A stretch of 64,000 bases of DNA from Heterodera schachtii (Eukaryota > Nematoda > Chromadorea > Rhabditida > Heteroderidae): contig SIJG01000027.1 in the NCBI GenBank assembly GCA_023374025.1, forward strand, positions 628,162 to 692,161, in the 5' to 3' direction. The position numbers and the translations under genes were made by a program. The notes beneath the pieces were generated by a model that worked only from the letters and a program-made list of their open reading frames with translations, searched no databases and was not told the DNA's origin. Of the stretch, positions 1-64,000 are shown piece after piece (positions within the stretch are counted from its first letter, which is position 1; each line of letters opens with the position of its first letter).

Positions 1-992
1 GGTGATTTTGGGTGCTAATGGAAATGAAAATTGGAAAAATTCGATGGGGTGCGTCCCTTTGTAAGGAATTCCCCCGTCGTCTAACCCTCCCCTTTTCCTG
101 CACTATTTCAGGGTCTAAAAAATGATGAAAAAACAAATGATTCTTTTTTTGCTTTTTTGTTAAAAATCATAGAAACTTTTCGGCTTATAAATTTTAAACC
201 CGCACGATTCCGTGATTCGAAAACCGTGAGCAATAAGCGCGTTTTTAAAAACGAACGAATAAAATTTAAAAATGAAAATTTCGACTTGAAAACTTCAAAC
301 ATTTTTCTCCACACCTTCTTTTAAGTCCCACCCGAGGGCGAGACAATTCCAAAATTTGGGTGCCACATAAATGTGGAATGTAATAGTACCTTAATTGGAC
401 TATCACTAGTCAATTTAGGTGGGTGATTTTGGGTGCTAATGGAAATGAAAATTGGAAAAATTCAATGGGGTGCGTCCCTTTGTAAGGAATTCCCCCGTCG
501 TCTAACCCTCCCCTTTTCCTGCACTATTTCAGGGTCTAAAAAATGATGAAAAAACAAATGATTCTTTTTTTGATTTTTTGTTAAAAATCATAGAAACTTT
601 TCGGCTTTTAAAATTTAAACCCGCACGATTACGTGATTCGAAAGCCGTGAACAATCAGCGCCTTTTTAAAAACGAACGAATAAAATTTAAAAATGAAAAT
701 TTCGACTTGAAAACTTCAAACATTTTTCTCCACACCTTCTTTTAAGTCCCACCCGAGGGCGAGACAATTCCAAAATTTGGGTGCCACATAAATGTGGAAC
801 GTAATAGTACCTTAATTGGACTATCACTAGTCAATTTAGGTGGGTGATTTTGGGTGCTAGTGGAAATGAAAATTGGAAAAATCCGATGGGGTGCGTCCCT
901 TTGTAAGGAATTCCCCCTTCGTCTAACCCCCCCTTTTCATGCACTATTTCAGGGTCTAAAAAATGATGAAAAAACAAATGATTCTTTTAGTT
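1..992. repeat. 421-bp tandem repeat, about 2.3 copies
   Basis: The word GGTGATTTTGGGTGCTA recurs at 1, 422 and 843, so the period is 421 bp. Copies 1 and 2 differ by scattered substitutions. Copy 3 stays homologous to about 990 and then diverges. The array is cut by the window start, so its true copy number is unknown. I see no conserved reading frame across copies, so this is probably satellite-like DNA or repeated gene flank. Confidence 0.9.
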
Positions 993-1659
993 TTTGTTTT
1001 CGAGTTTAAAATTTTCGTTTCGTTTTCTTTTCGGATGTAAAATTTTAAAAGTTTCGTTTCGTTTTCTTTTCGGATGTAAAATTTTAAGATTTTCGTTTCG
1101 TTTTCGTCCAATGAAATTTTGACGAAAAAGACGGAAATATTTACACCCCTAAGAATGACTTTTTGTGTAAGAAAAATAAGTGAATTCAGTGAATTTTCAT
1201 TACGAAATCTGTTAGCTAATTTCATTCAAATTTTTAAAAAATTTTCCGGCGACGCCTATCGGCGCCGCCGGACCCACCCCCTGCCCAAAGTTTTCTGAAA
1301 AAAATTGTTAAAAATCTGATTTTGAATTTTTGGTCAATTTTTAATCAAAATAATAAAATAAATGTTTTGTTTCATTTGTTGACGAAATTTTTTATGAAAA
1401 TTTTTCATTCTTATTGTGCCATTTTAAGGATGAAGTCACAGCGCAGCGTAACAGAACAATTTTCCTTTTTTCATTTTAAAATTAATAAATAATGCCAATT
1501 TCATGTCTCAAAATTGTCGGCTAAATTGAGAGGTCAAATACGTCGGGGCCAATTTCTCAATTTATCCATTTGAAAAACAGCAAAATTAATGGATAAAATT
1601 ATTTAAAAGTTGTCAAATGCAGTAAATAAAGATACAATTAGTGAACTTTCAATCCCCAT
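993..1659. other. gene-free AT-rich stretch
   Basis: I see no coding exon here. Around 1010-1110 a 42-bp unit containing TTTCGTTTCGTTTTC is repeated about twice. At 1246-1271 lies one copy of a dispersed GC-rich palindrome (CCGGCG..CGCCGG type) also found at 12263, 16632, 25185 and 25438. Confidence 0.6.
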
Positions 1660-2353
1660 CTATGATTTTGCATTTTCTTCTCCAAATTGCTTCTTCCATC
1701 GGCTAATACTCTCCCGACTAATTTTCAAATATTTCGCAATTTTCTCGTCACTAATTTTTGGATTTTCTTGTTTTATTTGCCAATACATTTTCATTTTCTC
1801 CAATTTTTCTTTTTCACTTATTTTTTCATTCATTCCAAATTGTTTCTTCCATTTGTTAATTATTTTTTCGTTAATTCCAATTTTCTTATAAATTTCGGCA
1901 TAATTATTCTTCCATTCTTTTTCTGAATATTTTCTTCCTTTTTGCTTATATTCATTTTTCAGTGCTATACATTTTTGCACAATTTCAATTTTTTGTTCAT
2001 CCGTTTTTGTTTTGTGGTGATTAATTATTTTTTGATTAAGTCCCAATTCTTTGATCCATTCATAAATATTTACGATATGTCCCCATTTTTTTCCCTATTT
2101 TCCATTCAATTTTATTCCATTCATTTGCTGAATATTTTTTTCCTTTTTGCTTTATTTTCTCTTTAATTTTTTGGAATTTCTTAACAATTTCTCTTTTTTC
2201 CTCTTCATTTCCTTTTTCTTCTTCTTTTTCTTCCCATTTTTCTCCAAATATTTCTTCAAATGTTTTTTGTTCTGTTTTTTTCTTTTCTGCTCCAATTTCA
2301 ATTAGCACAATTAAAAATGCAATTAAAACGGATAAAAATAGGCATAATTTCAT
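1660..2353 (-). pseudogene. secreted helix-turn-helix repeat protein, frameshifted
   Basis: I do not recognise a named family. Read on the minus strand from the ATG at 2353, the product starts with a hydrophobic signal-like segment (MKLCLFLSVLIAFLIVLIEI), then an acidic Lys/Glu-rich linker, then three related modules of about 40-55 residues. Two carry a KGKKYS..EW or KGRKYS..EW core. Two end in KKQFG, and the last contains ISDEKIAKYLKISRESISRW, which looks like a homeodomain/transposase-type helix-turn-helix. The frame changes by one base at about 2045-2080: upstream ends GTYRKYL-stop, while downstream WIKELGLNQK is in another frame with homology continuing across. The break may be a real mutation or an assembly error. 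A second decayed copy lies at 4400-5119 and a fragment at 18030-18120. A secreted protein with DNA-binding-like repeats would fit an effector, but that is inference. Confidence 0.6.
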
Positions 2354-2362
2354 TTTTGACAA

Positions 2363-3487
2363 TTTTCTTGCGATTAAAATTGATAAAATGTGAATTGACA
2401 GAAATTTAAATAATAATTTATTTATTTATTGACATTTAATAAATCATAAATATTTTTTGTAATTTATCTTTATTGATTGATGATCACATTAACAAAATTA
2501 ATAATCTAATTATTCTCTAAAAGAATTACACGATTATGCAAAATCTCCCATTTACTAAACATAAAAAAATCCGGAAATGTTTTAACTAATTTATTTAATA
2601 ACTTATTATTACTTCTAAGAGAGTTGAATAGGATCTGGAATTTTGTGAGAATTGGAAAAACATATGCTTGAATTTTATTTAAAATTTATGGGTGCCCTCC
2701 CGGATATTCCGCTTAAAAATGATAGTTTTAAAAAATTGATGACAAAATATTTACGAAAATATTTAACAAATTTTAAAAATGCAGTGCAAAAAATAATTCA
2801 CTTAACACAACATGATCAAAAAAAAATTTAATATAATTATTCACCCGTTAAAGTTGCATATAATTCACATTTTTCTTGGTTTTTGAATGCAATTTTTCGA
2901 AAGGAAGTAAAATTTCAAAAACCAAAAATTTAGATCAAGAAAAATTTGCAGAAAATTTTTGAAAATTTTCCATTTTTAAGTTTCTTTTTTTAAATTTTAG
3001 ACCAGTCCTTCGGGTTGTTATTTTAGATTTTATAAAAATTTTAATTTCTGATGAAGTTTTATGGCGAAAATATTTATAAAAAATGCTAAAAAAGACTAAA
3101 AATCCAACAAAATAATTTTTTATATAGGTTTTAGAATTTCTCATCAGCAAATAAAACTGCAAAAGAATATTTAAAGATATAATCACCACCTTATAATAAA
3201 TGAATTAAATGGAGAGAAATGCTTCAATTTTGATAGCCTTAAATTGGATTGCACGAGACAAGGAATTTGGAAAAACAAGATTGGGACCAGAAAACCGTGA
3301 ACAGCCGGACCCCAAAAAATCCTTATTTCTCTTAAAAAATTGGCTATTAACTCAAAAACCGCAAAAGTATTTAGAAATTGAAAAAAAGCAAAAGTTTGTT
3401 AGGAAAAGCCTCAAAAAATTAATTTTTTAAAATTTAAACAACGATGTAATCAATTTTTAAATGAATAATAATTTTTTGTTTTAAAGT
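2363..3487. other. gene-free AT-rich stretch
   Basis: Very AT-rich, with no ORF that looks coding and no clear repeat structure beyond homopolymer runs. I see nothing I can name. Confidence 0.5.
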
Positions 3488-3610
3488 CTTGGGTTTTCGG
3501 TCTTGGTCACGAATCACGGGGGTCGAGTCTCGTTCTCGGGGTTCAAGTTTCGGTCTCGAGTCTCAAGCCTGGGGAATTTTCGGTCTCGAACGCACTACTG
3601 CTAATTGTAA
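3488..3610. repeat. degenerate GGTCTCGAGTCTC-type repeat
   Basis: Short imperfect iterations of TCGGTCTCGAG/TCGAGTCTC. Related sequence in the opposite orientation appears at about 13900-13960 and weakly at 19910-19950, so this looks like a dispersed, decayed repeat rather than a gene. Confidence 0.4.
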
Positions 3611-3799
3611 GATGTACGACTGTGGAAGTGATTTGATGCTAGTTGGCGCTGTTTCCCGCTTTTGTGAACTTTTGTGTAAATGGAAAAGAACCTGACCAAG
3701 TCCATGATCAAGAAAGAACCTGAACATGTACAACAAGGAAATGGTTGAGCAAGAATCTGATCATTGCGAAAGTGCCGGATGCCTGGAAATGGCTGCGTT

Positions 3800-4390
3800 G
3801 GCTTAATATGCACTAAAAATCCCTCAAATATGCTCTAAAAACCCGAAAAATGCCCAAATATGCACTAAAATATGCATTAAAAACTGCCAAAAATGGCTTT
3901 TAACCATCAAAAAATGGCAAAAATTGTGTAAAAATTCAGAATAGACTTTAAAAACTCCAAAACAATGTTTTTTAGACAATTGTAAAAAAAATTTTGAATT
4001 TCAAAATTTACATATGCAATTTTGAATTTTTATTTTATGCTCAAACAGAATTACTTTTTTTTTTTCTTCTTTTGTATCAAAATTTTTTTTCTAAAAGTTG
4101 TTCAAAATTTTCAATTTTTAAGAGTGTATATTTTTTAAATTCCCAAAAAACTCGATCCTTAGGGGGTGTATTTTTCGCTTTTTTTGTATTTTGTTATGAA
4201 AATTTGCCAAAAAATGCTCTAAAAACGCAAAAACGGCGAAATATGCATTTATTCTCGAAAACCCCCAAAATATGCTTTTATATGCACTAAAAACCTTCAC
4301 CAAAACAAAAAATTTTAACGTAGAAATGCTATTTTTGAGCCCCTTTCTTCATAGCATATGCGCAGAAAAAATATGCAAAAGCATATAATT
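3800..4390. repeat. dispersed repeat with TATGCACTAAAAA iterations
   Basis: Contains repeated ATATGCACTAAAAA-like words (about 3808-3890, 4240-4295). The portion 4230-4380, including CATAGCATATGCGCAGAAAAA, is present inverted at about 31510-31640. The interior is AT-rich with no conserved frame. Probably a non-coding mobile or satellite element. Confidence 0.6.
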
Positions 4391-4399
4391 TATAGCCCT

Positions 4400-5119
4400 A
4401 TTCATCACTCATTTTTGAATTTTCACTTTTTATTTGCCAATATTTTATCATTTTCTCCACTTTTTCTTTGTTTTTTTCCAATTGGAAATGGTCCATTCAC
4501 TAATATTCAACATTTTCACAATTTGTTGCGTCATTTATTTTTGGATTTTCACTTTTCATTTGCCAATATATTTTTATTTTTTCCATTTTTTCGTATTCTT
4601 CCGTTCATTCCAATTTTTTCTTCCATTTTCCAATTACTTTTTTGCTAATTCCAATTTATTTTCTTATAAATTTCTGCATAATTTTGGTGCCATTCTTTTT
4701 TCGAATATTTTCTTAGTTTTTGTTTATATGCATTTTTCAGTTCTATAAATTTTTGCACAATTTCAATTTTTTGTTCATCCCTTTTTAATTTGTTAAATTT
4801 ATATAAACCCATTTCTTTGAACATTTATAAATTTTCGTTCGATTTGTCCCTAATTTCTTCGCTATTTTCGAATTAATTTTATTCCAATTTTTTGTTGAAT
4901 ATTTTTTCCCTCTTTGCTTTATTTTCTCTTTAATTTTATGGAATTTCTTAATAATTCCTCTTTTTTTCTTCTTTTTTTTCATTATGCTTTTCTTCTTTTC
5001 TTCCCAATTTTCTCCAAATATTTGTTCAAATGTTTTTGTTTCAATTTTTTCTTTTCTGCTCTAATTTCAATTTGAAAAATTAAAAATGGAATTAAAATGG
5101 AAAATAAGCATAAATTCAT
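4400..5119 (-). pseudogene. second copy of secreted HTH-repeat protein, decayed
   Basis: Paralog of the gene at 1660-2353. Reading down from an ATG at 5119 gives a signal-like start (MNLCLFSILIPFLIFQIEI), an AEKKK segment, then a TFEQIFGE-like stretch in another frame, and a module with KIKQRGKKYS..NWNKI. Further down, two copies of a YWQIKSEN/YWQMKSENP motif remain at about 4420-4450 and 4540-4580. Several frameshifts and stops separate these pieces. The order of modules matches copy 1, so this is a tandem duplicate that has decayed. Confidence 0.6.
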
Positions 5120-5742
5120 TTTAAAATTTTTATAATGATTAAAATTTGTAATAAGTGAGCTCTGACATAAATATAAAATAATAATTAAATATTCACAAAA
5201 AGAAGTGAATTATTGACATCTTATTATTTTGATTAAATCATAAATATTGTCTAATTTTTTCTACTGATTGATCAAAATTAATCATTTTAATAATGTTAAC
5301 AAATAAAAATTTTATATTAAGTAAATTTCCAATTCGATTGATCAGAAGAAATTCATATATTACCCAAAATACATTGAAAATCGGGAAAATTTTCGAAAAA
5401 AAATCTCTTGAAATACGGTAGAAATCATTCATTTCTGAATTGTCCAAAGTTTCACGAACTGTTGCTCTATAGGTATAAGTCGGACGCTTCTTTTGGCGTA
5501 AACAAGGTTCCCTCCATTCGTTTTTGAGAAAAACGTATTTTCAAAAAATTATTTTTATGCAATACTTTTGACCTGGCCGTAAATTAATTTGGGTTTTTTA
5601 ACATTTATTAGTTCTAAGGGAGTTGGGTTGGACTTGGAATTTTGAGGGAAAAACATTATATTTTCATCAAAAATTTTCATTTATCGTTTCCCTATATCCG
5701 CCCAAAATGCTTGTAGTTGACATATAAAAAAAATTGTATCTA
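5120..5742. other. gene-free AT-rich stretch
   Basis: No coding signal or named repeat seen. It ends at the TA dinucleotide (5741-5742) that flanks the following TIR element. Confidence 0.5.
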
Positions 5743-6986
5743 CACTGTGTAACATTAGAATAAGGACACCCTATTTTTTGGAAGTTTTGCCACTTCCCAT
5801 GAACCAATCGAGCTGAAATTTTAATTGTACATAGCAATTCATAAAATATTAAGATTCTAAAAGTGAGAAACTGAAATGATGCCGGAAAAAAATTTTACGA
5901 ATTTTTTTCCAAAATTGGGGTGTAACATTAGAATAAGGACACTTTTTCAGAAGGCTGTAACTTTTTGAGTTGAGCATTAAAAAATCTGAAAAAATTCATT
6001 TAAGCTTAGTTTTTTGTACTGATCAAAAAAGTCATTTGCAACAAATTGATCAGATCACTCCTTTATGGTGATCTAAAAATCATAAAATGGCTTGAAACTG
6101 GGAAAATTTTAGAAAAAAATCTTAGGGGGCTGGAAAATTTTTTTCGTGAAAAACCATTAAGACATTCTAAAAGAGAATAAAATTCTCTACAAAATGGCTT
6201 TTGGTCTCTACGCCGCGTCTCCGCTGAGCTGCGTTTGGTTAAATATCGACTACCAAAAAAAAGACCAATTTTAAGCCATTTTCCCTTACTTTTTGCGACA
6301 TTCGTATTTAGCCAAACGCTCCTCAGCAGAGATGCATCTCACAGCCACCAACCAAAGTCCATTTTGTAGAGAATTTTGTGCTCTTTCTGTTCGTCATATT
6401 CATCTTCTACGGAAAATTTTTCCCAACCCCCTAGAAAATTTTTTTCGAATTTACTCAGATTTTAGCATTTTTCACCCGCAAAAATTTTGTGTTTAATGAC
6501 TTTTTTCTGGCATAAAGTGGATAGAAAATGCTTATAGGATGTCTGTAGTTATCTTAGTGTTGATTGCTGACAATTTGATTCGGTTTTATAAGTTTTAGAG
6601 GCAATTTAAGGCTCATAGCCCTTAATTTCTCCGGAAAACATAGAAAATTCAACATAACTCTCCCTAAAAGACATATTTCTGTCCGCAAAATAAACAGAAA
6701 TGTGAATAAAGATTTGTTATTTCTTTTTGTGCTTGTTTTATCAGTTTCTTTTTGGTAGTTATTGAGATTTTTCTCAGTTTTCTTAAGTGTCCTTATTCTA
6801 ATGTTACACCCCAATTTTGGAAAAAAATTCGTAAAATTTTTTTCCGGCATCATTTCAGTTTCTCACTTTTAGAATCTTAATATTTTATGAATTGCTATGT
6901 ACAATTAAAATTTCAGCTCGATTGGTTCATGGGAAGTGGCAAAACTTCCAAAAAATAGGGTGTCCTTATTCTAATGTTACACAGTG
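5743..6986. mobile_element. non-autonomous Tc1/mariner-like element, 202-bp TIRs
   Basis: The ends 5743-5944 and 6785-6986 are, as far as I can read them, perfect inverted repeats of 202 bp beginning CACTGTGTAAC. The element is flanked on both sides by TA, as expected for Tc1/mariner target duplication. Within each TIR the word TGTAACATTAGAATAAGGAC occurs twice, at the outer tip and about 174 bp inward, resembling the IR/DR arrangement of some Tc1-type elements. The 840-bp interior has no DDE transposase frame, so the element would need a transposase supplied elsewhere. Near identity of the TIRs suggests recent activity. Confidence 0.85.
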
Positions 6987-7316
6987 TAGTAACATCATTA
7001 AATTGCTCTCTCACTGTCTTATTTACTTGATTTCGAACAAGAGTAAGAAATATAAATAGTGATAGCGATGCTCGAGAGTCTGGGTCTCGCGGCACCCAAA
7101 AAAAGAGGTAAATATTGATCACATGGCCCAGAGCTGAAAATGGCCAAAATATATACCAATCAATAGTTATCGGTCTGTAAGGAAGAATCCGAAGATTGTT
7201 TTTTTTTGCGGCAACCAATCCCTGAAGGGTTACAGACCCGGGACTGAAATGAACAAATACCTTTGGGACTGAACCGACCATTGACTTAAACGCATGGAAT
7301 TGCGACAAAAGAGATA

Positions 7317-7524
7317 TCAATCGATTCCTCTCGGCAGGGTACAGTACAACTCGTCGTTTGCTTTGATCAGATTGCCATCGGAAGGGTTTAGGAAATGATA
7401 TGCCAGCGGGTCGATGAGCGAAAAGAATGGCACCTTCAGCTTGGCACTCAGATCGCAAGCAGTTCGGACTGGTACAAATGCGCGGGTACGATCGGTGTGT
7501 GCACATCGCGTTCATTGACATGCT
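7317..7524 (-). pseudogene. coding-like fragment, unrecognised
   Basis: Composition is GC-richer than the flanks. On the minus strand, after an AATTAG acceptor at about 7524, one frame reads HVNERDVHTPIVPAH and a second, one base shifted, reads KLKVPFFSLIDPLAYHFLN and LIKANDELYCTLPRG before a stop at 7317-7319. Both frames look like real protein, so I infer a frameshifted exon remnant. I cannot assign a family. Confidence 0.35.
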
Positions 7525-7758
7525 AATTAAAAGAAATTGGAATAATTAAAACTTAATTGGCTAATTGAAATCAAAATAAGCAATGAATGGATAAAAATCA
7601 AAAATTCTGGAATTCGGAGGCCTAAAAAACCGCAAATTGAAACTCCAAGGTTGTTGTAACCCCCCAAAATGCCGAAAAATTTCTATTTCTGAATTTTGGT
7701 CATATCTCTATAATAAAAAGTGTCGCAATTAGTTTTTACCCTTCTCCAATAGCTCATA

Positions 7759-7952
7759 TTAATCCTCCGGGTCTTCCAAAATCTCCATGTATCCAATCAC
7801 AGTGCCATCTCCGCCGCCATTTTCATTATTTTTGTTGGCATTCGCCGCCGACGGCACCAACAAAATGTTGTTATGATGTTCATGCAACCAGTGCACGCTG
7901 TAGTTGAACGCAGCCACCAAATGGTCGTCTTCTTTTGCGCGAAAAACAGCGC
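7759..7952 (-). CDS. C-terminal exon of an unrecognised gene
   Basis: After a CCCCTCAG acceptor the exon reads AVFRAKEDDHLVAAF, then HWLHEHHNNILLVPS, an Asn/Gly-rich stretch, and ends VIGYMEILEDPED-stop at 7759. Balanced codon use and a clean stop suggest a genuine last exon. I found no convincing upstream exon within 400 bp and do not recognise the family. Confidence 0.4.
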
Positions 7953-8159
7953 CTGAGGGGACGCGGTTTTTTTTGCCATGGATATACAAGAAATTATGTG
8001 GACTTGGAGTAAGAGAGTGCCGAGGTTTGTCTGGGCACAAAAGTCGAGAGTTTGGGGCGGGACGTGTTTTGTCGTTTAAAAGTTGGGGATTGGGAGAGGG
8101 ACCGGCCGAAAAAAGTTGCGAATTTGAGGCGGGTGTCCCCTAAAAATTGGGCCGTTCGG

Positions 8160-9020
8160 CATGGATACAGTTCGTTGTTTTGGATTTATTCTACCGTACA
8201 ATTTTCCCATTTTTGACTGTACCAATTCGTTAATTTTGTTGCTGTTCACTGAATTCAACTTTCGCTGATGTTAAATGAAGAATTGTGAAAATGAATAACA
8301 GAATTGTGTGAAGCATTTGCTTAAATGGCGAATAAAATCTAATTTAATTTTTGTTAACAAATTAATTATCGCGCAGCGCTTTTTTTTTCTCTCGGAAATT
8401 TGCCATTTTTAATATATTTTGATTATAATTTTTCGCACAAATTCATAATTAAGAAAAGTTGGCATCATTCGATAGCTTCTAAGTGTTCTTTATTTGCCCT
8501 TTCAAAATTCTGATTTTTTTTTCAAAAAAAAAACATTACAAAAATTCTTAAAAATTACAATTTTAAAAATACCCAACATAGCGGATTTACACAACAACCT
8601 AGCCCTACAAATATTGATTTAATGCTTTTTCGGCAAAATGCGATTATCGCGCGCGCCTCACAAAAAGCGGCAATTTTTTTTTGTTCAACGCTTCTGCTGT
8701 TAACAAAATTTATTTCTTCTTAACCAAACACACTTTATTGAATGGCGTTGAAATTCAAAAATCTTGGAAAAATATTTAAATTAAAAAGTCACCAAATTAT
8801 AAAATTTTTTAGCCGCTGTAAATTTTCTTTTTTTTTTTTAATAATATGGTTGAACGAGAAAATTTTGCATAAATTGACTGCAGTTTTCCAATTCATTAAA
8901 TTTTTAAAGGTCTGAATAAAATTTCATAAAAAATTTTGAGGGTTCTCCGATTTTTTTTTCATCCGCAGAAAAGATGGTTGGAACAGGCGAAAACATCCGC
9001 GGTTGCAACGAGTTGTCCAC
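8160..9020. other. gene-free AT-rich stretch
   Basis: No coding exon or structured repeat found; long A/T runs. Probably intergenic. Confidence 0.5.
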
Positions 9021-9782
9021 TTAGATTTCCATCTCACCGCCAGCGCCGTCAATTCTCGCCTTAGACTAAAAAATAATTTAAAAAATGTTTAAAATTTAAT
9101 TTTAATTAATTTATAACAATTGAAGGTAGAGACCCGGGATTTTGCGAGATCCCAGTCCTCAATTCCATATATTTTGGAAATTGCGGGATTAGGGATCCCG
9201 TCCCGAAAAGTTTTTTAATTCACATCGCGCAGCGGAACCCGTAAATTTGAAATTTCCGGTCTCTACTCGAAAGGTCTCCAAAATTTCGAAAAAAATCGGT
9301 TGAATTTCAATTTGATCCTCCAACCAAAATCTAACAGATTTTATCATGCCTTGGTAAATCCGTCCATTTCTAATTCAAAATTTTCATTCTTACCGCCTTG
9401 GCCAATTGCCATTGTCCATTCGGATCGCGCTGGAATGTGTTAAGTTGCCAATCTGCGGTCCCACAATTATTGCCTTTTAGCTGAATAATAAAAGTGTAAT
9501 AATTGAGACGGTAATAAATTAATAATAAATCTAGGTAATTAGTGGCAATAATTGAGATGGTAATAAAAAAAAATTAATTCCATTCTTACAATGACGCGCG
9601 AAGTTCCCGGACCTTCGAAGATCAACTGCTCCACCTGTTGTCCATGGGGTACCTTAAAGGGGTAAAAAAATTCAAAAAAATCATTTTTAAAATCCTGCGA
9701 CCTCAATTTTGAACAGGAATGGCGTTTTCGTCTCCGAAATCACATTGGCTAGAATTTCACAGTATGTTATGGGGGCTCCCGG
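9021..9782 (-). pseudogene. WQLNTF family, copy 1 (5'-truncated)
   Basis: An unrecognised family with four copies in this window. Minus-strand exons, high to low: 9702-about 9782 (YCEILANVISETKTPF..), 9590-9652 (VPHGQQVEQLIFEGPG), 9394-9480 (LKGNNCGTADWQLNTF then NGQWQLAKA) and 9021-9065 (SKARIDGAGGEMEI-stop). Splice sites are GT..AG and phases match copy 2. The first exon is lost, its place being taken by a GGACACC minisatellite at 9783-9860. In copy 2 the WQLNTF and NGQWQLAK parts are separated by a 51-bp intron that is absent here. The last exon is also much shorter than in copy 2. It may be a truncated gene or a pseudogene. Confidence 0.55.
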
Positions 9783-9862
9783 TAAATTGGACACCAGAAA
9801 ATTGGACACCGAAAATTGGACACCGAAAATTGGACACTAGAATACTGGACACCAATGGAAAA
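9783..9862. repeat. short tandem repeat, AAAATTGGACACCG
   Basis: About five imperfect copies of a 14-bp unit abut the truncated 5' end of the WQLNTF copy 1, suggesting that the array or its insertion removed the first exon. Confidence 0.7.
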
Positions 9863-10551
9863 TTAGACACCGGAAATAGTGGTAATTAGTAACAACATTT
9901 GAAATTCTAATTAAATTGAAATTTCAATTTAAAAATATATTCTTAAAAATTAAAATTCCTTAGAAAATAATTTTTTTTAAAGGCTATTGCAAATTTGAAA
10001 ATTTTGAGTTCACAACTCGGTTTTATTTAAATAAGGGAAAAACAATCATGGCAATTAGTAATGATATTTGAATTTTTATTCAATTTACATATTTTCTATT
10101 TTAATATTTTGGAAATTATGTTTTTAATGAGCAAATTTTGAAATTAAAATTTTATATTCAAAAACTATGTTTCCTTTAAGCTTCCCGATTGGACTCATAA
10201 AGTGCGATTGAATTGTTACCCCAAATAAATTATAATTACTTCCCGAAAAACTAATTAATCATTTTGTCGGAATGATCGGTACGCCAAAATATGCCCTAGA
10301 AAAGCGAGGAGTGAAACTGATGAGAATAGTTGGGGAGATTCAAATGAAATGCATAAAAAAAATAGGTAAAAAATTGTTTTTTTTTAAATTTAATTATCTG
10401 AATTTATTAAGCATAAGCAAAATTAGCAAATTATTATGAGTTAAATAATTTAACTTTTGTTCCTGCACGAATAGCATAACATTTTTTAACGAAAAAATTA
10501 TAAAATAAATTAATTACAAAAATAATTAATATAAAAAATTATGATTTCTTT
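9863..10551. other. gene-free AT-rich stretch
   Basis: Spacer between copies 1 and 2 of the WQLNTF family. No coding signal seen. Confidence 0.5.
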
Positions 10552-11579
10552 CTATCCCCATGTCATTAGTCCATCGCCGCCGGCATTGCCCGACAATGGG
10601 CCGCCCCCGCAAATGGCACTTTCCGAGCAAGAAACGGCAAGACGTCCGGCAACGCGCGGCTGCAACGCGTCCTCCACCTTCAGCGTCATTTGGCCACCCG
10701 CGCCGTCCAATTTTGCCTTGCTCTGAACGGGAGAAAACAAAACAATCCATGCGACATAAATTTGGATAGTTAATTCGGAAATTTGACTCGAGAAATTCAT
10801 GGAATAACATTCATTTTCATGGGTCCAAGCGGATATTCCTCGTGGATTTAACAAATCCCCAAGAAAACGGCACACTGAGAATAGTCGAAAATTATTCCAA
10901 TCGATGTCTGTCCATCGAATCGCACTCGATAAACAATGAAATTACAAGAAAAATTTCAAAAAATTTACCTCCTTTGCCAATTGCCACTGTCCATTTTCAT
11001 CTCTTCTGTGTAAGGACAAAATTTTTGAAAAAAATTGAATTCAATTAAAATGACACCTAAAAGTGTTCAGTTGCCAATGTTTGCTTGCACAATTATATCC
11101 CTTTAACTAAAAAATATATTATTTAATTTGATTAATTAATTTTAAAAATGTATAATAATGTTTTGCTTACAATGACATTTTTGACTCCCGGCTCTTCGAA
11201 AACTAATTTTTCTGTTTGTTGTCCATCAGGAAGCTTAAAAAAATGGTGGAAAATTTAAACTTCATTTAGAATTAAATATATTTGATGAATGATTAATTTG
11301 GAATTAAATTTTTTTGTTTTTTTTTATTGCTATCTTAATTTATTTCATAATTAGTATTTTAATAAATAATAATTAAATTAAAAAAATTTGGTAGCAAAAA
11401 ATTCAAAAAATTTTAATATTTTGCTTCTTCCACCTCAATGCTGATCACAAATGGCGTTTTGGTATTCGAGACGACATTTGCCAAAATTTCGCAATAAGGT
11501 GCCGCATATAAAATTTTATGCCGTAAATATTGAACAAAATAATGGAAAAAATTGAAAAAAAGAAAATGGCACCGAACAT
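10552..11579 (-). CDS. WQLNTF family, copy 2 (most complete)
   Basis: Minus-strand exons: 11434-about 11520 or 11579 (APYCEILANVVSNTKTPF), 11171-11233 (LPDGQQTEKLVFEEPG), 11057-11106 (LKGYNC..WQLNTF), 10969-11005 (DENGQWQLAKE) and 10552-10722 (KLDGAGGQMTLKVED, then a Gly/Ser-rich tail ending LMTWG-stop). Every internal junction is GT..AG and in phase. An ATG at 11579 opens a hydrophobic signal-like peptide (MFGAIFFFSIFSIILFN), but its frame does not join the YCEIL frame without a one-base change, so either I have the first exon wrong or the copy is broken there. The family is unknown to me. Conserved Cys and the signal-like start suggest a small secreted protein (inference). Confidence 0.55.
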
Positions 11580-11969
11580 TTCAACCCCAGTTTTTGAGCC
11601 TAAATTAAATTTAGTAAGAGAAAATAAGAAAAGAATAATTTTTGGAATTTCAAATAATCACAGCAAAATTTTTTTTGAAAATTATTAATTAAATATTTAG
11701 CCAATTTAAAATATTCAAGCAAAAGATTTTAATAAATTTTTTCGTTTAAAATTTCTTTTGTTCTAATCGCTAATTATGAAGCTAACTAACCAATCAAACA
11801 AATATTTCTAATTAGAGCATTGACCTAATTATGTCGCGAAATTAAGTGACAACATAAAATAGTAAAAATTTGAAAAACATACAAAAAAATTTGCACAATT
11901 TTGTGCTTCTCATTTATTCGTTCATTTTTAAACTGATATTACAAAAGACAGGTAATTGTTAATTCATTA

Positions 11970-12050
11970 TTGCCGGGTCCAGAAAAGCCGGGCACCGTGT
12001 CGGGTACCAGTTTTCAAACCGGGTCCGGGTACCCGGTAAAACCGGGTATT
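11970..12050. repeat. ACCGGGT-rich cluster, left copy
   Basis: Multiple ACCGGGT/CGGGTACC words, including the palindrome CCGGGTACCCGG. A related cluster lies at about 12680-12800, so the two bracket roughly 650 bp. Confidence 0.6.
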
Positions 12051-12494
12051 AAAAAATTTTCAATTTTTATTTTTTTTTTCAATATAATAATTTTACAAAA
12101 TGCTTTTACTAAATTATAAACTAAAGAAAATATTTCCAAAGGTCAGGGGCGGTCTCATGTTGTCTTGGAGGGGGTACCACCGCCCGGTAGACCTTTTTTT
12201 TGTTTTTCACATCACTTTTTTCGGCACGCTTTTTCCAAAAAACTTTTAGGAAAGAAGGGGGTCCGGCGGTGACGATAGGCGCTGCCTGGAAAAATTTGTA
12301 ATTTTTAATGCTATTTGTTAACAGATTTGTTCACAAAAAAAGGTTGATTTTTGTGATTAATAGCTCAATTTGTTAACAGATTTTCTTTAAAAAAATGATA
12401 AATATATGTTAGTTAAAAAATATATGAGAAATTATATTTTGTCGATAGGAGACCCATGAGTATACCTACAAAAAAATTCAAGATATTTTAATTC

Positions 12495-12575
12495 CTGTAG
12501 AGGGATTGAACCAAGGAAAAGTAATAGAAAACACAGAAGATTAGCCACTAGGCCATTTTCGCAGCTGGTGGTAGC
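12495..12575 (-). repeat. tRNA-like sequence, probable SINE remnant
   Basis: On the minus strand TGGCCTAGTGG fits a pol III A box, and GGTTCAATCCC about 45 bases later fits a B box. The spacing is tRNA-like, but the T stem and acceptor stem do not pair well, so I read it as a tRNA-derived SINE or pseudo-tRNA, not a functional tRNA. Confidence 0.45.
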
Positions 12576-12679
12576 ACTTTTATACAATATAGATATTAAT
12601 TATATATTTTTTAAAATTTTTCCTTTAACAACAATTTTCTTCACTAATTTTCACTCAAACCCCCATTCTTACCAGTGTA

Positions 12680-12800
12680 TTTTTGGTACCCGGGTACTCT
12701 GACCTACCGGGTCGGGTACCGGGTATTGGATTTTTAAAAAACCGGGTCCGGGTATTGAAAAACCGGGTATCCGGGTCAGGTATCCGGTCGGGTAATTTGC
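12680..12800. repeat. ACCGGGT-rich cluster, right copy
   Basis: Iterated CCGGGTA, ACCGGGT and CGGGTACC words, ending against the decayed WQLNTF copy 3. Similar in word content to 11970-12050. Confidence 0.6.
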
Positions 12801-12945
12801 TCTTTTGGCTTCCACTCCGAAAATCATTATCGTGACCGTAAATGACGTTCTGGTATTCGAGACGACTTTTTCCAAAATTTCGCATCATCATGATAAATTT
12901 TATTAAAAATATGGGAAAAAAAGAAAAAAAATGGCACCGGTCATT
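12800..12945 (-). pseudogene. WQLNTF family, copy 3 (first-exon fragment)
   Basis: Minus-strand sequence retains CEILEKVVSNTRTSF, matching the CEILANVVSNTKTPF segment of copy 2. Upstream, an ATG at about 12940 starts MTGAIFFLFF, similar to MFGAIFFF of copy 2, followed by a stop. The rest of the gene is missing, replaced by the ACCGGGT repeat cluster. Confidence 0.5.
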
Positions 12946-13142
12946 TCACAACAATTTATTTATTTATCCAAGGTTTTAAATGCCATTACAAGTTAAAACA
13001 TCAAACTTTCCAGAAAAAATATTATCATATTGAACGGTTAGTGAGCATACAGTATACTCAAAAGGTAATTGATTAAAAAGTCATCATATAAATGCTCCAA
13101 AAAGTATAAAGCTGATCAACAGATCACTAATTCATGGTGATC

Positions 13143-13337
13143 CTAAAACACAAAAATGGCAGTCTCTTTGAGGCCCCAATCTTTAATCGCCCAGTGTAAA
13201 AATTTTCCATTTAATGTGCCCATGTTTCGGGTGTGGTCCAATTTGTGGGCAACCCAAACGAAATTTTCATAATCACATGATTTTGTTGAGAATTTTGTGC
13301 TCTTTTCCCAATTAATTTTTCCCGAAATTTTGTCCAA
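13143..13337 (-). CDS. C-terminal exon, unrecognised duplicated gene (copy a)
   Basis: The frame ends NGKFLHWAIKDWGLKETAIF followed by VF and a stop at 13143. Its 3' flank (12960-13140) is clearly homologous to 17060-17280, which follows a similar exon ending FVF-stop at 17279. The two are therefore paralogous gene ends about 4.1 kb apart. It may belong to the same gene as the exons at 14031-14445. Family unknown. Confidence 0.35.
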   Translation of the reverse strand: MDKISGKINWEKSTKFSTKSCDYENFVWVAHKLDHTRNMGTLNGKFLHWAIKDWGLKETAIFVF

Positions 13338-14030
13338 TTTCCTTGGAATTATTTTCGATCAAAATTACTGAATTTTCCTAGATTTATGCTACTTTCGTGC
13401 TTTTATGAGCAAATGGATGATCACTCCATGGGGCTTTTCGTAAATTGAATATGGACGATATTAAAACGATGGAAACTGTAAAAAATTCGGCTCACGCCCA
13501 TTGGCAAAGTCCGTCTCCTTTCGCCGATTTTCTTATCCCTCACATTGCTCCTTCTCCGTCTTCGTTTTGTTGTTTCTGTCAGTTGTCATGGCTGGTCGAC
13601 TTCGCGATGGAAGAGCATATCGTCGCCTTCTCTGGCCTTCCGAAACAATCTGAAAATTGGAATATCAGCATATTCGGCATCTTTTTTCGAGAATGTAGCC
13701 TGGGGGGGGGGCTCAAGGGCTATAATTCCACCGGAACCAAAAAATGAAAATGTTTTGAAGAAAAATGGGAAAGTTTCTAATTAAGTATATCGTTCTTTTC
13801 ATTAAAATCTGAAAATTTTACCCAACGGTGCCTAATGGCAACGACGGACTCAAAAATCTCTTAAAATTAAAAAAATCACGGGGCAGTGCTGATGGGAATC
13901 CAGTGATATTCGAGACTAGAATTTATCGAGACTCGATACCGAGACTCTTGAACATCACTAGCTACAAGAAAGGAATATGAATTTTTTCGCACCTTTTTAG
14001 GAAATGATGACAAATTAACAAAAAACTCAC

Positions 14031-14445
14031 AACGTGCCGCATCCTTAACACCATCAGCGTCCAACAGACTGATTCTGTCTTGAACAATCTTCTCAAATCG
14101 AATGCTGAACAGTTTGAGTGCCGAAATGTTGCTGACGTCCATCCCTTCGAGTCCATGGTTACCAACTCCATATTGCTGCGCAATATCAGTGATGAGCTCT
14201 TCAAGCTAATTGGGAAGGAGCTTCTTTGTATTTTTCGAGATTTTGCCTTTTGCGTCGGAAAGAAGGCGCATCTTAAATTGAAATAAATTAAGCACCTAAT
14301 TTTGAAAAGCAAATTGGCAGTTATTTTTTTGGATGTTTCTCATTTTCAATGAAATTTTTTTGACTGAAATGACCATTTTAAGTCAGGGACATGATAAAAT
14401 AATTTCTTATTAACCAAAACTCACCGCCTCATTCATTTGTGCCAT
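14031..14445 (-). pseudogene. two 5' exons of an unrecognised gene, one nonsense codon
   Basis: Exon 1 (14425-14445) is MAQMNEA with a GTGAGT donor. Exon 2 (14031-14271) follows a CAATTTAAG acceptor in phase and reads RLLSDAKGKISKNTKKLLPN, then TAG, then LEELITDIAQQYGVGNHG and IRFEKIVQDRISLLDAD in the same frame, ending at a GTGAGT donor. The in-frame TAG is the only break. I do not recognise the protein. The last exon may be that at 13143-13337, but I did not trace the middle. Confidence 0.45.
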
Positions 14446-15600
14446 TGGAATTGGTTTGGTCAATCAGAAATGGCCAATGATGAAGAAAAAAAATTCGGAA
14501 AGGAAAGGGCCAATGATTGAAGGAAATTCGGAAAGTGCATAAAAAGTTGCCAAAATTTGATAGGAATTGCTTAATGAATGTGGGATTTGGTACAGAGTGA
14601 ATGGACAAGAAAGGAATTTTCAATAAACATCGGGCGGGAATTTGAGCGTAAATCAGAAAATGAATTGGAATGTAAGAATTCTCGAACTTTAATGTTCACA
14701 TTTTATGTAAAAACGGCAACCCATTCATTCTTTAAAAAATCTTTTTTACCAATATTTTATTTTCCTTTATCTGATCGGCCAAAGGAATGTGAAAAAGGAT
14801 GGGTCGGTCGGTCGGCTGGCGGAAATCGTCGGTCAATACCGTACATACAACTCCAACGACAGTAATCAAAATACACCCACTGCTTATCAACGCATAACCC
14901 AATTTCGAATAAAACGGAGAAAAAAGGAGAAAAAATGGATTTTCATCGACGCAAGCTAAAACTCGCACAACTTTTGATAAAGTTTGCATTATAGGGAGTT
15001 GGTCAGTGGGTGTATCCCCAGCAGCAAAACGGCACACTGAGAAAGTAAAATTAATTTTGGTCAGATAAAATTAAATCAGATGTTTACACAATTCATAAAA
15101 AAGTTAATTCATCGAGAGCTGAAATTTGCACTTGCACGTTGACAAAATTGATACTGTGATTGGAGTGTGCGTACGGTATTGGCCAAGGATTTCTCCGCCA
15201 ATCGACCGACCGACCACCCTTTTTCGCATTCCTTGGCCGGTCAGCAGATAAAAGACGCGCTGCCGCTGGAGGGATGGAAAAGAAAACATTTGAAAAAAAC
15301 TTTACAATTAAAAGAAATGAATGAAATTGGATGAATGCTTCGTTTTAAAAAACATCGAAAAATTGATTTTTTCAATTTTTGGCTTATACAAATTTATGAG
15401 ACAGACAAAAATTTAATTGCGAAACCATTGGTTTTGAAACCTAAACCACAAAATTTAAAAAATAAATAGCGAAATTTTTGTGACAAAATTCCGATTTTTG
15501 TCCATGCATGAATATGTAGCATAGTTTATGAAAAAATTTCGATGAAATAAAATCAAAATAAATTAGCAAAACAAATATCGAACAAAATATTTATACGAAA
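14446..15600. other. gene-poor stretch with an inverted duplication
   Basis: About 14776-14872 and 15145-15243 are inverted, roughly 80% similar copies of a segment containing GGTCGGTCGGTCGG and CAATACCGTAC. Some frames look faintly coding, but I could not define exons with consistent splice sites. Confidence 0.45.
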
Positions 15601-15790
15601 CGATTTTGAATTTTCATCTCGCCCCGTGCCATTAGTATTCCGTCGCCGTCGGCATTGCCCGACAATCAGCCGACTCCGCAAATGGCACCTTCCTAGAAAG
15701 ACGCGGCAACGCGTGGCTGCAACGCGTCCTCCACCTTTGCGTCATTTTGCCACCCGCGCCATCCAATTTATTCTTTTCTGAGCCGGAGGA
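15600..15790 (-). pseudogene. WQLNTF family, copy 4 (last-exon fragment)
   Basis: Minus strand reads KLDGAGGKMT and then, after frameshifts, pieces matching the VEDALQPRV and SGNA.GDG parts of the last exon of copy 2. There are several indels and an internal stop. Confidence 0.55.
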
Positions 15791-17278
15791 AATAAATCCA
15801 GGCGGCATAAATACGGAAGACGAATTCGGAGATTTTGGAATATAAATTAGAAATTTTCATACAACCGTCATTTTCCACGCCTCAAGCCGTTATCCCTCGT
15901 GGATTTGTCAAATCCATAGGAAAGTGGGGTACTTTTCCGTTTTTGGGCCAAAGTTTGATTTTTTTTTTTAAATAACAGCGAGCGAGTAGAATTGCAGACC
16001 CATTCGAAGAGACCTTAACTCAATTTTGGTATGGCATTTATGCCTCCGCAATAATTTTGGCGCGTAGCTTTAGCAATTCTACACGCCCGTTGTTGATTTA
16101 AAAAAATTCAAACTTTGGCCCCAAAACGGAAAAGTACCGAAAGTGGTACTTAGAGATAATTATAAGGTTCATGGTACCTAATTGCTGGTCCGAACAAGAA
16201 TAAACCTAATGACACTAATTGAAATCGCTCATTATTCAAATGAATTTTTTTAAAATTTTCCAAATGCCTATGGGATTAAATTTAAGAAATCGAATGTCCG
16301 TCCGTCAAATGGCGAATCAATTAATCAATTTTTCAAGTTTTCTTCCACAATGATAGCTCTTTAACGGTATGTAAATCGGTCGGGTGGAAGTTGAGCCTGA
16401 ATTTTCCAAAAATTCAAATTTTTTTTTTGCAAAAAAACTTCTAATTGATAATCGATTGCTTCATTAAATGTACAAATAAATTTTAATTGAATTTCCGAAA
16501 ATATACAGTGCTATGGTAAATTTTAAAACACATTTAATGGAAAAATAATGGAATTTTTATTATTTTTTTCACATTAGCAATTTTTGTGCAATTTCTGTTA
16601 ATAAATTGCATTGAAATTTTTAAAAATTTTCCCGGCGGCGCCTATCGGCACAGCCGGACCCCTCCTCCTATTCCCCAAATTTTCTTTAGATAAAGCGCGA
16701 CGCAAAAAAAGGGTGTAACAGTCCCAAAAAAAAAATATTTTGAAAATCATTAAAAAAATTAAATAAAAATAGAAATATACTAAAAACAGTTTGCTATCAG
16801 CTTTTACATGTTAAGAATTTTAAAATTTTGCCTATTAAATATTTAAAATTTTTATTATATTTTATAATTTTTGAAAATTTCCGAGTTCCGACTTCCGACA
16901 TTTTTGGGGTCGGAATTCCGACTTCCAAAAAATTTTTGTGTTTATTTTTTTACAAAAAATTAACAATATTTCATTCATAATTCACGCATTATTAAATCCA
17001 CAAAAATTTGATAAATTTTGCCGTTTGGGCGCATAACCGTTGACTCAAAAGCAAATGCATAGAAATCCCAATCATTTATTGTGATAAAACAAAAACATTG
17101 CCATTGCAAATTAAAACATCAAACTTTCCGGAAAAATATTACCATTATTCAAATGTTAGTGATTTACAGTATGCAAAGCATACAGTACACTCAAAACATA
17201 ACTGATTAAAAAGTCATCATATAAAAGATCCAAAAATATACGCGAATTGACCAGATCTCTCTCTCCTTCATGGTGATG
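15791..17278. other. gene-free AT-rich stretch
   Basis: About 15920-15960 and 16090-16140 carry an inverted pair (GGGGTACTTTTCCGTTTT.. and its complement) about 170 bp apart. A GC-rich palindrome copy sits at 16632-16657. The stretch 17060-17278 is homologous to 12960-13142, the 3' flank of the duplicated unrecognised gene. No coding exon seen. Confidence 0.5.
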
Positions 17279-17491
17279 CTAGAACACGAAGTTCAAGGCC
17301 TCAATGTTACATTCGTTCACTGCAAAAATTTTCACATTTTTGGTTCCTATAAATTTGTCCCTCAATTCTTCAGCAGTGGACAAATTAAATAATAATCCAT
17401 CCGCTCCATCCCAGTATAATAGGAGAAATCCACAAACGATTTTACAGAGAAATAATCCGCGATTATAGAGAGTCAGAAAAGGAAATTTCAA
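17279..17491 (-). CDS. C-terminal exon, unrecognised duplicated gene (copy b)
   Basis: Paralog of 13143-13337. The last 40 residues include LSTAEELRDKFIGTKNVKIF and end EALNFVF-stop. The upstream part of the open frame may be intronic. Homology of the downstream flank with the other copy supports a shared 3' end. Confidence 0.35.
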   Translation of the reverse strand: MKFPFLTLYNRGLFLCKIVCGFLLLYWDGADGLLFNLSTAEELRDKFIGTKNVKIFAVNECNIEALNFVF

Positions 17492-19619
17492 TTTTCTTTT
17501 ATGCCAAGATTTTTTGGCATGATAAGAAATAATTTCCTAATTAAAGAAATATTATAAAAATGCATAAGTTTAAGAATTTCGTGGAAAAATAAAAGAATTT
17601 TTTAAAATTTAAACTGAAGAATGAAACTACATATTTAGAAGAATAAATGAAATTTAAATGAATCTACATTTTTTTTTTCTTATAATATTTATTTAAAATT
17701 TTCGAGGGATTTTTTTAAATTTAATAATTTCAAAAATGCGAAAAGAAATTTAGGATAGGATTTATTGATAATTGCTTAAACAATCTGTAGAATAAAAATA
17801 AGGCACAAAAATGTAAAATAGAAAATAATCAATTTATCGCTTTGAGTTGCAATTTTTCATAAAAAGGTTTTATTTTAAATTAAATTTTTTCAAAAAGGTA
17901 TGAAATTTACTTGGAAACAAAATTTGGCCTTTTTGAAATTCGATTTTAATGAAAAATAATAGACTTTGTAATATCTTCTGAATTGACTGAATGAGTTTTT
18001 CTTTTCAAAACTGTTTTTTATATTTGGTAATGAATGGTAATTTTTTCTGAATTTTTAATATTTTTAGCAATTTCCTTGTCACTCATTTTTGCAATTTTCA
18101 CTTTTTATTTGCCAAAATTCGAACAGAAAATAAGAAATTGTAACAAAAAGATTCATGAAAAATTAATTTTAAATTGTTTGAATTTGACGGGACAGCGAAA
18201 GGATAAGTGCGCTGTGATTTTGTGTGAAAAAATGCATGAAGGTTGATTGTACTGTGGATGCATACAGTATCAATAAAGATTAGTGAGGAGGGTTTTGTGT
18301 TTGGAGACTTTGTGAGGCTTACAAAAAATCCGCAAGGTTTTTGTTGTTGAACAATATTGGTGGAAATGTTCTTAATTAATTTTTAAAATAACAGCACTTT
18401 TACTTACATACTTTAAGAAGCACTTAAAAAGAAGCATATGAAAATAATTTTATTCTGTCTGAGGGTAAAACCAAGGCGTAATCAAAGAAAGTGAGGTCAT
18501 TTGACTTAAATTCCCATTCCTAATTATTATTGAAAAGCATTCTATTGAAAATAAATCAACAAAACATGAATGCTTTTTCATGTTTAAAATGTAAAATCTT
18601 AAAATTTATTTTTCTTATTCAACGGTTCCCCGAGTCTTCCGCTTAAATCGGTCATCATTAGCAGGGAACGGATTTTTAGGTTCTCACCTAATTTTTTTTT
18701 TTGCGGATAGCATATGCTGAGATAAGCGCAAAAAGCACATTTTCTTCGATCACTTCCGATTTAGAGCGACTTTTTAGCAACTATTTTCAACTATTTTGAC
18801 TTGTGAAATTTTTTAATAACTATTTTTTCAACTATTTCTGCTTTTCAACAAAAAAATTATTATGAAAAATGCAATAAAAAATAAATAAAATGCACCCCTA
18901 AGAATCGATTTTTCAAAAAGCAAAAATCTTGGCCATTTTTTAGCAACGATTTAAGTACCTATTTCGCGATTTTTAGCACCTAAAAATCCGTTAATTGATC
19001 ATTTCAAATGTCCCAATAATCCAAACGCACACTATAAAATATTTTCCCATTTTATTTAGTCGACGGCACAAAATTTGAATTCATTACACACACAGTAATC
19101 GTAAATATAGTACACAAATTGGGTGGCCGATCATTTCGTCACTGGTCGTTTCGTCATTGAGAAAAATTAAAAAAAAAAGTTTGGCACATTGCCTTAAAAA
19201 CTCAAAAAATTCTTTAATAAATAAAAGTGCTAGCAAAAAAAGAAAAAAAGAAATTAGATAAAAGTTTAAAATTGCATTTATTGTGAGATTTGAAAGGAAT
19301 TCTTCTCAGAAATAAAAGAGATTAATTTAGATTCTCATTTTTATTTGAACTTCCAAATGTGCTTGTTTCTAAAACCTTTTTTTTCGCCATAATCCATTAA
19401 GATCATAAAAATAGAAAATTTAAAAAAATTGTACGAACTGCCCATTGTATGAACTGCCAGACACACCGGCAAATTTGTAGAAAAATTTTAATATTTTCAA
19501 AAAAAATAAAAACCAATTTATTTCTCAAAATTTCGCCAAATGTGTTTATTTGTTTGATTTCTGTTTCTCTGATCACACACTCCGATCGATCACTTTTGTT
19601 CATCAATTCATTCGCTTCT
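17492..19619. other. gene-free AT-rich stretch
   Basis: Apart from the HTH fragment at 18030-18120, I see only AT-rich sequence. Around 19130-19160 is a GTCGTTTCGTCATT piece resembling the tandem unit of the foldback element at 25925-27077. Confidence 0.5.
18030..18120 (-). pseudogene. HTH-repeat fragment
   Basis: Minus strand reads WQIKSENCK, then in a shifted frame MSDKEIAKNIKN, matching the WQIKQENPKISDEKIAKYLK part of the gene at 1660-2353. It is a third, isolated relic of that family. Confidence 0.5.
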
Positions 19620-21105
19620 TCAGTAGGTGTCCTCCATTTCGCGCCGAATTTCCTCTTCGGTCAAAAATTTGGCAATTTTGCCCCTGCGCGTGATTCCTCG
19701 TTCGCCATAGTCGACGGTCAATTTAAGGGCATACAGCAAATCGGTTCCAAGGCTATGTATGTTTAAAAATTGGGACAAAATTTTAATATAATATTTTTTT
19801 GAGAAAAATTGGCTGAAAAACTGGGTAAATCAGTGCCGTTTCGGCGCTGCCATTTTGGCGCCAGACCCATAATAATAAAAAAAGGTGAGGAAGGAATTTT
19901 CTAGTGGTGTTTTCGAGTATCTGGATCCTCAAATCGAGTCGAGGCAATCTCACTCCCTCCCCTCACCAAATGGAAAATTAAAAAAAAAGCTGTCTTTAAA
20001 AAATCATAAAATTTGAAGAAAAAAACCCCTATAGCGCACAATGGCAAATTGCCGAACATTTAAATTCCTTAAATTTCATGGAATTGCGAGCCAAAAATTC
20101 CTTAAAAATCATCAATTTTCTGCAAAAAAATACGATTTTTTTTACCAACTATGCCAATAATTTTGAGAAAATTAAAAAAGAAAAAATTTTTTGTGGGCTT
20201 GATTTTATTAATTGTTCAATTTCTTATAATATTGCTGGGAAAACAAAAATTGTTCTTTTAAACGTACAGCATGTCGAACTTCTTCTGGCAATACCTTAAA
20301 ATTAAATTTAAAAATAAAATGTTTAAATAAAAAGTGCATTTTTTAATTAATTGAATTTAATAAATTAAAAAAACGCCAAACTCACATCGGCAAATGCTTG
20401 TCCGGCATCACCCCCAAACGGTACACGAAATGCTGATTGAGCTCATCAATACGAATTTGAGCATCGTCGACCCTTCAAAACGTGAAAATAAATTTTTGTT
20501 TAATTACTCCCCAATTTAAAATAATAATTAATTACCCAGTTTTTTAAACCACGCCCCTTCCAATATATATATATATATTTTTGGCAAGCTGGGCATAATT
20601 TTAATAATTCTGGGAAAACATTTTTGGACCCCTCTGTGTAAATTATATAAACTGTGAAAAAAAAAATTTCAAAACACAACAAGTTCAGATTCATTGACGC
20701 CGGGCCAGGATAACGAAAAATAAATGCAATAAAGTGCCAATTTGGCATTATGTTCATTGGCACCACTCACCAGCCAAGCAATTTGCCACCTCCAAAAGCC
20801 GGCACGGATATTGTCTGACAATCGGAACGGTCAATTTTGTCCAAAAGGTTGGCCTTCCGCGCGAACGACTCCGAAATGAATGAGATGTCACAGCCTGTGC
20901 CGTTAAAATAGCGGGGAAAATAAAAACAGCGGACATACAGTAATGATTCAGTCCGACAGTATACAAAACCGGCATTTTACAGTATGCCAATTTTAAATTT
21001 TGTCCCCGGCACTTTTTCAGCAATTAAAAAGCACACACCGGATCGGATAAAAGCGACCCCCGGACAGTCGTTGGCTTTCATTCGAATGTACAGCAAGTGG
21101 GCCAT
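19620..21105 (-). CDS. DDI1-like retropepsin-fold protein with Arg in place of catalytic Asp
   Basis: Four minus-strand exons join in phase: 21039-21105, 20771-20894, 20386-20472 and 19620-19752, giving 136 residues from the first ATG. An upstream exon may exist. The order of motifs follows the DDI1 protease domain: LLYIRMKANDCPGVAF (DDI1 LYINCKVNG..AFVDSG region), then GCDISFISESFARKANLLDK, FGGGKLLG, a middle segment, and LGTDLL at residues 94-99, matching the second hydrophobic-Gly signature. At the active site DSGA is replaced by RSGC, with Arg at residue 21, so an aspartic protease dimer could not be catalytic. DDI1 proteins cleave or shuttle ubiquitinated substrates. This copy lacks the ubiquitin-like domain in view and could be a pseudoenzyme or a decaying paralog. 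The frame is otherwise open and splice sites are canonical, although the last intron (633 bp) is unusually long for this locus. Confidence 0.7.
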
Positions 21106-22344
21106 TATGTTTGAGAATGCTTTTTAGTTTTTCGGGCTAAATACAGTATTACAAATAGTAAATGTAAACGGTGAGGAATTGATACGGTAGGGAACCGCAC
21201 CCCGCGACTGAACATCCAGCGCTCTCTCTCTCTCTCTCTCGACCAAAAAGGATGAAAGAAACAATTACAATTTTATGAAGGTTTCCCCACCTCCCCCGCG
21301 ATCTTCGGGGAAAAAAAGTCCGGGAACGGGGAGGAATTCCCAGAAAAAAATTTACCTTTTGAATCATATGTCTCTAAGGTAGTCAAAATTATACAGACAA
21401 CTCAAAAATTTTTTTTTTAGATTTTTTGATTTTTCCCTAGCCATAAACAAAGTTAGTGGGAAAAAACATTACGGAAAATCCTGTGCTTTCTTCTGCTCTT
21501 AAATGGATGAAAGAGAAGAAGGCAATTCCAATTTTATGAAATTTTAATGAAATGTATGCGAGGGCACTCACTGATTTATGAAACAAATTCCAAAAATGGC
21601 ACGTCTTTTAAAGGGAAAAATTAATCCCATTCATCTTTATTAATCTCTACAAATGATAAAGATAATGAAGGCAAATAAAGAAAATTCACATGATTGTATT
21701 TGGAGCTGAAAACTGACATTGGCATTGGCATGGGTCGCCCGCTCGCCCACCGCCATTTTGCCGCGATGAGAACGCCGCCATTTTTTGTGCCATTGTTGTT
21801 CGACTCCTAATGACCCACAATTTGCCGGCCTTTTAATTTTTAAATTTTGCAAAAAATAATAATCTTTTACAACATTATTTGATAAGTATACATTTTCTAA
21901 ATATTTATTAATATAAAGAGAATTTATTTAAAAAATTTTCATAATTAAATAAATTTTTATTTCTCGATCTGTGGAACCCTAAAATATGGGACAAAAATTT
22001 AAATTTAAAAAAATAGAAAAACGATTTCCCAAAAATAAGCAGGACATTGGCCACATTCGCTGACAACAGTAATGAGATTATATCAAAAAATTTATGAAGT
22101 ATCTGTTTTAAATTGTGAAGCTAGGATTTAATAAAAATTTGGCTTTTTTGAGTTTTGGTAATTTTTGGGATATTTTTTAAGTTTGTTTAAGCAAATACTG
22201 AATATATACGTATATTTTGCCATTTTGAGCTTTTTAGTCCATATTTCGGGGCTTTTTAGTCCATATTATTTACAACCCTATCTATGAGTTAATCACTAAT
22301 AAAATTTATACCAAGCAGGATATTCTGATACTTCCATTTATTCA
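21106..22344. other. gene-free stretch
   Basis: Includes a (CT)n microsatellite at 21222-21240 and repeated GGGCTTTTTAGTCCATATT words around 22230-22275. I found no coding exon that I trust. Confidence 0.5.
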
Positions 22345-23020
22345 GAATTAAAATTTTCGGCAAAGGGGTAGAATTGTGGTCCCGACGGAAAAAGTAGTAA
22401 AATTTGAAAAAGCATTTTTTCTAGGGTAAAAAAATGTGCTGGCCACGAATCTGCTCTGATTTTGAAAAATCATTGATTTTATCTATGAGTTTTCATCCAG
22501 TACTAGATTTTTTCAAAATTTTTAAGAAAATTTATTGACGTAAAAAACTCGTATACAGATGTTGTAGAGCTTTAAAAGAGCTTTCGAATGAGCTATTGAA
22601 TGTATGGAGAAGTCAAGTTTTAAATTTTTTACGATTTTTTTGAAATTTAATTATTCATCCCTTTGAAGGTCATATGAGATGGGATGTGGGTTCGAGCCCG
22701 CTTGGCTGCGGTTTCTTTTTTTATGCTGATTGGTGAAAAATCATAGACAAAATGATGGATTTTGCAAAATCTGACTTCAGATTCATGATCAGTACATGTT
22801 TTTACCCTAATCTCATTGGAAAGAAAATACTTAAAGAAAATTAAAATTTTGAAAAATCTAATACTTGATGAAAAGTCATACATAAAATCAATGATTTTTC
22901 AAAATCAGAGTTCAGATTCGTGATCAGCACATTTTTTACCCTAGAAAAAAAGCTTTTTGAAATTTTAATATTTTTTTCTGTCGGGACGACAATGCTATAC
23001 CTTTGCCAAATTTCTTTAAA
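22345..23020. mobile_element. short element with diverged 170-bp TIRs
   Basis: 22345-22520 and about 22850-23020 are imperfect inverted repeats (shared words include TCTAGGGTAAAAAA and TTTTGAAAAATCATTGATTTT). The interior carries GGGTTCGAGCCCGC at about 22690-22706, which resembles a pol III B box, and no transposase frame. Target duplication could not be defined. Confidence 0.55.
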
Positions 23021-23253
23021 AAGCGTGTTTAATTTTTAAAAAATTGTTGCAATAATTTTAACTCACCTTAATTTTTTGATTATTCGAATTTCTAACGGCG
23101 TGAAATTCTCGTTCAATTTACCCAATTTCCAAAAAATTATTTCAAATTTTTAGTTGACTAAACGAACCATCGGCGGGGTTTGAAAATTGTTAGCTTTTTA
23201 AAAGTTTGCGTCAACAGAAGTTCATAAATTCATTTCCAATTAACAATAAGAAT

Positions 23254-25006
23254 TCAGAAAAAGCAATTATTGCTACAAATCAAATCAAATTGGACATTGT
23301 TCAAATTATTGTCCTCCGAATTTTCGTCTTTCTTCCGCTGATCCGCCGCCGCCTTCTCCCAAATTGGGCATCGCTTCAACAGCAAATGATAAGGTCCTTC
23401 CTTCATCAGTGTCAGCTTCTCGTTGGTCCGTTCGTTCACCAATTCAAATGGCACAAATGGCGTTGACACGGGGAAATTAAAGTGAACAGTGTAACTGACC
23501 GAAGAAGCGGTGGCACGGAGAAATGTCTAAAGGCAATCCAACCAATTAATTAATTAGCCAGTCGTTTAATGAAAGAGCGATTGATCACACGGGGTCCGGA
23601 CAATCCGTCAGTGGACAATCCGTCAGTGGACAATCCGTCAGTGGTCAATCCGTCAGTGGACAATCCGTCAGTTAAGGACAATCCGTCAGTAATGAACAAT
23701 CCGTCAGTGGATAATCCGTCAGTGAATAATCCGTCAGTGGACAATTCGTCAGCAAATTTTTTTTGAGCAATGATCAAAAATTTTGCAAAAATGATTGTTA
23801 AATTTAATAAATATAATTTTTTATAGATTCTTAACATTTCTAGTTATTTTATAGTTTAATTATTTGACCATTTCGAGAAATTATCATTTAATTCTTTTAA
23901 AAATAATTATTTCATAATTTTTATAAAATAACACAAATTATTAATTCACATTTTTAACGACTTAAATTAATTTTCATGATTTTAAATAAATCTGGGTGTT
24001 TTAAAAATAAATTTACTTGTGGATTGTCCACTGACGGATTGACCACTGACGGATTGTTCACTTACTGACGGATTGTCCACTGACGGATTGACCACTGACG
24101 GATTGTCCACTGACGGATTGTCCGGGAGCCGATCACACACCTCCTTGAAATTGTTGATCCATTCAAGCTTTTTGGGATACGAATAATCAGCAGAGCAACA
24201 CAATCGCTTTGGTTGACCATCTTTTCTCGGTGTGTGCAGCCATTTGGACAAACATTGCCAGCAGATGTTGTTGCATTCGGCCCATCAAAATGATCAGCAA
24301 TTCCATCGGGGCACAGACCATGGGAATCGATTGAATTCAATTGGTGATCAAGATCAGTGATGAGAATTGTTGGCGATGTGATGCGCAGCAAATTGTCCAA
24401 AAATTCGTGACCTTCAAATTGCAAATGACGAATATTCGGCGCAAAAATGGGCCAAATTTGGCGGCCAAATATATCCCAAATCGGCTTGTTATCTTCGTAT
24501 TCATATGACCACACAGACAATGCCAATTCAGTGCCACTTCTGTCCAAAATTTGCTGGATGGAACGGAGAAATTCGATGACGAAATGGTCAATGTACCTGA
24601 AAAGGAATAGTTATTTTACATTTAAAATGGATTTAAAAACGGATAATGAAAGAATTACATAATTATTACAAGATGTCTGAAGCGAATTTTGTTAGGCAAT
24701 GGATGGTCCGGCACCGGAAATCTCACAGATTTGCCATCGACATAAAGTTTTGGCATTTCAATGTCCATGCGAATTGTAATTGCATTCCAAAGCGTCAATT
24801 CCGTTTTGCCATCGAAATGCGCGTCCACCAAAGCATCAAAACGCGGAGAGAGCAATGCCATTTTAAGACCAAGTTGAGGAGACGGAAAAACGGAAGAATG
24901 TCCAGCCAAACATCGCTACAAATCCAGCTGAAATGTGAAAAAAATTAGGTAATTAGAAATTTTTTTCGTTAAAAATTCCTTACATTTTCATTAAGCGTCG
25001 GTTCAT
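23254..25006 (-). pseudogene. F-box-like family protein, frameshifted
   Basis: Minus-strand exons: 24984-25006 (MNRRLMK), 24659-24927 (ICSDVWLDILPF then LGLKMALLSPRFDALVDAHF, ending HPLPNKIRF), 24141-24596 (YIDHFVIEFLRS onward to KWLHTPRKDGQPKRL and LEWINNFKE) and 23254-23526 (FLRATASSVSYTVHF, VPFELVNERTNEKLTL, HLLLKRCPI, then a divergent tail). The domain order is the same as in the gene at 27217. Two one-base breaks are visible: in a T-run at about 24885 (after DILPF) and at about 24255-24270 (before SKWLHT). The last intron carries a 540-bp foldback element; without it and its duplication the intron would be 66 bp. Probably non-functional. Confidence 0.75.
23591..24130. mobile_element. foldback element 1, TIRs of 15-bp tandem repeats
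   Basis: The left arm (about 23595-23755) is tandem copies of a 15-bp unit, GTCAGTGGACAATCC. The right arm (about 24018-24124) is the same unit in reverse orientation. An AT-rich 260-bp spacer without coding separates them. The direct repeat GATCACAC flanks the element (23583-23590 and 24131-24138), an 8-bp target duplication, possibly 9 with a mismatch. Inverted repeats made of tandem units are characteristic of Foldback-type transposons. The element lies wholly inside an intron. Confidence 0.75.
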
Positions 25007-25045
25007 TTTGCGGCAATTAGCTGAGCACACACTTATAATTATAAT

Positions 25046-25776
25046 CAGGGCGGCCAAGTGTCCTTTTTTTAAAGATTTGTCCTTTATTTTAGGCTTTCCC
25101 AAACTTTTTTTAATTTTTTTTGTGCTTAATTATTTATTTCGCTTATATAAATGCTACCAAAACTCCCAATTTCAAAAGTTTTTCCCGGCGGCGCCTTTCG
25201 GCACCGCCGGCCCCCAAAAACTTATTTTTTTTTTTCTTAAGAAAATGGCTTAAAATCGTAAAAATTGGTCATTTTTGGTGAAAATCTGTTAACAAATAGT
25301 GTAACTGCCCAAACTACCTTAAAAACAGTCACAATTTTACAATTTTCTAAAATTTTTTTGCTAAAAAATCACAAAATTTGGCAATTTTTGGTCAAAATCT
25401 GTTAACAAATTTCTTCAAATAAAAAAAAAAACTTTCCCCGGCGGCGCCTATCGGCACCGCCGGCCTCATAGACTCTAAATTTTTTGTAAAAAGCGCGCCG
25501 CAAAAAAAAAAACATTTTTATTGATTTTTTAAATTTTGAATAGAATTTTCCAAAATGATGATTTTTTGTCGGCAAAATGCTGATTTTGAAAATTTTCAGT
25601 TGACAGGCCATGTTTTACGCTAATAAAATGTTGTTTTAAGTCGATTTTTCAAGTTTTTATTGCGTTTCCTTCGCGCTACTATCGGTTTTAGAAAAAATCT
25701 TTTTTTTGGGGTCAAAATCTTTGTTTTAGTCTCGTTTGTCCTTTTTTTGAAAAAAAAAAAAAACTTGGCCGCCCTG
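25046..25776. mobile_element. non-autonomous hAT-like element
   Basis: The ends are inverted CAGGGCGGCCAAGT, and an exact 8-bp duplication ATTATAAT flanks it (25038-25045, 25777-25784). Both features fit hAT superfamily elements. The interior is AT-rich with two copies of the GC-rich palindrome (25185-25210, 25438-25463), each next to a GTTAACAAAT-type word, and no transposase. Confidence 0.8.
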
Positions 25777-25924
25777 ATTATAATTAGTCCGTAAATTATG
25801 ATTGTAAAAAATGGCATTAACTGTCAAATTTTTCTGCCGTTTATATGGGTTTTCCTCCTCGGTACTCAAATATAGCTACGCTAATACCCTTTTTTCACTA
25901 TCGGTACTCAAATATACCTACGCT

Positions 25925-27077
25925 CGCTGCCCGTCATTTCGTCCTGCGTCGTTTCGTCCCGCGTCGTTTCGTCCCGCGTCGTTTCGTCCTGCGTCGTTTC
26001 GTCCCGCGTCGTTTCATCCCCCAAGCTAAAATTAGTCGTTTCGTCCCCAAATTAAATTCTATTTTTAAAAGGCATTATATTTCGAGTTATTAGTGCCTAT
26101 TTTGGCAGTTTTTAGAGACTAAAATCCAATCCATAGTTAATGAATTAATAAAATACTTTATTAATTGAGCAAATAACATAACATAATTGAAAAAACAGAT
26201 CAAACAAATTCTAAGGGGCATTCATCGAATCTTCTGTATTTTCATAGTACTTCAATTTTTCTGCATATCCTTCGACCTGCCAAGTTGCACTGTTTTTCCT
26301 CAAAATGTCCAAAGTCTAAAAAATTTAAATTTGAATTCTGTTTTCGGCCCAGATGGTTACCCGTTCGCTCCCAAAAACAAGCACAACGTCCTTTTCTCCA
26401 ACACTCGAGTATTTGTTGTCGTCGTTTTTCGGCCTGAATTTCTTAGACTGATTCAATATTAACCATCCAAAAGTTGTTGTTTTTGCGGCTCCGGCAAGTG
26501 ACTGTGACCTTTTTGCATTTGGTAACCGGACATTCCGTTGTCACAGTTGCTGACAATTTTTACGCGTGCAGGGCAGTCACGCACACTGCATCTCCACAAC
26601 TCATTTTGTTTGAGCGTAAATCGGAACCCTTAAAAACGAAAATATTTCTTGAAAAATTTTTTTTTCTCACCATTAAACCAAATGCAGACAACCTCCTCTT
26701 TTCGTTTCTCCAAGTTCGAAGTTTACGATGGCGTGTTCTTCAAAATCATCGTCGCGGTCATTGTTGTTCTCATTTTGTTGACGGTGATCAGCAGATAGCG
26801 TTTCGTTTTCATTGTCATTGTTATCCAAAAACTTGCGCTTACGACATTTTTGAAGATTTTCAATTTTTTACGATTCATCTGATTTGTTTAACTAAACCCA
26901 GAAAAAATTTTAGTGGTAACACTTAAAATCTAAATATTTTATAAAACAAATTTGGGGACGAAACGACTAATTTTGGCTTGGGGGACGAAACGACGCGGGA
27001 CGAAACGACGCGGGACGAAACGACGCGGGACGAAACGACGCGGGACGAAACGACGCGGGACGAAATGACAGCGCGCC
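25925..27077. mobile_element. foldback/MULE element 2, TIRs of 15-bp tandem repeats, 9-bp TSD
   Basis: Left arm (25925-about 26060) and right arm (about 26944-27077) are inverted arrays of a 15-bp unit, GTCGTTTCGTCCCGC. The 9-bp direct repeat ACCTACGCT flanks the element (25916-25924, 27078-27086). Removing the element and one copy restores an uninterrupted upstream tandem unit, which supports this duplication. A 9-bp duplication is typical of Mutator-like elements and of Foldback. The interior encodes MULE-like exons on the minus strand. The right end lies about 140 bp upstream of the ATG of the F-box-like gene, close to its TATA box. Confidence 0.8.
26211..26880 (-). pseudogene. FLYWCH zinc finger and MULE transposase N-terminal fragment
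   Basis: Inside foldback element 2, minus strand. From high to low: an acidic Asn-rich segment with NLQKCRKRKFLDNNDNENE (about 26720-26880), a FLYWCH-like finger with FTLKQNELWRCSVRDCPARV and GHSHLPEP (about 26467-26629), KFRPKNDDNKYSSVGEKDVV at 26361-26441, and ILRKNSATWQVEGYAEKL at 26211-26315. In MULE transposases the stretch before the first catalytic Asp resembles ATDE..LL....W.+DGTF; here it reads VEGY with no Asp, and the catalytic domain that should follow is absent. One junction (about 26442-26467) does not splice in frame. Confidence 0.55.
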
Positions 27078-27122
27078 ACCTACGCTAATACCCTTTTTTC
27101 ACTATCGGTACTCAAATTTTAC

Positions 27123-27130
27123 TATAAAAG
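27123..27130 (+). promoter_or_regulatory. TATA box of F-box-like gene
   Basis: TATAAAAG lies 87 bp upstream of the ATG at 27217, downstream of a 43-bp tandem unit (CGGTACTCAAATATA.. type, 25875-25924 and 27078-27119) that foldback element 2 has split. Confidence 0.5.
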
Positions 27131-27216
27131 TTCCCTTTTTTTCTCTTCCCATTCTCATTCCTTCCATTCAATTATTTTTAACCGATATTTTCCCCGCTCA
27201 TTTTGTTGCTACAAAA

Positions 27217-29461
27217 ATGCCTTCTTCAGCACTTCGGTACGTTTATTTTTTTTCCGCACATTTCGCATTTCTTTTGCTCAACTTTTGACCAAAATTGCTT
27301 GATGAAGGTTTTAAACAATTCCAAAACCAATGTTGAAGGTTTTGGCTTCATCGGCCTCAAAAATAACTAAATTTCACATTCGGATTTCTTCACTTTACCA
27401 TTCATTCATTCATTTGCCCAATTCATTTTTCAGTTTGTGTGCCGTGACTGTTCTGTTGGTCGGCTGTGGCAGCATTCTTTGGTCCCTTTTTGATCATGTC
27501 AAAAGCCTTCGACACCCTCGCAAAAAAATGTAAAAAACTAAACAAAAAATTTAAAAATTTCATAAAATTCTTCATTTTTTCAGCTTTATCTCTGCCGATT
27601 GTTGGCTTTTGGTGTTCGACTTTCTTTCGCCTTATCAACTTGGCCTAGAAATTGCATTGATCAGCCGTCGATTTGACTTATATGTGGACGAACATTTCAA
27701 GACTCGCAAATGGGCATTGACCAACAACGATTTGATTATTCAATGGCACATTAAAAGAAATGGCACGAAGAAAATGCAAATTGTCAAATCCGATGGGAAA
27801 GCTTTGCCAATTCCGCAAGAACCGTTGCCAAACAAAGTGATCGGATTCTGCGGATACATTCAGATCATGTAAAAACTATTTAGATCAAGCGCTTAGGCAA
27901 ACCCTTGGCCTCGGGGGGGGGGGGGGGCTGAATTAAAAAAAATTGCTGTTTAGTGGTGTATTTTTCACTTTTCGAAATCCTGAATTAGGAGGTGTGTTTT
28001 GCAGGAAAATGGAGCCATTTTTCGCCAAAAAACGAATATTTCTTGCCCATTTTGGGGTCCATTTTTCAAAATGTGCCCATTTTTTTCTTAAAAATTTTTA
28101 TTTTTTTAGATTGGAATTTATTTGTGATCAATGATCATCACACATTTTATGGCACTTTTCAGGTACATCGATCAAAATGTGCTCACTTTTCTCAGCCATT
28201 TTCACCATTCTTTCGCCGCCACTTATACAGTGGAGTTTGACATTATCACTGAAGACATTCGCATTTTGGAATTTGTGTTGCGCAACATTTGGCCAATGTT
28301 CCGTGATTCAATTGGTGCCATTTTTATGAACGCCATCACTTTTCGTCGAATGTTCCAATTGGCCCCATCAATGTTCACCGATTGTCCATCACTTCGTTTT
28401 GTCGATTCGGATGACGCCATTTTTCCCGAATTTCTTCTGCCCGATGACAATTCCAATGCGACGGATGGCGAAACGGTGGCCAAATGGCTGTTCACGCCTC
28501 TTCCGGATGGTGTGCCCAAGTGGCTCCAATGCCTTGTGAATTTATCGGTGGATCAATGGACGGCTTCTATGGAACTGCTCAGAACGGTGATTGTCGGCAC
28601 GGGCCAACTCAGTCCGAGCCAACTTTGAGAAGAGTGTCAATATAAATTGTTAAGTTGTTGAACGGATATCCAACATTCTTGGTATCATTCAGAATGATAC
28701 TCAATTTTTGTTAAGTTTGGTCAACCAACAAAGAAAAAAAGTTATTGCTTTTTGAATTTTGCTGATTGTGAGACGGAGTTGGCCAGACTGAGCTGGCCTC
28801 TTATATCGGCGATTTTGCCGCCCTATTTCATTGGTTTTTTTTTTGTTGTATATTTTTGTCCCATTTTTAGGCATTTTCAAATGCTTCTTCCCCAGTGACT
28901 TTCCACATTAACTTGACGCTTTCCTCCAGCTTAATTGGCTCCGTTGTGCCATTCTTTCTGATCAACGAAGCGACTGGGGAGCAATTGGCACTGGAGCAAT
29001 ATGACCTCGATGATTTTGAGCTCTTCCGTTGTCCAATTGGATGGGATTGGGGAAAGTGGAAAAGTGTGTGGAATGAATTATATGCTGCTCGACCGAAACG
29101 GATTAACATTTGGATCAGAGACGGCGGATTCGACGAGGGGTGAACAAAACAATTTTAAAATCAAAAATTAAAAAAAGAAAAAATAACAAGAAAAAAGGAA
29201 AAAAAATAACTTCTAATAAAAAAATTAAAAAAAAAGAAAATTTAATTGCTAGATTAAAAAAATAAAAAGCCTTTTCAAGATCAAGTATATTTTGAAAAAA
29301 AATTTTTTTTACTAAAATAGAAAAGTATTGTTAATTGGATGAAGTCATCTAATTCCATTGGACCCATAAAAATTGAATGAGCTTTAAATGCAATTTAAAT
29401 TCTTTATTTTTTCAGTCTTCTCGACGCCGCTTCTCCCGGGTCAAGTGGTCAGCAACAATAG
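27217..29461 (+). CDS. F-box-like family protein with N-terminal hydrophobic segment
   Basis: Six exons join in phase: 27217-27236, 27434-27529, 27584-27868, 28163-28586, 28871-29139 and 29416-29461, giving 379 residues without a break. Residues 8-26 (LCAVTVLLVGCGSILWSLF) are a signal peptide or membrane anchor. An F-box-like block follows (ISADCWLLVFDFLSPYQLG, about residues 40-58), then SRRFDLYVDEHF, PQEPLPNKVIGF, YIDQNVLTFL, KWLFTPLPDGVPKWL, FSNASSPVTFHINL, FFLINEATGEQLAL, LFRCPIGWDWGKW, and a C-terminal GLLDAASPGSSGQQQ. The same block order occurs in the pseudogene at 23254-25006. I know this block order from large cyst-nematode gene families annotated as F-box proteins, which usually lack a signal peptide. 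If residues 8-26 are cleaved, the protein would be secreted, which fits an effector (inference). A TATA box lies 87 bp upstream. Confidence 0.8.
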
Positions 29462-29693
29462 CAGCAGAAATGAATTAATTGATGCGATTATGTGACCGAA
29501 ATGATGTTGGCACTGTGCCATTTTAATATGTATCGTGTTTTTGTTTGTTTGTATGTATTTGACCTTTGTTTGTTCGCCGCAAATTCGTCCATTTCCATTG
29601 TATTTTATGTTTATGTAATTAATTCATTGTGAGTAATTGTTGATAAAAATGGCTAAACGGATTTGATTTCTGGCTTTAAACAATAAAAAAAAC

Positions 29694-30782
29694 CGTACCA
29701 GGTGTTTTCGACAGTGATTGATTTCGACAGTGATTGGTTTCGACAGTAGTGATTTCGACAATAAACTATTTCGCTTTTTTTCACTGTCTGCGGTGATTTC
29801 GACAACGAGTGAATTCGACAATAAGTGATTTCGACTGTATTAGAAAAATTGTGATTTCGACAGTACCGATAATTTTTTAAAAACACTAGTATATGAAAAA
29901 TTGGAGCCAAAAATGAAGTGATATGAGCACGCTCAAAGATAAATCAAAGGATCACGGTTTTCAAAATCTTCGACGGGGCTTGTGGGTTCGTGATTTTGCT
30001 CTCCCTGTCATCATTCCTTTATAATTTTTAGCATTTAAACCAGGTATAATTTTTTGTGTCAAGTCGTAGCCCTACCACTTAAGAAAATTCGGTAGTAAAT
30101 ATTATGCTCTTTAAAATGGGATTATCGAAATTTTCCTTGGGAATTTCCTAACCTCCTAGGGTTTTTCCGAATTCACTATTTTCAACGTTATTATGTCTCC
30201 CGATCACCATGAAGGAGTGATCTGATCTTAAAAGAATTTTTTGATCAGGATAAAAATATAAGCAAGTGTGAATAATCTCAGATTTTTAAATGATCTATAA
30301 GTTGGTTCTTCATGTTTGAGTCAAGACTTTTCAAATAATCAGCAAAATTTCAGTCAAAATTGAAATTTTTACGAATTTTTAATCATCTTTACTCAAGATT
30401 CTTGTGTCAAAACTTTTTTTCCACCACTGTATCACTTCATTTTAGGCTCCAATTTTTCATATACTCGTGTTTTTAAAAAATTATCGGTATTGTCGAAATC
30501 ACAATTTTTCTAATACAGTCGAAATCACTTATTGTCGAATTCACTCGCTGTCGAAATCACCGCAGACAGTGAAAAAAAGCGAAATAGTTTACTGTCGAAC
30601 TCACTCACTGTCGAGATCAATCATTGTCGAAATCACACTGTCGAACTCACTCACTGTCGAGATCAATCATTGTCGAAATCACACTGTCGAAATCACTCAC
30701 TGTCGAGATCAATCATTGTCGAAATCACACTGTCGAAATCACTCACTGTCGAAATCAACCACTGTCGAAATCACCTGGCACG
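29694..30782. mobile_element. foldback element 3, TIRs of GATTTCGACAGT repeats
   Basis: The left arm (29694-about 29925) and right arm (about 30426-30782) are inverted. The outer parts are iterated TGATTTCGACAG; the inner parts are unique (CTCCAATTTTTCATATAC and its complement). The right array is longer. The spacer is AT-rich and non-coding. Tips are CGTACCAGGTG and CGTGCCAGGTG; I could not define a target duplication. It lies about 230 bp beyond the end of the F-box-like gene. Confidence 0.7.
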
Positions 30783-31494
30783 CTTTCAATTGATACTAAA
30801 AACATAGGCATGGATCAAATCCTTAAAAAATGTTATGGTTAAAAAAAATGCTCACTGATCAGATATTTCATTAACAAGAAAATCGTTTTACCCAAAAAAT
30901 CAATCTGATCATTGTTGACCAGCAGGGGACAATCACAATTAAGAACGACAAAAGATAAACGACAAACGCCAAATCTGTCGTAATACATATACGTCGTTTG
31001 TCGTTAGCTCCAACCATAATTTAAAAATTTGTCGTTTGTCGTTTAGCGTTCGTAATTATGATTGAAACGGTGCTAGGTCGTTTCGTAAAATCCGCCATTT
31101 GAGTGATTTTTTCGACAAAATATGGCATAACTTTGCTTAAAGGCAACCAAATTTAACATTCTTGGTATCATTTTAGCCAAGCTTTTTCTCTATTAGCTTG
31201 CCAAACTTCAAGTAAAATTATCAGTTAACATAAGTGATAACAGAAATAGTACTTATTTTCATACAACTTTTTCTAAAGTAAATGGCGGATTTTTTGTCGT
31301 CTGAGAAGTGTCCCAATAATCCACCAAATTATTTTGATCGAAAATTTTTATTTAATATTAAAAACATGTTTCTAGGGGTAAATGAGTTCGCTGATCATGA
31401 ATCCGATCTCAGATTTTCATTTCTATGTTTTTTAATTTAAATCACATAATATTTATATTACCATTTATTTTCATTTATTCTATTATTATTAGGG

Positions 31495-31800
31495 TTCGAA
31501 ATTGTATGATTTTGCATATTTTTCTGCGCATATGCTATGAAGAAAGGGGCACAAAAATAGCATTTCTGGGTTAAATTTTCTTGGTTTGGTGAAGGTTTTT
31601 AGTGCATATAAAAGCATATTTTGGGGATTTGGAAAATAAATGCATATTTTGCCATTTTTGGAATTTTATAATATATTTTGGTCATTTTTTGAAAATTTTC
31701 ACAAGAAACTGCGAAAAATACAACACCCAATTTTTGAAAAAATGCACCCTTAAAAATGAAAACTTTTTTAGCTTTTTGTAAGAACTTTTTGGAAAAAAAT
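31495..31800. repeat. inverted copy of the 3800-4390 repeat
   Basis: Contains TTTTTCTGCGCATATGCTATG, TTAGTGCATATAAAAGCATA and AAATGCATATTTTG, the reverse complements of words in 4200-4390, in the same relative order. Confidence 0.65.
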
Positions 31801-32045
31801 TATATAAATTGTTACGCCCCAAAGTCCGAAGAGGAATAAAACAATTATTTATTCAAAAAGAAAAGGACAAGGGCGAATGGGGTCAAATATTGATTGGGAG
31901 CAAAGGGAACAAAATAAATGAAATGAACGAAATACGAGGGAAGGGTCAACAACGCGGGTATTTATGGGCGGAAAAAGGGGCGTGACATACGAAGGGAAAA
32001 TGGGAGAAACAAATAAAGTTAAGGGTCAAAATGGGTAAGTAGTAT

Positions 32046-32290
32046 AAGGTTACAGTGGTAGGGGTCCGGGACCCCTACCACTGTAACCTTGAGATAAAAT
32101 TGCACTTTTAGCCAATGTAGGGGGTCCTGGACCCCTGCCCCTGTACCACAGGAGGGGGAGACTCTTCCCAACCTAACCCTTCATGACATATGTTTGGACA
32201 GGACAGGGGCAGGGGTCCGGGACCCCCGCCCCTGTAACCTTGAGATAAAATTGTACTTTTAGCTATGCTAGAGGGTCCCGGACCCCTACC
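32046..32290. repeat. tandem GC-rich palindromes
   Basis: 32046-32067 and 32069-32090 are perfect inverted repeats of 22 bp with one base between. A weaker palindrome (GGGGTCC/GGACCCC) is at about 32120-32137. A 16-bp stem with one mismatch is at 32203-32218/32220-32235. All share a GGGGTCC.GGACCCC core, and two are followed by CCTTGAGATAAAATTG. This resembles a tandem repeat with hairpin-forming units. Confidence 0.8.
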
Positions 32291-32342
32291 CCTATTCTCA
32301 GCAATTTTTGAATTAACACTTTTACGAATGCGTTAACTGCAG

Positions 32343-32417
32343 ATGATGAACATTTCCCACGTGGAAAAAATTATCCAACAACTCGCTTCCCTCAAAAAGC
32401 AATTGGAAGAGTGCTAA
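32343..32417 (+). CDS. possible small ORF or last exon, coiled coil
   Basis: After a TTAACTGCAG acceptor, ATGATG opens a 24-codon frame containing VEKIIQQLASLKKQLEEC and a stop. The heptad pattern suggests a coiled coil. No partner exon was identified. Confidence 0.25.
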   Translation: MMNISHVEKIIQQLASLKKQLEEC

Positions 32418-33265
32418 TTATAGCAGCAGAAAGGGAATTTGGAGGGGAAAAGAAATTTATTAAATATAAAAAAATGGATTCCTAAATTTATATAATTCCT
32501 TTAAATGCGAAATAAATCAATTAAAAAAAACTAAATTGACCTTAAATTGCGAATATGTGAATTTAAGAGAAAAAGTCAAAACCAAATTTTAAATTGCGAA
32601 AATGTGAAATTAAGAGAAAAAGTTCAACCAACTTTAAAAAATAATTCTGTAAATTTGTAGAACTGAACTAGCAAATTTATATGAGAAGCAATTTTACAAT
32701 ACAATACAGAGACTAGCAAAATAGCAAAATGAAAGACTATGATTAAAATGAAAGATTATCACAATTAACTGATGAAAAGCTATGACATTAGAAGGGGGCA
32801 TGTAATATAAAAAAATGATTTGGCGAGATATGATTGATCATCCACCCAATCTAATGTCATAACAATTTATTACAAATCACAAACTTTTTCCGCCAAATAA
32901 GGCTCGTGTAACCGGTCATTTTTACTATAAGCACTTTAATTAAGTGAAAAATTCACCGCTAAGGACCTCACAAACACTAGGGCCTGGATTTTTAGGATTT
33001 TCATGAGCTTCCGCTGGGCTTTTTGTTCACGTTATATCAAGATACTTTAGAATTAAAGCAAAAAAATTCTCAATAAATTGATGAAAAATTAACAAATAGT
33101 TAATATAAAATTGAAAAATTTTTTGGTCAACCCAATTCATGCTCCAAAAATTTAAATTTTCTGTTTTTCTGTTACTTTTTTTTAGTCATAAACCCTATCA
33201 TTTGCAACTTTTGGGTCCTAAAAATCCAGGCCCTAACCATCACCCGTTGCTGATCAGCACTAAAA
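32418..33265. other. gene-free AT-rich stretch
   Basis: No coding signal seen. ATTTTTAGGATTTT and GGGTCCTAAAAATCC at about 32990 and 33210 form a loose inverted pair. Confidence 0.45.
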
Positions 33266-34621
33266 TTATTCTTCCTCCATCTGTTCCTCCTTCACCGGTG
33301 CAGCAGATGGGCCAAATGAAGAGCCACGCGTCCGTTTACAGATGATTTGTTTGCGCCATCGCCGACCACACTCGTTGCACTTGCTGCTCGTTGGCTTAGC
33401 AATCGCTGTCGGTATTGGACGAACAATTGAGGCGGTTGGCACGCGCGGCAACGGAATGGGAACAACCGGACCACCACTTGCAGTTGAAAGCGGTGCAATA
33501 TGTACAAAACGAGATGGTGCGGGAGGTGGCGGTTGACGAGGCGCATATATTTGGGGCGAAAGGATTGGGGGAGGTTGTGAAATTGTTGCCGGATGTGAAG
33601 CCGGCAACAATGGTGCGTAAGGCAATCGAAAAGGTGGTGGTGATAGTTGAAGCTGAGGCTCGCAGGGGGGTAGAAGACTCATACCGATGGGAGGCGTTGC
33701 TATTGCCTGTAAAAAGGATAAAGCTTAGGAAAGAAGATATGGTAAGCTTTCCCAGAGGCTGCTAACTAAAATTTTTCAAAATCAATATTTTAGCAATAAA
33801 ATTTTTTGAAAATTGTTAAGAAATCTTTACAAAAAAAAGACTTTTTGAGATTTTGGGCCAATTTTTAAACGAAAAAAGTACTTTTTTTTTGGACTCAACG
33901 GTGCTTTGGGTAAAAATAGAAATTTAATTATTTTTTAAACATATTTTCAATGAAAATTGGTAATTATTTGGTCAATTTAGTACCTTGGAAAGCATAATTT
34001 CAGAAAGAAAAATCTAATTAAACCCTTGAATCATCAAATAATTGGATAAATCTACATTTTTGGTTATTCCTTACGTTTGCTGGTACGGTCCAAACAGTGA
34101 CGCCGGTTGCCCCTGTTGTGAGTTGATAGCGCCCTCTCGCAATTGCTATGCTTACGGCATTAAAATTGTCTTGCAATTTTTTTAAAGCCCATTTTTTTGT
34201 GTCTTCCTCCCCCGTTGTATTTGGTGCCATATTTTGATGTAGCTGTTGCTGTCGAAGGTTTGGCAAGAAACTCATGTTGTTGTTGTTGTTATTATTGTTG
34301 TTGTTGTTGTTCATATTTATTTCGGCTATCTCGGCTAAAAATAATTATATTATTGATGAATAAAACGGCACACGGACTTGAACATGGATCACACTGTGAT
34401 GAACCTAACCATTCTTGGAATTCGTTTGGATGCGGGGTGGAACATATACGTTTCCCACCCCGCACATCATGTAAACGAGCAAAGAAGCGGAAAGTGGCAT
34501 CCCGCCACATTTCCGAATTTGATGGGGGTTGGGACTCAATCAGCAGGATCTCAAGTGATTTGCTTCGTTTGAAGCGAATATTTTTTCGCTGTAGAGGAGG
34601 GGAAAGTGATCGGCTTCTCAT
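33266..34621 (-). CDS. Asn/Pro-rich protein with C-terminal CxxC motif, unrecognised
   Basis: Three minus-strand exons: 34405-34621, 34075-34334 and 33266-33706, which join in phase to 305 residues. The N terminus is basic with SRSLSPP and FKRSKSLEILL. Exon 2 has a poly-Asn run encoded by an AAC/AAT repeat, then MSFLPNLRQQQLHQNM and KKWALKKLQDNFNA. Exon 3 is Pro-rich and ends with CNECGRRWRKQ, a second Cys (IICKR), and KEEQMEEE-stop. A TTTATAAG TATA-like element lies about 30 bp upstream of the ATG. The exon 1 donor is uncertain (TTAG|GTTCAT chosen for phase). Composition suggests a nuclear regulatory protein, but I cannot name it. Confidence 0.55.
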
Positions 34622-34969
34622 TTTGCCGACGCTTGCGGATAAAGCGCTTATAAAGCCCATCTCCCACCCCCCCCCCGCAACGCTTCTCTGCCCCTCACGC
34701 AGCCCCAACCTGACTCAAAATAATTAAGTGGGCCGCCTGTCTGGCTTTTTGGGAGCAAAAGCATAACTAGTCCATTAAGAGAATTTTTCCGTCCAGAATT
34801 GAGAGAAGAAAAATAAATGAAAATATTGAAATTAACTTGGCTATAAAGCAAATAAAGGAAATTTAAAGAAATTTGAGAAATTTTCAAACAGTTTATGGTC
34901 AAAAATTAAACATTTAGGTGTTTTGCATCATTTAAAGATCAAACTGATTTTACAATCATTTTCTTTTTT

Positions 34970-35535
34970 GATTACATCATCATCTGCGCTTAATGGATTT
35001 GTCTGGAATTAATGGATTTTTATTACCAGACAAAATCAATTAAGCCCAGACGATTACGTAATCAAAACCCATTAATGCCAGACAAATGCATTAAGTCCAG
35101 ACGATTACGTCATCAAAATCCATTAGAGGCCAGAAAATCCATTAGAAGCCAGACAAAGTCAATTAAGGCCAGACTTTTAACAGATTTTGATTACGTAATC
35201 GTCTGGCCTAATTGATTTTGTCTGGCTTCTAATGGATTTTCTGGCCTCTAATGGATTTTGATGACGTAATCGTCTGGACTTAATGCATTTGTCTGGCATT
35301 AATGGGTTTTGATTACGTAATCGTCTGGGCTTAATTGATTTTGTCTGGTCTCTAATGGGTTTTCTGGCCTCTAATGGATTTTGGTGACGTAATTGTCTAG
35401 ACTTAATGGATTTTCTAGCCTCTAATGGACTTATATTACGAAATCGTCTGGATTTAATGCATTTGTCTGGCCTTAATAATTTTCTTCGGGCTTAATGGAT
35501 TTGTCTGGCCTCGAATGCATTTCTTACGTCATCAG
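34970..35535. repeat. large palindromic array of GTCTGG..TTAATGGATTTT units with TTACGTAA sites
   Basis: The left arm about 35026-35171 and right arm about 35204-35348 are near-perfect inverted repeats of roughly 145 bp around a spacer at 35172-35203. The right arm continues as a degenerate array to about 35535. Units of about 20-45 bp contain GTCTGG, TTAATGGATTTT and GATTACGTAATC or GATGACGTAATC. Arms built of short repeats match the foldback style seen at 23.6, 25.9 and 29.7 kb. No coding content. Confidence 0.8.
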
Positions 35536-35538
35536 GGG

Positions 35539-35546
35539 TATATAAA
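35539..35546 (+). promoter_or_regulatory. TATA-like element beyond the palindromic array
   Basis: GGGTATATAAATC follows TTACGTCATC at the array edge. The arrangement (bZIP-type site, then TATA) resembles a promoter, but I see no coding exon in the 1.2 kb downstream. Confidence 0.25.
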
Positions 35547-36814
35547 TCATTCCCAAAATCATTCATCCCCATACTGACCTTCCAATTGTTTTATCTGGCT
35601 TCATTGTGGATGAATTTACCATCTTTCCAATTTTCTGTCTGAAATATCATATTTTTATTTTTTTTTGATTTATTTCAAAAAAATGATAATTACGAATTTT
35701 GGTCATTCTCTTATTTTCTATAAATTTGTTTTTTCCATAAATATTTTTCTTTTTTCTTATCAATTGCTAAATATGATATTTTTTTTCAAAAAAATTTCCT
35801 CCCATTTGCGCCCTGTTTAAAATTTAAATAGTTATTTTCTAAATTTGTTTTGTTGCGTAAATCGTTCTATTTTTCTTATCAATTGCTAAATATTAAATTT
35901 TTTTCTCAAAAAAAAACCTTCCCTCCCGTTTGCGCCCTGTTTAAATTTGAAAGACAATTTTGATTTCCATATTTTAGAAATTCCATTAATCATCAATAGG
36001 GAGGGGAGTTTTAAGCAAAAATAGCAACAACAAAAAAAAGCTAAAAGGCAAAAAGCCCAGTAAAAAAAAAATGCATTAAACAGGTATACAAAAAAAACAC
36101 TCGAATAGGCATTTAATAGGCTAAAAACTTCTATTAACATTTTTAGGTAACAAAACACGAAAAATTAAATTAATCTTTTTGTTATGTTTCAATTATAAAT
36201 GAATTATAAAATCACTTAATTTTTTCGAAAAAACAAAATTTTAATTTTAAAAATTTTCTCTGAATTTTTTGAGGGTAAATTTACAAAACCCAAAATATTA
36301 CAAAATTTAATTTTTTATCATGGTTTTGGACAAAGTAATTTTAGAAAGCGTAGATGAGCATTAAAAAAATGTTATCGATTTAGTTATGCATTTTCTAAAA
36401 AATAATTTCGACAAATTCTCAGTCTTATAAAAAATTTATAATATTTTTTTTGGGAAATTTTCGAAAAATTTCTTTCAGAATTAATAAAAATACGAAACGT
36501 ATGAAAAAGTTTGTTGAAAAATTTCATTTTCTACTATAGAAAAAATAGATCGTTTAAAAATCCGAAAATATATAAACAAATGTCCCAACTTTTAACTAAA
36601 AAAACAAAGAAAAATAACTTTGTGCGCCTAACCAAATCAGTTCCGCTCATAGCAATTTCGTGTATTTCAGTGCCATTTTCTTACACTGATCGTATCGGTT
36701 CTCCCGGAATTGAATAATAATTATTTATCATGCTGTGCACTCATTTTAACGTGCCGCTTTTTTTAGCTTTCGGTGAATTCATTGTATTTTTATTCGGCAA
36801 AAAAAACAACAACA
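35547..36814. other. gene-free AT-rich stretch
   Basis: Contains two related copies of a TTCTTATCAATTGCTAAATAT..GCGCCCTGTTTAAA segment (about 35755-35825 and 35873-35945), i.e. a short tandem duplication. The TTTTTTTAG at 36757-36765, about 50 bp before the RPA-like ATG, could be a spliced-leader acceptor. Confidence 0.5.
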
Positions 36815-37591
36815 ATGAGCGGCGAAAATAAGCTTAAACGTTTTCAATTCGTACCATCTTCCAACCAAAAGGCGGACGAATTTCCTGCACAGCTTAAAGA
36901 ATTAAGTGAAATTATAAAGTTCAATTCTCCCGGTACCTTCTTTGTACGCGCCATCGTTGACAACATTCAATATTGTCTTTACCAAGTGATTATCTCTCTC
37001 TCTCTCTTTCTCTCTTTCATTCAAACAAAACCTAGGCGTGTCCGATTAAGAACGGAGGTCTCGTATGTAAGAAAAAACTCAGCGACGAGCTGTACTGTGA
37101 ATCGTGTGATCACCACGCTGCCAAGCCACTGAGCAACCTATACTTACGAATCGACTTGCGCGATTGTCATGACATCGAGACGAGCAAGCAAATTACTGCC
37201 TTTTCGGCAACTGCTGTTAAATTTTTGAATGTAAAAATAGATGAATTTTCACGCTTAGCGCAGCACCGTCCCAAAAAACTGGCCTCAATTCTCCAATCAA
37301 AAATTGAACAGACAGTTGCTGCTAAATTGGTCATCAAGGTTGATTTTGCACCCTTTCACTTTCACAAATCCATGCTATGCAATTGTTAAGGCAAAGGGCG
37401 AGTCGCTCGACTGGGTTATCGCTTCAATCCATGTGCCTGAGCAGGAAGAAGAGGCTGGCGGTAATTTGGCAAACAAAAAAGTCGTTGAAAGTGAAACTGC
37501 GGCTGAGGATGACGATGACGACATCTACACAATTGATGATGCTGAATGTTCTCGGATGCCGCCTAAGCGCCAAAAGAAAAATGATGAGTAA
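36815..37591 (+). CDS. single-OB RPA1-like ssDNA-binding protein (DBD-C type)
   Basis: Three exons, 36815-36985, 37036-37338 and 37391-37591, join in phase to 224 residues. Introns are 50 and 52 bp with GT..AG ends. The product aligns in order with the C-terminal DNA-binding domain of the large subunit of replication protein A: an N-terminal strand region (FNSPGTFFVRAIVDNIQ), YQACP, a zinc ribbon with Cys59, Cys68, Cys78 and Cys81, LYLRIDLRD, ITAFSATAVKFLN, and KLVIKAKGESLDWVIASIHV. It ends with an acidic tail (DDDDDIYTIDDAE) and PPKRQKK, a likely nuclear localisation signal. Canonical RPA1 has four OB folds and about 600 residues; here only one is present. It lies 195 bp upstream of, and on the same strand as, the Polinton-type polymerase fragment, so it may act with that polymerase. 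An AATAAA follows the stop. Confidence 0.75.
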
Positions 37592-37785
37592 AGAACGGAC
37601 GGACGGATAATAAAAGTATGCCTTAGGCAGCACCAATTTCTTATGATTATGTAGAAATTTGTAGAATTATTTTAATAATATGTATTAGAAAAGAAAAGCT
37701 CTAATTTCATTTTCACAACAATATTTTTACTGTTCAATCGGTATGTATCTGAATCGAAGTTGTAATCATTATTATTATTTCATGA

Positions 37786-40700
37786 ATGTTTAGGGCCTTA
37801 AAGGCACAAAAAAGCGGCAACTGTCTGTTTTTGTTTACGTTCACCAGGAAAATTGTTTCTGCTGAAGCGATGAAGAGGAGAGTTTCTGCGTCAGCAACGG
37901 CTTCCGATTCCGCTTCCGCGTCAGACTTTCGTAAACCAAACGATGCTTCTGCTGCTGCTGCTGCTTTTATTGAAGAAAACTTGAACAAAAAACTAGCGAA
38001 ACGGTCACGAAGACATCAGCGCAGATGGGACTTTCGCACAGTCGCCTTCTTTGAGCAGCGTTCCTCCTCCTCCTCAGACTTTGATGAAGATGAGGACAAA
38101 AATAACAGCACCAGTGTCGTCCATTGTACGCAAATAGGCTACGGTAGAGCACCAGCAGCAGCAGCAGGCAATTCACAGCGGAACAACAACAACAAAGGTG
38201 ACAGCGGCGGCGGCGGCGGCGGCGGCAGTGGTAATGACCACAGCGAAGCAGAAAAGAACGCCAGCAATCCGGAAGCTGGTGATGATCAGGCTGATGATGA
38301 TGGCAGCGCTACTGCTCCCCAATTGTATGAAGAGAAGCAGCACTATGTGCATAGGCTGGAGCGTTTCGCACTGCAGCGGCACGTCACCGAGTTTGTGCTG
38401 AACGGTCAGCATGAGAGGCCGGACGAGGCGCTCCGCGACGCATTTGAGCGCATCATCAAACGAGCAATACGCAATGCGGAGCAGCAGCAGCAGGACGAAC
38501 AGCAGTCGGGGAATCAGGATGAGATGCCACAAGACGGTGGTGGCGGTGGTGGCGGCGCCGCTCAACAAAACCCAAGACGACGAGTGACAAAGATTGGAAT
38601 TTTTCTGGATGGAAACGGTACTTCTTTTTTGTTTGTTTGTTTGTTGGCAAATGTCCCAATCGAACATTATCCATCATATAGGCCTGACTGACCCTATTGT
38701 GCTACCGATACGGCCACCTGAGCAGAACACAGCCGACACTCTGATGGGCGAACTGGAAAAGCTGGGACAGTCGGACGGAGACGAAGACGTGCATGGCGGA
38801 GGAATGAGCAAGCGGTCGCTGTTGCTCAGTGAACCGGTTCAAATTGTCGTCACCTGCATTGCACCGCCGGTTGGAGCAGCTCCGCGCTTCCACCATTATC
38901 AGCACTGGGGTTACAACGAAAGGCAGTTGATCCGAATACGGAATGTCGGTGATCATTTCTGCCTGTTCCACGCGTTGATTGCCGCCCGTTCATACACTGA
39001 TCATGAGTTGACAAAAATGGTTGCAACACAACAACAACAATGCCAACAAGGGGACGTAAGCAACAGTGATCATCTTATCAGTGTGCCGTCCGCTGCTGCA
39101 ACAGCAGTGATGAGGAGGCCGGATTTTTGCGCAAATCATGAAGTACTGAATCGTCTTCTGTCCAGCCCAGGTCGAATGCAAGAAGCGGTCCGCGGTTTGA
39201 TGCTGCATGCCGGCATTGACCCTGATGGGCAAGCGTACGGAGTGGAGCATGTCCCACATGTTCAACACCATTGGGTCAGTGCCATTTTGAAAATGCTTTC
39301 TGTCTGCCGCCACATAATAATTTTGAAAAAAAAATGCACACACTTTTTAACAGGATCGGCTCTATCCGGGAATGTACCGTATTGTGCTGTTTGAGGACCG
39401 CCCGGAGGAACTGCCGAGGCCTATCTGGAAGGGGCCGATGGGACGCTGCTTTGTGGTCGCTTTGTTCATGTCCGGCGGACATTTCGACGCAATCAAAAAA
39501 GTCAACTGTTTTTTTAAACTTGGCCGTAAATACTGTATTGACTGCGAATGCGTCTACACTGCTGATGCCAAACACACCATATCATGCAAAAGCCGGTGTG
39601 CTCAGTGTACAAGAGGTTATTTTGTGGTGCTGACCGCGCATAAAAATTTTGTTCATTCTTGTTGTTGTACAGTAGGACCACAGCAGCCATGTGAGAGGGA
39701 ACCAGGCGTCAGCATACATTGCTCTCAATGCAATCGGTTCTTTTTTTCACGCATTTGTTTTGATGCTCATCGGCGCGGACAAGCCTGCAACCTGCTGAAA
39801 CGATGCACAAAATGCAGTCGAACATTCCAAAATGACCCCAAAAACCCGCACCAGTGTTATACCAGGTTTTGTGGGCGCTGTAATGTACGTTTTCTTGTGT
39901 TAAGCGGTGGATAAGAGCAACAAATTTTTCACAAAAATGCTCAGGTATACCACGAAAAAGATGATGCTGCTTGTTTCATCAAAAAAATTCCTGTACCGAA
40001 ACAAAAGCAAAACTACCGCATTTTGTGCTGGGACACGGAAACGCGGCTCGAACACCTGCAAGAAGCGGGTCATCAGCGGCACAAAGTTAACCATTTGTCG
40101 GTCAACATCACGTGCACGGAATGTTGCGATTCTGCGACAGGCGAATGCGTAGAATGTGCCATATGCACAACAGAGGAGGGAATTTTGTGCAGAAAGAAGG
40201 ACTGGTCGGTTCTTCTTCCTTTTTTAATACCTTTTTGCTCACATTTTAGCCGACAGGAGTGAAGCGAATGGTGATGAACCGCTCAGGGATTTTGTTGAAT
40301 GGGTTCTCCGTGCTTGGAGCAATAAACACAAGACGTATTTATGGGTTTGTTGTTGTTTTTTTTGCTTCACTGCCTATTTTAGCCTCTAATTGCTCATTCA
40401 GGCACACAACTCTTCTCGCTTTGACGGACATTTCGTTTTAAAGTATTTGGGCGAAACCAGTCGACGTCCGGATGTGGTCATGAACGGGCTTAAAATTTAT
40501 GAGTTTCGACTGCAGCATAGCCGTCAAAATTCTCTGCTCATCTGGAGAGATTCTTGCCTTCTGATGCCCGTTCGTCTTGATCAACTGCCAAAAACCTTCA
40601 ATCTGGACTGTGCTGAGAAGCCATTTTTTCCTTACGCTTTCAACCGAAGGTTTTTTCCGAAACCTGTGACATTTTTTACAAAAAAATAATGCTTTTGAGG

Positions 40701-41050
40701 GAAAACTATGGCGTGAGGCTTCCGCATTTGCCGCCAATAGAAGACTACTGTGCTGGCTCAATGAAGCGAGAAAAATACGATAAATTTGTCAGTTGGTAAG
40801 CAAACCCAAAGGGTTATTTCAGTAGTGGGGTTTCCCCATTTCCCATAGGTACGAGGAGAATAAAACAACAACACCCTTCTTTTTGCCGGACGAGCTTCAA
40901 TCTCATTGCCAAAATGATACGGAGATTCAGGAATCCGTGCTTGACCATGTCGCTGATGTATTTCTTCAGCTCGCGTTCGACAAAACAAGTCAAAAGGCAT
41001 TCTTCGGTGTTGACGATCGGAAGATCAAGCAGTTGTGTCGTATAATTTGA
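37786..41050 (+). pseudogene. Polinton/Maverick-type DNA polymerase B, N-terminal and exonuclease part only
   Basis: Nine exons join in phase: 37786-38617, 38682-39274, 39354-39615, 39673-39884, 39945-40204, 40257-40344, 40402-40649, 40700-40795 and 40849-41050 (930 residues). The 39616-39672 intron is optional because it is a multiple of three. The first 200 residues are low-complexity (Ala, Gly, Asp). Then come GLTDPIVLPIRPPEQ, VGDHFCLFHALIAAR and a Cys/His-rich region (CSQCNRFFFSRICFDAH, CTKCSRTFQ, CGRCNVYHEKD), as in nematode and insect Maverick polymerases. The 3'-5' exonuclease motifs are present: Exo I WDTET (Asp663, Glu665), Exo II AHNSSRFDGHF (Asp757) and Exo III HCQND (Asp887). Homology stops soon after Exo III and the palm domain (SLYP, DTD motifs) is absent. 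BEL/Pao fragments on the opposite strand begin at about 40950. I read this as a truncated element gene; the start could also be the ATG at 37870. Confidence 0.75.
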
Positions 41051-42431
41051 CACAAATGATCGATGACTGCCAAGGTCGATGAAAATTGAGGCGATCATGC
41101 TGAGATGCGGTTGTGCCGGATTGAAAAAGGTTGTTGTTGTTGTCATGAGTAATGCGCGAGTGTTTTGGCATGATTGTTGCCGCTGCGATTTGGTTCGGCG
41201 CATTGTTGTTGCGGCAGAGTGCTGTTGGATGGAGTTGTCCGCATTTGAAACATTTTTCCAATTGTTCCGAATTGGATCGCGATCAACTCAAGCAACGAAA
41301 GCTTACGCCACCACATGAGGTGAAGCAGCCCGATATTTTGCTTGGCATCGATGTCTGGCACGAATTACAAGTCCAATTCATCGAACGATTGCCAAGCGTT
41401 CAAAAATGGGAAAAATTCTCAGCGGAACTGGACGAATGGAAATGAGACAAGCATCAAACGTCACTTTCGTATTTGCAGTCGAAAGCAATCAAATGGCACG
41501 AACATCTACAAATCAATCAATCGAATCCGAAGACAATGTCTTCACCTCTGAGAATGATCTGAAACGAGATGATCAACTCAACAGCCTTTTTGGTTTCCAT
41601 TTGATTGGAATGGACGACTCATCAACGCCGATCGATCGAGATGAAGTAATGGTTAACTTTAAAACCAGGAATTGAAGTGCATTGAGATTGAAGATGAGTC
41701 TTTCTCCATTGGTGCGCCTTGCTTAGCGAGTGTAATCCGGTGGCGGATTTGAATGATTCGTAGAATTCCGGCCATTGTCGTTTGTTGCCGCTTAATTTCT
41801 CGAGTTGCACGGGTTGAATTTGGAAAAATGATGATGGGCGCGATGGCGGAATCGTTCTGCCTTGAGTTGCGGGTACTGCTTGTGCTTGTGCAGCTTGAGC
41901 TGCTCGTTCTTCCATGTCGCATTTGTTGCGGAAGAGTTTTGCATGCAATTTGGTTTCCACATGTTTGTGGTGTTGTCGGGCAATTGGCAATTCGCTGGTT
42001 TGACTTTCTTTGAAGAGTCCTTCGATTGGACCAGGAAAGTTGACACTGAGTTCGTCGTTGGTTATCCACGTGTTGCTGGTTTGTGTCATTTCTGTTTTTG
42101 CCATGGGGCAAATTTGGTGAAGTGCCATTTGTCGGCACATTGTTTTGGACACGGGCAGATATGTTTTGTTGACGTCCACGAACTTATCTCCTATCAGGTT
42201 GGTGTATTTGGACGTCAACGCTGGCGGTGGGCGGCAACACGATGGACACACTTCTTCAGAGAGAGTGCAATTTAAATGTTGGGAGCTACTCTGGATGGAC
42301 ATTCGAGGTACGTCTTCCACTTCGGGAACAATGCCGCGTGAGTCCCGTTGGAAATGAAAGTTCCCCCTTGGATTAGGAGCGGGGGAAGCCCAATAGGGGA
42401 AAAAGTTATTGACAGATTTGCGGTAGACCAA
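40950..42431 (-). pseudogene. scrambled BEL/Pao gag-protease fragments
   Basis: Minus strand 41690-42431 includes PVQLEKLSGNKRQWPEFYES, matching the BEL/Pao gag domain (DUF1759). Minus strand 41070-41261 has a zinc knuckle CFKCGQLHPTALC and then SIFIDLGSHRSFVSNY, a DUF1758-type protease site with DLG where DTG or DSG is usual. Between them, about 41280-41675 reads on the PLUS strand: KQPDILLGIDVWHEL and LNSLFGFHLIGMDD, normally found after the protease and before the reverse transcriptase. The middle piece is therefore inverted. No LTRs were seen. Confidence 0.6.
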
Positions 42432-43026
42432 TGATGAGTGACTCCTGGGTAAAGATTTATCTCTTCAGTGTAAGATGCCCCTTGATGAAAAGCAACCTTT
42501 TCGGATAAAACCAGATGCTTCCCGACAAAAATTGAAGCCCGTGAAGTCTTCCCTTAATTCGGGAACCGATTGGTGGGGCTCTAAATCTGAGCAGAATGAA
42601 CCCAAGCAAGACCCAGCTGATGGACAACGGAGAATAGAGGCTATTTGAATATTGTAGGAACGTGTCCAGCCCCGACTTTAATTCCCAATGGCTGGTTGCA
42701 AAGGAAAAGCGGGCAAAGACAGCGTGAAAAAAAAATTGATTTTTAAAAATAAATTACAAAATATTGCCGCTCTTCCACAGCACACAAATACCTACATACG
42801 CCATTAAAATAAAAATGATGCAAACAAATGAATGGGGGAGAGAAGGGAGAAGGGAAGGTAGCACACAAGTGCCACAAAAAAGCGTCTTTTCCCCTCTGTC
42901 TCTGCCCCCTCTCCCCCTTTTCTATTGTCTCTTCGGCAGAGTGAAAGAAGGGGATTTATTGATGAGGAGCAGGCAGAGGAAAAAGCGTAAGTTGTATTCG
43001 AGTTAATCGGTTTTCGGTTTTCAATT
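42432..43026. other. gene-free stretch
   Basis: 42440-42720 may be 5' leader of the scrambled BEL/Pao relic, but I cannot show it. 42830-42960 is purine/pyrimidine-biased (GGGAGAGAAGGGAGAAG and CCTCTCCCCC). No coding exon trusted. Confidence 0.4.
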
Positions 43027-43535
43027 AATTTTAAAAAGTGCCATTTCAATCAATTTGCTTCACTTTTAAGGGTTGATAGACATTTTGAACACATTCATTT
43101 TTTTGTTTTCATTTGATTTATGTCTACAGGCGGGGCCGAAACATTTTTTAAGAGTTTTTTGTTTTTAACATTCTGACAGGGTCTGTTCTGATGAGGCCCG
43201 CCCTGTCAAAATTCAATTGCTTTTCAGTTTAAAAACAATGATTGCTCTATTTGTAAAAAAAAATCAGGAATTCCTTTAAAAATACATATTTTTGGAATTT
43301 ACTTAAGGAAGTTTTTCCGAATCAAGCTGTGTACATATGCAAATAATAGAAAACAAAAAATTGTCATCAATTTTTTAAAATTTATCCGATCGCAGCAAGC
43401 ACTCAATTTCTGTTTGATGGGAAAATCGGTCAAAAAAATAGGGAGGGCACCCAAAGATTTTTTTTTGGGAAAAAGAAATCCCACTAAATTTTAAAAAATT
43501 TCCTGGTGGTGATGGAAGGGGGTTGTGGCTGGAAG

Positions 43536-45254
43536 CTAACCGTCCAACATGATAAGGTTGTACTCACGGCACAACAGTCCGACCATGAACGACTTGAGCG
43601 AGGCGTGCACTGTCGGAGGGTAAAGGGCACGGACCGATTCATTCTTTGACCACACATTGTTCCAAATGCACTCCAAGTCCAGGTACTGCTGCTGCAACTG
43701 TTGTTGTTTTGTTGGATTGGATTGCCTAAAAAATGAAATGTTTTTAAATTTTGCCCATGGTACAGGTAATTTTCTCTGGCGTCTTTGCCTACCTACAGCT
43801 CGGAAAAAATATTTTTCTTTTGTAAAAATATTGCCAATGGTACAAGGAATTGCTCCAATGCTAGCCGTCAATCTTTTATCATTGGCATAAAATTCCACAA
43901 TTAAAAAACGATAAAACTGCAATTTTCCAAAAAAATTTCTTCCCCCCTTTTTTGTAAAATTGGCTAGGATTTGACGCACAAAAAAAATCGGAGCCCAAAT
44001 TTCCTATTCTTCGTCTTTACCCATTCGCTTCTGCTGTTCATCCGCTGGGCTTGGCATGGCCATTTGGTTGGCACCGGGCAAATATTGCGGGTCAGCAAAA
44101 GGAAAAGACGGAGCCCAAGGAGAACACATCGGCCGACATTGTGTATAAAAATTCCACAATTAAAAAACGATAAAACTGCAATTTTCCAAAAAAATTTCTT
44201 CCCCCCTTTTTTTTTATAAAATTGGCTAGGATTTGGTGCACAAAAAAAATCGGAACCCAAATTTCCTATTCTTCGGTGGGGCGGGGAGGTTAAGGCAGGT
44301 CATACTGTATAAAAAACCGTTCTAAGGCCAGCCAAGATAAGGCCCAAATTAACGGGAATAGGGATTTAAAATTCATTCCAAGGGCAAGAGGGCCAAGCCC
44401 TAATTTGCAATTTTGGAAACTCTTGAAGAAAGCCTAGTAATTACAAAAAAATTTTTAAAGCTTCAAATTTTGTCTGTCATTCCTATGTTCCTGATTTTGA
44501 AAAACATAAAAATTACGGTGCCATGAAGCGGGTGTGCCGAGAATTGTGCGCAGTTGGCCATGTACATCGCATTTGGACAGGCCGAAGTCGGTGAGTTTCT
44601 AGGATTTTAAAATTTACAATATGGGAAATTGGAAAATACCATTTTTGGTAAAACTGCCAATGAACCCCGCCCATATTTAAAAAAATTTCTGTTCTAAATA
44701 AGACGTCAAAACAACGTTTTATTGTGTTTTTTAGGGTCGCTTATTACGAATCGAACATTCATATTGACGTTCCGGACCCGGATTCGGACAAAATGTCGAA
44801 ATTCAAAAATTTCAAAATACACTTTTATGTTCGTTCCCGTCCAGAATGACCATTTTTTAATGTTTCAATGCTTTTTCAATAAAATTTGGTTATTTTGATC
44901 ATTTAGGAACAAAAGCAAGTGTTAAATTTTTAATTTCGACTTTTTCTTCGAATTAGTTTTTATTATTAAAATTGTCTCATATTAATTTTTTCATTTAATC
45001 TTTAGACTTTTTTCCTAGAATTTTTTCACCTAAATAAATTGCCCATTTTTCTGTTTTTCAGTTACCATGATGGCGGCGCGGCGCCAGTCTTTCTCATCTT
45101 GTTGCCAGCCGCTGGAATGGCCAACAGCTCTGATTTCGGCGACCTTTCCGGCAGCTGCAATCAACATAAGGTGTTTGAGCCCCGTCTTGGTGTAGGAGGA
45201 CGGACCGGAATGAAGGGTGTAGCCCAGGTCACCGACCTTCTTCACAGTTGTCGC
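43536..45254 (-). pseudogene. protein kinase gene fragment, copy A
   Basis: Minus-strand exons: 45066-45254 (VKKVGDLGYTLHSGPSSYTK..), 44517-44598 (KLTDFGLSKCDVHGQLRTIL then GTPASWH; the DFG motif and activation segment), about 44018-44135 (TMSADVFSLGS, subdomain IX) and 43536-43725 (QQQYLDLECIWNNVW.. to MLDG-stop). The glycine loop, VAIK Lys and HRD catalytic loop are not seen. Relative to copy B the subdomain IX exon has two one-base deletions, at about 44080 and 44103, and its upstream part is replaced by a duplicated piece of intron. Non-functional as read. The kinase subfamily is unrecognised. Confidence 0.6.
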
Positions 45255-45511
45255 CTAAACAAATATGGGATTTGTCAAACCGCGACTCGGCACTGGGCAG
45301 CGATGTGAGTAATGTCTTTGTGTGCCGCGTTTTTTTTTGGAAATTTTGTGTTTCCGGCGATGTCGGTAGCCTCCATAATGGAAATTTTATTTTTTTTGAA
45401 AATTTAGACGCAATTTATCTAAAATTTCGACAAAAAACAAACAAACAAAAATGAACCCCATAATCTTGGTAACAAAAAATCGGTTTTTTCAGAATCCAAC
45501 CAGCAGAAGTG

Positions 45512-46569
45512 GCACCAGTCGTTGTCGGCATCCCCAAATAGGAAAATTCTATAAGAAAAAATTTTGGCAAAATTTCAGCGATTCCATCAAGTTCAACCCG
45601 TACAGCAACAGCAACTGCCAGTCTGATGGACTCGGGCCGTCCGGTGGCAGCGGCCTCAACGCGTGCGCTCCAACCGCATTCTGTTTGTTTTGAGGTAATC
45701 CATTTTTCATGGAAAATTAAAAAAAAATTCTTTTTTTTTGAAAATTAATCTTTTTTCCTGGCGAAGGTTCATTTTCCAACCTCATTCTGTTCGGTTTGAG
45801 GTAACCCATTCTCCATGGAAAAATTGCAAAAAACATTTTTTGAAAATTGATGTTTTATTTCTGCTGGTTGAAGGTTCATCTCCCAACCGAAATGAAAAAT
45901 TAAGCACAATTTCCTTGCAATTTGTGTAAAATTATTATTTTTTTGTTGTCGAAAAACTGCTAAAACATAAACTAACTTTGAAGAATTATGTACTAGAAAA
46001 ATAAAATTTTTGGACAGTAAAAAAAGTTTTCAAAAAAAAAATTTAAGTAATTTTTTTTATAAGAAATTGTAAGAAAAAAATTCTTTGAAAAAATTTAAGC
46101 GATTTTTGAAAAATTTTTGAAGAATCTTCGTAATTTTCCATAAAAATTTTCTAAACTTTTTCCTTTGGAAAACTTGTAAGTTAGTAATTTTTCGAAATTT
46201 AGGCGTTTTTTGGCATGACGACGTTTAGGCGACAACGTTTTGAAGCGCACAAATTGCGGCATGGCCTGTTTCGTGCGCCGCCGTCCCGCTGATGTTGTGG
46301 CGGCCGTTTTGCGGTATATCCCCGCTAACCGCCCAAATCTATTGCTCCATGTAATTTTAAAAAGTGCCATTTCAATCAATTTGCTTCACTTTTAAGGGTT
46401 GATAGACATTTTGAACACATTCATTTTTTGTTTTCATTTGATTTATGTCTACAGGCGGGGCCGAAACATTTTTAAGATTTTTTTGTTTTTAACATTCTGA
46501 CAGGGTCTGTTTTGATGAGGCCCGCCCTGTCAAAATGCAATTGCTTTTCAGTTTAAAAGCAATGATTGG
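45512..46569. repeat. 1.06-kb tandem unit 1
   Basis: Each unit carries a plus-strand exon-like segment after ATTTCAG (AIPSSSTRTATATASLMDSG, then SVCFE|GTAATC) and a GC-rich block near its end. On the plus strand that block reads LKRTNCGMACFVRRRPADVV with splice-like edges; on the minus strand it is also open. Which strand, if any, is coding is unclear. Confidence 0.7.
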
Positions 46570-47628
46570 GCACCAGTCGTTGTCGGCATCCCCAAATAGG
46601 AAAATTCTATAAGAAAAAATTTGGCAAAATTTCAGCGATTCCATCAAGTTCAACCCGTACAGCAACAGTAACTGCCAGTCTGATGGACTCGGGCCGTCCG
46701 GTGGCAGCGGCCTCAACGCGTGCGCTCCAACCGCATTCTGTTTGTTTTGAGGTAATCCATTTTTCATGGAAAATTTAAAAAAAAAATTTTTTTTTTTGAA
46801 AATTAATCTTTTTTCCTGGCGAAGGTTCATTTTCCAACCTCATTCTGTTCGGTTTGAGGTAACCCATTCTCCATGGAAAAATTGCAAAAAACATTTTTTG
46901 AAAATTGATGTTTTATTTCTGCTGGTTGAAGGTTCATCTCCCAACCGAAATGAAAAATTAACGCAATTTCCTTGGAATTTGTGTAAAATTATTATTTTTT
47001 TGTTGTCGAAAAACTGCTAAAACATAAACTAACATTGAAGAATTATGTAGCTAGAAAAATAAAATTTTTGGACAGTAAAAAAAGTTTTCAAAAAAAAATT
47101 TAAGTAATTTTTTTTATAAGAAATTGTAAGAAAAAAATTCTTTGAAAAAATTTAAGCGATTTTTGAAAAATTTTTGAAGAATCTTCGTAATTTTCCATAA
47201 AAATTTTCTAAACTTTTTCCTTTGGAAAACTTGTAAGTTAGTAATTTTTCGAAATTTAGGCGTTTTTTGGCATGACGACGTTTAGGCGACAACGTTTTGA
47301 AGCGCACAAATTGCGGCATGGCCTGTTTCGTGCGCCGCCGTCCCGCTGATGTTGTGGCGGCCGTTTTGCGGTATATCCCCGCTAACCGCCCAAATCTATT
47401 GCTCCATGTAATTTTAAAAAGTGCCATTTCAATCAATTTGCTTCACTTTTAAGGGTTGATAGACATTTTGAACACATTCATTTTTTTGTTTTCATTTGAT
47501 TTATGTCTACAGGCGGGGCCGAAACATTTTTTAAGATTTTTTTGTTTTTAACATTCTGACAGGGTCTGTTCTGATGAGGCCCGCCCTGTCAAAATGCAAT
47601 TGCTTTTCAGTTTAAAAGCAATGATTGG
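46570..47628. repeat. 1.06-kb tandem unit 2
   Basis: Same content as unit 1. It starts directly at GCACCAGTCGTTGTCGG without the preceding CAG acceptor found in unit 1. Confidence 0.8.
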
Positions 47629-48689
47629 GCACCAGTCGTTGTCGGCATCCCCAAATAGGAAAATTCTATAAGAAAAAATTTTGGCAAAATTTCAGCGATT
47701 CCATCAAGTTCAACCCGTACAGCAACAGCTAACTGCCAGTCTGATGGACTCGGGCCGTCCGGTGGCAGCGGCCTCAACGCGTGCGCTCCAACCGCATTCT
47801 GTTTGTTTTGAGGTAATCCATTTTTCATGGAAAATTAAAAAAAAATTCTTTTTTTTTGAAAATTAATCTTTTTTCCTGGCGAAGGTTCATTTTCCAACCT
47901 CATTCTGTTCGGTTTGAGGTAACCCATTCTCCATGGAAAAATAGCAAAAAACATTTTTTGAAAATTGATGTTTTATTTCTGCTGGTTGAAGGTTCATCTC
48001 CCAACCGAAATGAAAAATTAACAGCAATTTCCTTGGAATTTGTGTAAAATTATTATTTTTTTGTTGTCGAAAAACTGCTAAAACATAAACTAACATTGAA
48101 GAATTATGTAGCTAGAAAAATAAAATTTTTGGACAGTAAAAAAAAGTTTTCAAAAAAAATTTAAGTAATTTTTTTTATAAGAAATTGTAAGAAAAAAATT
48201 CTTTGAAAAAATTTAAGCGATTTTTGAAAAATTTTTGAAGAATCTTCGTAACTTTCCATAAAAATTTTCTAAACTTTTTCCTTTGGAAAACTTGTAAGTT
48301 AGTAATTTTTCGAAATTTAGGCGTTTTTTGGCATGACGACGTTTAGGCGACAACGTTTTGAAGCGCACAAATTGCGGCATGGCCTGCTTCGTGCGCCGCC
48401 GTCCCGCTGATGTTGTGGCGGCCGTTTTGCGGTATATCCCCGCTAACCGCCCAAATCTATTGCTCCATGTAATTTTAAAAAGTGCCATATCAATCATTTT
48501 GCTTCACTATTAAGGGTTGATAGACATTTTGAGCACATTCATTTTTTGTTTTCATTTGATTTGTGTCTGCAGGCAGGGCCGAAACATTTTTTATGATTTT
48601 TTTTTTTTTAACATTCTGACAGGGTCTGTACTGATGAGGCCCCGCCCTGTCAAAATGCAATTGCTTTTCAGTTTAAAAGCAATGATTGG
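47629..48689. repeat. 1.06-kb tandem unit 3
   Basis: Same content; it has a one-base insertion in the CAGCAACAGC run relative to unit 1, which shifts the exon-like frame. Confidence 0.8.
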
Positions 48690-49745
48690 GCACCAGTCGT
48701 TGTCGGCATCCCCAAATAGGAAAATTCTATAAGAAAAAATTTTGGCAAAATTTCAGCGATTCCATCAAGTTCAACCCGTACAGCAACAGCAACTGCCAGT
48801 CTGATGGACTCGGGCCGTCCGGTGGCAGCGGCCTCAACGCGTGCGCTCCAACCGCATTCTGTTTGTTTTGAGGTAATCCATTTTTCATGGAAAATTAAAA
48901 AAAAATTCTTTTTTTTTGAAAATTAATCTTTTTTCCTGGCGAAGGTTCATTTTCCAACCTCATTCTGTTCGGTTTGAGGTAACCCATTCTCCATGGAAAA
49001 ATAGCAAAAAACATTTTTTGAAAATTGATGTTTTATTTCTGCTGGTTGAAGGTTCATCTCCCAACCGAAATGAAAAATTAACACAATTTCCTTGGAATTT
49101 GTGTAAAATTATTATTTTTTTGTTGTCGAAAAACTGCTAAAACATAAACTAACTTTGAAGAATTATGTAGCTAGAAAAATAAAATTTTTGGACAGTAAAA
49201 AAAGTTTTCAAAAAAAAATTTAAGTAATTTTTTTTTATAAGAAATTGTAAGAAAAAAATTCTTTGAAAAAATTTAAGCGATTTTTGAAAAATTTTTGAAG
49301 AATCTTCGTAACTTTCCATAAAAATTTTCTAAACTTTTTCCTTTGGAAAACTTGTAAGTTAGTAATTTTTCGAAATTTAGGCGTTTTTTGGCATGACGAC
49401 GTTTAGGCGACAACGTTTTGAAGCGCACAAATTGCGGCATGGCCTGCTTCGTGCGCCGCCGTCCCGCTGATGTTGTGGCGGCCGTTTTGCGGTATATCCC
49501 CGCTAACCGCCCAAATCTAGTGCTCCATGTAATTTTAAAAAATGCCATTTCAATCAAAATTTGCTTCACTTTTAAGGGTTGATAGACATTTTGAACACAT
49601 TCATTTTTTGTTTTCATTTGATTTATGTCTACAGGCGGGGCCGAAACATTTTTTAAGATTTTTTTGTTTTTAACATTCTGACAGGGTCTGTTCTGATGAG
49701 GCCCGCCCTGTCAAAATGCAATTGCTTTTCAGTTTAAAAGCAATG
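48690..49745. repeat. 1.06-kb tandem unit 4
   Basis: Same content; it passes at its right end into the sequence that begins copy B (GATTGCTCTATTTG..), also found at 43235 and 53826. Confidence 0.8.
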
Positions 49746-50888
49746 ATTGCTCTATTTGTAAAAAAAATGCAGGAATTCCTTTAAAAATACATATTTTTGG
49801 AATTTACTTAAGGAAAGATTTTCCGAATCAAGCTGTGTACATATGCAAATAATAGAAAACAAAAATTGTCATCAATTTTTTAAAATTATCCGATTAGCCC
49901 GCCGGTGTGCCGCTCAGCGACGCGGAGCAGCACAACTCGTCCATCTCCGGGTAAATTTTCGGATTAGGCTAGGTAACTGCAAAAAAAAATTACTAGACTT
50001 TTTAAAATTTTGGCGCCTAAGAAAAAAGAGGAAATTTTAGACAAACTTTGACCATTTTATGAGGAAAAATATGCAGAAAGTGGAACCCGGCGATATCGTT
50101 AGGCCACGCCCTGGAAAATTAAAAAAAGTTTCTCCAATTTCAGAAAATTTTAAAAGTAATCCATCAACCGAATTTATTTCAGTCAAAAGATTGTTTTTTG
50201 GGCTTTTTAAAGTGTCTGTTTTTTAAACTCTCTAAAATAAACCCAAAAAATGGGCCAATCATTCGTCGTCACTTTTTTGGGGAAAAAATCCCACTAAATT
50301 CTGAAAAATTTCTTGGTGGTGGGGTGGGGCTAAAAACTAACCGTCCAGCATGATTCGGTTGTCCTCCCTGCACAACAGTCCGACCACAGGTACTGCTGCT
50401 GCAACTGTTGTTGTTTTTGATGGATTCGATTGCCTAAAAATGAAATGTTTTTTTTTGTAAGAAATTTTGCAATGGTAAGGGAAATTTTCGGGTTAGGCTA
50501 GGTAACTGCAAAAAAAAATTACTAGACGTTTTGTGGTGCAACGCATTTCCCTACCTCACCCAAAAAAAAAAATTTCTTCGACACAAATTCGATTACGGTT
50601 TTCATTACATTTTTATTTTCAAAAAAATTTCTTAATAGTAAAAGGATAGGTATGTTTTTTTCTAAATTAATTTTTCAGCAAATGTTTTTCAAAAAAAATG
50701 CTTAAAATTTTGCCGCGAAATTTAAAAAACGGAAAATCAATCGAAATTTCCTATGCTCCTACGTCTTTACCCATTCGCTTCTGCTGTTGCTGCTCATCCG
50801 CTGGGCTTGGCTTTTTTTTGGGAAAAAGAAATCCCACTAAATTTTAAAAAATTTCCTGGTGGTGATGGAAGGGGGTTGTGGCTGGAAG

Positions 50889-52513
50889 CTAACCGTCCAA
50901 CATGATAAGGTTGTACTCACGGCACAACAGTCCGACCATGAACGACTTGAGCGAGGCGTGCACTGTCGGAGGGTAAAGGGCACGGACCGATTCATTCTTT
51001 GACCAGACATTGTTCCAAATGCACTCCAAGTCCAGGTACTGCTGCTGCAACTGTTGTTGTTTTTGTTGGATTGGATTGCCTAAAAAATGAAATGTTTTTA
51101 AATTTTGTCCATGGTACAGGTAATTTTCTCTGGCGTCTTTGCCTACCTACAGCTCGGAAAAAAAAATTTTTTTTTTGTAAAAATATTGCCAATGGTACAA
51201 GGAATTGCTCCAATGCTGCCGTCAAACTTTTATCATTGGCATAAAATTCCACAATTAAAAAACGATAAAACTGCAATTTTCCAAAAAAATTTCTTCCCCC
51301 CTTTTTTTGTAAAATTGGCTAGGATTTGACGCACAAAAAAAATCGGAACCCAAATTTCCTATTCTTCGTCTTTACCCATTCGCTTCTGCTGTTCATCCGC
51401 TGGGCTTGGCATGGCCATTTGGTTGGCACCGGGCAAATATTTGCGGGTCAGCAAAAGGAAAAAGACGGAGCCCAAGGAGAACACATCGGCCGACATTGTG
51501 TATTTGTCGGCACGGACCTCACTAAACATGGGAAGGGGGGGGGGGGGTTAAGGCAGGTCATACTGTATAAAAAACCGTTCTAAGGCCAGCCAAGATAAGG
51601 CCCAAAATTAACGGGAATAGGGATTTAAAATTCATTCCAAGGGCAAGAGGGCCAAGCCCTAATTTGCAATTTTGGAAAACTCTTGAAGAAAGCCTAGTAA
51701 TTACAAAAAAATTTTAAAGCTTCAAATTTTATCTGTCATTCCTATGTTCCTGATTTTGAAAAACATAAAAATTACGATGCCATGAAGCGGGTGTGCCGAG
51801 AATTGTGCGCAGTTGGCCATGTACATCGCATTTGGACAGGCCGAAGTCGGTGAGTTTCTAGGATTTTAAAATTTACAATATGGGAAATTGGAAAATACCA
51901 TTTTTGGTAAAACTGCCAATGAACCCCACCCATATTTAAAAAAATTTCTGTTCTAAATAAGACGTCAAAACAACGTTTTATTGTGTTTTTTAGGGTCGCT
52001 TATTACGAATCGAACATTCATATTGACGTTCCGGACCCGGATTCGGACAAAATGTCGAAATACAAAAATTTCAAAATACACTTTTATGTTCGTTCCCGTC
52101 CAGAATGACCATTTTTTAATGTTTCAATGCTTTTTCAATAAAATTTGGTTATTTTGATCATTTAGGAACAAAAGCAAGTGTTAAATTTTTAATTTCGACT
52201 TTTTCTTCGAATTAGTTTTTATTATTAAAATTGTCTCATATTAATTTTTTCATTTAATCCTTAGACTTTTTTCCTAGAATTTTTTCACCTAAATAAATTG
52301 CCCATTTTTCTGTTTTTCAGTTACCATGATGGCGGCGCGGCGCCAGTCTTTCTCATCTTGTTGCCAGCCGCTGGAATGGCCAACAGCTCTGATTTCGGCG
52401 ACCTTTCCGGCAGCTGCAATCAACATAAGGTGTTTGAGCCCCGTCTTGGTGTAGGAGGACGGACCGGAATGAAGGGTGTAGCCCAGGTCACCGACCTTCT
52501 TCACAGTTGTCGC
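50889..52513 (-). pseudogene. protein kinase gene fragment, copy B
   Basis: Near-identical to copy A. Exons: 52325-52513, about 51776-51857 (TDFGLSKCDVHG), 51376-51521 (EVRADKYTMSADVFSLGS then LLLTRKYLPGANQ) and 50889-51079 (C terminus). The subdomain IX exon is open here, unlike in copy A, with a CATGTTTAG acceptor. The N lobe and catalytic loop are still missing, and the DFG-to-subdomain IX junction does not join in phase with the sites I can see, so an exon may be lost. The C-terminal region is Gln-rich. Confidence 0.55.
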
Positions 52514-52770
52514 CTAAACAAATATGGGATTTGTCAAACCGCGACTCGGCACTGGGCAGCGATGTGAGTAATGTCTTTGTGTGCCGCGTTTTTTTTTGGA
52601 AATTTTGTGTTTCCGGCGATGTCGGTAGCCTCCATAATGGAAATTTTATTTTTTTTGAAAATTTAGACGCAATTTATCTAAAATTTCGACAAAAAAGAAA
52701 CAAACAAAAATAAACCCGATAATCTTGGTAACAAAAAATCGTTTTTTTCAGAATCCAACTAGCAGAAGTG

Positions 52771-53829
52771 GCACCAGTCGTTGTCGGCATCCCCAAATAG
52801 GAAAATTCTATAAGAAAAAATTTTGGCAAAATTTCAGCGATTCCATCAAGTTCAACCCGTACAGCAACAGCAACTGCCAGTCTGATGGACTCGGGCCGTC
52901 CGGTGGCAGCGGCCTCAACGCGTGCGCTCCAACCGCATTCTGTTTGTTTTGAGGTAATCCATTTTTCATGGAAAATTAAAAAAAAATTCTTTTTTTTTGA
53001 AAATTAATCTTTTTTCCTGGCGAAGGTTCATTTTCCAACCTCATTCTGTTCGGTTTGAGGTAACCCATTCTCCATGGAAAAATTGCAAAAAACATTTTTT
53101 GAAAATTGATGTTTTATTTCTGCTGGTTGAAGGTTCATCTCCCAACCGAAATGAAAAATTAACACAATTTCCTTGGAATTTGTGTAAAATTATTATTTTT
53201 TTGTTGTCGAAAAACTGCTAAAACATAAACTAACATTGAAGAATTATGTAGCTAGAAAAATAAAATTTTTGGACAGTAAAAAAAAGTTTTCAAAAAAAAA
53301 TTTAAGTAATTTTTTTTATAAGAAATTGTAAGAAAAAAATTCTTTGAAAAAATTTAAGCGATTTTTGAAAAATTTTTGAAGAATCTTCGTAACTTTCCAT
53401 AAAAATTTTCTAAACTTTTTCCTTTGGAAAACTTGTAAGTTAGTAATTTTTCGAAATTTAGGCGTTTTTTGGCATGACGACGTTTAGGCGACAACGTTTT
53501 GAAGCGCACAAATTGCGGCATGGCCTGCTTCGTGCGCCGCCGTCCCGCTGATGTTGTGGCGGCCGTTTTGCGGTATATCCCCGCTAACCGCCCAAATCTA
53601 GTGCTCCATGTAATTTTAAAAAATGACATTTCAATCAAAATTTGCTTCACTTTTAAGGGTTGATAGACATTTTGAACACATTCATTTTTTGTTTTCATTT
53701 GATTTATGTCTACAGGCGGGGCCGAAACATTTTTTAAGATTTTTTTGTTTTTAACATTCTGACAGGGTCTGTTCTGATGAGGCCCGCCCTGTCAAAATGC
53801 AATTGCTTTTCAGTTTAAAAGCAATGATT
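52771..53829. repeat. 1.06-kb unit in copy B
   Basis: Single unit, preceded by the TTTTTTCAGAATCCAACTAGC acceptor-like sequence as in unit 1 of copy A. Confidence 0.8.
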
Positions 53830-54127
53830 GCTCTATTTGTAAAAAAAATGAAGAATTCCTTTAAAAATACATATTTTTGGAATTTATTTAAGGAAAGATT
53901 TTCCGAATCAAGCTGTGTACATATGCAAATAATAGAAAACAAAAATTGTCATCAATTTTTTAAAATTAATCCGATTAGCCCGCCGGTGTGCCGCTCAGCG
54001 ACGCGGAGCAGCACAACTCGTCCATCTCCGGGTAAATTTTCGGATTAGGCTAGGTAACTGCAAAAAAAATTACTAGACTTTTTAAAATTTTGGCGCCTAA
54101 GAAAAAAGAGGAAATTTTAGACAAACT

Positions 54128-54565
54128 TGTCGCCAAAGAAAGCGACAAAAAATCGATCGAAGATCCATTTTGTGATGACTAAGCCCCGCCCCCTCTAGTC
54201 GATATAAAAGGGGCTCATTTTTCCCATTCGGGAGCATTCTATTAATTTTCTCTGTATTAAATTTAGTCTGTTCACTCTCTGTCTTTTTGTAATAAAGTCT
54301 TTTGAAAGGCTTTGTGCAATTTTCGCGGTATTTTTAAGGAGAAAAATTCTCCTTAATCAAAAGGTTATTTGTGAAGAGAAGAAATTCTTCTCTCTCACAA
54401 ATAAAAGCAAAACCAAGACTCACCCTCTCTTAGGGTGAATCGAGGAAAAGGAGAAGAATCAATTTCTCTTCCTTTTCCATTTGGTTAAAGACTCCCCCCT
54501 TCTGCCGGGAGAGTCAACCTTCCCCTTCTGCAGGGAAGTGCATTTTTTGTGGCTTTTTGCCCACA
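54128..54565 (+). repeat. 5' LTR (right end approximate)
   Basis: Starts TGTCGCC. Contains GATATAAAAGGGG (TATA) at about 54200 and TTTGTAATAAAGTC (polyadenylation signal) at about 54288. It is taken to end at ..GCCCACA at 54565, just before the TGG of the presumed primer-binding site. Several hairpins are present, for example TTGTCGC/GCGACAA at the tip and CACCCT/AGGGTG at 54421-54437. The end cannot be confirmed without the 3' LTR. Confidence 0.7.
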
Positions 54566-54569
54566 AAAT

Positions 54570-54587
54570 TGGAGCCCCGTAGGGGTC
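54570..54587 (+). other. presumed tRNA primer-binding site
   Basis: TGGAGCCCCGTAGGGGTC begins four bases after the presumed LTR end and starts with TGG, complementary to a tRNA CCA tail. The tRNA identity was not determined. Confidence 0.55.
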
Positions 54588-54704
54588 GGCTTCCAGTCGT
54601 AAGCCTACCCTCCAACCAAACGCCAATCCAAAGCGCAGCCGTAGCGCTTGGATCAAACGCACAACCCAAAGGGGTTTATTGCGTTTTCATCAAGCGTAAG
54701 AGCA

Positions 54705-57700
54705 ATGAGTGAGCTCTTGCGCATCTCCATTGCACCAATGGTGGTGCGTCTCAAGATGTACATTGAGACAGCCCAAGAAAACTTGGGCAAAGAGCTGGCG
54801 GACCAGAGTGTCCGTGCAGATCTTCTTGCAGAGAGACAAAATCTCTGCAAAGCAATTTCTCTTTTGGAGAAATACAATGGAAAATGGGAAGCCATTTTCC
54901 TGAGAGTGAAGGGACAAGCTCTTCAAGATGAAGAGCAAAACTACAGAGACTTCAAACCGGAAGGCAAGGCCTTCATGCATTGGGTCGACCAAGCCCGAGG
55001 GCTTGTCGACACCATTGAAGGGGCTTTAGGCCTCTCGGAGCTGGGGGATGCAATTCCCCAGCCAAATCAGCCAGCACAAGCTGTGCAACAGGCACCAGTG
55101 GTGCATCAGCGTCATGATGTGACGCTTCCGCCAATAACATTGCCCAAATTCTCGGGGGAACCCCGAGAATGGCCTTTGTTTTGGAAGCTCTTTGAGACTT
55201 CCGTTGAAAGTCTTCAGATTGAAGACTTCAAAAAGCACATTTATTTGCTGGGATGCCTCCCAGAGAAGTCAGTTGCTAGGAGAGCAATTGACTTATACCC
55301 GCCGTCAGATGAAAACTACCCAAGGGTAGTTGAGATTCTGAAAAAGCGGTTTGGGGATGAAAAAACAATGGTGGAGTCCCTCCAAGCGGAGTTACTCCAC
55401 CTTGCCAAACCAGCTGAATCCGTTCAGTCTCTGAGACAATTCTCAGAGTCCATTGAACGGATTTGCCATCAGTTGTTGGACTATGGAGAGAATGAACAAA
55501 ATAAGTTCATGGCCTCCACAATTAAGTCCAAACTGCCCTATCACCTTCTCACCCAAGTGGTGGAGAAGGAAATGAGGGCAGGAGGAGCCTTCAACTGCAC
55601 AGAGCTCCGAAGAGCTATCACTTCAATCGTTGAAGTGAAAGAGGAAGTACAGAGATGTACTCAGGTTTTCCGTGGAGAGGAAAAACCTCGCAATTTTCCC
55701 CCTCATTCAAATGGGGGAAGAGCCAACCAAGGGAGAGGAACACCGTTCCGTTTCTCCCAGCCGTTCAGACAAGAACGGCAGTGGAGGCCAATGGAACGAA
55801 ACGAACCGGTGAGGAGGATGTCTCCTCAACCGAATCGTTCCTTCTCGGCCATCAACAAACCACAAACCCCTATCTCAGATAGGGGGTCAAATCGCTTATG
55901 TTCCCTTTGTGAAACAAAGGGGCATGCACCGAGCAGGTGCACAAAATACACCACTCCGGGGGCGCGAAGAAAGCGCCTTACGGATCAAGACAGGTGTATT
56001 AATTGCCTCATGATGGGGCATAATTCACAGAATTGCACCTCACCCCGCAGGTGCAGTCATTGTGGTGAAAGACACCACTTTATGGTGTGTTTTGGAGAAA
56101 AGTCTCGAGAGGGAACCTCTCGGGGCCAACCAAATAATCAGATGAAAAGAGAGACGAGAAAATCCTCTCAAAGTCATCTGACGATGAGCGAGCACGCTCA
56201 TAAAAGCGTGCCCGGTTCGGAATGCTCACCCATCACTACTAATGTGATGACAAGCGTGATGGCGAAAAAGCCTCACGCATTTCTAATGACCAGAAAGATT
56301 CTGGTCAGATCCAAAAATAATCGAAGAGTTTGGATGGAAGTTCCATTCCTCTTCGATCCAGGAAGTCAAACTTCCTACGCTTCCGACCCTCTCATTGAGA
56401 GGCTCAAGCCACCGAAAGTGACTTCCGAAGAAATGGAAGTCTATGGCTTCGGGGGAGAGAGAAATGGGCCAATGAGGTTCCATTCTCCCGTGTATTCCAT
56501 CCAAATCAGAAGAACGGATGGAAAGTGGGAAGAAATCCTCCTAAATAGGACGGAGAGAATTTCCACGCCATTCAAAATGGCAGAATGGAATTCTGAGGAA
56601 TTCCCACTCAAAGGAATGGACATGGCCGACGCTATGAGTTTTTCTCGGGAAGAGCCCGAAATACTCATAGGTGCCAGACATTTCTGGCAATTCTTCCAAG
56701 GGAAGGAAGAAGTTTCTCCCGGGTTGTTTGTAATTCAAACAACCTTGGGCCCTTTGGTTAACGGAGAGTCCGACTTTGGGCCGGAACTTCCGAACCCAGG
56801 ACTATCAATGATGGCCATTGATGAGTCCAATCAAGGGCAAATGCCGACCATTAAAGAAATTGAATATTTCTTTAATTTGGAGTCATTGGGGATCAAAGAC
56901 GATCCAAATGAAAATGACGACCAAACAGCAATGAGCCTGTTTAACAAGTCCATCCGTCGAGAAAAAGACGGAAGGTACTCTGTTAAGTGGCCATGGAAGG
57001 AGGAGGTGCCTGACCTCCCTTCCAATTACCGCATGGCCTTTTCAAGGCTAATGTCTACTTTTGGTAAGCTTCGTAATTCTCCAGACTTAATGGAGCAATA
57101 CGATGCTACCATTAGAGACCAATTGGAAAAAGGGATAATCGAAGAGGCCAGGAAAGCCCCTGGCACTCTTGAGCATTATATCCCTCATCAGGGAGTTCTT
57201 GCCAAAGGCAAGAAATTGCGCGTCGTTTACGACGCCAGTGCTCACACCAGAGGAACAAACAGTCTCAATGCCTGTTTGTATAGAGGCCCGGTAATACTGC
57301 CGGATCTCATCGGAATGCTTATGCGATTCCGATGTCCAAGATTCCCTCTCCTCTCCGACATCCAAGCAGCATTTTTGCAAATTGCTTTGGAACCGGAGGA
57401 CAGGGAAGTCACCAAATTCCTCTGGGTGAAGGATGTCAGTAAACCACTGGCACCAACAAATCTGATCACTTACCGATTTTGCCGTGTGGCATTCGGAGTG
57501 ATCAGTTCTCCCTTCATTTTGGCTGCGACTTTGCAGCACCATTTGAAGGGGTACCATTCTCCAGTGGCCAACGAATTGGCCCAATCATTGTATGTGGATA
57601 ACACTCTTCTTGAGTGTGAATCCGCAGAAGAGGCTTTGCATAAATATGCAGAGTCTAAAGCCATCCTTAAAGAAGGACTCTTCAATTTGAGGGAATTTGT

Positions 57701-59957
57701 TACAAATTCCCCAGAGGTAATGAAGGCGATTCCTGAGGAGGATCGCCTGAACAAGCCCAAGGTAAAAGTCCTAGGGCTCATTTGGGACACAGACAAAGAC
57801 GAAATTGTCTTTGAGTTCCCAACTCATGGCTTAGAAAAGCTGGCAACACGCCGTCTTGTTCTAAGCTTCCTCGCCTCATTATTTGACCCTCTTGGTCTAA
57901 TGGGGCCGTGCATTCAGCCCTTAAAGCTTTTCTTCCAAACTCTTTGGGAAGAAAAGAAGGGCTGGGATGATGTTCTTTCTGAGAAAGAACAAACTCAATG
58001 GGCCTCCTTCCAAGAAAATTGGAAGGATCAGACCCTAAAAATCCCACGCAGAGCAATGCTACAAGGGAATCCTTCCCTTGAATTGCATGCTTTTGTGGAT
58101 GCTTCCATCCACACATTTGCAGCTGCCATTTATATAAGAGCAGTAGAAGGTAGCCAAATTTCAGTTTGGCTTATCTTCTCCAAAAATAGGCTCAAGCCTA
58201 AAAATGCCTCAAAGGCATTAACAATCCCTAGAATGGAACTCATGGCCATTCTAATAGGGATTCGCGGTCTGAAATTTGTCGCCGATCAAATTCGGCGACC
58301 CATTTCTCAACTCCATCTTTGGGGCGATTCACAAATCGCTCTAAGTTGGGTTGCTTCAAAGGAAGCACAGCCAAAATTCATTGAGAGACGAGTTAAGGAA
58401 ATTCGTACTCTCAATGAATGCGCCTTTCACTTTGTCCGAACAGCCGAAAATCCGGCGGACATTGCAACGAGAGGCGCAAAACCAGGAGAACTTAAGGATA
58501 AGTCTCTCTGGTGGAATGGTCCTTCCTGGCTTAAGGAAGACCATGACCAATGGCCTAAAGAAATGGAATTTAAAATAAAAGATCCTCCAGAAAATCTGGA
58601 GGAAGGGTCTCTGGATAACGAAGAGAAAGTTTTCTTCGTTAATACCAGAACAGAGGGACTGATTGAGAGTCCTCTGATTGACCCCAAAAGATTCAGCTCA
58701 TGGACAAAGATTGTCCAAGTGACTCTCTTTGTGTTAAGATTTCTCCGTCTGAAACTAATTCAGAGGGGAAATCCTCATCAACTTTTCGAGAGTCATCGAA
58801 AAGAAATCGCCAAAGTGTCCGAAAAAGGACCATTTTCAGCAGAAGATGTTCTCCTAGCAGAGAACCTTCTGATCCGCATGGATCAGATGAAAAAGGCTGA
58901 AGATTTCCTCAGCTATCCTTCTCTTAAGGATAGTGAGGGGATTTTGAGGCTTAAAACCAGGTTGGGACGGTGTGACCAACCTTTTGGTTTTAGCCATCCA
59001 ATCATTCTCGGAGGACAATCCTCCATCCGAGACTTGATCATCTTAAAATGCCACCAGAAAAGGCATCATTTTGGGGTGGAAGGCACCCTCACTGAGTTCT
59101 TACTCGGGTATTGGACACCTCGAGCAAGAACTAAGGTCAAAAAAGCACTGAAGGGATGCCTTCGGTGCAAAAGGATGCAGGCATACCAGTTTGCATTGCC
59201 AAAAATGCCTCCTTTACCTGACGAGCGAGTATGCCGTCAGGCTCCTTTCAAAGCAATCGGCATTGACTTTCTCGGTCCAACCGAAACACGGTTGGCCGGG
59301 GAGAAAGTCAAGGCATGGATACTCCTTATGACTTGCCTCGTAACACGAGCGGTTCATTTGGAGGCCATGCTTGACACAACTGCCGAGTCATTCCTCAATG
59401 TTCTCCGACGTTTCATAAGTCGGAGAGGGAAGCCCGATTTAATTTGGAGTGACAATGCCACTTCATTTAAATTGGCTCAAAAAACCATTGAGCATTTGAC
59501 CACTCCAGGAGTGGATCAAAACACGCAGGAATTTTTCGCACTTAATAAAATTAAGTGGCGATTCATTCCACAAATCAGCCCTTGGGCAGGTGGCGTTTAT
59601 GAACGCCTTGTCCAATTGTGCAAAAATTGCTTCAAAAGGACTTTGGGGAGAAAAGTCCTCAGTTATGATCAACTCATAACTTTTGTGGCTGAAGTTGAAG
59701 CCACATTAAACCATCGCCCTATTACTTCTGTGTCAGAAGGGATGGATGAGTTCCTGCCCCTTCGTCCAGTGGACTTCCTTCAACCGGAAGTCCAAATTCA
59801 CTGGGACACGAATGGTGAAGAATTCGATCCATCGGATCGAAATCTTTCATCCCACCAAAAATTAGTTGCCCTTTTTCAGGCAACTAAAGAATCCCATGAA
59901 TTTTTCTGGGAAATGTGGCAAAAAGAATACCTTCCTCCTTCTGCGGGAGAGAGGTAA
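54705..59957 (+). CDS. gag-pol: BEL/Pao gag-pol polyprotein
   Basis: First ATG at 54705 gives 1750 residues; the frame is open slightly further upstream without an ATG. Domains in order: gag DUF1759 (about 142-265, TLPPITLPKFSGEPREWPLF), three zinc knuckles (from Cys399 and Cys431, and CSHCGERHHFMVC), and a DUF1758 aspartic protease with FDPGSQTSY (Asp551; DPG instead of DTG/DSG). Next is reverse transcriptase with LLSDIQAAF (Asp885) and YVDN at 963-966, a form common in nematode Pao elements. RNase H has FVDAS (Asp1132), MELMA and GDSQIALSW. Integrase has a Cys/His region (CHQKRHH..CLRC) and the DDE residues Asp1521, Asp1583 and Glu1633. All catalytic regions are open. The integrase C-terminal domain (DUF5641-like) is not in this frame but continues in the next ORF after a one-base shift at about 59940. 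Confidence 0.9.
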   Translation: MSELLRISIAPMVVRLKMYIETAQENLGKELADQSVRADLLAERQNLCKAISLLEKYNGKWEAIFLRVKGQALQDEEQNYRDFKPEGKAFMHWVDQARGLVDTIEGALGLSELGDAIPQPNQPAQAVQQAPVVHQRHDVTLPPITLPKFSGEPREWPLFWKLFETSVESLQIEDFKKHIYLLGCLPEKSVARRAIDLYPPSDENYPRVVEILKKRFGDEKTMVESLQAELLHLAKPAESVQSLRQFSESIERICHQLLDYGENEQNKFMASTIKSKLPYHLLTQVVEKEMRAGGAFNCTELRRAITSIVEVKEEVQRCTQVFRGEEKPRNFPPHSNGGRANQGRGTPFRFSQPFRQERQWRPMERNEPVRRMSPQPNRSFSAINKPQTPISDRGSNRLCSLCETKGHAPSRCTKYTTPGARRKRLTDQDRCINCLMMGHNSQNCTSPRRCSHCGERHHFMVCFGEKSREGTSRGQPNNQMKRETRKSSQSHLTMSEHAHKSVPGSECSPITTNVMTSVMAKKPHAFLMTRKILVRSKNNRRVWMEVPFLFDPGSQTSYASDPLIERLKPPKVTSEEMEVYGFGGERNGPMRFHSPVYSIQIRRTDGKWEEILLNRTERISTPFKMAEWNSEEFPLKGMDMADAMSFSREEPEILIGARHFWQFFQGKEEVSPGLFVIQTTLGPLVNGESDFGPELPNPGLSMMAIDESNQGQMPTIKEIEYFFNLESLGIKDDPNENDDQTAMSLFNKSIRREKDGRYSVKWPWKEEVPDLPSNYRMAFSRLMSTFGKLRNSPDLMEQYDATIRDQLEKGIIEEARKAPGTLEHYIPHQGVLAKGKKLRVVYDASAHTRGTNSLNACLYRGPVILPDLIGMLMRFRCPRFPLLSDIQAAFLQIALEPEDREVTKFLWVKDVSKPLAPTNLITYRFCRVAFGVISSPFILAATLQHHLKGYHSPVANELAQSLYVDNTLLECESAEEALHKYAESKAILKEGLFNLREFVTNSPEVMKAIPEEDRLNKPKVKVLGLIWDTDKDEIVFEFPTHGLEKLATRRLVLSFLASLFDPLGLMGPCIQPLKLFFQTLWEEKKGWDDVLSEKEQTQWASFQENWKDQTLKIPRRAMLQGNPSLELHAFVDASIHTFAAAIYIRAVEGSQISVWLIFSKNRLKPKNASKALTIPRMELMAILIGIRGLKFVADQIRRPISQLHLWGDSQIALSWVASKEAQPKFIERRVKEIRTLNECAFHFVRTAENPADIATRGAKPGELKDKSLWWNGPSWLKEDHDQWPKEMEFKIKDPPENLEEGSLDNEEKVFFVNTRTEGLIESPLIDPKRFSSWTKIVQVTLFVLRFLRLKLIQRGNPHQLFESHRKEIAKVSEKGPFSAEDVLLAENLLIRMDQMKKAEDFLSYPSLKDSEGILRLKTRLGRCDQPFGFSHPIILGGQSSIRDLIILKCHQKRHHFGVEGTLTEFLLGYWTPRARTKVKKALKGCLRCKRMQAYQFALPKMPPLPDERVCRQAPFKAIGIDFLGPTETRLAGEKVKAWILLMTCLVTRAVHLEAMLDTTAESFLNVLRRFISRRGKPDLIWSDNATSFKLAQKTIEHLTTPGVDQNTQEFFALNKIKWRFIPQISPWAGGVYERLVQLCKNCFKRTLGRKVLSYDQLITFVAEVEATLNHRPITSVSEGMDEFLPLRPVDFLQPEVQIHWDTNGEEFDPSDRNLSSHQKLVALFQATKESHEFFWEMWQKEYLPPSAGER

Positions 59958-61713
59958 ATGGGACCACAAGAGTCCCCGTCTTCAGGACAAAACAGAACCA
60001 AAGGAGGGAATGATCGTCCTCATTCATGAGGAGTTCACTCCCCGAAACCAATGGTCTTTGGGAAAGATCATTGAGCTTAATGGCCGACCAGGGGCCATTA
60101 GGAGCGTTCAGTTGGAACTCCCAATTCATGGGATAAAATCAAAGAGGTATGGAACCATGCCTCGGAAAATCATTATCACCCGTCCGGTGAATAAGATTTT
60201 CCCATTGGAAGTAGGATTTGACAATCCTACAGAAAATGAAGAAAAATTTGAAGAGAGTTCAAATGGAACTCCTCAAATACCAAATGAGAAAGAAATTTCT
60301 CATTTGGAAGCTCCAATGGATGAAAAGGAGACTGAAACTCTTCAATTGGTTGATCAACCAATTGACCAAAACCGGCATGGCATGATCACTCGCAGCAAAG
60401 CAAAGATGGGGACAGTTTTGAACTGTCTTTCCATCCTTTTTGCTATGTTTGCGTTGGTTGGAGCTTATCCAACCAATCATTGCAATGAATGCAAACTTCT
60501 TTGCTTTAACAAAGGCGTTAAAGCAAAGATTCCAAAAGAAATCAATAAAGTTGAGCTCTGCTGTGCAGAGAACTGTTACATTCATGAGAATGTAAAGAAG
60601 CTCACTTACGAGCTGCCCAAGGAGATCCTCCTAAATGACTTCAAATGCGAAGGTCATTTCTGGATGGATTCGAAACACATGTTCAAAAAAGACATTTTAT
60701 GTCCAGCAGTTGATGAGTGTGAACTCATCGAATGCTATTTTTGCATTGAACAGTTAGCGAATCCAACCTGTTATCCATTGATTTCATCAATGTTAGCAGG
60801 GGGACTTTGCTTATCATTCATAAGCATAAGCTTTGTGGCTTTTTCCATATTAAAAGTCCTGTTTTCAGGACTTTATATGGTCATTTGGCTGATAATTCAA
60901 TTTATCAGGCCAATAATTTATTTAGCTGGCCCAAATCGGCCTCCGAAAGATAGGAGGCCAAGGGCAACAGCTTCTCAAAATTGGACATCACGCCGTGTTT
61001 ACAGAACAATGGCGTTTGTTGTCCTTATGGCTAACTCTCTCCAGGATTTGACTGGAGCAGAGACCATCGCAGTCATGGCCAAATCGGAAAAATGCATTAA
61101 AAATGCGACAAGCATGAGATGCATTGTCGAAAACTCAGCAACGCTTACGTTGCTGCCAGTTGGCCAAACAAACACTCTTCTTCTGAAAACAGAGGAAGGT
61201 GTTCTCCTTGGCTCAATTAACGTTGTGCTGAAGGCTTTAGCTTTGGAATGCCAAAGCTTCACTAAAGCCTGGCAACGTTCATACGCAATTAATGTGTTGG
61301 CCGGTAAAAGGTGCCCTAAGATGGGCTCCTGTGAAGGAAAGTATTGTAGCGAAGTTCGCCACAATACTTCAATTCCTGAGCTAAAGGATGCCAACGATTT
61401 TCCAGGCAATTCATTTTGCCTGGACAGCACAGCCTTTTGGGGCAACAAATGCCTCTTAGGCGGCAGTGCATGCCTTTTTTATCGTTGGTATGCTCAGGAA
61501 AAGTCCAAGACAGTCTATGAAATCATGGGCTGCAATTCCTGGGAATTTATTGTTTATGCAATAATTCGCCTTGGAAACCTTGGGCGAAAAGCCCAAGTCC
61601 ACTCAGGTGTTCCTCTATCCAGGAAGAACCCTGAAATGGAACAACATCAGTATTACTCCGATCGGAGTAACTTTTCCGCCCGCTCCCGTCTTAAACTCAG
61701 ATTTTGTTTTTGA
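59866..61713 (+). CDS. integrase C-terminal domain fused to first part of envelope glycoprotein
   Basis: This frame overlaps the end of gag-pol by 92 bases and is shifted by one. It first continues the integrase C-terminal domain (EGMIVLIHEEFTPRNQWSLG, KRYGTMPRKII). After an acidic linker and a basic MITRSKAK, a signal-like hydrophobic segment occurs at about 60412-60470 and a short Cys-rich ectodomain (CNECKLLCF.., about 60480-60780). A long membrane region follows at 60780-60940, then a second hydrophobic start at about 61003-61060. From 61060 a Cys-rich ectodomain resembles the N-terminal part of phlebovirus Gc-type class II fusion proteins as carried by nematode BEL/Pao elements. The frame stops at 61713 while homology passes into another frame between about 61566 and 61603. 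As read the envelope is interrupted, so it is either a defective copy or frameshifted in expression. Confidence 0.7.
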   Translation: MPFFRQLKNPMNFSGKCGKKNTFLLLRERGKWDHKSPRLQDKTEPKEGMIVLIHEEFTPRNQWSLGKIIELNGRPGAIRSVQLELPIHGIKSKRYGTMPRKIIITRPVNKIFPLEVGFDNPTENEEKFEESSNGTPQIPNEKEISHLEAPMDEKETETLQLVDQPIDQNRHGMITRSKAKMGTVLNCLSILFAMFALVGAYPTNHCNECKLLCFNKGVKAKIPKEINKVELCCAENCYIHENVKKLTYELPKEILLNDFKCEGHFWMDSKHMFKKDILCPAVDECELIECYFCIEQLANPTCYPLISSMLAGGLCLSFISISFVAFSILKVLFSGLYMVIWLIIQFIRPIIYLAGPNRPPKDRRPRATASQNWTSRRVYRTMAFVVLMANSLQDLTGAETIAVMAKSEKCIKNATSMRCIVENSATLTLLPVGQTNTLLLKTEEGVLLGSINVVLKALALECQSFTKAWQRSYAINVLAGKRCPKMGSCEGKYCSEVRHNTSIPELKDANDFPGNSFCLDSTAFWGNKCLLGGSACLFYRWYAQEKSKTVYEIMGCNSWEFIVYAIIRLGNLGRKAQVHSGVPLSRKNPEMEQHQYYSDRSNFSARSRLKLRFCF

Positions 61714-64000
61714 CGGGAGCAATATGGCTCTGACCCGAGAGCCATTGGCAATTGACTTCAACTGTAAAAATCGGCAAGAAGCAATTGATTTCAATTGCAG
61801 TCTTGGAGTTCAGGCATGCACTGATTGCATACCTGACCATTCATCAGGTTTAGTGAACTGCAATTGCCGTTCACATAACCTTGAAAAGTTAATGGAAAGT
61901 CCAGAGAGGAGACTTCCATTAAACATCAAAAATTACCAACTCAGAAATACTGGGAGAAAGGTAATTGCCTTGACAGGATTCAGTCCTGTCCAATTAAACC
62001 TTCAAATCGAAGGTCTTCAAATGGCTTTGGAACTTCACCAAAGCCTTTGCACCATTTTGCCGTTGAACATATCTGGCTGTTACAGATGTTCAACGGGAGC
62101 ACAATTCCGTTATGTGTGCTCGACTAATTTTGGCAATTCTCTTGCCGAAATTAAATGCGATGATGGTACACATTTTTCAACAAAATGTGATTCCAATGCA
62201 TCCATTTACCAAACAATTTTGGCTTTTGACAAAGCCAGAGTTGACACAAAATGCCAAACAAAATGTTTGGCTGGAAACACTTCTTTTGTTCTCAGCGGGA
62301 CATTACACTATGTCCCGCCTGAACAAATAGAAAACTACAGTCCAAATCACTCCGAAAGAGTGATAAACAGTCAATCCAGTTGGCCTAACTGGAATTTTGA
62401 TTGGAAGGCGACCCTTTGGTCTTTGATTGGCCTCCAATCATCACTCATCTTCATAATGATTATTTGTGTAGGCATTGTTTGCCTAACAATTTTCATTAAA
62501 CTTTCTCCTTTCTATAGACTTTGGAAATTTATTTCCTGGTCTATAACGAGAAAGGGGTACGGTAATGTGCCTACAGTATTGGCACTACTGTACTTGGCCG
62601 GGGGAGGATCCTACGGATGTGATGATGATTCACCTCCAAGCCCCTCCTCCAAAAATTTTTCGATAAATAGGGAGGAATTGCCCTCCCATTTATCATTCAC
62701 CATGCCATTCGGCAGATCACCTTTGAGCGATTTAACTAATCGCTCGAGTGAAACAAGACCTGGGAGACACCCAGAGTCAACTGGCCAAGAAAATTTGGAT
62801 CCAAGAGATCCAAGAGAGGAGGAGAACCCTTCTCTTACAGAGGAAGAAATTCCTCTTGAACACCCAAGGAATTGGGAGAATATGTCTGAACTCAGTTCAG
62901 ACTCACCGACTTGGGCTGGAAGAGAGGACAGCCCAATGTCAGATCTCTCCGACAGAACGTGGAACCCACCACGTTCAATCTGGCCGAGGGACCGGAGAGA
63001 ACCATTGAGTTCTTGGTTTCCTCGAATAATGGGAAACCATTGGTTCGAAAGAGAAAGGCGATCAGCGGAAGCACTTCTCAGAGATTTTCTGAGAAGTGGG
63101 GCCTTTCTCCGAACAAATCACCTCGCCACAAATCGTGAAGTTCACTTTGATGGACTTTCACGCAGTGGGGCTGAGCGAACACCGATTTTCCCCGGAATGT
63201 CTGTTCAAAGACATTTTGAAAGACGGGGGATTACCATTAATCCCCGTGTACCACTTGTCCAGGAAAGTGGGGGATTTTCGCCCAACAGAGGGGACATCCA
63301 CATGGACTATTTCCCGACAGAGGTAGTAGACCTCTGTTACTTCGGAGAGGAGGAAAATATCCTCCGCGCCATGGGAGTCCCAACAAACGGCTCCCCTTCA
63401 CGGGGAGGTCAATCTCCCCCTCAAAGAGAAATGAGTCCGAGAGAGAATTCTCGGACCATTTTTGAGCCTCGAAGAGGTCAGGAGGGAGGCCCTTCCTCTT
63501 CCTTTGTTCAGGAAAGGGGAAGGGGAAACCATCGGCAGGAAAGGCCGACAAATACGATCTCGGCACACAGTCCGAGTCGTATTCCGACAATCTTTGTCAT
63601 TTTTTTAATGATGATTTTTCATCAAAATGTAATTGCGAAGCATTACATCTCGGAATGCTCAACCTTTCCGCAATTTGCGGCAAAGCATCCTTTAATAGAG
63701 ATGCAAGTGCACTCTATGAATCATCAAAAGCATTGGGAAGCGCTGAATAAGCCCCTCCCTCGAGAATGGGAGGGAGGAAATCAGTCAGTACTTAAGGCAC
63801 TGACTGGAGGAAAGGAGGATCAATTGAAATTAATTGAAATGTCCTCCTCCTCCTCTTCCCCTTTTGCTCCATCAATGGAAGATGGAGAGATTTCTGAGTC
63901 TCCCTCAGAAAACGAAATTCCCCTCTGCCAAAGAGGGGTGAAAAATGCCGACACCGAGCTGGAAGATGCCACCAAACCGGTGGGTAAGAGGGTCAAAAGG
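61565..64000 (+). CDS. rest of Gc-like envelope plus long novel C-terminal extension, open at window end
   Basis: From the stop at 61562-61564 this frame has no stop to the window end (about 812 codons). It first completes the Gc-like ectodomain, with many Cys and NxS/T sites, up to a membrane segment at about 62410-62500 (LIFIMIICVGIVCLTIFIKL). A second hydrophobic stretch follows at about 62570-62600. From 62620 the protein becomes Arg/Ser/Pro/Glu-rich (MPFGRSPLSDLTNRSS, WERGRG-type runs) with no family I recognise. At about 63580-63640 there is a further hydrophobic segment (IPTIFVIFLMMIFHQNVIA), signal-like, followed by a new Ser/Glu-rich stretch ending in a dibasic KRVKR at the window edge. 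The start is unclear because entry depends on the shift from the preceding frame. Hairpin density is as high as in gag-pol. Confidence 0.65.

What the first reader, a model, noticed from the sequence alone, without database searches (positions are those of the whole stretch)
54128..64000. A retroelement whose entire sequence is packed with short perfect hairpins
Reading through the BEL/Pao element, perfect inverted repeats of 6-12 bp with loops of 1-15 bases appear every few tens of bases, in the LTR, gag, pol, env and the 3' extension. Examples (left arm/right arm): 54127-54133/54142-54148; 55429-55436/55441-55448, itself inside an outer CCGTTCA/TGAACGG pair; 56192-56198/56205-56211; 58324-58329/58334-58339; 58376-58387/58408-58419 (12 bp); 58868-58875/58880-58887; 58913-58920/58926-58933; 59218-59224/59235-59241; 59277-59283/59289-59295; 59402-59409/59419-59426; 59661-59668/59674-59681; 59770-59778/59786-59794; 59823-59830/59834-59841; 59862-59870/59879-59887; 60078-60085/60093-60100; 60343-60364 (perfect 22-bp palindrome); 62725-62732/62738-62745; 63782-63789/63799-63806. 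The protein motifs remain intact, so synonymous choice seems shaped to keep stems. I see nothing like this in the host genes. Possible causes: selection for a globally structured RNA genome, templated (snap-back) mutation during reverse transcription, or DNA-level hairpins. I do not know of a described retroelement with this property, and I could not search.
Basis: seen in the sequence. Interest (0 to 1): 0.93.

Follow-up and report, generated by a model that had tools for sequence, protein, structure and literature searches.

The report
Nematode retroelement paved with RNA hairpins
One branch of virus-like jumping genes in a cyst nematode carries short perfect hairpins along nearly its whole length, and evolution tends to keep them paired, which points to an RNA genome selected to fold up tightly, with predicted folding above the published values it was compared with.

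Summary
Of 18 listed hairpins, 17 are exact and one is off by one base. The element (LTR to window end) has 65 perfect stems of 8 bp or more with loops of 2-15, against 3 mirror repeats; window 1-38 kb has 58 against 57. Codon permutation gives a mean of 1.9 where gag-pol has 31. Predicted folding exceeds dinucleotide shuffles by 45% in 350-nt fragments; a coronavirus paper gives 23.4% as its highest vertebrate RNA virus (PMC7642675, passages). The trait marks one supported clade of BEL/Pao elements here (12 of 25 places on the tree, support 100/99); the others are at background or weakly raised. Within the 75% family, fourfold sites in stems change 2-3 times less often than outside; the effect weakens with distance. 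Paired double changes exceed slid controls, and folding favours the sense strand. Individual hairpins turn over between families while density stays. Best reading: selection for a globally folded RNA genome, GORS-like, in an LTR retroelement. Templated snap-back mutation alone is disfavoured. Function (RNAi shielding, packaging or other) is not shown.

The parts
54123..54127 (.). left copy of the 5-bp target site duplication (AAACT)
   Evidence: also follows the 3' LTR in L049; a single copy is in the empty-site-like sequence at 50030-50060 (read by eye)
54128..54565 (+). 5' LTR (TG...CA)
   Evidence: blastn 54127-54568 against L049:958-1399, 442 bp, 4 mismatches; the 3' LTR begins about 600 bp beyond the window end; boundaries set by eye from TG, CA and the target duplication
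54648..59957 (+). gag-pol open reading frame; 69 perfect stems of 7 bp or more with loop 2-15
   Evidence: Pfam DUF1759, Peptidase_A17, Integrase_H2C2; RVT_1 just below its cut-off; stems
59866..61713 (+). env, first part: DUF5641 stretch, then phlebovirus-like G1 (below cut-off) and most of the G2 fusion domain
   Evidence: env stems
61571..64000 (+). env, second part in another frame (rest of G2 and its C-terminal domain), then a 3' extension running past the window end
   Evidence: stem density
55420..55460 (+). nested hairpin pair in gag
58376..58419 (+). 12-bp perfect stem
60343..60364 (+). 22-bp perfect palindrome
54127..64000 (+). whole hairpin-dense stretch: 203/127/65 perfect stems of at least 6/7/8 bp with loop 2-15
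   Evidence: controls

Best explanation
This is an env-bearing BEL/Pao LTR retroelement of a cyst nematode. The RNA genome of its clade is under continuing selection to be folded into a string of short local hairpins: 6-9 bp of perfect pairing, loops mostly 3-9 nt, in every coding part, in the LTR and in the 3' extension. What is selected looks like the amount of folding, not particular hairpins: relatives keep the density but mostly in other places. Shown here: the excess, its clade, the synonymous constraint, the compensation and the strand bias. Inferred: that the folded molecule is the sense RNA in the cell or particle, and that the benefit is reduced access for host RNA recognition (small-RNA silencing being my leading candidate in a nematode) or compaction for packaging.
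For: Excess over mirror repeats, distant pairs and codon permutation. MFED +45.1% sense and +37.0% antisense, 14 fragments of 350 nt, sense range 26-62; L010 40.5/31.1 and L014 26.6/19.0 (8 fragments each, some with flanking DNA); controls L018 -0.6/0.7, L022 0.4/1.8, window 1-46 kb 6.3/5.1. Windows of 150 nt folding better than the mean of their shuffles: 52/52, 41/41, 31/31, 42/42 in W, L010, L013, L014, against 17/42 and 20/41 in L018, L022. Sense stronger than antisense in 4 of 4 (p 0.002-0.017), not in those 2 controls; also 5 of 5. Fourfold-site change in stems against outside: L010-L013 12/117 v 163/559 (p 8e-6), L010-L011 15/100 v 204/522 (p 2e-6), L010-W 26/78 v 238/410 (p 7e-5), W-L010 49/118 v 208/356 (p 0.002); five same-family mirror-repeat controls and six rows from three unstructured pairs show no significant reduction. 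Double changes that stay Watson-Crick: 6 of 9 (L010-L013), 8 of 11 (L010-L011), 24 of 39 (W-L010) in place, against 0-2, 0-2 and 7-13 with partners slid; also 29 v 8-18 for W-L014 and 14 v 3-9 for L014-W. Within copies about 98% alike, one pair occurs as C-G in 2, T-A in 3 and T.G in 1 of 6 copies, and another as T-A in 5 and C-G in 1. Loops are A-rich on the sense strand in 4 of 4 elements (0.37 v 0.30 in W). One clade, support 100/99.
Against: G.U tolerance, expected for RNA, is weak: among stem pairs changed on one side G.U is no commoner than A.C (38 v 40 W-L010; 11 v 15 L010-L013; 12 v 16 L010-L011; 13 v 20 L012-L013; 4 v 2 L010-L012). Stems interrupted once do favour G.U over A.C, 30 v 14 where 3.0 and 3.1 are expected (three of the five elements are close relatives), but a first small count was mixed. 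Most of the energy excess is also on the antisense strand, and some weakly folded controls (L019 17.5/11.5, L028 12.4/4.7) lean to the sense strand too. The constraint fades with distance (W-L014 fourfold 24/47 v 136/216, p 0.14; twofold 23/45 v 79/195, the wrong way) and is not significant in the closest pairs (L010-L012 p 0.13; L013-L011 p 0.092). In the close pairs L001-L002, L001-L005 and L010-L012 paired double changes do not exceed the slid controls (3 v 0-3; 0 v 0; 0 v 0). No expression or probing data were seen.
Confidence: 0.82

Rival explanations
1. Templated (snap-back or template-switch) mutation during reverse transcription keeps writing reverse-complement copies beside their source, without selection for structure.
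For: Stems are strikingly perfect and the excess exists on both strands; template switching is proposed to create and maintain hairpins in RNA genes (PMC8794818, passages read). Loop lengths of 3-9 suit a snap-back.
Against: Stem sites evolve more slowly than outside, where this model predicts equal or faster change. Of 7 polarised stem gains with two or more derived changes, 6 had changes on both arms and 1 on one arm; 14 further gains were single changes, which do not discriminate (five comparisons that share sequences). Among the variable columns of six copies about 98% alike I saw by eye some clusters but no multi-base arm replacement. The strand bias is unexplained.
Confidence: 0.08
2. 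Templated mutation makes the stems and selection for folding keeps them: a mixed origin. This overlaps with the best explanation, so the odds do not add up to one.
For: Perfect pairing with little G.U; maintenance by selection is supported.
Against: Gains seen are mostly single or two-arm changes.
Confidence: 0.2
3. The hairpins act in DNA, as single-stranded cDNA or cruciforms.
For: Watson-Crick pairing preferred; G.U and A.C about equal among new changes.
Against: Folding excess, interrupted stems and A-rich loops point to the sense strand.
Confidence: 0.06
4. Chance, composition or codon bias.
For: None found.
Against: Mirror, distance, codon-permutation and dinucleotide controls, and sister families mostly near background.
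Confidence: 0.01

Closest known systems
[quoted passage not shown]
   Same: Raised MFED across the genome, many consecutive local stem-loops, positions poorly conserved between relatives; that paper also reports evidence that base pairing restricts fixation of mutations.
   Different: Here in an LTR retroelement, at 45% against about 15% in SARS-CoV-2 and 23.4% for the highest vertebrate RNA virus in that paper (similar but not identical shuffling, fewer fragments here); perfect stems with little G.U. In that paper low synonymous variability did not closely follow high MFED along the genome.
Atlas virus and other nematode belpaoviruses with phlebovirus-like Env (PMC9094657: passages read)
   Same: BEL/Pao pol, Gn/Gc-like env, nematode host.
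   Different: A term search of that text found 'RNA structure' 0 times; its DNA was not tested here.
Ty1 genomic RNA (PMC9503155: passages read)
   Same: LTR retrotransposon RNA in which the pairs shared between compartments are mostly short-range, with discrete well-structured regions.
   Different: Well-structured regions cover about 19% of the nuclear RNA there, by probing; here hairpins pave the element, by prediction. The measures are not the same.
Template-switch hairpins in RNA genes (PMC8794818: passages read)
   Same: Perfect stems and compensatory changes.
   Different: Slower change in stems and two-arm gains do not fit it as sole cause.

Membership tests
BEL/Pao (Belpaoviridae) retroelement | Pao-type polyprotein with RT and integrase | tested here: met
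   Peptidase_A17 161 bits, DUF1759 and Integrase_H2C2 over cut-off; RVT_1 27.6 bits, just under its 29.6 cut-off
BEL/Pao (Belpaoviridae) retroelement | paired LTRs and a short target duplication | tested here: met
   4 mismatches in 442 bp; 5-bp AAACT
Nematode belpaoviruses with phlebovirus-like env | Gn/Gc-like env downstream of pol | tested here: met
   Phlebovirus_G2 5.6e-45 and 7.5e-16, Phlebo_G2_C 1.4e-12; G1 under its cut-off
GORS | MFED well above zero along the genome | tested here: met
   14 of 14 fragments of 350 nt at 26-62%
GORS | pairings poorly conserved in position although the degree is kept | tested here: met
   13 of 65 mapped W stems fully paired in L010 and 1 of 39 in L014, out of 69 (4 and 30 not mappable)
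GORS | described in positive-strand RNA viruses copied by an RdRp | tested here: not met
   reverse-transcribing LTR element; so it is said to work like GORS and is not filed among those viruses
GORS | folding seen by chemical probing in cells | not testable with these tools
   no RNA data
Template-switch mutation | new stems arise by replacement of one arm in one event | tested here: inconclusive
   1 of 7 multi-change gains on one arm only; small sample, overlapping comparisons

The most novel reading that the evidence does not exclude
A retroelement lineage has turned its whole RNA genome into an armour of about 150 short perfect hairpins, individually expendable but collectively selected, with stems falling off sharply above 9 bp, so that it stays hidden from small-RNA silencing without making duplexes long enough for Dicer: genome-wide folding as a transposon's defence against RNAi.
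Probability: 0.3. Interest if true: 0.92.

Novelty: new variant of a known kind. Interest (0 to 1): 0.8.

Why it matters
Genome-wide RNA folding has been described in RNA viruses and tied to persistence, but what it is for is unsettled (PMC7642675, passages). Here is a reverse-transcribing element with a stronger predicted signal than the values in that paper, next to sister families in the same genome with almost none. That gives a natural matched comparison in one host: does folding change small-RNA targeting, packaging or copy number? It also suggests that selection on synonymous sites can reshape a whole retroelement.

Tried and rejected
Chance and composition were rejected by mirror repeats, distant pairs, codon permutation and dinucleotide shuffles. 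A general property of the host genome was rejected: window 1-38 kb, 13 other BEL loci and 20 integrase-family loci lie mostly near background, though L019, L020, L027, L028 and some integrase loci (L040-L044) show a weaker excess. Antisense coding as a cause was not supported: the one antisense frame of 150 aa or more listed in 50-64 kb has 165 aa. Regular spacing was not found (coefficient of variation of gaps 0.97-1.15). Codon phase of the stems showed no consistent class bias. GNRA or UNCG loops are not prominent: 4 GNRA and 0 UNCG among 40 four-base loops. Searches for relatives with DNA outside this genome found none: two scans of viral contigs and one of prokaryote genome contigs; no collection of other nematode genomes was at hand and metagenome contigs were not scanned. 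A protein search gave a 99% match named Heterodera trifolii and a 71% match over 36% of the query in Globodera rostochiensis, without DNA. A Copia search (PF07727) rang nowhere, controls included, and says nothing. Papers: the listed titles and abstract starts showed no report of genome-wide RNA folding in a BEL/Pao element or at this level in another retrotransposon. The lists were capped (for instance 25 of 23,965, 20 of 155) and the library holds open-licence papers only, so this is no proof of absence.

Weak points in my own handling: L008 and L009 are the same place (contig C101), so 13 tree rows are 12 places and the 75% family has five places. L015 was turned the wrong way by a longest-frame rule, so its row there is not used and it dropped out of the tree; its density does not depend on orientation. 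L007 was too short for the tree. The 75% family members are close relatives, and the pairwise tests share sequences, so the rows are not independent.
Full report
What is there. The window's right end holds an LTR retroelement of BEL/Pao type: a 5-bp target duplication at 54123-54127, 5' LTR 54128-54565, gag-pol frame 54648-59957, a phlebovirus-like env over two frames from 59866, and a 3' extension running past the window end. The 3' LTR begins about 600 bp beyond the window in L049, with 4 mismatches in 442 bp. The genome has 178.5 Mb in 356 contigs and at least 134 matches to a 193-aa pol piece (residues 1025-1217, the Peptidase_A17 stretch). The best protein match is 99% to a protein named Heterodera trifolii. 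A published H. schachtii assembly has about 179 Mb in 395 scaffolds (PMC9582021, passages). I infer a Heterodera cyst nematode; the species is not settled.

The observation. 17 of 18 listed hairpins are exact and one is off by one base. From 54127 to 64000 there are 203 perfect stems of 6 bp or more with loops of 2-15, 127 of 7 or more, 65 of 8 or more; no stretch longer than 231 nt is free of such a hairpin. Mirror repeats in the same sequence number 40, 14 and 3, and the excess falls to the level of distant pairs as the loop passes about 30 nt. Window 1-38 kb has 58 inverted and 57 mirror repeats at 8 bp or more. Codon-permuted pieces of gag-pol gave a mean of 1.9 and a maximum of 6 stems of 8 bp or more in 30 permutations, against 31 seen. 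Two env pieces of W and relatives L010, L013 and L014 behave alike (7.5-14.3 fold at 8 bp or more), while L017, L018 and L022 are at 0-1.5 fold and L019 and L021 at 2.8 and 2.1 fold. The gag-pol, env, 3' extension and LTR all carry stems (13.0, 12.7, 14.2 and 9.0 per kb at 7 bp or more); the 79-nt leader has none.

Folding. In 350-nt fragments the predicted energy exceeds dinucleotide shuffles by 45.1% on the sense strand and 37.0% on the antisense (14 fragments); L010 40.5 and 31.1 (8 fragments, sense range -6 to 72, some with flanking DNA); L014 26.6 and 19.0 (8); controls L018, L022 and window 1-46 kb lie at -0.6 to 6.3. Six shuffles per fragment were used, so single values are rough. For scale, a paper on coronaviruses gives HCV 7.5-10.7%, SARS-CoV-2 about 15% and 23.4% as the highest among vertebrate RNA viruses analysed, with a similar method (PMC7642675, passages). 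In 150-nt windows each window tested of W, L010, L013 and L014 folds better than the mean of its shuffles (52/52, 41/41, 31/31, 42/42), and the sense strand is favoured in all four (p 0.002-0.017) but not in the controls L018 and L022. An earlier run gave sense over antisense in 5 of 5 structured elements, but also in some weakly folded controls such as L019 and L028.

Where it occurs. Stems of 8 bp or more per kb: 5.3-6.4 in 3.6-kb loci of the element and its five 98% copies, 4.1-6.7 in the 75% family (six loci, five places, since L008 lies within L009), 4.3 in L014, 1.8 in L015, 3.7 in the fragment L007; 0-1.6 in 13 other BEL loci and 0-1.2 in 20 integrase-family loci. Many of these loci include flanking DNA. 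On a tree of the RT and Peptidase_A17 region, the structured loci form one group (13 of 26 rows, 12 of 25 places, support 100/99; the root is drawn at the midpoint) with 8-17 fold excess; the other 13 rows have 0.3-4.7 fold, with L019, L020 and L027 the highest.

How it evolves. Fourfold-degenerate sites inside stems change less often than outside: 12/117 against 163/559 for L010-L013, 15/100 against 204/522 for L010-L011, 26/78 against 238/410 for L010-W, 49/118 against 208/356 for W-L010. That is 2-3 fold within the 75% family and 1.4-1.8 fold against W. Mirror repeats in the same pairs (5 rows) and stems in three unstructured pairs (6 rows) show no significant reduction; one of those six rows leans the other way (p 0.032). 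The constraint is not significant for the closest pairs (L010-L012, L013-L011) nor for W-L014, where twofold sites even lean the other way. Double changes that stay paired exceed controls with slid partners (6 of 9, 8 of 11, 24 of 39; also in the pairs with L014), but not in L001-L002, L001-L005 or L010-L012. Among six copies about 98% alike, one stem pair exists as C-G, T-A and the T.G intermediate, and another as T-A and C-G. Yet positions turn over: 13 of 65 mapped stems of W are fully paired in L010, 1 of 39 in L014. Polarised gains with several changes had them on both arms in 6 of 7 cases.

Interpretation. Constraint, compensation, strand bias and A-rich loops together favour selection on the folded sense RNA. 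Low G.U content and equal G.U and A.C among new changes are the main results against it; interrupted stems do favour G.U, 30 to 14. Template switching may help to make stems but does not by itself explain slower change in them. Stem counts fall sharply above 9 bp in W, L010 and L014 (38 stems of 9 bp, 8 of 10 bp pooled). That could mark a ceiling set by duplex-sensing enzymes, or simply enough stability; this is inference.

Limits. No RNA data; one genome; host identity inferred; host coding exons not tested apart; energy models are predictions; relatives are not independent. The literature search covers an open-licence library only, through capped lists.

Noticed in passing
window 45511-49988 and 52770-54128: A roughly 1,060-bp tandem repeat and a repeat of host DNA at 4,081-bp spacing; the element sits in one copy and another keeps an empty-site-like sequence at 50030-50060.
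   Followed up: partly
L049:2597-5474 (just downstream of the element): A second, partial copy of the element (99.6% identical to window 59097-61976) follows the element, next to the same repeated host DNA.
   Followed up: no
window 61571-61713: The env G2 domain is split between two frames in this copy; in some relatives (L010, L012) one long frame is open.
   Followed up: no
L019, L020, L027: Distant BEL families with a weaker hairpin excess (about 4-fold; L019 MFED 17.5% sense in 150-nt windows), so the trait may be graded.
   Followed up: partly
L014: A 64% relative of higher G+C keeps the hairpin density with almost entirely different hairpins.
   Followed up: partly
window 41622-42464, minus strand: Open frame that by eye resembles a Pao-type gag piece; not searched.
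   Followed up: no
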